33,458 bases of DNA, taken from assembly GCA_029940695.1 (NCBI GenBank), contig JAPYUP010000018.1, forward strand, positions 1 to 33,458, written 5' to 3'. Numbering within the stretch: the stretch's first letter is position 1; every line of letters starts with the position of its first letter. This DNA comes from Candidatus Thalassarchaeaceae archaeon. GTDB taxonomy: Archaea; Thermoplasmatota; Poseidoniia; Poseidoniales; Thalassarchaeaceae. Below are positions 1-33,458 of the stretch, one piece after another. A program made the position numbers and the translations under genes. The notes beneath the pieces were generated by a model. It worked only from the letters and a program-made list of their open reading frames with translations, was not told where the DNA came from and ran no database searches.

Positions 1-1
1 C

Positions 2-3000
2 CCTGACCCACTCGACCCTAACCCGGAACCGATACCGAGGGACTGCGACCCCAAGATCATCGCGTTCTACGACGCCGTATTCACCGACGAGGAACAGGAT
101 CCCTCGACTTCCTACGACTCTGGGACCCATGGATCCCACGTTGCCGGCATCGCCGCAGGCACCGGCGGTGGCCAGACCGACCCAGAGACCGGCCTGCGCT
201 ACGTCGGAGCCGCTCCCGGAGCCTACCTGATCAACATCCTCGCCTGCTGCGACGGCGATATCGAGGACGTCATACAGGGCGCCCAGTGGGCCATAGACAA
301 CAGGGACAAGTACGGCATAGACATCTTAACCTCGTCCCTGGGCGAGCAGCAGTTCGAGATTCACGTCGACAACGACGGCAACTCCGCATGGAGCCGACAG
401 ATGGACATGGTTGTCGAGGCAGGCATCACGACCACCCTATCTGCCGGCAACGAGATCGGCGGCATCACTTTCGTTGGCTGCAACACCATAGACAGCCCCG
501 GCGATGCGCGCCTACCAATCACGGTGGCGAGCTTGGACAAGGACCTCAGCCTCGCCATCTACAGCAGTCGCGGGTACACCTCTGACCTCCGCGTCAAGCC
601 AGACGTCGCCACCATCGGATCTGCCATCATGGCACCCGACGCCGCGACACAGGACGGCTACATCAGCAAGTCCGGCACCAGCATGGCAACTCCTCTGATG
701 GCGGGCATTGCCGCCCTCATGATACAGGCCAACCCAGACCTCACTCCTTCCGAGTTGAAGGTCATAGTGTCTGACCAGTCGATCGAGCGAGAAGTCTCCT
801 TGTTCGGGGACGCGGGTCTCAATGACTGTAGCCTGCTGGAGACGAGGCCAGACAACGAGTTCGGATATGGTCAGGCCGACCCCGTCGCCTTCGTTGAGGC
901 CGCAGGCAGCATTGACCGTTCTCTAAATGTCTCTATGGACATCCGCTCGATGGACGAGGTGCTCAACCAGAGCTACCTCTCGGGTACCGCCTCGGGTGTG
1001 GCGCCCGGACAAGGCGAGGTGCAGGTCCGCGTCGGTGGTAGCCAGTGGAAGGCAACGGAAGACACCTCTCCGTTAGGTGACTGGGCCCAGTGGGAGATTA
1101 AGCTGGACCCGCACAACGAGTCTGGAAACTCAACCATCTACGCCCGCCTGATTGTCGATGACGACCACATTTCTCCAGTGGATGCCCGTAGAGTCATCCT
1201 TCTAGATCTGCTAGCACCGGTGGAAGCAACCGATTCGAGCAGCTCGAAAATTCTAATTTTCGGACTATCGCTAATCTTACTACTCCTGTTAGTATACGTT
1301 CTTTACAACAGAGAGCAACTTGTTGAGGAGTGGTTCGACGGACAGAGCCTGACTGAGAACAAGCTCAGAAGGATGGTTTCACTTTGCGTCCTTTACTTCG
1401 CTCAAGGCCTCCCATGGGGATTCGTAACAGTCGCCTTCGCATCATATCTCTCGGACAACGGATTTACCCCTCAAGAGCTTGGTACTCTGTTCGCTACCGT
1501 CGCCTTGCCTTGGACCTTCAAGTGGATTTGGGGCCCCGTTATCGACACGTTGAGCTTACCGCAATTCGGCACCCGTAGGCTATGGATCCTATTCGCCCAG
1601 TTTGGGATGGCCGTATCAATAGGGACCCTTCTACTTGTCCCGGATCTGACGAATCAGATCGACCTAGTGATTAAACTAATGTTCGTGCACAATATCTTCG
1701 CTTCCCTACAGGACGTCAGCACCGACGCCCTCGCGGTGGACGTTCTTCGGGATGACGAAGTCTCGAAGGCAAACGGGTACATGTTCGCGTCCAAGCGAGG
1801 CGGGATGATAGTCGGTGGTGCGGTCCTTGGTGGATTCGCCACGACGATAGGCATCAAGGGCATGCTATCTATCCAACTGCCAATGCTGCTGCTGATAATG
1901 GTGCTACCATTGTTCCTCTACGAAAAGCCAGGCACACGGCTGTTCCCATGGTCAAGACTATCCGATCAAGAATTACTAGATTCTGATTTCACGGATTCTT
2001 CCCGGGAGTCTGAATTTGAAGTGGATGAAAGGCTTTACTGGGAGGAACCAGAAGAGTCCAGATGGTGGGCGGCTCAGGCAGTGGGTAAATCAACATTTGA
2101 CCAAAGAATCTCACTAGCAGCCCTGCTGACTATCGTATCCCTAACCATCTTTGTCGCCGGGCTGATATTTGCGATATTTTCAGTTGACCTGACTGTTCCG
2201 CTATACGCGAAAGCAAAGAGGATTGCATTCTATGGGATCGTTCTAGCCATTATCACTACCTTGGTCGCTAGAGCGGTCCCAATACCTAAGGTCATTAATC
2301 CATTCTTGATATTGCCCCAAGGTTCCCGCAGGACTCTTGCTCAGACAAGTTTCAATCTCACCAAGGCATTCCACCTGAGATCCTCTTTCATGCTGATCTT
2401 CCTGTGCCTCCTGGCCGAACTGTATCTTTTCATAGACCCAATCGTGATTGACATATTCATCAATCGGGCAGAGTGGGAGCAGGAGGATTACAACGTCATC
2501 GTTGGCGGTATCGTAATCCTCGCAATCATGATCGGCCAGATTGCAGGGGGCATGCTGGGAGAAAAGTACGGGGTCAAAAAGGTGGCAATAATCGGCTTCA
2601 CATGCCTTGCCTTGTGCAATGCCATGCTGGCGGTTTTGGAGCCATTCTGGACCAACACGGTAGTAATGACGGCCTATTTGATTATCCGAGGCCTAGTCAA
2701 CGGAGTGGCTTGGATATGCGTGATTGCGGTCTGCATGAAGATGACCTGGAGCAAGGTCGGGGGGACACAATTCACCGCCTATATGTCCATGTTCAACCTC
2801 TCGGGCGTAATGGCATACACATTCACTGGTAGGATGCTGGAGATATTCGATAACAATTACAGCACCACAATTTATGTGGGGGCAGTACTCACCATGTTCA
2901 CAGTCTTCTTCTTGGTCTTCATCGACCCAGAAGAGTGCAACAGAGTACTCGAGGAGAAGGATGCCTTGGACGGAATCCTTCTGGACGATTTGGGCGAGTC

Positions 3001-3046
3001 AGGATGGTGGGAAAAGGGAGGTGACGATCCTGTCACAACTGCGTGA
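2..3046 (+). CDS. Subtilisin-like serine protease fused to AmpG/PAT-type MFS transporter (5' partial)
   Basis: The reading frame is open from the window edge, so the N-terminus (signal peptide, catalytic Asp) is missing; 1014 residues are visible. The protease part shows the catalytic His in GTHGSHVAG (visible residue about 43), the oxyanion Asn in SAGNE (about 150) and the catalytic Ser in SGTSMATP (about 227). An Ig-like linker follows, then one hydrophobic helix at about 415-436. After a short segment with KLRR comes a polytopic transporter whose LYFAQGLPWG start, TDALAVDVL motif and charged mid-protein loop resemble the AmpG/PAT branch of the MFS. The topology is consistent: protease outside, helix crosses inward, and the MFS N-terminus lies in the cytoplasm. 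No stop interrupts the join. The transporter half is clearly AT-richer than the protease half. Inferred role: extracellular proteolysis tied to uptake. The substrate is unknown. Confidence 0.85.
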   Translation, partial: PDPLDPNPEPIPRDCDPKIIAFYDAVFTDEEQDPSTSYDSGTHGSHVAGIAAGTGGGQTDPETGLRYVGAAPGAYLINILACCDGDIEDVIQGAQWAIDNRDKYGIDILTSSLGEQQFEIHVDNDGNSAWSRQMDMVVEAGITTTLSAGNEIGGITFVGCNTIDSPGDARLPITVASLDKDLSLAIYSSRGYTSDLRVKPDVATIGSAIMAPDAATQDGYISKSGTSMATPLMAGIAALMIQANPDLTPSELKVIVSDQSIEREVSLFGDAGLNDCSLLETRPDNEFGYGQADPVAFVEAAGSIDRSLNVSMDIRSMDEVLNQSYLSGTASGVAPGQGEVQVRVGGSQWKATEDTSPLGDWAQWEIKLDPHNESGNSTIYARLIVDDDHISPVDARRVILLDLLAPVEATDSSSSKILIFGLSLILLLLLVYVLYNREQLVEEWFDGQSLTENKLRRMVSLCVLYFAQGLPWGFVTVAFASYLSDNGFTPQELGTLFATVALPWTFKWIWGPVIDTLSLPQFGTRRLWILFAQFGMAVSIGTLLLVPDLTNQIDLVIKLMFVHNIFASLQDVSTDALAVDVLRDDEVSKANGYMFASKRGGMIVGGAVLGGFATTIGIKGMLSIQLPMLLLIMVLPLFLYEKPGTRLFPWSRLSDQELLDSDFTDSSRESEFEVDERLYWEEPEESRWWAAQAVGKSTFDQRISLAALLTIVSLTIFVAGLIFAIFSVDLTVPLYAKAKRIAFYGIVLAIITTLVARAVPIPKVINPFLILPQGSRRTLAQTSFNLTKAFHLRSSFMLIFLCLLAELYLFIDPIVIDIFINRAEWEQEDYNVIVGGIVILAIMIGQIAGGMLGEKYGVKKVAIIGFTCLALCNAMLAVLEPFWTNTVVMTAYLIIRGLVNGVAWICVIAVCMKMTWSKVGGTQFTAYMSMFNLSGVMAYTFTGRMLEIFDNNYSTTIYVGAVLTMFTVFFLVFIDPEECNRVLEEKDALDGILLDDLGESGWWEKGGDDPVTTA

Positions 3047-3296
3047 TATCCTCGATTCCGCCGAGACCGACTTCCTGGTCTTCACCCAGACCGTGTGCCC
3101 CTACTGCACACTCGCCTTCAGGACCCTCGATGCCAAGGGTCTGAGTTTCACAGATGTTAACCTCGATCACTACGATGGGCTTAGGCAGGCTGTAGTAAGA
3201 GAAACCGGACATCGGACCGTCCCAATAGTCTTTGACATGAGAGATGAGGATCCGGTGTTCGTCGGTGGCTCGGACAACCTGCTCGAGTACCTCTAG
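3021..3296 (+). CDS. Glutaredoxin-like thiol-disulfide oxidoreductase
   Basis: A 91-residue protein with the glutaredoxin active site CPYC at about residues 26-29 and a TVP cis-Pro loop (HRTVPIVF) at the position that binds glutathione or a partner thiol in this family. The length is typical for a single-domain glutaredoxin. The start is uncertain. GTG at 3021 is the first conventional codon in frame, but it lies inside the GGGAGGTGA ribosome-binding-like string. A CTG at 3030 would be better spaced from it. The gene overlaps the end of the protease-transporter by about 26 nt, so the two are probably co-translated. Its stop is interleaved with the stop of the convergent lipoprotein gene in a CTAG. 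Confidence 0.85.
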   Translation: MTILSQLRDILDSAETDFLVFTQTVCPYCTLAFRTLDAKGLSFTDVNLDHYDGLRQAVVRETGHRTVPIVFDMRDEDPVFVGGSDNLLEYL

Positions 3297-4243
3297 AGGC
3301 TCCAGGACTCTGTAATCCCGCCAGCTATCCTGACTCGCAGATAGGTTGAGCCTGTGAAGGTCACCGTTAGAGTATACTCTCCCGACGGATATGGAATCGT
3401 TCCCATAGTCCCCAGCTCGCTCGCACCAGGCCCCCATATGCGCTCCAGAGCGGATACGGATAGGTGGTCCCTGAGGGTGAGGGAGATGGTGGAGGAGCCA
3501 CTACCACACTCTGCGTCTATGAAGTAGATCATCTCGTCCCAATCCCCGTCACTCGGGTGGTCACTCACAAGGAATGTGTCGCGAACCTCGACGTCCGCCC
3601 CAGTGTCCCCCCAGGTATCACTGAACAGGTCTCCTCCCCTGATGAAGTAGACATCCCCTGTGTGCCCCGATCCCTGATCGACCACCATCATTCTGAGTTG
3701 CTCAGTTCCCGAGGCATCCGTCCAGATGAAGGAATAGAAGAAACCGACTCCGCTGTCGTACACGTAGTCGATTCGCGAACCATCGGACGCCGTGCCGGCG
3801 ATGATGGCCGTGCTGCCTGTGACCCCTATCACTGACGCCGTCCACTCAGTGGAGAACAGTGTGAAGTCCCAAGTCCCGTCTTTCTCGATCGGGAATGACA
3901 GCACTGGCTGGGCTACACCGTTCTCGAACGCGCTCAGGTCCGAGTGCGTGACCCTGCCGAGGAACGGGTTGTGGTTGAGAACGGCGTGCCGCCTGGCTTC
4001 CGTCAGGCTCGAAATTGCCAGCATGTAAGCCGCGCCATCCTCCTCCTCGTCGCTCGCTACGACGAGCCTAGCTGTGTCGTCACTGTAGTCCGGGGTGGAG
4101 AATGTGTAGAGCCACCAGTCCCCGACCTGCCAGACAGGGACGTCAATGGAATCGGAATCGATGTCGCCATCCGAGCCTGTACAGCCAGTCATGCCCGCCG
4201 CCAGCAAGAGCGTTGCGAGAGCAAACGTCGAGGCCGAGCGCAT
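3293..4243 (-). CDS. Secreted lipoprotein of unknown function
   Basis: 316 residues. A hydrophobic N-terminus ends in a lipobox (LAAGMTGC, Cys21), so it is expected to be lipid-anchored outside the cell. An acidic Ser/Asp linker follows. The mature part begins with a DVPVWQVGDWWLY motif, closely resembled by DVPEWRINDNWMY near the N-terminus of the large surface protein at 25422-28898, so the two share a surface module. The rest is beta-rich with no catalytic motif I recognise. It lies 49 nt after the pyrophosphatase gene on the same strand and has a weak GGAG upstream of the ATG, so it may be expressed with that gene. Function unknown. Confidence 0.8.
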   Translation of the reverse strand: MRSASTFALATLLLAAGMTGCTGSDGDIDSDSIDVPVWQVGDWWLYTFSTPDYSDDTARLVVASDEEEDGAAYMLAISSLTEARRHAVLNHNPFLGRVTHSDLSAFENGVAQPVLSFPIEKDGTWDFTLFSTEWTASVIGVTGSTAIIAGTASDGSRIDYVYDSGVGFFYSFIWTDASGTEQLRMMVVDQGSGHTGDVYFIRGGDLFSDTWGDTGADVEVRDTFLVSDHPSDGDWDEMIYFIDAECGSGSSTISLTLRDHLSVSALERIWGPGASELGTMGTIPYPSGEYTLTVTFTGSTYLRVRIAGGITESWSL

Positions 4244-4292
4244 GATACTCCGTACTCAGCACTGGCCAAGAGGCTGACGCTGCCAGGAGCGC

Positions 4293-6332
4293 TCAGATAA
4301 GTCCAGGCGCGATGACGACCGAGACGATTGACATCAGCTTGATTAGGATGTTTAGAGATGGCCCGCTGGTGTCTTTGAACGGGTCCCCGATAGTGTCGCC
4401 AATTACAGCGGCGTCGTGAGACGAGTCCCCCTTCACAGCGCCCTCGATGTGCCCTTGCTCGATGGCCTTCTTCGCGTTGTCCCACGCACCGCCAGCGTTG
4501 GCCATGAAGAGGGCCATCAGCACACCGGTCACCAGTGCGCCCGCTAGCAGGCCGCCGAGGGCGGCCGGTCCGAGCACGTAGCCGACGACCACGGGGGCCG
4601 AGACTGCAGTCAATCCGGGCATTATCATTTCACGCAGGGCAGCCTGGGTAGAGATGTCTATGCAGGTCTTGGAATCGGGCTTGACACCTTCCTTGCCTTC
4701 CAGCAAACCCTCAATCTCCCGGAACTGCCGACGGATCTCAATCACCATTTCGCCGGCTGCTTTACCCACTGAGGTCATGGTCATAGCAGCGACCACGAAC
4801 GGGAGCGAACCGCCGATGAGCAGCCCTATGACGACCATTGGATCGGTGAGTGATAGGTCCGCTGCCTCGAGTTGAGCTGCGGTACCGAAGGCGGCGAAGA
4901 GCGCGAGCGCGGTGAGAGCCGCGCTGCCTATCGCGAAGCCCTTGCCGATCGCCGCAGTAGTGTTGCCGATGCTGTCGAGACTGTCCGTAATATCTCTGAC
5001 ATCAGAGCCTAGCTTGCTCATCTCGGAGATGCCGCCCGCGTTGTCGGCCACCGGACCGTATGCGTCTACTGTCATCGTGACGCCGACCGTGGCAAGCATA
5101 CCCATCGCGGCCATCGCGATGCCGTAGAGCCCCAAGTCGCCGCCTCCCATCACCTCGTTGGCAACGAAGATACCACTCGCGATGAGGAGTATCGGTATGA
5201 AAGTGGACATCATGCCAACCGAGAGGCCTGCGATGGCGTTGGTGGCAGGACCAGTTTTGGACATCTTTCCGATGTAGGGAATGGCCTTCACGGGAATTCC
5301 GAAGACGGGCTCTATCCCGGTGTAGAATTCAGTCACAAGACCGATGAGGATCCCGATGACCGAGCCGGCAATCACTGCCTGCATCGGGTCTGTGCCGGTC
5401 TCAAGCCCTAGGTAGCCTATGCCGAACCAGCCGGCGACCCAAAAGAGAGCTGCGCCGATAAAAGTCGTGTTTCGCAGTGCTGCAGCAGCATCTCCTCCCT
5501 TAAACACCTTCATACTGAATACGCCGACGATTGAAGCAACGTATCCCACGAGCCCGAGGAAGATTGGGAGGGTGATGTAATCGGAGTGCATTCCCGAGGC
5601 CTCGGCGATCACCATGGCAGCGATGATCGAGCCTACGAAGGACTCGAAGATGTCGGCACCCATTCCAGCAACGTCCCCAACGTTGTCACCCACGTTATCG
5701 GCGATGACGCCGGGGTTGCGCGGGTCGTCCTCAGGGATTCCCGCCTCAATCTTGCCGACGAGGTCAGCGCCGACGTCAGCGGCCTTGGTGTAGATGCCAC
5801 CGCCCACGCGGGCGAACAGCGCTATCGAGGATGCGCCCATGCCGAAGCCGGCGATATTCTGCACCTCTGGACCGGTTCCAAGCCACATGGCCATCAACGA
5901 GATGCCAAGCAGCCCGAGGCCACCGACCGAGAGCCCCATCACGGCGCCTCCGTTGTAGGAGACCTCGAGGGCGGCTGGCTGGCCGCCCGATGCGGCAGCC
6001 ATGGCGGTGCGTCCGTTGGCACTGGTGGCTGCTCGCATCCCGCTGAAGCCGGCAGCCACAGAGGCCGCAGCGCCAGCCAGGAAGGCGAGCACGGTCTGAT
6101 TACCTGTATCGGGGTTCACAAAGAGCAATCCAGCTACAATTGCGATGAAGATCGCCAAGTATCGGTACTCGGCGAACAGAAAGGCCATGGCGCCATCCCT
6201 GATCTGCTTAGTGATGTCTGCGACCGTATCGTTCTCAATTTTAATTTTCTCAATCTGGGTGTAGAGCAGCACTGCGATAGCGAGCCCAACGGCTGCGGTT
6301 CCGGCTGCGATTTCCGGTATATTTTCAATCAT
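4293..6332 (-). CDS. hppA: Membrane-bound ion-translocating pyrophosphatase, K+-dependent type
   Basis: 679 residues, normal for the family, with about 15-16 membrane helices. It hydrolyses cytoplasmic pyrophosphate and pumps H+ or Na+ out of the cell. The PPi/Mg-binding signature is intact at residues 186-230 (DVGADLVGK, the acidic EDDPRNP stretch, DNVGDNVGD). The second conserved acidic region is near 423-430 ([12 protein letters not shown]), with a third near the C-terminus ([19 protein letters not shown]). Residues 456-464 read GNTTAAIGK. The Ala and Gly at 460 and 463 are the known signature of the K+-dependent subclass; K+-independent enzymes have Lys and Thr there. That subclass includes Na+ pumps and H+ pumps, so I leave the ion open. 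A GGTGAGG ribosome-binding site precedes the ATG. Confidence 0.97.
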
Positions 6333-6367
6333 GTCCTCACCTGCGTCGCCTCGGCGACCCTAGTTCT

Positions 6368-6378
6368 GTATTTAATCC
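6368..6378 (-). promoter_or_regulatory. Probable TATA box of hppA
   Basis: On the minus strand the sequence reads GGATTAAATAC in the 81-bp gap between the amidotransferase stop and the hppA start. A transcript starting about 26 nt downstream would begin near 6345 and leave a short leader of about 13 nt holding the GGTGAGG ribosome-binding site. No transcript data; position inferred from archaeal TATA spacing. Confidence 0.45.
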
Positions 6379-6413
6379 AAATCCACCGTATTCAGTAGTA
6401 TCTGGGAATACGC

Positions 6414-7313
6414 TCAGCGACCAGTGACGACAGCCGCAAAAGACTCGAGAATCCCGGCCCCATCATGTTCTCGCTGGAACGCCTCGAGTTCCTCACTGGT
6501 GATGTGCCCCCAATCGAAGGCTCGCTCAACCCGGGCCTTGGCCGCCTCGGGGTGGAACTGGACGCCCCAAGTCGGCAACGGGATGCCATCATCGTCAGTG
6601 ACACGGACGGCAGCGATTCTATTGTGATCGGTGCTACCGAGCAGAGTGCAGCAATCTGGTACTGATATCACGTGATCTCTGTGCGTGAAGAGGGCGACCG
6701 GCGAGTCCCCCTCGCCAGATCGTCTCGAGGAGAACAGTTCGTCAGATTCCCCATCGTTGGTCAGTGAGAGGTCCCAGACCCCATTGGATAGAGTGTCGGC
6801 ACGCTCCACGGTTGCCCCAAGTGCCTTGCAAAGGAGCTGGTGGCCGAAGCAGATGCCTAGGGTGGGAACTCCCATCGAGGCGGAGGACCGCAACAGCGAG
6901 GCACTGCTTACCATCCAGTCCTCCCAGATCGAGACGTTGTGACGGGATCCGGTGCAGATGACTGCATCCGGGGCGATTCTGCCTAGCCAATCTGCAGTCA
7001 GAGTATCGTCACCGTGCATAGGCATGGCGATTCGCCTGAACACTACCGGGTTGCCGCACATTTCGAGATCGCACTCGGCCCAGAAGCCGAAGTCGTCGTC
7101 CCAGTGGGGGACATCGTCCTCCGTGATGGCGACCTCACCATTCTCTTGGGCACGCCGCCCCGCTTCCTCCGACTGCACTTGCGGAGTCACCAGCAGTACC
7201 TCCACACTTCCCGAGTTAGCCAAGGGACAGACTATCTCCTGATTTCCCCCGTGACCGAACTCAGAACGCTCTACCAGTAGATCGATGAGAAGAACTCTGG
7301 TTCCGGCTCCCAT
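6414..7313 (-). CDS. Class I glutamine amidotransferase (GMP-synthase-like GATase domain)
   Basis: 299 residues from the ATG at 7313. The frame is open further upstream to 7391, but that extension has no family similarity and would run into the divergent gene. The class I GATase triad is visible: nucleophile Cys155 in GICFGHQ, His254 and Glu256 in GVQFHPEAA. The enzyme should release ammonia from glutamine or hydrolyse a gamma-glutamyl compound. The protein is a stand-alone GATase with a longer N-terminal section (about 100 residues) than typical, and there is no synthetase domain nearby, so the acceptor is unknown. It is not guaA itself, which would carry an ATP-pyrophosphatase domain. It reads toward hppA, which has its own putative promoter. 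Confidence 0.88.
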   Translation of the reverse strand: MGAGTRVLLIDLLVERSEFGHGGNQEIVCPLANSGSVEVLLVTPQVQSEEAGRRAQENGEVAITEDDVPHWDDDFGFWAECDLEMCGNPVVFRRIAMPMHGDDTLTADWLGRIAPDAVICTGSRHNVSIWEDWMVSSASLLRSSASMGVPTLGICFGHQLLCKALGATVERADTLSNGVWDLSLTNDGESDELFSSRRSGEGDSPVALFTHRDHVISVPDCCTLLGSTDHNRIAAVRVTDDDGIPLPTWGVQFHPEAAKARVERAFDWGHITSEELEAFQREHDGAGILESFAAVVTGR

Positions 7314-7323
7314 GCCACTCCGA

Positions 7324-7347
7324 GGGGGCAAGTGTTTGAAAGCCCCC
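7324..7347. repeat. Inverted repeat in divergent promoter region
   Basis: GGGGGC at 7324-7329 and GCCCCC at 7342-7347 are exact reverse complements separated by 12 nt. The repeat lies in the 63-bp gap between the divergent amidotransferase and NifU-domain genes. It could form a hairpin in the leader of the NifU-domain gene or bind a regulator. G-tracts also arise by chance in GC-rich DNA. Confidence 0.3.
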
Positions 7348-7376
7348 CGCTCAACCACGCCTCGAAGGTGACCTCG

Positions 7377-7652
7377 ATGGTGGACAAGCAACTCATCCTA
7401 GACTCAGTGGGTCCGGTCCAAGCGGTATTGGACGCTCATGACGGGGTGGTCAACGTAGTAGACACCACCGATGGGGTGATCATGATTTCCCTCGAGGGCG
7501 GCTGCACGGGCTGCAGCGCTACCCCAATGACAGCGATGCAAATCTACTATTCCCTGATGAAGCTGGATGAGGTGGACGACGTCGTCTTCGTCAACGGCGA
7601 GCTTCCCGCGTACATGCGCTCCTTCATCGACGACAAGCTGAGCTCCGAATAG
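7377..7652 (+). CDS. NifU C-terminal-domain Fe-S scaffold protein
   Basis: 91 residues. It matches the NifU C-terminal/Nfu domain, which carries an Fe-S cluster on a CxxC motif for delivery to apo-proteins. The motif is visible as GGCTGCSATPMTAM at about residues 41-54. The start chosen is the ATG at 7377, preceded by GAAGGTGA at good spacing. An upstream in-frame ATG at 7332 would add 15 residues without similarity. The gene is divergent from the amidotransferase and ends 2 nt before the convergent membrane-protein gene. The Fe-S enzymes elsewhere in the window (Fe-S oxidoreductase, endonuclease III) are possible clients, but nothing here shows this. Confidence 0.9.
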   Translation: MVDKQLILDSVGPVQAVLDAHDGVVNVVDTTDGVIMISLEGGCTGCSATPMTAMQIYYSLMKLDEVDDVVFVNGELPAYMRSFIDDKLSSE

Positions 7653-7654
7653 CC

Positions 7655-7987
7655 TCACTCCTCCTCGCGACGTCTCTTCATTATCGCATGCGGGTTAGTC
7701 TCGCCTTGGACGTCCTTGCCCTTGATGTTCATCATCGAGGCAAGCGCGACTATTATTGCGACCACAGCGAACGGCCTTGCTACGTTCCTCGAGCCCCAAA
7801 GCTCCCCCCCTGCATGGTGCAGTGCGAACAGCAACGCAGCAGACAGGACACACATTGCAGCGATTACACGCTGAGCCAGCACCTCGCGCTCGGTCGTACG
7901 AGAGAGCGTACCTATGGACATCCAGAGAATCACAGCGAGGCTGCAAAGGCTCAGGGAAACCGTCTGCAATATCTCTACGTAATCCAT
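7655..7987 (-). CDS. Small three-helix membrane protein, unknown function
   Basis: 110 residues with three predicted membrane helices at about 5-26, 38-60 and 68-88 and a highly charged C-terminal tail ending KRRREEE. I recognise no family. The ATG at 7987 has no strong ribosome-binding site. An AT-rich element about 60 nt upstream (8043-8057) could serve as its promoter and be shared with the divergent gene. The frame is conserved in character (hydrophobic blocks, charged ends), which supports a real gene rather than a chance frame. Its 3' end abuts the convergent NifU-domain gene. Confidence 0.7.
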   Translation of the reverse strand: MDYVEILQTVSLSLCSLAVILWMSIGTLSRTTEREVLAQRVIAAMCVLSAALLFALHHAGGELWGSRNVARPFAVVAIIVALASMMNIKGKDVQGETNPHAIMKRRREEE

Positions 7988-8042
7988 GATTGTCCGTGGG
8001 CACCTAGGCTTGTGTACGTTCTCCCGATTTGGATAACCTCAA

Positions 8043-8057
8043 GTACTAAATTAATAT
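8043..8057. promoter_or_regulatory. AT-rich element between divergent genes
   Basis: GTACTAAATTAATAT is the only AT-rich tract in the 68-bp gap between the divergent membrane-protein genes. It could be a TATA region for either side. If it drives the plus-strand gene, the best-placed start would be the ATG at 8083 (about 30 nt from its centre) rather than 8056. Confidence 0.35.
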
Positions 8058-8601
8058 GATTCACAGTGTGACTAATCCCCGAATGCTCGCGTCCGCGCAG
8101 TTCGACAAAAGGCTAATCATCTACTGGTGGTTGATGTCCACTTTCACAATGCTCGTCACGGTCGTCGGGGTGTTATTTATCCCCGTGTGGATCTTCATCG
8201 GGTACTTCGTGCACCAGAAGCAGTACCAGAACCTGGGGATGGATTTGACAGACCGCTCCCTGAACGTTCGCAAGGGCTGGCTGTTCAGGAAGCAGCAGAA
8301 TGTCCCCCTTGACAAGATTACTGACATGGCCGTGATCGAGGGGCCGATTCTCAGCGCTCTGGGTCTCTGCCACCTCACAATCGAGACCGCGGGGGGCAGC
8401 GGTGGTGGCGGAAGCGCCTCTCTGACGGGCGTCATTGATGCCCTTGGATTCCGCGACCTCGTCCTCAAGCAACGGGATGGGGTCGCACACCAGGGCATCG
8501 GGGCGACCTCTATGCAAACCCAACCATCGCCTACAGAGTCTGTCCTCGTCGAGATCAGGGACATCCTGAGGCGAATCGAGGAAAGATCGCCCGAAGAGTG
8601 A
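8056..8601 (+). CDS. bPH2/DUF304-like membrane protein
   Basis: 181 residues. Two closely spaced membrane helices at about 22-55 are followed by a soluble domain beginning with QYQNLGMDLTDRSLNVRKGW and the downstream VPLDKITDMAV motif. These are the hallmarks of the bacterial PH2 (DUF304, YdbS/YdbT-like) fold. The C-terminal 50 residues are a polar tail ending in a short helix (EIRDILRRIEERS). Function in this family is poorly defined; a membrane-associated scaffolding role is usually assumed. The start could instead be the ATG at 8083, because the sequence just before 8056 looks like a TATA element. Neither start has a clear ribosome-binding site. Confidence 0.78.
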   Translation: MIHSVTNPRMLASAQFDKRLIIYWWLMSTFTMLVTVVGVLFIPVWIFIGYFVHQKQYQNLGMDLTDRSLNVRKGWLFRKQQNVPLDKITDMAVIEGPILSALGLCHLTIETAGGSGGGGSASLTGVIDALGFRDLVLKQRDGVAHQGIGATSMQTQPSPTESVLVEIRDILRRIEERSPEE

Positions 8602-8627
8602 GATCAACCGTCGAAGCCAGGGGCAAC

Positions 8628-8636
8628 CCAATAAAG
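8628..8636 (+). promoter_or_regulatory. Probable TATA box for leaderless gene at 8657
   Basis: The string CCAATAAAG is centred about 25 nt before the ATG at 8657. There is no purine-rich ribosome-binding site in front of that ATG, which fits transcription starting at the start codon. Confidence 0.4.
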
Positions 8637-8656
8637 CCCAGTCTCAATTTCCTCCC

Positions 8657-9091
8657 ATGGCAATCTCCCCTAGGTCACGCTGGTCAAACCGCGACGACGC
8701 CTCCTATCGAGAGAAGGGGGACGGCCAATCCAAACGACGCACAATTAGGAAGTGGCGCGGGGGGCGAGGCGATTCTGCATCGTCCTTCCTGCTGATTGGA
8801 CAGCTCACGAGCATAGTCGCCTTGACCCTGCTCTTCCTTGGAGTGAACGCCGTCGAGGACGGTGTTGGTGAGGGAGGCGTGCTTGATGAAGAAGGCAACT
8901 CGACAATCTTTGAGGAGTTCCATTGGGACAGAGGGTCAGACGCCCTTGCAGTGACCTTAGGTTTCGGCATGATTTCGATTCTGACCCTATTCAGGGTCAC
9001 GCTCTCACGCAACTCCCCACGAAGACGCAAGCGAATGGCAAAGTTGTGGATTCTGTCGATGATGGCCGCGGCTTATACAATCGCCTTCTAG
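8657..9091 (+). CDS. Membrane protein of unknown function
   Basis: 144 residues. A very basic N-terminal 40 residues (RSRWSNR, KRRTIRKWRGGRG) is followed by a membrane helix at about 44-64. An acidic extracellular-type loop follows, then helices at about 95-113 and 127-143. The positive-inside rule puts the N-terminus in the cytoplasm. No known family recognised. The ATG is not preceded by a ribosome-binding site, but a TATA-like element is centred about 25 nt upstream. It sits between two other unrecognised membrane-protein genes on the same strand, with short gaps of 55 and 74 nt. Confidence 0.65.
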   Translation: MAISPRSRWSNRDDASYREKGDGQSKRRTIRKWRGGRGDSASSFLLIGQLTSIVALTLLFLGVNAVEDGVGEGGVLDEEGNSTIFEEFHWDRGSDALAVTLGFGMISILTLFRVTLSRNSPRRRKRMAKLWILSMMAAAYTIAF

Positions 9092-9165
9092 TAAGGGGGC
9101 AGAAAACCATCTTTCCAACGTAATGCCCTTGAGCGTTGACCCGATGCGGCTGACAAGGAATCGCC

Positions 9166-10065
9166 ATGCATCTAGTAGTTAACCTGACTCTGGCAACCGG
9201 AGTGACCGTTTTGTTACTCAGCTCTGTACTGATTGTTACAGGTGCCGAGTTACCTATCGGAGAGTCCAGTTATTCGGATGATTCCGCGACCACATTGGCA
9301 TTTCATGGATTCAATGGGACCTTGTTCTTTAATGACTCAGAAGACTCCGCAAACCTCGGTTGGGCGGTCTTCCTCTTCGGTGATTACGTTGACCTTGACG
9401 AGGATGGGGTGTGGGACCCATGCAAGCAACTCGAAGTTTTTGTATGGGCCGAGGGCACAGAGAAGCCAGCCGACATCAACCACGAGAACAATACATTCCA
9501 ACCGCTGTGCGAGGCAGGATTCGAGAGGACCGAACTAGTCGATCGGTCGTTTGTCTACGCAGGACAGATCTGCCATCACACCGTCAATGATTCGTTATCG
9601 AAGTGCAGCAGAGGGAACTACAGTTTCGAGTCAAACATCTACATCAATCTTGTCGAGGAGCACGAAGAGGTGCCTGAGCCATTCCTTTCAAGTCTGATTG
9701 AGTTGGTCATAGGGGGGCTCAGAACTGGTTATGCTTCCATGTGCTGCTCGCTATTGATTTTGGCCTTAGGCGCTGTTCTTGGTTTGGTTATGACAGAAGA
9801 GGAGGGGACTGCCTTAGCGAAGGGTAGGTTAGGGCCCAAAGCCGAATGGAGGGCATACTCTCTCTCTCAGTCCGAACGAGGTGCAGATGGGCTCCCCAAA
9901 TCCTTCAGTCGCCATCTTTCGGCTCGCACCACAAAGAGGAAACCCAAGAAGGGAAATGTCAGAGGTGGAGTACACAAAGGTGGAGGACTCTTCTTGGACG
10001 GATGGACCGAAGAGGACTCTGACAAGGCATACAAGAATAAGGTCGAGGGCCAAAAGAAGCAATAG
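9166..10065 (+). CDS. Two-helix surface-exposed membrane protein, unknown function
   Basis: 299 residues. An N-terminal helix at about 6-28 acts as a signal or anchor. An extracellular domain of about 160 residues carries several N-x-S/T sequons and six or more cysteines. A second helix lies at about 193-213. A strongly basic cytoplasmic tail (RTTKRKPKKGN, many Lys/Arg) ends the protein. The extracellular part contains DLDEDGVWDP, an acidic Asp-loop of the type that can bind calcium. AAGGA upstream of the ATG supports the start. No family recognised. The region is AT-richer than its neighbours. It converges with the 49-aa gene at 10072 with a 6-nt gap. Confidence 0.75.
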   Translation: MHLVVNLTLATGVTVLLLSSVLIVTGAELPIGESSYSDDSATTLAFHGFNGTLFFNDSEDSANLGWAVFLFGDYVDLDEDGVWDPCKQLEVFVWAEGTEKPADINHENNTFQPLCEAGFERTELVDRSFVYAGQICHHTVNDSLSKCSRGNYSFESNIYINLVEEHEEVPEPFLSSLIELVIGGLRTGYASMCCSLLILALGAVLGLVMTEEEGTALAKGRLGPKAEWRAYSLSQSERGADGLPKSFSRHLSARTTKRKPKKGNVRGGVHKGGGLFLDGWTEEDSDKAYKNKVEGQKKQ

Positions 10066-10071
10066 GGCGCT

Positions 10072-10221
10072 TCATAGCAAGGGGTCGAACATGACTAGGA
10101 GGCCCAATACCACCACCACCAAGATCACACCTCTAAGGATCCAGTATAGTGATTGCAGCATCATACCACTGTAAGGCTCCCGTTTCCTTCTGAAGTACTC
10201 AGGCGGCCCCTCGTCCTTCAT
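10072..10221 (-). CDS. 49-aa single-pass membrane microprotein downstream of nadE
   Basis: A small frame with ATG at 10221 and TGA at 10072-10074. A charged N-terminal segment (KDEGPPEYFRRKREPY) is followed by a single hydrophobic helix at about residues 26-45 (VILVVVVLGLLVMF). AGGTGA lies a few bases before the ATG. This overlaps the nadE stop, so the string TGATTCATG joins the two genes and implies translational coupling. The coupling, clean membrane topology and ribosome-binding site support a real gene despite its size. Function unknown; such proteins often modulate a membrane partner. Confidence 0.7.
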   Translation of the reverse strand: MKDEGPPEYFRRKREPYSGMMLQSLYWILRGVILVVVVLGLLVMFDPLL

Positions 10222-10224
10222 GAA

Positions 10225-11952
10225 TCACCTACCTCTTGATGCCAGTGGCTGGCGCCAGCCCTGCCCAAACGCTCTCTCGCTCACGCGGGGCGCTGGGGGC
10301 ATCTGCCAGCGCTTGTGCTCGCTGGCTTCTAAGCGTTCGTCCACCCAGGTTACCGTAGACGGATTATGGCCTTCAGAAACAATTCTTTCAGGTGTTGCAC
10401 CGTCCTCTATGAGTGACCTAAGAATGGAATCGAGGATGTCGTATGGGGGGAGGGTGTCTTGGTCAACTTGGTCCGGTGAGAGCTCCGCTGAGGGGGCCTT
10501 AGTAAGCGTTGATTCAGTGATTGGAGGGACGTTTCCCGAGGACTCAGCTTCTTCATTGATGGCCTTCGCCAACTCGTAAACCTGAGTCTTGTAGAGGTCG
10601 CCCAGTGGCGCGTACCCTCCGTTCATATCACCATACAGAGTGCAGTATCCCACAGCAAGCTCCGACTTGTTGCCAGTGGCCACGGCCATCGACCCTCTAG
10701 CGTTCGCCGCCCCCATCACCAGCATGCCACGTATCCTCGCCTGGAGGTTCTCTGCGGCGACTGGATTTCCGTCTTCGAGTTCAACTGCCAGCGTCTCTTC
10801 CGCCTCCTTGTGGAGCTCGTTGATCGGCATGGACAGCAGTTCGATTCCCAAGGCTTGCGCAGTCGCGGTCGCATCTTCGATGGAATGCTGGCTAGAGTGG
10901 CGGCTGGGCATAGAGAGTCCGAGCACGTTGGAGGGCCCTACCGCGCGGGCTGCAATAGCAGCGCAGACTGCCGAGTCGATGCCTCCAGACAGGCCCAGCA
11001 CGAGACTGTTGATGCCTGACTTGCGGCAGTAGTCACCTAGTCCCGTGGTGACTGCGCACAATAGGTCAGCTCCGCTGTCAGGTACCGCCGGCTCGCTGCC
11101 TGGTGCAACCATCTCGACAAAGCACCTGCAATCCGGCCCGCACTCGCCTTCAGGCGACGCCAGCCAACTGGATGCAGTCGGATCATCGAGGTCTACTAGT
11201 AGCACCCCAATGCACCACCCGGGAGCCTGCACGACAGTGCCATCGGGCCACGCAACTAGAGAGCGGCCGTCGAACAGGAGGTCGTCATTGCCACCGACTT
11301 GGTTGCACAGTGCGAAGGGATGGCCAAGGGTGGCTGCAGCGGCCCGTACCAGCGCGGCGCGTTCACCTCCCTTGGAAAGGTGGTAGGGGCTCGCAGAGAG
11401 GTTGACGGTTAATCCCAGTGCACCGTCATTGTGCTGCCTCTCCGCCAATTGCTCTATCGGATCGGTGCGGTAGTCCGTGGGCACGTCGCCCACGTGCTGC
11501 CATGCGTCCTCGCAGATGGTGACTCCGAGATACATCCCGGCGGCGCTGGATAACCCCACGTCGAGGTTTGGCTCGAAGTACCGGGCCTCGTCGAACACGT
11601 CATAGGTAGGTAGTAGCTGTTTGCGACAGACCACCTCGCTTGAACCATCAGGGCCGACACGTACCGCGCCATTGGCCGGCTTGGTTCGTTCGGTCCCCGA
11701 ATCAATCGGCGTGCCTACTAGCGTTAGAATGGGGGATTGAACGGTGCTTGCTGCATCTTGGCACCGCACCACGAACCCTTCTTCGAGCAAGAGATCGCGC
11801 GGAGGGTAGCCACACACAGCGAGTTCGCTGGTCCAAGCAATTACAGCACCATTTGCAGCGGCCAAGGCGATTGCCCGTTCAATCTCAGCGACGTTGGCAT
11901 CGATGTCACCGACGATAGGATTCAGTTGCAGGAGCGCGACAATCTCGCCCAT
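10225..11952 (-). CDS. nadE: Glutamine-dependent NAD+ synthetase
   Basis: 575 residues with the two-domain bacterial architecture. The N-terminal nitrilase-fold glutaminase has the catalytic triad Glu43 (WTSELAV), Lys111 (CRKQLLP) and Cys147 (TICEDAW). The C-terminal synthetase has the ATP-pyrophosphatase P-loop SGGIDS at 322-327. It converts nicotinic acid adenine dinucleotide, ATP and glutamine to NAD+, using ammonia channelled from the first domain. I take the ATG at 11952; a TTG immediately before it is also in frame. AAGG lies just upstream. It follows the HMA-DUF4396 gene by 46 nt and is coupled to the 49-aa gene downstream. Many archaea have the ammonia-only single-domain form, so this is the fused type. 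Confidence 0.96.
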   Translation of the reverse strand: MGEIVALLQLNPIVGDIDANVAEIERAIALAAANGAVIAWTSELAVCGYPPRDLLLEEGFVVRCQDAASTVQSPILTLVGTPIDSGTERTKPANGAVRVGPDGSSEVVCRKQLLPTYDVFDEARYFEPNLDVGLSSAAGMYLGVTICEDAWQHVGDVPTDYRTDPIEQLAERQHNDGALGLTVNLSASPYHLSKGGERAALVRAAAATLGHPFALCNQVGGNDDLLFDGRSLVAWPDGTVVQAPGWCIGVLLVDLDDPTASSWLASPEGECGPDCRCFVEMVAPGSEPAVPDSGADLLCAVTTGLGDYCRKSGINSLVLGLSGGIDSAVCAAIAARAVGPSNVLGLSMPSRHSSQHSIEDATATAQALGIELLSMPINELHKEAEETLAVELEDGNPVAAENLQARIRGMLVMGAANARGSMAVATGNKSELAVGYCTLYGDMNGGYAPLGDLYKTQVYELAKAINEEAESSGNVPPITESTLTKAPSAELSPDQVDQDTLPPYDILDSILRSLIEDGATPERIVSEGHNPSTVTWVDERLEASEHKRWQMPPAPRVSERAFGQGWRQPLASRGR

Positions 11953-11998
11953 CAATCCTTAGGGGGGAACGGGGGCATTCAAGGTTGCCGGGTGTCGC

Positions 11999-12664
11999 TC
12001 AGTGGCACGCCGCACCGAACTTCTTCAGCCGCCAGTAGTTGTAGGGCCACGGCGTTAGGAAACCGACGACGAGCATCGGAGGGATGACCCACCAAGTCAT
12101 GCCGATGCCGCCGGTCAGGAACCAGTCGGTCAGCTCCATCGCGATTTCCATTGCCAGCATCGAGATGAAGCTCATACCGAATGCAGTCGAAAGCGCGTTG
12201 GAGAAATCCATCTGCCCCCGCATCAGCAGCACTGTTTCAAGCGTGACCGAGGTCGCGAGTCCGTTGATGAGCGGCAGCACCACTAGGAACCAGAAAAGAG
12301 TCGTGCCGACCGCAACTTCCAGTGGCCACTGCGCCCACTGATAGTAGCCCAGCGTCGCGAACTCGCCGATGGAACACCCGATAAGGCACCACTTCGTGTT
12401 GTTAGCCGACTGTCGCCACACCGAACTATCTCCCCAGTTGAATTCCATGTCTATGGTCCCGCCATCCGCAGAGTAGCCAACTCCCGTGATGGCATCTACG
12501 AGAGACAGCCTGCTCACTCCATCGTGGGTCACTATCGCTTGCCCCGTCTCGTGGGAGACTTCAGCGCCCAGAACTCCTTCAAGCGATTCCAGCGCTCCTT
12601 TCACCCTCCCCGAACATCCCGTACAGGTCATCCCGCTGACAGAGATGGCTGCTGTCTCGGACAC
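11999..12664 (-). CDS. HMA metal-binding domain fused to DUF4396 membrane protein
   Basis: 221 residues from GTG at 12664. The N-terminal 65 residues are a heavy-metal-associated domain with the GMTCTGC motif (Cys14, Cys17) that binds Cu(I) or similar soft metals in metallochaperones. The remainder has four membrane helices. Its WCLIGCSIGE start, MAMEIAMELTDWF middle and TPWPYNYWRLKKFGAACH end match my recollection of DUF4396. The extra Cys and His residues in the membrane part and the final Cys-His could be metal ligands. The frame is open to 13087, but that part is antisense to ileS and is rejected. A perfect 18-bp palindrome sits 5-22 nt before the start. Likely role, inferred: copper or other metal handling at the membrane. 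Confidence 0.85.
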   Translation of the reverse strand: MSETAAISVSGMTCTGCSGRVKGALESLEGVLGAEVSHETGQAIVTHDGVSRLSLVDAITGVGYSADGGTIDMEFNWGDSSVWRQSANNTKWCLIGCSIGEFATLGYYQWAQWPLEVAVGTTLFWFLVVLPLINGLATSVTLETVLLMRGQMDFSNALSTAFGMSFISMLAMEIAMELTDWFLTGGIGMTWWVIPPMLVVGFLTPWPYNYWRLKKFGAACH

Positions 12665-12668
12665 GCTC

Positions 12669-12686
12669 TGACCGTTTAGACGGTCA
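12669..12686. promoter_or_regulatory. 18-bp palindrome between ileS and HMA-DUF4396 gene
   Basis: TGACCGTTTAGACGGTCA has two exact 7-bp arms around a TTAG centre. It occupies the 55-bp divergent gap, ending 33 nt before the ileS ATG and starting 5 nt before the HMA gene GTG. It is a candidate operator for a dimeric regulator, perhaps metal-responsive given the neighbour. It could also act as a leader hairpin. Confidence 0.5.
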
Positions 12687-12719
12687 CTATTGAAACCTGC
12701 TAAACGAGAAATTCGCCCT

Positions 12720-15700
12720 ATGGGCGACCGAGGCATATTCAATACAGCGCCGTTGGTCGTCGGCTCGATGGGCGTACCCAATTCACCTGGCGACCTCGAC
12801 CCTGTCGCCCTAGAGAATGCCTTGATGGAGACCTGGAACGAAGAGGGGACCTTTGAGGCGACCATCGAGTCGCGCCGAGACCACGCCAGTCCCTTCACCT
12901 TCCTAGAGGGGCCGCCCACGGCAAACGGCCGACCAGGCATCCACCACGTCATCTCGAGACTGTTCAAAGACATGGTTTGTCGGTGGAAGACAATGGAGGG
13001 GCACGTCGTTGAGCGAAAGGGAGGATGGGACACACACGGTCTTCCTGTAGAGATAGAGGTGCAGAAGCAGCTCGACCTGATGTCCAATGAGGAGATCGAG
13101 GCCTACGGCATGGAGGCCTTCAACGAGAGGTGCAAGGAAAGCGTCTGGGCCTACGAGGAGGCGTGGCGCGAGATGACCGAGCGCATGGGCTTCTGGATTG
13201 ACATGGACGACCCCTACGTCACCCTCCACGACGAGTACATCGAATCCACATGGTGGTCACTCAAACGGATGTTCGACAAGGGACTGCTGTTCCGCGGTCA
13301 CAAGGTCCTGCCCTACTGCCCTCAGACTGGAACGAGTTACTCTAGCCACGAGGTCGCGCTGGGCTACAAGGAGGTTGCAGAACCAGCTGTCTACATCAAG
13401 TTCAAACTCATCGACGATGATGCTTCAGTTCTCGCTTGGACGACCACACCATGGACTCTGCCGGGCAACGTGGGTCTCGCCGTCGGCCCCGATGTTACCT
13501 ACTGCCGGATTCGCATCGCCGAGCCGCCTTCCGACTCTTGGGAAGGGCGTGGTGGTGCTGAGGTCAGAGAGGAGTTGATTCTCGCCAAGGACCTGCTCAC
13601 AGACGTTCTGCGCCACCAGATCGAGGTCATCGACGAGTTTCCTGGCTCGCAACTCATCGGCAAGGCCTATCGCCCCCTGTTCCCCGATGCGGTTGAGCGA
13701 GGCGACTCCGAGAACGCCTGGACGATTGTCGCAGCGGACTTCGTGACCACCACTGACGGGACCGGCGTGGTCCATACCGCTGTGATGTACGGCGAGGAGG
13801 ACTACAACCTCGGAATGAAGGTTGGCTTCCCGGCTCAGCACACCGTCGGCATAGACGGCGCCTTCGTCGCTGGGACCCATCACTTACTCGACGGTCGCTA
13901 CGTCAAGGACTGTGACTCCGACATTATCGACCACCTTGCTGATGAGGGCCTGCTGTACCGCGAGCACACCTACACTCACGACTATCCGCACTGCTGGCGC
14001 ACCGGCCACCCACTGCTGTACTACGCGATGGACAGCTGGTTTGTCCGCATGACCGCTGTGCGCGATGAGATAATGCAGTACAACTCCGAGGTCGAATGGG
14101 CCCCCGAGTGGACTGGTACCAAGCGCATGGGGGAGTGGCTCTCGAACATCAAAGACTGGGCGATTAGCCGCGAGCGCTACTGGGGCACCCCTATCCCTGT
14201 ATGGATTTGCCCAGACTGCGGTCACGAGCACTGCATCGGCAGCATCGAAGAGATGAGCTCGATGAAGACCGATGGCTCGCCCGTACCTCCTGAGTTGCAC
14301 CGGCCTTACGTCGACGACGTCAGGCTGCACTGTCCCTCGAGTGGCTGCTCGGGCGAGATGGTGCGTGAGCCCTACGTCATGGACTGCTGGTTTGACTCCG
14401 GCTGCGCCTTCTTCGCCCAGTGGCACTACCCGTTCGAGAACGAGGACAGGTTCGATGGCTCGTTCCCGGTCGACTACATCTGCGAAGCCGTCGACCAGAC
14501 GCGAGGCTGGTTCTACTCTCTTCTCGCTCTCTCGACAGCGCTGTTTGACAGTACCTGCTACCGCCGCTGTCTCTCGCTAGGCCATATCTTGGACAAGGAA
14601 GGCAAGAAGATGAGCAAGTCGAAGGGCAACGCCGTTGATCCATGGGATCACTTCAACAAAGAGGGTGCCGATTCCATCCGCTGGTACATGACCACGCAGA
14701 GCGGGCCGTGGTCCCCCACCAACTTCGACCCCAATGGGGTTCGAGAGTCCTACGCCAAGATGTTCCTCACATTGTGGAACGTCTACCGCTTCCATGCCGA
14801 CTACGCTGTACTGGATAGCTTCGATGCCGATGACGAGTCTGGCTACGTCGCCATCTCGGAGCGCAGCCCGCTCGACCGATGGGTGTTGTCGAAGGCGAGC
14901 GAAATAGCCGACGCTTACCACGAGAACTTCGAGTCTTGGAACTTCCACAAGGCCGGGCGCGGGCTCGAGGGCTTCGTCGTCAACGACCTCTCCAACTGGT
15001 ACGTCCGGCGCTCGCGCAGACGCCTGTGGGACGAGGCAGACAGCACCGACAAGAGAGCATGCCAGCATACGCTGCACGAGGTGCTGCTAATCGTGTGCCG
15101 CCTGATGGCGCCTGTTGCCCCATTCATACCGGATGTCATCCATCGCGGACTAGTCGGTTCCTCGGTTCACCTCGCCGACTGGCCTGTCGGCTCGTCGCTG
15201 GTCGAGCGCAACCTGCCACCACGTGACCACGCGCTCGAGCAGGAGATGTCCTTGGTCCGCTCGCTGGCCGAGGCCGGCCGCCGCATCCGAGTCAAGGCGG
15301 ACCGCAGACAACGGCTTCCCTGCCGCTCAGGATGGATTGTTGGGGCCCCCAATCTCTCGGAGTTCCACGATATCCTCGCCGATGAGCTCAACGTCGAAAC
15401 GCTGACCACAGAGGATGACCTAGACTCCTTCCAAAAGGTTGTGCTAGCCCCCAATCGCAAGGCCCTCGGTGCCAAGTGCCGCGCTGACCTACCTGCCGTG
15501 CTGGCGCAACTAGACCTCGCTGACCCAGAGCCTTTGTTGCTCGAGATAGAGGCCGGAATCGCCGCTTTAGCCGGGTACGAAATCACATTGGATGACATCG
15601 AGGTGCGACGCGTCGAGAAGGATGGATTTGCGGCTCACACTCTCTCGCACGATGCCGGTGATGTCTCGCTCGTGCTTGACATGGTTCTCGATTCCGACCT

Positions 15701-15950
15701 GCTCTCCAAGGGGCTCGCCCGGGACCTCATCCGGCGCGTACAGGCCAAGCGCAAGCAGCTCGACCTAGAAGTTGAAGCGACCATACAACTCTCGGTCTGG
15801 ATAGACGGGATGGAACTCGCCGGCGACGATTGGGAGCACGTGAAGTCAGAGACGCGAGCAGGAAGAGCTTCGCTCAATGAGGGCAAGTCCCCAACTGACA
15901 CGGAAACCTTCGAAATCGACCGAACGAATGTGACGTTCTATCTCTCGTAG
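12720..15950 (+). CDS. ileS: Isoleucyl-tRNA synthetase
   Basis: 1076 residues, typical for the archaeal/eukaryotic-type enzyme. It charges tRNA-Ile with isoleucine and has an editing (CP1) domain. The class I motifs are the HIGH-equivalent GIHH in PTANGRPGIHHVISR (residues 73-76) and KMSKS at about 630-634 (GKKMSKSKGNAV). CPDCGHEHC in the insert looks like a zinc ribbon. The end of the frame resembles the C-terminal anticodon-binding and junction region of IleRS. The ATG at 12720 is chosen; a TTG at 12690 is in frame but extends into the promoter. There is no clear ribosome-binding site, so the mRNA may be leaderless. The last 13 nt overlap the convergent sulfotransferase gene. Confidence 0.97.
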   Translation: MGDRGIFNTAPLVVGSMGVPNSPGDLDPVALENALMETWNEEGTFEATIESRRDHASPFTFLEGPPTANGRPGIHHVISRLFKDMVCRWKTMEGHVVERKGGWDTHGLPVEIEVQKQLDLMSNEEIEAYGMEAFNERCKESVWAYEEAWREMTERMGFWIDMDDPYVTLHDEYIESTWWSLKRMFDKGLLFRGHKVLPYCPQTGTSYSSHEVALGYKEVAEPAVYIKFKLIDDDASVLAWTTTPWTLPGNVGLAVGPDVTYCRIRIAEPPSDSWEGRGGAEVREELILAKDLLTDVLRHQIEVIDEFPGSQLIGKAYRPLFPDAVERGDSENAWTIVAADFVTTTDGTGVVHTAVMYGEEDYNLGMKVGFPAQHTVGIDGAFVAGTHHLLDGRYVKDCDSDIIDHLADEGLLYREHTYTHDYPHCWRTGHPLLYYAMDSWFVRMTAVRDEIMQYNSEVEWAPEWTGTKRMGEWLSNIKDWAISRERYWGTPIPVWICPDCGHEHCIGSIEEMSSMKTDGSPVPPELHRPYVDDVRLHCPSSGCSGEMVREPYVMDCWFDSGCAFFAQWHYPFENEDRFDGSFPVDYICEAVDQTRGWFYSLLALSTALFDSTCYRRCLSLGHILDKEGKKMSKSKGNAVDPWDHFNKEGADSIRWYMTTQSGPWSPTNFDPNGVRESYAKMFLTLWNVYRFHADYAVLDSFDADDESGYVAISERSPLDRWVLSKASEIADAYHENFESWNFHKAGRGLEGFVVNDLSNWYVRRSRRRLWDEADSTDKRACQHTLHEVLLIVCRLMAPVAPFIPDVIHRGLVGSSVHLADWPVGSSLVERNLPPRDHALEQEMSLVRSLAEAGRRIRVKADRRQRLPCRSGWIVGAPNLSEFHDILADELNVETLTTEDDLDSFQKVVLAPNRKALGAKCRADLPAVLAQLDLADPEPLLLEIEAGIAALAGYEITLDDIEVRRVEKDGFAAHTLSHDAGDVSLVLDMVLDSDLLSKGLARDLIRRVQAKRKQLDLEVEATIQLSVWIDGMELAGDDWEHVKSETRAGRASLNEGKSPTDTETFEIDRTNVTFYLS

Positions 15951-16612
15951 CCGAAGGTGTCGAAGTCCTTCTTGAAGCTCTTGTAGATGAGTTCCTTGAC
16001 CTCATTAGTCAGCGGCTCATTAGTCCCCATCCCTCGTGACTTGTTGAGTATCTTAAGTTCATGGAACCCGTAGCGCTGGCGTATCTCCTCATAATCGCTG
16101 GGGAGGTCCTCGATCTTGCCCACATGATCCATCTTTGCTCCACGAGAGAATATGATGCTGTGCTGCGTCTTGAAGTGCCTGTCGCACAAGAAGTTTGGAA
16201 GCCGGGTGACCTTCCTGACAAAGACCTCGAATGAATCATCATTTCGAAGGTATCCGAACAAGTAGTTAGAGTAAAGGAATAGTGACTCATCTTCCTTGTT
16301 GAACTTGTTTTGGTAGCTAGATACTAGCCTCTCATAGGGATTCCTGACGTATGAGAAAGAGAAGTAGGTGCGTTTATTCCTAGGAATCCCCTTGTGCGAA
16401 AACTCCTGGGTGTGGTAATGGATGGAGCGATCCCGAGGGAATTCCCCGGCCATCGATGTCTTGATCGAGGAACAAGCTGACTTGGCCACGCTTGCGAAAA
16501 CAACCTCCTTGTCGTCGAGGACGAAGAAGTCTGACGAGTCTAGGTTGCCATACAACAGCACGTGCCCCAAATCCCTGGTGAACTGGTAGAGATTCCTAAG
16601 GGTCAGCCTCAT
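15938..16612 (-). CDS. Carbohydrate-type sulfotransferase (Sulfotransfer_2-like)
   Basis: 224 residues. The 5'-phosphosulfate-binding loop is recognisable in FASVAKSACSSIKTSM (residues about 39-54) and the 3'-phosphate-binding segment in FSYVRNPYERLVSSYQNKF. These motifs define PAPS-dependent sulfotransferases acting on glycans. The usual acceptor is a cell-surface sugar, here unknown. The gene is AT-richer than its surroundings and uses more Lys/Asn codons, which hints at recent acquisition. It starts 10 nt after the stop of the propeller-like lipoprotein gene, behind GAGGGATGA, so the two are probably one transcript. Its 3' end overlaps ileS. Confidence 0.85.
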   Translation of the reverse strand: MRLTLRNLYQFTRDLGHVLLYGNLDSSDFFVLDDKEVVFASVAKSACSSIKTSMAGEFPRDRSIHYHTQEFSHKGIPRNKRTYFSFSYVRNPYERLVSSYQNKFNKEDESLFLYSNYLFGYLRNDDSFEVFVRKVTRLPNFLCDRHFKTQHSIIFSRGAKMDHVGKIEDLPSDYEEIRQRYGFHELKILNKSRGMGTNEPLTNEVKELIYKSFKKDFDTFGYER

Positions 16613-16622
16613 TCGTCATCCC

Positions 16623-18080
16623 TCAATGAGAGTGGCCCACCATATACAACTGAGCTACTGCCTCGTAGGACTTTGGAATAAGCAGCTCCACACCGAAAAG
16701 CGGGTCCGGGTCCGTCGAGTCGTGGTAAGCGATGAAGGCTCCGCCATCTGGCATAATTCCCATGCTGGCGAAGTCAAATCTGATTTCGTTTCCGGCGCCT
16801 GAGGTGGAGTCAAGATCACCCAGTCCCAAGTAGGTCAGCACATCAGGCTCGAGGTTTTGGGAGAACTCCCTGACGTGGAACGCAACGTCTACGTCAGGCC
16901 CCTCAGCGCTCTGGTATCGGACGTTTAGGACGAACAGGTCGTGGATTCCGTTGCTGTGGAACTCCCACTCTTCTAGCTCGGAGGCCACCCCAGAGAGGTT
17001 GTAGGTATGGTTCTGCCATGTCTCGCCTCCGTCCCAGGACAGCATGTGCTGGATGACGGTCTCCCCTGCGATAACGCAGTGTAGGGCAGTCGATGAGTCG
17101 AGGGCACAGTACTCGGAGGGCAGGGACGAGCCGTTTGCCGTGGTCGCGGTCCACCAGTTCAGAGAGGTGTCTAGGTATGCGTCGCTACCGTCGTCGAAGT
17201 AGCTCGGGAAGTACAGGCCGCCGCTGGGTACCGGGAAGGCTCGCATCTCCTTGTGAGGCTTTGTGAAGTCCCACTCCATGCCAAGCTGTTCGAAATCTAG
17301 GTCGATCTCAATCTCAGCGAGCTCTTCGTCCCTGTCCGGGAAGTCGAAGTTGTAGTAGTTCAGCCCATCCACGGAAATCTGCCCACCCCGGTTGGCTACT
17401 TGGTGCCAGAAGTTGCTGATTACTAGGCTCGCATATTCGCCACTGCCGTAGATCGTATTGACCGGTCCGACCACCTCGACCTGCCACGAACGGTCGTAGA
17501 AGGCCTCCGGCGGGCGCGCGTAGCACCACTTCCACTCCGCATCGTCTTGATCGTAGAGGAAGGCGTAGAACTGGTCAGCACCAGTGACGGAGGGATAGGG
17601 AAACCAACCCATGGCGATGATGTCTCCGGTAGTCGTCTGGACTATGCTGCCCTCGCCCAAGCCCTCGGTTCCCGGCAGAGTCATCTTCACGTTGCGGCAC
17701 TCTGGCCACGTCGGGGTCACTCCGGGAACGTACTCCTGCCAAGTATGGCCACGATCAGTGCTCCAAGTGGGGTACTCGCCTCCAAAGTTGAGGATCCAGC
17801 CCTCCTTGGTTGCAGCCAGATAGTGTTCGCAGCAGTTGCCCCCATGCGTGTTCCCATAAACAGTCCACGAAGAGTTTCCCCAGGTTTCATTGTTCAATGG
17901 GCCTGCAACGGTGAAGTTCCGCGCATCCTCGTAGGTGTAGGGGGGGTCGATGTAGTAGTAATCGACATCCCACGGGATGGCATCATCACCTGTTCCTACC
18001 CCGCCTAAGCATCCTGCAAGGGTCATTACCACCGTCATCGCAATCGCGGCCAGTGGCCGGGTCACTCTCGCAGAAGGCAT
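16623..18080 (-). CDS. Secreted lipoprotein with Asp-box (sialidase/BNR-like) beta-propeller repeats
   Basis: 485 residues. The signal peptide ends in LAGC (Cys24), so it is a lipid-anchored extracellular protein. Two good Asp-boxes are visible, STDRGHTW and SWDGGETW (consensus SxDxGxTW). These occur in sialidases, photosystem assembly factors and other beta-propellers. I cannot identify a sialidase Arg triad, so enzymatic activity is not claimed. Several N-x-S/T sequons and a Cys pair (NCCEH) lie in the first 90 residues. A TATA element centred about 26 nt before the ATG suggests its own leaderless promoter. It precedes the sulfotransferase, so a role with sulfated surface glycans is possible. 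Confidence 0.8.
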   Translation of the reverse strand: MPSARVTRPLAAIAMTVVMTLAGCLGGVGTGDDAIPWDVDYYYIDPPYTYEDARNFTVAGPLNNETWGNSSWTVYGNTHGGNCCEHYLAATKEGWILNFGGEYPTWSTDRGHTWQEYVPGVTPTWPECRNVKMTLPGTEGLGEGSIVQTTTGDIIAMGWFPYPSVTGADQFYAFLYDQDDAEWKWCYARPPEAFYDRSWQVEVVGPVNTIYGSGEYASLVISNFWHQVANRGGQISVDGLNYYNFDFPDRDEELAEIEIDLDFEQLGMEWDFTKPHKEMRAFPVPSGGLYFPSYFDDGSDAYLDTSLNWWTATTANGSSLPSEYCALDSSTALHCVIAGETVIQHMLSWDGGETWQNHTYNLSGVASELEEWEFHSNGIHDLFVLNVRYQSAEGPDVDVAFHVREFSQNLEPDVLTYLGLGDLDSTSGAGNEIRFDFASMGIMPDGGAFIAYHDSTDPDPLFGVELLIPKSYEAVAQLYMVGHSH

Positions 18081-18101
18081 TGCATACCCGTCACAAAGGG
18101 C

Positions 18102-18109
18102 CTATATCG
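18102..18109 (-). promoter_or_regulatory. Probable TATA box for propeller lipoprotein
   Basis: On the minus strand CGATATAG is centred about 26 nt upstream of the ATG at 18080, in the 71-bp gap after cysS. With no ribosome-binding site before the ATG, this fits a leaderless transcript separating the lipoprotein-sulfotransferase unit from the operon upstream. Confidence 0.5.
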
Positions 18110-18151
18110 CACTTTCACAGATTCGGGCTGGGAGGCACAGTGTGGTGACGT

Positions 18152-19588
18152 TCAAGTCCCAAGGCGCCAAGTCGGCCCCCCCACCCCATCCTCGACGGTT
18201 ACCCCCATCGCTGCAAGATCATCGCGAATCGCATCGGCAAGTTCCCAGTCCTTCGACTCCCTAGCGGCCTCACGTTGGGAAAGCAATGCTTCCACTCGCT
18301 CGGCGACTTCCGAACGAGCGCTCTCCTCATCCTTCACGGTAGCAGCAATGGTCCCCTCATCAGGCAGCAGTCCCAGAACCTCACCCGCGAACTCCGACAG
18401 CCATCCGACTATCGCTGATACGCCCGCCTCTAACTCGTTCGAGTCGAGTAGGCCACGCAAACTCCTGACTACTGACTGAACCTCCACGATTGCGATTCGA
18501 GTGTTGAAGTCGTCGTCCATTCCGGCAGACAGCCTATCCGTGGCGGCAGACAGTTCCCCGGAGCCGGACCAGTCGCTGCTGCCGAAGCGAGACAGGCCTT
18601 CGCTGAAGGCGGCGACAAGCTTCTGCTGGTGACTGCATGCATCTTCCAGCATGACGGAATTGAACTCGACCGGCTGGCGGTATGGGGCGTTGATCAAGGC
18701 GTATCGCAGCTCAAGGGGGTCGACTTTCCCCAATGCGTCCCTTATCGTCCAGAAGTTGCCCAGCGACTTGCTCATCTTCTCGCCGTCGACGTTAATCATC
18801 CCGTTGTGCATCCAGTACTGGACCACCGGCTCACGCCCTAGGCAACATTCAGACTGGAAAATCTCGGCCTCGTGATGCGGGAACATCAGGTCCGTGCCAC
18901 CGCCGTGTATGTCGAAGACCTCCCCTAGGTGGCTGAGCGACATAGCCGAGCACTCGATGTGCCAGCCGGGCCTCCCTGCCCCCCATGGGCTGTCCCAGGA
19001 GGGTTCTCCTAGTTTAGCCAGCTTCCACAGGGCAAAATCTCGGTGGTCCCGCTTGCCGGATCCAGTTTCAGCCACGCGCCCACCGGCCCCGGCCCTGACC
19101 ATTTCAATGGTCTGACCGGTCAGCTGCCCGTACTTCTCCGGGGCGGTGTTGATCTCGAAGTAGACCCCATCGTCACCGACGTACGCATGCCCCTTGTCAA
19201 TCAGGATGGCGACCATGTCGATGATCTCCGGGATGGTCTCGGTGACACGCGGGTAGGCGTCGGCACGTTGGACGTTCATCGCATCCATCACTTCGAAGTA
19301 TTCGTCGATGTTGCGGTTGGCGACTTCGAGGAAGTCAACTCCCTCCTTGTCTGCTACGTCGATAATCTTGTCATCGATGTCGGTGAAGTTGGTGACGTAG
19401 TTCACGCTGTAGCCGCGCTTGCGTAACCATCGCACGATTATGTCGAAAGCTATCGCCTGACGGGCATGGCCGATGTGACTTGGGGAGTAAGGAGTAATGC
19501 CACACGTGTATATCCCTACCTCACCCTCGACCAGAGTCTCCAACTCTCGCTTCTCACGGGAGCGTGTGTCGTAGGCCTTGACAGACAT
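18152..19588 (-). CDS. cysS: Cysteinyl-tRNA synthetase
   Basis: 478 residues, the normal length. It attaches cysteine to tRNA-Cys. HIGH is exact at residues 38-41 ([10 protein letters not shown]) and KMSKS at 271-275. The catalytic zinc ligands expected from the family are present: Cys29 (YTCG), Cys213 (HIECSAMS), His238 and Glu242 (PHHEAE). The DALR-type anticodon domain at the C-terminus is acidic, and a helical stretch ([22 protein letters not shown]) ends the protein as in typical CysRS. It begins 30 nt after the C26 hydrolase stop, so it is likely the last gene of that operon. Confidence 0.97.
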
Positions 19589-19618
19589 CTTGTCATCGCC
19601 GACGCAGCCGACGCGCCT

Positions 19619-20323
19619 TCAACCCCGCGCTGCTTGGACGAGCTCAGAGTACAGAATGTCATGCCCGATTCGCTCAGGGTGCCACTGAACGCCGAGGCAG
19701 AATCGCAGGGCGTTTCTCTCCACGCCTTCAATCAGACCATCGTGCTCCGCAAGCGCTGTGACAGTTAGGGAGCCTGCGTCAGCGACGCCCTGGTGATGGG
19801 TCGAGTTCACTGTGATTTGCATGCCCATCAAAGTGGCGATTCTCGACCCTTCCTTCGCTATCACTCCGTGCTCGGTCACCACGCCGTCGTAGCCACCATG
19901 CCCCTCGTGCTCCGAAATCGAATCGAGGTGCTGATGGAGCCTGCCGCCATGGAGGACAGCCAGCAGTTGCATTCCACGACAAACACACAGCATCGGCTTG
20001 TCGCGTTCCAGCGCACCTTCGAGCAGGTTAATCTCAGAGGCGTCCTGCTCTGGGTAGAATTCGCCAGTGTTCGGGTCTGGATTTTGACCATGGGTCGCTG
20101 GATCAAGATCAGGACCCCCAGCGATGACGAGGCCGTCGATGCTGTCTAGAAGAGGGCCCGGATTCTCGCTAGGAGGGATGATGACCGGTGTGCCGCCAGC
20201 ACGTGTTATCGCTGTGGTGTAGGTCGAGGGCAGTATGGCCGAATTCATCGACCAATTGGCGAAACTGGCCTCTCGCACGCAGCAAGTCACCCCGATGATG
20301 GGCCTAGTACCGTCGTTAGCCAC
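19619..20323 (-). CDS. Peptidase C26 / gamma-glutamyl hydrolase family protein (copy 2)
   Basis: 234 residues from the GTG at 20323, which places RPIIGVT at the N-terminus as in the family. An in-frame TTG at 20398 would overlap the upstream gene and adds no similarity. It is a class I glutamine amidotransferase-like hydrolase of the PuuD/C26 group, with nucleophile Cys115 in CVCRGMQL and VQWHPE near the C-terminus. The family cleaves gamma-glutamyl bonds, for example gamma-glutamyl-GABA or polyglutamates; the substrate here is unknown. It is clearly paralogous to the gene immediately upstream (shared AGGPDLDP/SGGRDINP, EQDASE, GRLHQHL and HHQGVADAG motifs). Confidence 0.88.
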   Translation of the reverse strand: MANDGTRPIIGVTCCVREASFANWSMNSAILPSTYTTAITRAGGTPVIIPPSENPGPLLDSIDGLVIAGGPDLDPATHGQNPDPNTGEFYPEQDASEINLLEGALERDKPMLCVCRGMQLLAVLHGGRLHQHLDSISEHEGHGGYDGVVTEHGVIAKEGSRIATLMGMQITVNSTHHQGVADAGSLTVTALAEHDGLIEGVERNALRFCLGVQWHPERIGHDILYSELVQAARG

Positions 20324-20348
20324 GCCTGCGTCAGGTGCGATTGGAATT

Positions 20349-21035
20349 TTAACTTCGCGCAGCCTCGATAAGCGCGTCGAAGATCTCGTGCTGCCCAATC
20401 ATCTCCGGATGCCATTGAACTGAGATGCAGAACTTCTTGTCCGGATCTTCGACGGCCTCAATCAAGCCGTCCTCAGTCCTCCCAACCACCTGCAAATCGC
20501 CGGCATCGGCAACGCCTTGGTGATGCCCGGAGTTTCCGAGAATCCTAGTGCCGACGATGGATGCGAGTTTGGAGCCCTCCTCTATGTGGACCTCGTGTTC
20601 GGACCACTCGCCCCCAGTGGCACCATGCTGCTCGAATCCCGGAGTCTCAGGCAGGTGCTGGTGCAGTCTGCCGCCGTTTTCCACGCAGTAAAGCTGGTGG
20701 CCCCTGCACACTGCAAGGAGGGGCAGGTCGCGCTCCAGAGCCCCTCGCAGCAGGGCCAGTTCCGAGGCGTCCTGCTCGAGACGCACGTCACCAGTCCTCT
20801 CGTGAGCCTCCTCGCCGTAGAGCTTGGGGTTGATGTCGCGCCCCCCAGAGATGACGATGCCATCGAGTGAGTCGAGCAGCGAGTCGTCAACCTCGCCTTC
20901 TGGGATTAGTATCGGCGTGCCACCGGCACGACGTATTGCCTCGGGGTAGTTGTGAGGCAGCATCACGACAGCTTGGCCGGGCGTTTCGTAGTCACGCGTG
21001 TTAATCGAAGTGGTAATCCCTATTACAGGCCGCAC
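20349..21035 (-). CDS. Peptidase C26 / gamma-glutamyl hydrolase family protein (copy 1)
   Basis: 228 residues from GTG at 21035, immediately after the TGA of the upstream membrane-protein gene (TGAGTG), so the two are likely translationally coupled. The nucleophile is Cys110 in LAVCRGHQL, and the VQWHPE motif carrying the His and Glu lies at about residue 209. N-terminal RPVIGITTS and SGGRDINP fit the C26/PuuD family. Likely reaction: hydrolysis of a gamma-glutamyl amide. The second copy follows after 25 nt. Two diverged copies in tandem suggest different substrates or a heteromer; I cannot tell which. Confidence 0.88.
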   Translation of the reverse strand: MRPVIGITTSINTRDYETPGQAVVMLPHNYPEAIRRAGGTPILIPEGEVDDSLLDSLDGIVISGGRDINPKLYGEEAHERTGDVRLEQDASELALLRGALERDLPLLAVCRGHQLYCVENGGRLHQHLPETPGFEQHGATGGEWSEHEVHIEEGSKLASIVGTRILGNSGHHQGVADAGDLQVVGRTEDGLIEAVEDPDKKFCISVQWHPEMIGQHEIFDALIEAARS

Positions 21036-21437
21036 TCAATCACCGGACGCTTCCCTACGCTTCCGAGCGTGCCTGAACGAACGAATCCCCACAATCATGA
21101 ATGAAATCCCAACCTGAAGAAGTAGGAGATGGGAAATTATTGCAAGCGTTGACATCTCAGAAAACCCAGTGACAACCCTTGCCCCCCCTAGGGCCATAAC
21201 TAGTGCTAGAACCATAGAGCCATGCATGTAATGGTGACTGTTCTCCCCATCCCTCTCAGACATAGCCCCTAAAGCGAGCATTGGCAAGCCCATGAATGCT
21301 GGAATGAGGGCAGTAATGGATGGTGGGTCGGCGCTTTGAACGAAGTATGCGAAGATTCCCCAGACCGTGAGTACCGCACCGTTGACCTCCGCTATTCTCG
21401 GGACGGTCATTCCGAGGAAAGTGAACTCGTTGCTCAT
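21036..21437 (-). CDS. Four-helix membrane protein, unknown function
   Basis: 133 residues with hydrophobic helices at about 14-34, 43-60, 70-88 and 97-118 and a basic C-terminal tail (RSFRHARKRREASGD). The loop DGENSHHYMHGSMV contains three His that could bind a metal or haem, though this may be chance. GGTGATG a few bases before the ATG supports the start. The gene lies 20 nt after the Fe-S oxidoreductase and is coupled to the first C26 gene, so it belongs to that operon. No family recognised. Confidence 0.75.
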   Translation of the reverse strand: MSNEFTFLGMTVPRIAEVNGAVLTVWGIFAYFVQSADPPSITALIPAFMGLPMLALGAMSERDGENSHHYMHGSMVLALVMALGGARVVTGFSEMSTLAIISHLLLLQVGISFMIVGIRSFRHARKRREASGD

Positions 21438-21457
21438 GGCATCACCAGCGTCATTTT

Positions 21458-23479
21458 CTATTTGACAGTCACGGGTGACGGAGTTCCGCCGTGAATCTCT
21501 GCATCGCGCTTCTGAATCTGCTCCCAGAGCAGTTCGGCAACATCCTTGACATCCATGTCAGCCCCCACGGCGTCCAGACCGTCCTTGACCATTATCGAGC
21601 AGAACGGGCAAGCCACAGCTACGGTGTCGCAACCGGTCTCGGCGAGTTCCTTCGCGCGAATCACGTTGACCCTCTTGTCCGCGTCCTCCTCCATCCACAT
21701 CTGGGCGCCGCCGGCCCCGCAGCAGAACGAGTCCTGGCCGTGATTCTCGGTCTCCATGTCCACTCCACTGATGACGCTACGAGGTTCTTCGATGACCCCG
21801 CCAATGCGACCGAGGTAGCAAGGGTCGTGGTAGGTGATGCTGCGTTCCTTCTTCGTGACGACCTCGTTGAAGTATGGTAGCTTACCCTCCACCTGCAGTT
21901 TGGCCAAGATCTCAGAGTGGTGGAATACCTCAAGCTCGTCGCCTCCGTAGTCGGCGTACTCCTTGCCCAATGTGTGGAAGCAGTGCGGGCAGGAGGCGAT
22001 GATGCGCTTGACACCTAGCTCCTGGAAGGTCATCATGTTGGTCTCGGCCAGCATCTGGAACAGGTACTCGTTGCCGGCCCTGCGGGCTGGATCACCCGAG
22101 CAGCCCTCCTGCATGCCTAGGATGCCGACATCCAGGCCCGCCTTCTTTAGCAACGAGATGGTTGAGCGCGCGACCTTCTGGTTGCGCTCGTCGAAGCTCG
22201 CGGCGCACCCTACGAAGTAGATGTACTCGGCGGGCTCACCCACCTTGACGTCGAGGTCGGCGGCCCAGTCGGCGCGCTCGTGGGCACCGAAGCCGTATGG
22301 GTTCGAAGCGGAGTCCAAATTGTCAAACGCGACATTGAGTTGATCTGGATACTCCATCGTCTCCATCACCGCGTTGCGCCGCAAATCGGTCAGCTTGGGC
22401 ACGTGCTCGATGTACAGTGGACAGACGTCGACGCAGGCGTTGCATGTAGTGCACGCCCAAACTGCATCGTCGGTAATGCGCTGCATCATCGTCTCCTCGG
22501 GCTGCTTGCCTGCCAGCAATATCGGGGCGTGCTCGTTGGCGTAGTTGCGTACGTCGTGGATGACCTGCATCGGGTTGAGCCCCTTACCCGAGGCATAGGC
22601 CGGACAGACGTCTTGGCAGCGCGCGCAAGAGGTGCACGACCACCCGTCGATGAGTTGCCTCCAAGTGTAATCCGTGTATGAGCTGACTCCGAATGCGTCC
22701 ATGTCTAGGTCTTCCAGCGGGACCGCCATGCCGTCATCTCCAACGGCGAGCGGGCGCATCTTTCCAACTGGCCCTGCGTCATGGAAGAACACATTTGGGA
22801 CCGCCATCACTAGGTGCATGTGCTTCGACAGTGGTATGAGCACGAAGAACATGCAAATCGAGAGAATGTGCACCCAGTAGGCGACGACGACCGTGCTATC
22901 GGCCAGACTCATGCCAGCGACCCAGTATCCGACGGGCTCCCAGAAGCCCGAGGGCTCGTGAGCTGACTCGACGACGAATGAGGTCATCGTGATGAATAGT
23001 ATCAGCAATAAGATGATGTTTCCCTCCAACTGCGACTCTCCCTTCAGCTTCTCTGGGCTGAAAACTACCCTACGTACAAGAGCGGGAACGCAGCCGACAA
23101 AAGCCATCATGTAGCCGAGTTCAACCATCCCGTTCCACGGTCCGTTCAGCAGCTCCGGGAGGACGTGGTCCGAGAAGGCGTTGGCAGTGGTTAGGTCGAA
23201 CATATCCGAGGCCAGCATCAGGAAGCCCCAGAACATCAGCACGTGCATAGTGCCTACAACACGGTCCCTCAGCACCTTCTTCTGTCCGAGCCAGCCCTCT
23301 AGGAACTCTCTGATTCTCCAGATCCAAGAATCGAATCTGTCGTCTGCAGCTCCCAGCATGACCAGTCGCGTGGCCTTCTGGACTTGGTAGACGAAAAATC
23401 CGATTGAGAGACCCCCTACAATCAGAAGGATGTGCCAGCCCTCTAAGGGGCCGTAGGTCTGTAGAAGGGGGTGTTCCAC
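21458..23479 (-). CDS. Membrane Fe-S/CCG-domain oxidoreductase (HdrDE/FadF-like, possible ETF:quinone oxidoreductase)
   Basis: 673 residues from GTG at 23479. The N-terminal 240 residues hold about five to six helices of a NarI/HdrE-type haem b membrane domain. Two 4Fe-4S motifs follow: Cys282, 285, 288, 292 and Cys343, 346, 349, 353. Two cysteine-rich CCG domains complete the protein. The second is canonical (Cys554, CysCys586-587, Cys624, Cys627). The first has CSG in place of CCG (Cys425, 460, 497, 500). This order matches the fused proteins proposed to pass electrons from electron-transfer flavoprotein to quinone, such as FadF and the EMO proteins, and resembles HdrDE. Without methanogen heterodisulfide chemistry, the ETF role is the better inference. 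Confidence 0.88.
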   Translation of the reverse strand: MEHPLLQTYGPLEGWHILLIVGGLSIGFFVYQVQKATRLVMLGAADDRFDSWIWRIREFLEGWLGQKKVLRDRVVGTMHVLMFWGFLMLASDMFDLTTANAFSDHVLPELLNGPWNGMVELGYMMAFVGCVPALVRRVVFSPEKLKGESQLEGNIILLLILFITMTSFVVESAHEPSGFWEPVGYWVAGMSLADSTVVVAYWVHILSICMFFVLIPLSKHMHLVMAVPNVFFHDAGPVGKMRPLAVGDDGMAVPLEDLDMDAFGVSSYTDYTWRQLIDGWSCTSCARCQDVCPAYASGKGLNPMQVIHDVRNYANEHAPILLAGKQPEETMMQRITDDAVWACTTCNACVDVCPLYIEHVPKLTDLRRNAVMETMEYPDQLNVAFDNLDSASNPYGFGAHERADWAADLDVKVGEPAEYIYFVGCAASFDERNQKVARSTISLLKKAGLDVGILGMQEGCSGDPARRAGNEYLFQMLAETNMMTFQELGVKRIIASCPHCFHTLGKEYADYGGDELEVFHHSEILAKLQVEGKLPYFNEVVTKKERSITYHDPCYLGRIGGVIEEPRSVISGVDMETENHGQDSFCCGAGGAQMWMEEDADKRVNVIRAKELAETGCDTVAVACPFCSIMVKDGLDAVGADMDVKDVAELLWEQIQKRDAEIHGGTPSPVTVK

Positions 23480-23493
23480 GGCATCAGCCTCGG

Positions 23494-23510
23494 GTCAGGC
23501 TATGCCTGAC
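23494..23510. promoter_or_regulatory. 17-bp palindrome between Fe-S oxidoreductase and mevalonate kinase genes
   Basis: GTCAGGCTATGCCTGAC has exact 7-bp arms around TAT. It is in the 120-bp divergent gap, starting 15 nt upstream of the oxidoreductase GTG and 90 nt upstream of the kinase ATG. Its position over the oxidoreductase core promoter or leader suggests an operator. No ORF or tRNA explains it. Confidence 0.45.
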
Positions 23511-23599
23511 ATCGCCTTTGGAGCGGCAACACGTCCTTCAATCAACCGCCGCTTGGACTTGAACCCAACACTCATGGCCTCAAAGCGGAACGGCGCGGC

Positions 23600-24571
23600 A
23601 TGGCCAGCGCCTTCGCTCCTGGCAAGTGCATTCTGTTCGGCGAGCACGCCGTCGTTTACGGCCACCCTGCTGTTGCCGTGGCCATCGACCAGGGGGTTCG
23701 GGTCAGCATAGAGGAGTCACCGGATTGGAGACTCGAGGGGATGCCCTTCGACCCGTCTCGCCATCCTCACATCACCCACATCATCCAGAGCATCTTCAAC
23801 TACGACGGACCTCCGCTCGCCTTGGAAGTCCAAAGCGACCTCTTCTCCGCAGCAGGCATGGGCTCCTCAGCAGCCCTCTCGAATGCCGTAGGTGCAGCAT
23901 TGCACAACCACCTCAATTCTGACGAGCCTCTGGACAATATCAAACTGGCAAGACTGGCGCATTCGGCCGAAGCCACTGCTCAGAAGGGACGGGCTAGCCC
24001 CACCGACACTGCAACCAGCGCACTTGGGGGTTGCGTGGTCGTGTCGGGGGAGCACGTCGAAGGAACAAGACACATCTTCGACACCAGTCTGGTCACGCCC
24101 GAGGGGAAGAGGGATTGGTCAATCAACGTCGTCGACCTGCCTCCAGGGATCTGTGAAGCATGGCTGGTACTCGGTTACACTGGTGAGTGGTCACCCACTG
24201 GGAGGATGGTCGCCAATGTGGCGAAGCTGATGTCTGAGAAACCTGAGCTTTCAGATGACATGGAAGCAATTGCACGAATCACTAAGGCAGGTCTTACTGC
24301 GCTCTCGGCGGGGAATCTAGAGGCCCTAGGAATGGCTATGGACGCCTGCCACGAGAGGCTACAGCGCCTCGAGGTCAGCAACCCATCGCTCGATCGCCTA
24401 GTAGAGGCAGCACGCCCACATGCCCTCGGAGCGAAGCTGACGGGAGCGGGCGGGGGCGGATGCATGGTCGCTCTGGCCGAGGATCCTCAGAGGGTGGCGG
24501 AGGCAATAGAAGTAGCCGGGGGCAAGCCGCTGACCTCCAAACTTGGAGCAGAGGGAGTCAGAGTAGTCTGA
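23600..24571 (+). CDS. mvk: Mevalonate kinase
   Basis: 323 residues, normal for archaeal mevalonate kinase. It phosphorylates mevalonate in the isoprenoid pathway that makes archaeal lipids. GHMP-kinase motifs are present: PGKCILFGEHAVVYGHPA at the N-terminus, the ATP loop SAAGMGSSAAL at about 83-93, the catalytic base Asp136 in SPTDTATSALGG, and TGAGGGGCMVAL near the C-terminus. The N-terminal FGEHAVVYG is diagnostic of mevalonate kinase among GHMP enzymes. No strong ribosome-binding site or TATA element is visible before the ATG at 23600. No other mevalonate-pathway gene is in the window. Confidence 0.96.
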   Translation: MASAFAPGKCILFGEHAVVYGHPAVAVAIDQGVRVSIEESPDWRLEGMPFDPSRHPHITHIIQSIFNYDGPPLALEVQSDLFSAAGMGSSAALSNAVGAALHNHLNSDEPLDNIKLARLAHSAEATAQKGRASPTDTATSALGGCVVVSGEHVEGTRHIFDTSLVTPEGKRDWSINVVDLPPGICEAWLVLGYTGEWSPTGRMVANVAKLMSEKPELSDDMEAIARITKAGLTALSAGNLEALGMAMDACHERLQRLEVSNPSLDRLVEAARPHALGAKLTGAGGGGCMVALAEDPQRVAEAIEVAGGKPLTSKLGAEGVRVV

Positions 24572-24616
24572 CCAAGACCTAGGTCACCATTCTGAAGGTC
24601 TGGCTTCGAAATCCCT

Positions 24617-24640
24617 CTTATATATCATTTATAAGTAAAA
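24617..24640 (+). promoter_or_regulatory. Promoter with symmetrical double TATA element before the TBP gene
   Basis: CTTATATATCATTTATAAG contains exact inverted arms CTTATA (24617-24622) and TATAAG (24630-24635), followed by TAAAA. The proximal TTTATAAG is centred about 25 nt before the GTG at 24657, fitting a leaderless transcript. The symmetry would let TBP bind in either orientation or serve an autoregulatory site. It stands out strongly in a GC-rich background. Confidence 0.65.
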
Positions 24641-24656
24641 CTCGGGTCGTCCCCTT

Positions 24657-25373
24657 GTGCTGACCGACGAAGAACGACTCACTGTGGTGAATGTAGTCGC
24701 CTCCACACGCGTCGCGGAGGAACTCGACCTCCCGGACATAGCAATCCAGTTGAATTGCGAGTACGAACCAGAGCAGTTCCCGGGTGTGGTGTATAGGGTC
24801 GTCGAGCCAAAGCTCGCCATCCTGATGTTCCGCTCTGGCAGAGCGGTGTGCACAGGTGGAAAGAACGAGGACAACATCCACACAGGAATAGAGAGAATGA
24901 TCGGCGACCTCAGGGCTGCTGGCATAGAGACCTGGGAAGTGGAGGACGTCGACATAGAGGTCCAGAACATGGTCGCGACCTACTCACTGTTCTATCCAGA
25001 GGACTACGGGGCAGTAGCTAGGATGGATGACATCAACACCAAGGTAATCGATTCGAAGGGCGGTGGGATCCGTGCCGCAACCGACGAGGAGGTGAAAGGC
25101 GAGGATTCGAGGATTAGAGGTATCCTGAAGGGGGAGCCTCTAGCAGCGCTGCCCAGGAAGCTCAACCTCAACAATCTGACCTTCCATCTGCCTTTCGACA
25201 AGGTCGAGTACGAGCCTGAGCAATTCCCCGGTCTCATCTACAGACTCGACTATCCCAAAGTCGTCTGCCTCATCTTCGGCAGTGGCAAGATGGTCATTAC
25301 CGGGGCTAGGCACAAGGACGAGATTCTCGAAGCCGTCGAGCAGATTAAGGACGAGTTGGCTGATCTGCTTTAG
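24657..25373 (+). CDS. tbp: TATA-box-binding protein with ~55-residue insertion
   Basis: 238 residues from GTG at 24657, against about 180-190 in typical archaeal TBP. It nucleates transcription by bending TATA DNA and recruiting TFB. Two imperfect repeats are obvious: VNVVAST...YEPEQFPGVVYR (residues about 10-95) and VQNMVAT...YEPEQFPGLIYR (about 100-235). The DNA-kinking Phe pairs are kept (Phe41/Phe58 and Phe190/Phe207). The second repeat is split after VQNMVAT by residues about 109-165, a polar stretch containing DSKGGGIRAATDEEVKGEDSR, before LNLNNLTFHL resumes the fold. The insert is in frame and the flanks are intact, so this is an elaborated TBP rather than a pseudogene. Its promoter carries a symmetrical TATA element. 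Confidence 0.96.
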   Translation: MLTDEERLTVVNVVASTRVAEELDLPDIAIQLNCEYEPEQFPGVVYRVVEPKLAILMFRSGRAVCTGGKNEDNIHTGIERMIGDLRAAGIETWEVEDVDIEVQNMVATYSLFYPEDYGAVARMDDINTKVIDSKGGGIRAATDEEVKGEDSRIRGILKGEPLAALPRKLNLNNLTFHLPFDKVEYEPEQFPGLIYRLDYPKVVCLIFGSGKMVITGARHKDEILEAVEQIKDELADLL

Positions 25374-25421
25374 GATTAGTTAGAAACCAAGTTTCTTGAA
25401 CAGGCCGCCCTGCTGGTTTGC

Positions 25422-28400
25422 ATGCGCTCCAAGGGGCTCGTCGGATTCCTCGTCGCTCTGCTGCTTCTCCCCTTGGCCTCAGTCCTGTTGATTGAAGTCG
25501 GCCAAGGCGAGTCTTTTCTTGGCTCCGCGCGGGTCGCCGAAGCCTCAGTCAAGACGACGAGCGTCGTAGACGTGCCCGAATGGCGTATCAACGACAACTG
25601 GATGTACGATGGGTACCTAGACGTCGCCGACTTCGTCGCTTCGTCCGGCGTCAGCTCCACTGCCGAGACGCTGGAGGGCTCGCTGGAGGTCACGGTCATC
25701 GACATGTACCTAGTGGATATCGAAAACGACTCGACCCTAGTCTACGAGGTCGAGTCGATTGGGGAGTACGAGTCCGACGGCCCTGTCAGCATCGATGGCA
25801 CCAACGGCTGCCTCTACGTCGACATGGACACCACGGAGATCATTCGCGCCTCGGACCTCGCCACGCACACCCAGGAGGCCACCATCGACGTCTACTTCGA
25901 TCCAGTGTTCTTCGGAAGCTGCTCCTCTTGGCTGAGGCAGGAAATAGGCTTGCTCACGGTTCTGAACACCTATGCCCCTCCCCTCGAGGACTACGACTTC
26001 CCAATCAGCGTGGGCGAGTCATGGGGGATGGACTACGAGCAGGACATAGAGTTCAGCGGCACCAGCGACTACGTCCCCATCCCGAACGACACCAGCGACT
26101 CGAACACCACCAGCTGGGAGGTGGTCAGTCAGGGGAGCTCAGGGGTCTCCTACTCGGGCTGCTACCAGTCCTACAACATCACGAACTACAACAGCGATGG
26201 TGACGAAGTCGGCTACAATTGGTACTGCCCGGCGATCAGGGGGGACATCAAGAGCTCATACCTGCAGAGCTTCGGATTCACTGCAGTGCACGAACTGGTG
26301 TCCTACCAGCAGACACAGAGGAACACCGAGGTCTCAATCGATATCGAGTATCCCCTAGCGCCGGTTGACGTCGAGATCTCGGCGTGGATTAATGTCTCAA
26401 TCCAGGGCCAGCCGGTCAGCAACCAGGCCCTCCAGTTCAGGTACGAGGCGGAACAGATCGTGCACAACATCAACACCTCATCGAACGGATCCTACCACCT
26501 GACGTTCGACACCGGGCATTCCTCTGACGACTCCGTTGGAATCGGTGAGCTCGGCAGCCACGGCCTACTGGCTTGGATTCAAGACGACGATATCCTAGGA
26601 ACGCGGTCCCTGATCATCGATACCGACGTCCACGAGATTGACTTGGTCACCCGGTCAGAGGCGGTCACGGTGCAGCGCCATCGAGGCAACGGCACCCTTA
26701 CGCTCGATCCCAACGCCGGCTTCAATGCCATCATTGGGGACACGCTGACCTTCTCCGTACCAGTCCTCAATAGGGGGCTCATTTCTTCTCCCGCCTCCTC
26801 GCTGAGAATCAATGCGCCCGACGGCTCCGTGGTCAACGGCGACGTGCCCCCCCTAGCCAGTCTCGAGGAAGCCAGGGTCGAGATTAACTGGACCGTACCA
26901 GCATCGCAGTCCTTCGGTTACGTATACATCGATTTCGTTGCCGACCCCGAAGAGGAAATCAGCGAGGACGGAAACCGCTCGAACAACAACGGAGTCTTCG
27001 TGCTCTACGTCGGGGCCCTGCCGATGGCAAACCTCCTCGTGCTCTGGGAGACCCTCACTCTCGATGAAGTGTCCCTCGATGGCAGCGGTTCCCAAGACCC
27101 TGACGGGGGTACGCTGGAGTGCGAGTTCAGGGTCGAGCGGGCGAACGGCCAGATTGAGACGGCGCTGGAGGACGACTGCGTCTACGAATGGAGCTGGAAC
27201 GACGATGGCGAGTTCGCAGTCACGCTCGTGGTCTCGGACGGGGAGAACGACCACGCATCCACCTCCTCTTCTATCATAGTCCACAACCGACCGCCCGAGA
27301 TTATCTTGGGGGCGGACGAGGAGGGGGTCCAAGTGACCTCGCCCATCACCTTCAGAATCACCAACAGGAGCGACGCTGATACCCAGACCCCCTCCGCGCC
27401 GGTCGACATTCTGTGGGGCTCCGCTTGCAATGAGGGGCAGGTCGGCCTTGCGTGCACGGTAACGCCAATGGCCGAGGGGCAATACACGATTGAGGTCCTA
27501 GCTACCGATGATGACGGGGCAACCACTCAGGCCTCTCACACCGTTACCGTCAGCAACGCAGCTCCCCACGACCCCCAAGCAGAGGTATGGATGGGCCCGA
27601 ACAGGCTCGCTACTGACAGTCGCGGCGTTTACTTCGTGCAGGAGGGAGATTCCATAACCCTGTTGGGTCGGGCTGAAGACTCGAGCAACGACCTCGACTC
27701 CCTGCTTCACGTATGGAGGCCCGACGCGGAGAACCAGCCCGAACTCAACCACACTAGCTTCGGTATGACGAGCATCGCCAACCACAGCTACAACGCATCG
27801 GGCATGCAACTTGCAACCCTGCAGGTGTTCGACGACGACGGCGAGGGAACCGAGATGCTAATCGTTCCTATTCAAGTCGAGAACGTGCCCCCCTCCATCG
27901 CCCCCCTAGCCACGGTGCCTGAAGTCGAAGAGGACGAGCAGGTGGTGATTGACGTCGGAGTCACCGACACCGCGAACGACATGTCCAGCCTCGCTCAGTG
28001 CTTCGATTTACACCCTAACGACGATGCGGACTCCGACGGCGACTCGAGAAACGACTGCGATGTCTCTTCCCACCTCCTAGTGCACTCATGGCCTGACGCA
28101 TCCACTGCTCCTGACTTCATAGTCTTCCATGTGACTGACGACGACGGCGAGTCCGACTCGGTGGAAATTGCCATCGAGGTGATGAACGCCCCACCCACGG
28201 CAATGGCCTCTGCCAGCGTCGTAAACCCCACGGAGGGCGATAGTATCGTGCTTTCAGCCAATGGGACCGTGGACTCGGAGCTCGACCTCGAGAGCCTAGA
28301 GTTCCACTGGGACCTGGATGTCACAGTCGACTCGGACGGCGACGGTAACCCGGAGAACGATGTCGACATGCAGGGCCGATGGATCGAGTTCACCTACGAC

Positions 28401-28898
28401 TCCGGCGGCATGAAGCAGGTGAAGCTGACCGTGACCGACGATGACGGCGAGAGCCACTCCGTCACCATGGACATCGAGGTTGAGGAGGCCCCTTTCAGAT
28501 TGGGTGAGAGTATTCAGACGAACCTCCCATTACTCACCCTCATCATCATGGTGTTGGTGGGAATCGGCTACGCCATGCAGCGCTTACTCTCTATCGAGGA
28601 GGAATCCGGGGGGCTAACCTCGTCCAAGCCGCCGGTTGACGTTGATGCGGCCTTCGATCTCCCTGGGCCTGAGCCACTGCAGCAACCTGATGAGGCCATC
28701 GCGTCAGTCCCAGAACCTCCCAGCGAGCCAACTGCACAAGACATCCTTCCAGAGCTCGACGACGTGCTCGAGGAGCTTACCGGCCGCAGACCCGATCCCC
28801 CCAAGCCCGAGAGCGCGACCGAGGATCCGGTGAGCGAGCAGGGCCCGTTAAACGAGGCCCTAGACCAAGAGGACATCGAAGCACTCTTTGAGGAGTAG
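25422..28898 (+). CDS. Large surface protein with CARDB/PKD-like domains, C-terminal TM and cytoplasmic tail
   Basis: 1158 residues. A signal peptide (about 5-25) is followed by an N-terminal domain (about 50-320) opening with DVPEWRINDNWMY, akin to the lipoprotein at 3293-4243. A CARDB-like domain lies at about 430-535 (VPVLNRG, then EDGNRSNNNG). Four or five PKD-like repeats fill about 540-1010 (DGSGSQDPDGG, TDDDGE repeated). Two acidic loops of the DSDGDxxxxDxD type probably bind calcium. Sequons are frequent. A single helix at about 1028-1049 precedes a Pro/Glu-rich cytoplasmic tail of about 105 residues ending in LDQEDIEALFEE. It lies 48 nt after tbp and 14 nt before sepF. Role: probably a cell-envelope or adhesion protein; the tail could contact cytoplasmic machinery. 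Confidence 0.88.
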   Translation: MRSKGLVGFLVALLLLPLASVLLIEVGQGESFLGSARVAEASVKTTSVVDVPEWRINDNWMYDGYLDVADFVASSGVSSTAETLEGSLEVTVIDMYLVDIENDSTLVYEVESIGEYESDGPVSIDGTNGCLYVDMDTTEIIRASDLATHTQEATIDVYFDPVFFGSCSSWLRQEIGLLTVLNTYAPPLEDYDFPISVGESWGMDYEQDIEFSGTSDYVPIPNDTSDSNTTSWEVVSQGSSGVSYSGCYQSYNITNYNSDGDEVGYNWYCPAIRGDIKSSYLQSFGFTAVHELVSYQQTQRNTEVSIDIEYPLAPVDVEISAWINVSIQGQPVSNQALQFRYEAEQIVHNINTSSNGSYHLTFDTGHSSDDSVGIGELGSHGLLAWIQDDDILGTRSLIIDTDVHEIDLVTRSEAVTVQRHRGNGTLTLDPNAGFNAIIGDTLTFSVPVLNRGLISSPASSLRINAPDGSVVNGDVPPLASLEEARVEINWTVPASQSFGYVYIDFVADPEEEISEDGNRSNNNGVFVLYVGALPMANLLVLWETLTLDEVSLDGSGSQDPDGGTLECEFRVERANGQIETALEDDCVYEWSWNDDGEFAVTLVVSDGENDHASTSSSIIVHNRPPEIILGADEEGVQVTSPITFRITNRSDADTQTPSAPVDILWGSACNEGQVGLACTVTPMAEGQYTIEVLATDDDGATTQASHTVTVSNAAPHDPQAEVWMGPNRLATDSRGVYFVQEGDSITLLGRAEDSSNDLDSLLHVWRPDAENQPELNHTSFGMTSIANHSYNASGMQLATLQVFDDDGEGTEMLIVPIQVENVPPSIAPLATVPEVEEDEQVVIDVGVTDTANDMSSLAQCFDLHPNDDADSDGDSRNDCDVSSHLLVHSWPDASTAPDFIVFHVTDDDGESDSVEIAIEVMNAPPTAMASASVVNPTEGDSIVLSANGTVDSELDLESLEFHWDLDVTVDSDGDGNPENDVDMQGRWIEFTYDSGGMKQVKLTVTDDDGESHSVTMDIEVEEAPFRLGESIQTNLPLLTLIIMVLVGIGYAMQRLLSIEEESGGLTSSKPPVDVDAAFDLPGPEPLQQPDEAIASVPEPPSEPTAQDILPELDDVLEELTGRRPDPPKPESATEDPVSEQGPLNEALDQEDIEALFEE

Positions 28899-28912
28899 AC
28901 CTCGGGCGCGCC

Positions 28913-29392
28913 GTGGTCAATCTCTTCAGGCTGCTCGGTCTGCCCAACCCCAACGCCACTCCTAGGAGGAGAGGCGGTCACAGCAAAGTCACCGTCGATC
29001 CCGGCCCCAAGGCTGGCAACAAGTTCCACGATCTCGGGGACATTCGGTGGTCCGACCGCACTGAGAGGATGACACAGAAACCCCTCCGCAGGGTCATCTA
29101 CCTCCAGCCCGACGACCTACACAGACTGCCCCTCGACGGAGCCGAGCAGAACCTCGCGATGGGAGATATGATGATTGTCGACCTGACCTCTCTCAACCAC
29201 ATGCCCAGCCAGCAGTCAGTATGCGGCAGGAGGGTTCAGGATCTGGGCGATCGCACTGGATTGCCCGTGTTCGCCTTGAATGAGACGGACGCGCTGCTCA
29301 TGATCGCTGGGGCGAGGATGAGGGTCGACACGCACAAGCACAGGCTGGGCACGGCAGAATGGGGCCAGCTGCCCGAGTCGGCCGAGGCCTGA
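28913..29392 (+). CDS. sepF: SepF-like cell division protein
   Basis: 159 residues from GTG at 28913. The N-terminus MVNLFRLLGLP is an amphipathic membrane-targeting helix of the kind that anchors SepF. A basic linker of about 50 residues follows. The C-terminal domain (about 60-145) fits the SepF/DUF552 fold, with RVIYLQPDDL, DMMIVDLTSL and the TGLPVFALNETDALLMIAGARMRV end. In archaea SepF tethers FtsZ to the membrane at the division site. A single Cys is present. The gene is separated by only 14 nt from the large surface-protein gene, whose C-terminal tail is cytoplasmic. The two may work together. Confidence 0.88.
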   Translation: MVNLFRLLGLPNPNATPRRRGGHSKVTVDPGPKAGNKFHDLGDIRWSDRTERMTQKPLRRVIYLQPDDLHRLPLDGAEQNLAMGDMMIVDLTSLNHMPSQQSVCGRRVQDLGDRTGLPVFALNETDALLMIAGARMRVDTHKHRLGTAEWGQLPESAEA

Positions 29393-29393
29393 G

Positions 29394-29603
29394 CTAGTCC
29401 TCAGCGTCCTCGAGCCAAGAGTCGAGGTCGCCAGAAGCAACTTCTCTGACCGCGTGCTCGGTGAAGTCCCTATAGGCCACCCACCTAGCGATTTCCGCCT
29501 CGTCATCACCGCGCTGCTGCCTACGCTCAATCGAGGCGTTTGCGTAGGCCACGCAGCGATGCAGGAAGGACTCCACCAGCTTGCGGCGAGCGGGAGTGTC
29601 CAT
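29394..29603 (-). CDS. 69-aa acidic helical protein, unknown function
   Basis: 69 residues, mostly helical, with a basic-acidic mixture (IERRQQRGDDEAEIARWVAYRD) and an acidic end (DSWLEDAED). A strong GAGGTGA ribosome-binding site precedes the ATG by a few bases, and the gene begins 4 nt after the Bcp stop, so it is the last gene of the repair/peroxide operon. Its stop lies 1 nt from that of convergent sepF. No family recognised. Confidence 0.75.
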   Translation of the reverse strand: MDTPARRKLVESFLHRCVAYANASIERRQQRGDDEAEIARWVAYRDFTEHAVREVASGDLDSWLEDAED

Positions 29604-29607
29604 CTGA

Positions 29608-30087
29608 TCACCTCACCCCTAGAGATTCCACGAGCCCATCGACGTGACCCTTTGCTCTCACTCCGTATTCGACCCATTCGAGGGTTCCATCGCTGCTAAT
29701 CGCGAAGGTCGAGCGGAGGGTGCCCATGTACGTCTTGCCGTACATGCTCTTCTCTCTCCAGGTGCCATAAGCCTCGTGCAGATCAGCTCCCTCATCGACA
29801 ATCAACTCGAATGGCAGATCATGCTTGTCGATGAACTTCTGGTGTGATTCAGCGCTATCCGTGGATACGCCAATCACACGCCAACTGCTTCCTGAGAAAC
29901 GCCCGAAGCCGTCACGGAAGTCACAGGCCTGGGTCGTGCACCCGGGAGTGTCGTCTCGTGGGTAGAAGTACAAGATTACGCCTTCGCCGGAAGCAAGGAT
30001 TTCCGAGAGGCGGATTGTAGTGCCGTCAGTGATTCTCGCCTCGAAGTCGGGTGCGGCGTCACCCGCCGCCAACTCGGTTAGCGCCAT
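29608..30087 (-). CDS. bcp: Peroxiredoxin, Bcp/PrxQ type
   Basis: 159 residues, the family length. It reduces hydrogen peroxide and organic peroxides with electrons from thioredoxin- or glutaredoxin-like partners. The peroxidatic Cys is in DDTPGCTTQACDF, with the resolving Cys five residues later as in PrxQ. The conserved Arg-containing RSTFAISSDG follows near the C-terminus. GAGGG precedes the ATG. It lies 41 nt after the endonuclease III gene and 4 nt before the 69-aa gene, in an apparent oxidative-damage operon. The glutaredoxin at 3021 could be a reductant, but this is not shown. Confidence 0.95.
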   Translation of the reverse strand: MALTELAAGDAAPDFEARITDGTTIRLSEILASGEGVILYFYPRDDTPGCTTQACDFRDGFGRFSGSSWRVIGVSTDSAESHQKFIDKHDLPFELIVDEGADLHEAYGTWREKSMYGKTYMGTLRSTFAISSDGTLEWVEYGVRAKGHVDGLVESLGVR

Positions 30088-30128
30088 GCTCCCTCGTCAT
30101 GCCTTCCGCTCATCAAGGCTGGCATCGC

Positions 30129-30776
30129 TCAAGCCCCCATCTCCTCACGAATGCGCTTCTTGGTGGCAGCCCACGAGCATATCGGACACACCCTCAAATC
30201 GTGCCTCAAGGCTGGGCAGCGCTCACGACCGAAGTAGATGATTTGCAGGTGGCGGCGCACCCAAGTCCCCTTGGGAAACACCGCCTTGAGGTCGTGCTCG
30301 GTCTTCGCAACGTTGCGCCCGTCGGACAGGCCCCAGCGGGCTGCGAGCCTGTGAATGTGAGTGTCCACGGGGAACGCGGGTACACCGAAGCTCTGGGCCA
30401 TCACCACGCCCGCCGTCTTGTGCCCGACGCCGGCGAGCGACTCTAGGAAGTCCCAGTCCGGGCGCACGCCACCACCGTCCTCGAGGATCTGTTCGGCCAT
30501 ACGTCGGAGGTTGCGCGCCTTGGTCGGGGCGAGTCCGATTTCGTGGATGATGTCATGAATCTCGTCAACCTGCAGTGCCGCCATCTCTTCGGGTGAGCCT
30601 GCTGCCTCGAAGAGCCTCGGCGTGACCTCGTTGACCTTCTTGTCCGTTGTCTGGGCTGAGAGCATAACGGCCACGAGCAGGGTGTATGGGTCTGAGTGGG
30701 CGAGGGGTATAGGCGTCTCCGGATAGAGATCGTCTAGCTGGTGCCCGATATGCTCAGCCTTCTGGGCCCTACGCAA
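30129..30776 (-). CDS. nth: Endonuclease III (HhH-GPD DNA glycosylase/AP lyase)
   Basis: 215 residues from a TTG at 30776 preceded by GGAGG at good spacing and starting just after the upstream stop. It removes oxidised pyrimidines and cuts abasic sites. The helix-hairpin-helix LAGVGHKTAGVV carries the catalytic Lys120, and Asp138 is in PVDTHIHR. The C-terminal cluster region has Cys187, Cys197 and Cys200 only, with spacing C-x9-C-x2-C. Classical enzymes have C-x6-C-x2-C-x5-C. The 4Fe-4S cluster is therefore either bound differently or missing. The gene sits within the PolX-Nth-Bcp unit. Confidence 0.95.
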   Translation of the reverse strand: MRRAQKAEHIGHQLDDLYPETPIPLAHSDPYTLLVAVMLSAQTTDKKVNEVTPRLFEAAGSPEEMAALQVDEIHDIIHEIGLAPTKARNLRRMAEQILEDGGGVRPDWDFLESLAGVGHKTAGVVMAQSFGVPAFPVDTHIHRLAARWGLSDGRNVAKTEHDLKAVFPKGTWVRRHLQIIYFGRERCPALRHDLRVCPICSWAATKKRIREEMGA

Positions 30777-30778
30777 GA

Positions 30779-30985
30779 TCAGCCCTCCATCCCCACGTCA
30801 TTGTCCGGCCTCCATCCGAGGTAGAAGCCGGCTGCCACACATCCGAAGAAAGGGGCGTAGCACGCGAGATAGAGGCTGTTGTTCCATGTTTTGGGGCTGC
30901 CGCTCAGTACCCATCCGACGAGCGACAGCAGCACCCCAGGGAGAATAGCGAAGAGGGCGAACACCAACGCGCGGCCCACGCCCAT
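30779..30985 (-). CDS. 68-aa two-helix membrane protein, unknown function
   Basis: 68 residues with two membrane helices at about 6-28 and 38-58, the first containing LFAILPGVLLSLVGWVL and the second AGFYLGWRP at its end. A GAGGG lies about 6 nt before the ATG. The gene is 35 nt downstream of polX and its stop is next to the nth TTG start, so it is embedded in the repair operon. No family recognised; its presence among soluble repair genes is unexplained. Confidence 0.7.
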   Translation of the reverse strand: MGVGRALVFALFAILPGVLLSLVGWVLSGSPKTWNNSLYLACYAPFFGCVAAGFYLGWRPDNDVGMEG

Positions 30986-31020
30986 GCCAAGCCCTCAGGA
31001 AACACCGTGATGAAGGTTCG

Positions 31021-32955
31021 TCACAGCCCGAACAGGTCCTCCATCTCGGCGCCGCTCCTAGTGTTGAGCACGTCGGGGGCCTCGAGCCAGCCCTTGCGAG
31101 CAACCTGCGTGCCGAACCATACGTCCTGTAAACCATCCACGTCGTGTGCGTCCGGGTTGATGCAAACTGGCACTCCCTGCTGCTTGGCGAACCTGCACAG
31201 GCGCCAGTCGAGGTCTAGGCGGTAGGGCGAGGCGTTGATCTCTACCGCTTTCAGCTCACCCTCCGCGTTCAGCTCACCCATTCTGCGGAGCACCGCGTGC
31301 AGGTCCACTGGAAACCCCTCCCTACCCTGCAAGATTCTCCCTGTGGGGTGGCCGAGGATGGTGAACGTGGGATCCTCGACGGCGGCAATCAGAGCCTCCG
31401 TGTTCGCGATCTCATCACGGCCGCGCCAACTGCCGAGCGCGTGGACACTACCGACCACGTGCGAGAGCGAGGTACGGACCTCTTCGGGATAGTCCAGGCT
31501 ACCATCGACGAGGATGTCGCACTCCGAGCCGTGCAGTAGTCGGAAGTCAGTGCCCTCGTCAGACCATGCCTCGTTGAGCGACCGAATGACCTTCCCTTGA
31601 ACGGCCACCTCGGCGGAAGGCACGCCTATCTGACGTCCTCCTATGTTCAGGACCTCTGAGTGATCGGCTATCCCGAGGTACTCCCAGCCCAGGGCCATAG
31701 CGGCATCCGCCATCTCCGCGAGTGTCGCTGTCCCGTCGGAGGCGGTGGTGTGGTTGTGCAGCGCGCCTTTGAGGTCGCCGGGCTCGATCAACCTCGGAAG
31801 GCCACCGGACGCAGCAGCCTCAATCTCCCCCGTGTCTTCTCGGAGCTCGGGCGGCACGAAGTCCATACCGAGGTGACCGTAGATGTCGGACTCGTCGGTG
31901 CATGGCAGAGTATGTCGGGCCGCCTCCATACCGATGGTATCGCCAGCCTCTTCCTCGGGGAAGAGGCCGAACTCGTTGAGGCGCAAACCGCAGTCGATGG
32001 CGGCCCGGCGCATCCGAATGTTGTGCTCCTTGGAGCCTGTGAAGTACGCGAGCGTGAACGGGAAGGCGGCGAGCTCCACTATGCGGACTTGTGCATCGAT
32101 GGTGGCATCGCTGCTGCGCTCGACTAGCGCCTCGGAGAGCTGCGAGTCAACCGAGCCACCCCCGACCGAGCCACCTAACATCGAGGCCTCGAGGATGAGG
32201 CTGACCTTCGACTCGCCGTGCCCCTTGACCTCGGCGATGCCGGGAAGGGCGAGGATGGCATCTGTAATCGCATCATGGTCGCTGGGGTCCGCGCCCACGA
32301 CGATGTCGAGGTCCCCGATAGTCTCCCTGCGTCTGCGGGCGCTGCCAGCGAGCTGGGCCCTGCTCACCCCGTGAATCTGCGCAATTCGTTCCTCCAGAGC
32401 CTGCCCGTAGAGCAGGCCGACGTCCATCCTGCTGCGCCCTTGATAGCGGCGCAGGAGCTCGATGCCCTCGAGGTACTTCTGCTCGCTCTTCTTTCCGAAC
32501 CCCGACAGCGGTGCGACGTGCCCCTGCTGGCACGCGATCCCCAGCATCTTCACGGAGTCGATGCCGAGCTCATCGTAGAGCAACTTAACCCTCTTGGGGC
32601 CGAGGCCGGGGATACCTACCATCTCTATCAATCCAGGCGGAATCCTGCCATACAGGTCCTCTAGGCCGCCCCAAGTGCCCTCCAGTACCGCTTCCGAGAT
32701 CAGCCCCCCGATTCCCTTGCCGATTCCCTTGACCTCGGTGAGGCGCTCCTCGAGCACCACTGTCAGCAGGTCCTCCTCCAGCGATGCGAGGGCTCGACTG
32801 GCGTTCTGGTAGGCGATGACTCGGAAGCGGTTGGCGCCATCCAGCTCTAGTAGAACGCCGACCTGCTCGAGGACTGCGGCGATCTGAGACTTGGTGATGA
32901 ACTGGGGCCCTCTCGAGCGTGCCTTGGGGAGGGTCCATCCGGATACCTTGACCAT
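31021..32955 (-). CDS. polX: PolX family DNA polymerase with C-terminal PHP domain (atypical polymerase site)
   Basis: 644 residues, against about 570-580 for usual PolX. Order: 8-kDa domain (about 20-100) with a helix-hairpin-helix GIGKGIGG, a second HhH (IPGLGPKRV), palm domain with GSARRRRETIGDLDIVV (Asp215, Asp217) and YFTGSKEHN (304-312), then a PHP phosphoesterase from about 395. The PHP metal motifs are intact: His400/His402 in LHNHT, ADHSE, SECDI, GSVHAL, LGHPTGR and NPDAHD. The palm has an insert of about 30 residues (SMLGGSVGGGSVDSQLSE) before AQVRIVE. There Gln289 takes the place where family members normally have the third catalytic Asp (QVDLRVV). Nuclease activity is likely kept; polymerase activity is doubtful. 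First gene of the repair operon. Confidence 0.92.
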   Translation of the reverse strand: MVKVSGWTLPKARSRGPQFITKSQIAAVLEQVGVLLELDGANRFRVIAYQNASRALASLEEDLLTVVLEERLTEVKGIGKGIGGLISEAVLEGTWGGLEDLYGRIPPGLIEMVGIPGLGPKRVKLLYDELGIDSVKMLGIACQQGHVAPLSGFGKKSEQKYLEGIELLRRYQGRSRMDVGLLYGQALEERIAQIHGVSRAQLAGSARRRRETIGDLDIVVGADPSDHDAITDAILALPGIAEVKGHGESKVSLILEASMLGGSVGGGSVDSQLSEALVERSSDATIDAQVRIVELAAFPFTLAYFTGSKEHNIRMRRAAIDCGLRLNEFGLFPEEEAGDTIGMEAARHTLPCTDESDIYGHLGMDFVPPELREDTGEIEAAASGGLPRLIEPGDLKGALHNHTTASDGTATLAEMADAAMALGWEYLGIADHSEVLNIGGRQIGVPSAEVAVQGKVIRSLNEAWSDEGTDFRLLHGSECDILVDGSLDYPEEVRTSLSHVVGSVHALGSWRGRDEIANTEALIAAVEDPTFTILGHPTGRILQGREGFPVDLHAVLRRMGELNAEGELKAVEINASPYRLDLDWRLCRFAKQQGVPVCINPDAHDVDGLQDVWFGTQVARKGWLEAPDVLNTRSGAEMEDLFGL

Positions 32956-33035
32956 GGCGGGAACAAGCCGCTACCGGCCTTGACTCTTCCCTGCAATCAG
33001 ACGTCCTTGCTCATGTGATTTTGCCTGTGGGACAA

Positions 33036-33044
33036 CATAAATAG
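33036..33044 (+). promoter_or_regulatory. Probable TATA box for repeat lipoprotein
   Basis: CATAAATAG is centred about 27 nt before the ATG at 33067 in the 111-bp divergent gap after polX. No ribosome-binding site lies before that ATG, so the transcript is probably leaderless. Confidence 0.55.
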
Positions 33045-33066
33045 TAGCAAAGCCAACCCCGGTTAT

Positions 33067-33458
33067 ATGAAACTGCAAGTAATCATCGTGGCACTACTCC
33101 TGCTTCCAGCACCTCTGGCAGGGTGCACAGGGGAGGAGGCGGTGCCCACCGGCTGCACTGACGTCCGAGCGAATAACTACAATGAGACCGCCATCGATGA
33201 TGACGGCTCGTGCGACTTTGACCTCGATGACGACGGGGTGGCCGACTGGCTCGAGGTGCTCGGATGCACCGACGAGGCCGCGTTCAACCACCAGTCGGGG
33301 GCCACCGAGGAAGACGGCTCGTGCGACTACGACTTCGATAACGATGGGGTGCTCGACGCCGACGAGGTCCCGGGATGCATGGACTCCACGGCCAACAACT
33401 ACGCAGCCACGGCCACTGACGACGACGGCTCGTGCGACTACGACCTCGACGATGATGG
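33067..33458 (+). CDS. Lipoprotein with tandem 37-aa Ca-loop repeats (3' partial)
   Basis: Frame open from ATG at 33067 to the window edge, 130 residues visible. The signal peptide MKLQVIIVALLLLPAPLAGC carries a lipobox with Cys20. From residue 29 the protein is made of 37-residue repeats: two complete and a third begun. Each opens with GC(T/M)D, carries an ANNY- or AFNH-like pair, then DDGSCDYD or a variant, then a DxDxDGxxDxxE calcium-type loop (for example DLDDDGVADWLE and DFDNDGVLDADE). Two Cys per repeat could form a disulfide within the unit. The pattern is like thrombospondin type 3 or EF-hand-like repeats of secreted proteins. Function unknown; probably a surface adhesion or spacer protein. 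Confidence 0.85.
   Translation, partial: MKLQVIIVALLLLPAPLAGCTGEEAVPTGCTDVRANNYNETAIDDDGSCDFDLDDDGVADWLEVLGCTDEAAFNHQSGATEEDGSCDYDFDNDGVLDADEVPGCMDSTANNYAATATDDDGSCDYDLDDD
33151..33458 (+). repeat. Tandem 111-bp coding repeats
   Basis: The repeat units begin at 33151, 33262 and 33373, exactly 111 nt apart, and encode 37-residue modules. The third is cut by the window edge. They are similar but not identical at DNA level, so the array is not a very recent expansion. Confidence 0.8.

Follow-up and report, generated by a model that had tools for sequence, protein, structure and literature searches.

A subtilase-permease fusion with exchangeable extracellular heads and transport halves in Thalassarchaeaceae and related archaea

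Introduction

The Dictyostelium proteins TagA, TagB and TagC contain a subtilisin-type serine protease, and the C39 peptidase of the peptidase-containing ABC transporters (PCATs) is cytosolic. In TagA/B/C, serine protease and transporter reside in one polypeptide (PMC4334915), and PCATs likewise have their peptidase fused to a transporter. In ACE2-B0AT1 and other intestinal complexes of a peptidase with an amino acid transporter, the peptidase is membrane-bound and sits beside the transporter of its products (cited in PMC8194517). For the transport half of the protein described here, the closest solved relative by both sequence and fold is AmpG (TIGR00901; PDB 8zbb/9j9z/8zgz/9c3f). For the S8 domain of the protein, the closest solved relative is PDB 3afg (4e-36), which we take to be the Tk-SP subtilisin of Thermococcus.

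Marine Group II (MGII) archaea are abundant in the surface ocean, where they degrade protein. How they take up the degradation products is poorly known, hence the interest of a permease that bears its own enzyme. MGII papers list extracellular S8 and M28 peptidases and transporters separately, leaving a fusion unmentioned (PMC6864105, PMC6336850), and a survey of archaeal fusions, in the passages found, mentions Poseidoniales-specific clusters and transporters, the S8-MFS fusion not being among them. An earlier note on the DNA studied here stated that no protease-permease fusion of this kind was known to it, and this agrees with our search of the literature (subscription papers lying mostly outside it), which returned no MFS permease headed by S8 or M28 and no report of exchangeable heads at one locus, the S8-ABC proteins TagA/B/C being nearest.

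Results

Protease and permease in one reading frame

The window, that is, the whole stretch of 33,458 nucleotides analysed, opens with a frame of 1014 codons without a stop that runs off its 5′ end (Table 1). The earlier note had described it as one uninterrupted frame for a protease, a single helix and an MFS transporter. Open it is, but the protein is truncated, since base 1 of the contig (C11; genome of 1.42 Mb in 44 contigs) is also that of the window; the contig edge cuts off the start codon and signal peptide, the propeptide-like region and the catalytic Asp. The remaining head matches Peptidase_S8 (PF00082) with 130 bits against a cut-off of 21.8 and is thus a subtilase. All three motifs that had been claimed for it could be located: His43 (nt 128–130, DSGTHGSHVAG), the oxyanion Asn150 (nt 449–451, LSAGNE) and Ser227 (nt 680–682, SGTSMATP). 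The single helix and the transporter behind it were likewise recovered, the latter matching Pfam MFS_1 from residue 461 (7.4e-24; 84.7 bits against a cut-off of 33.4), which makes it a member of the MFS, and containing STDALAVDVL at nt 1718–1747; weaker Pfam matches on the protein were to BT1 and Acatn. The 3′ end of the fusion gene is overlapped over 26 nt by the glutaredoxin-like gene, so the two are probably translationally coupled.

Table 1. Features located in the window, with the basis of each assignment or a remark.
Feature	Position	Strand	Basis or remark
S8-MFS fusion gene	2..3046	+	5′ end lost at contig edge
Peptidase_S8 catalytic domain	86..871	+	Residues 29-290, Pfam 1.3e-37
Beta-sandwich (Ig/CBM-like) spacer, protease to membrane	908..1240	+	Strands in AF2 model of relative L065, pLDDT ~70-79
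Single anchor transmembrane helix SSKILIFGLSLILLLLLVYVLY	about 1241..1306	+	Hydropathy
Charged linker, presumably cytoplasmic	1307..1369	+	Sequence; side of the membrane from topology
AmpG-like (PAT-type) MFS permease	about 1370..3043	+	Pfam, profile and fold comparison
Glutaredoxin-like gene (CPYC motif)	3021..3296	+	Pfam; GTG start at 3021
Heavy-metal-associated domain followed by DUF4396	12002-13087	-	Uncommon-looking combination
Sulfotransferase-family protein	15941-16612	-	In a planktonic archaeon
1158-aa protein with CARDB, Ig-like and PKD domains	25422-28895	+	Likely a large surface protein

The fusion is a single protein throughout the family

The S8-MFS fusion is a genuine single protein. 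Wherever both halves lie on one contig, they form one frame in every Thalassarchaeaceae (Marine Group IIb) genome and class-level relative examined, and the in-frame join is found at more than 40 independent loci. It is present in two single-amplified genomes, AG-422-I22 (L078) and AG-422-I18 (L104), and extends to one further family of the class (L182, L183 and L190). Frames measure 1238–1321 aa, without stops, in the genus of the window, about 1240–1350 aa across the family and about 1230–1340 aa among the full-length relatives compared, which have the Asp motif. Two ways in which the fusion might have failed had been named beforehand, namely separate genes in related genomes and an assembly error near positions 1230–1370; one frame was found throughout, and the junction recurs in independent assemblies, which here stand in for reads.

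Full-length members start with a signal-peptide-like segment, followed by a propeptide-like region, probably a true propeptide, and the S8 domain. Among 45 aligned S8-type (A-type) rows, two of them 5′-truncated (the window and L085, the latter without the S8 core), the catalytic Asp motif [AV][ILV][VL]DTG[VI] is present in all 43 that cover its region, and His, Asn and Ser are kept in 44 of the 44 that cover them. This conservation of the catalytic D/H/N/S motifs would suit a head that acts as a protease. In each half dN/dS lies at 0.03–0.25, which indicates purifying selection.

The transport half is AmpG-like

A profile of the MFS half aligns over its full length with AmpG structures (8zbb/9j9z, 1.9e-32) and then with SLC33A1, and for the AF2 model of the relative L065, whose best hits are MFS structures, Foldseek ranks AmpG first (1e-11). 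The scores against the curated AmpG families, however, stay far below their cut-offs (TIGR00901, 116.7 bits against 350; NF008238, 53.5 against 756). The half is therefore AmpG-like rather than AmpG, and the 'AmpG/PAT-type' assignment of the earlier note stands as a superfamily relation, not as AmpG proper. The context agrees in rejecting AmpG itself: murein-recycling genes were searched for at the locus and none was found, its neighbours being riboflavin genes, a GHMP kinase, a glutaredoxin-like gene and an H+-PPase. To our knowledge, archaea have no murein.

In most Thalassarchaeaceae copies the central loop of the MFS domain is extended by an insertion of about two helices. Related permeases also occur without a head: some Poseidoniaceae possess one (451 aa in L184) as their second copy, and Phycisphaerae have solo proteins of 439–460 aa. 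These planctomycete proteins (L116, L117 and L118) are close to the archaeal MFS half, with ~36% identity over the domain and at most 50% in the best tblastn segment, a likeness that suggests transfer between domains of life.

The transport half has been replaced in place

Of the two halves of the fusion, S8 is by far the better conserved. Compared with a member of the same genus (L076), the window's protein is 86% identical in the S8 domain and 52% in the MFS domain, and compared with the class-level relatives L182, L183 and L190, the values are 67% and 36%. Grouping by genus is broadly seen in the S8 tree and not in the MFS tree, and the S8 data reject a tree that keeps the MFS clade g3+g1b together (p-AU 0.001). 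The sister genomes L073 and L066 show where the change sets in: their DNA is mostly 80–95% identical over the flanks and the protease, drops to 46–73% (about 65%) from approximately codon 600, just ahead of the anchor helix, to the stop codon, and is back at 78–90% directly past it. In three triplets, tests for exchange delimit a segment from codon 575–614 to the end of the gene, with 0 of 2000 permutations reaching the observed value; the breakpoints of the related genomes fall at the end of the beta-sandwich spacer. Fast evolution of the MFS half as the source of its divergence is rejected, since dS flips between pairs (L071/L073: head 2.4, MFS 0.32; L073/L066: head 0.50, MFS saturated). Given the drop in identity, the triplet segments, the reversal of dS and the conflict between trees, anchor plus MFS are an exchangeable cassette that has been replaced in place. 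The simplest mechanism would be homologous recombination within the conserved DNA of S8 and of the downstream region.

At least five heads on one scaffold

A search with the MFS profile found a member in 209 of the 319 genomes of the order, plus genomes of another family in the class, and across the class the anchor-plus-MFS scaffold bears at least five different extracellular heads. Head A is the S8 domain of most Thalassarchaeaceae genera and of the class-level relatives (L182, L183, L190). Head C is a Peptidase_M28 aminopeptidase (Pfam 4e-19), a member of that family also by its zinc-ligand motifs HHD, YDDGTG, DYEE, NLD and KH, invariant in 8 rows. Head D is a plastocyanin-like cupredoxin (Pfam 8e-13) with all four type 1 ligands, His-Cys-His-Met (AHN, CEPH..GM), in 4 rows. 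Head B belongs to an unnamed, Cys-containing family, probably a beta-rich domain; a profile search of the PDB gave no relative, and with the AF2 model at pLDDT 53, the weak beta-sandwich/CBM-like Foldseek matches were not used. Head E, an unnamed domain bearing a lipobox, is that of Poseidoniaceae (f2), the other family of the order, and for heads E and B of this family a Pfam search returned no family above cut-off. Heads B to E match one another weakly, most simply through a common juxtamembrane helix and linker; the natural module boundary would lie directly ahead of the anchor helix. On a 76-row MFS tree, in which some long branches and the placement of Phycisphaerae are uncertain, at least 11 changes are required to fit the six states (five heads, or no head), against a minimum of 5, and well-supported branches largely force those that involve A and B.

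Heads A, B and C, the last in genus g9 of Thalassarchaeaceae and genus g22 of Poseidoniaceae, occupy the same chromosomal locus. All three have the same downstream neighbours, including the H+-PPase and a conserved lipoprotein-like gene, and upstream riboflavin genes (so named by their sequence motifs rather than by a family search) and the GHMP kinase are common to A and B. The glutaredoxin-like gene is conserved downstream of A- and B-type fusions and has the opposite orientation at two M28-type loci (L120 and L123). Heads D and E, and head B of Poseidoniaceae, lie at other loci. How sharply a head can change is seen in genus g5, where an A-type and a B-type locus (L068 and L077) share 68–88% identity in their neighbours and 54% in their MFS halves, with heads that are unrelated.

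Discussion

What could such a protein do? Our best reading is a permease at the cell surface that processes and imports, with head and transport halves exchangeable. A signal peptide would direct the head to the cell exterior, where one helix would anchor protease and beta-sandwich, and the AmpG-like permease, probably proton-driven, would import the product freed beside its mouth. A head outside and an MFS N-terminus inside are what signal peptide, anchor helix and the rules for MFS proteins predict, in support of the protease-outside topology of the earlier note. Its further suggestion, of cleavage outside the cell with import on the spot, is strengthened by the finding that the scaffold also bears M28, a peptidase unrelated to S8; two unrelated peptidases on one permease favour scavenging of peptides or amino acids. 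Processing and import is also favoured by the closest solved MFS relatives, the AmpG proteins being muropeptide importers, by the catalytic motifs kept in the S8 heads and by purifying selection on both halves. Import as the direction, an ion as the drive, a peptide-like substrate and capture of what the head releases would all follow from this reading.

Three observations weigh against this reading. Cupredoxin and heads B and E are not proteases; proteolysis is thus not the universal purpose of the scaffold, whose common function may differ from peptide uptake. A swap of the MFS half under a conserved protease is unexpected if the halves are tightly co-adapted, which counts against coupling. 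AmpG-like permeases also include carriers of siderophores (RhtX/FptX) and acetyl-CoA, which counts against peptide import. The AF2 model of a whole A-type protein (pLDDT 50) offers no usable arrangement of protease and transporter, as its S8 part did not form; an alignment of little depth and too little variation is the probable cause. On balance, protease-coupled import has, judged from sequence, about an even chance of being correct.

Transporter and anchor make up the constant part, the head that they bear (S8, M28, cupredoxin, B or E) varies by lineage, and exchange of the transport half in place by homologous recombination would allow specificities of digestion and uptake to be reassorted. 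We tentatively propose, at somewhat less than even confidence, that the fixed locus of these planktonic archaea may be an exchange site for composite surface importers, at which catalytic or binding heads and the permease half recombine in place, each independently, into new pairings of digestion and import that set the nutritional niche of a lineage.

Alternatively, cleavage and transport may be uncoupled, an independent MFS transporter whose main use is to tether the enzyme to the cell surface, so that its products escape loss to the dilute sea water. The same swap of the MFS half without the head would fit this, as would the unrelated kinds of head on one scaffold and an S8 domain that evolves much more slowly than the MFS domain within the genus. 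Yet a single helix suffices to anchor an enzyme, the MFS half is under purifying selection, and the persistence of the fusion in another family at only ~36% MFS identity indicates that a working transporter has been kept attached. We therefore regard a mere anchoring role as rather doubtful.

A processing-and-export system of the kind proposed for TagB/TagC, in which the MFS half exports a peptide or other molecule for trimming by the external protease, has its precedent in the known S8-transporter fusions (TagA/B/C), which are tied to the processing of secreted peptide precursors (PMC4334915). It appears improbable, the closest solved MFS relatives being importers and the locus, with the neighbours described above, holding no conserved precursor-peptide gene. 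Similarly improbable is that escape from viruses or predators using the protein as a receptor drives the exchange of heads and MFS halves, with nutrition secondary. Allele replacement in place between unchanged neighbours does resemble diversifying surface loci, but within the A-type protein the S8 domain is both the most exposed and the most conserved part, the swapped half remains under purifying selection, and a search for relatives on viral contigs, which addressed viral carriage of the fusion cassette, gave no hit. As for an assembly or binning artefact joining two genes, the window does begin at a contig edge and most of the genomes are metagenome bins, but the same in-frame join in dozens of independent assemblies, in single-cell genomes and across the whole family leads us to reject this two-gene reading as having practically no chance of being right.

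If processing and import are coupled, a single-chain enzyme-permease would explain how a cell in a dilute ocean retains its products, and it would link the range of peptidases directly to transport. Since nature offers one scaffold with several heads, this coupling can be put to the test, and the set of heads may hint at what archaeal AmpG-like permeases carry.

How, then, does the fusion compare with known systems? Each half alone has relatives that stop short of it: AmpG works without an extracellular enzyme, its family cut-off is far above the score of the fusion, and the murein-recycling genes that would suit it are not near the fusion locus; Tk-SP subtilisin has no transporter fused to it. 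PCATs differ by exporting and by their ABC transporter (PMC7018657). TagA/B/C combine the protease with an ABC exporter, where the fusion has an MFS permease, and they are eukaryotic, without alternative heads and tied to peptide secretion; ACE2-B0AT1 consists of two separate chains, with an SLC6 transporter, in animals. The closest precedents are accordingly the S8-ABC proteins TagA/B/C of Dictyostelium, for the union in one chain, and the ACE2-B0AT1 complex, for a peptidase held beside the transporter of its products.
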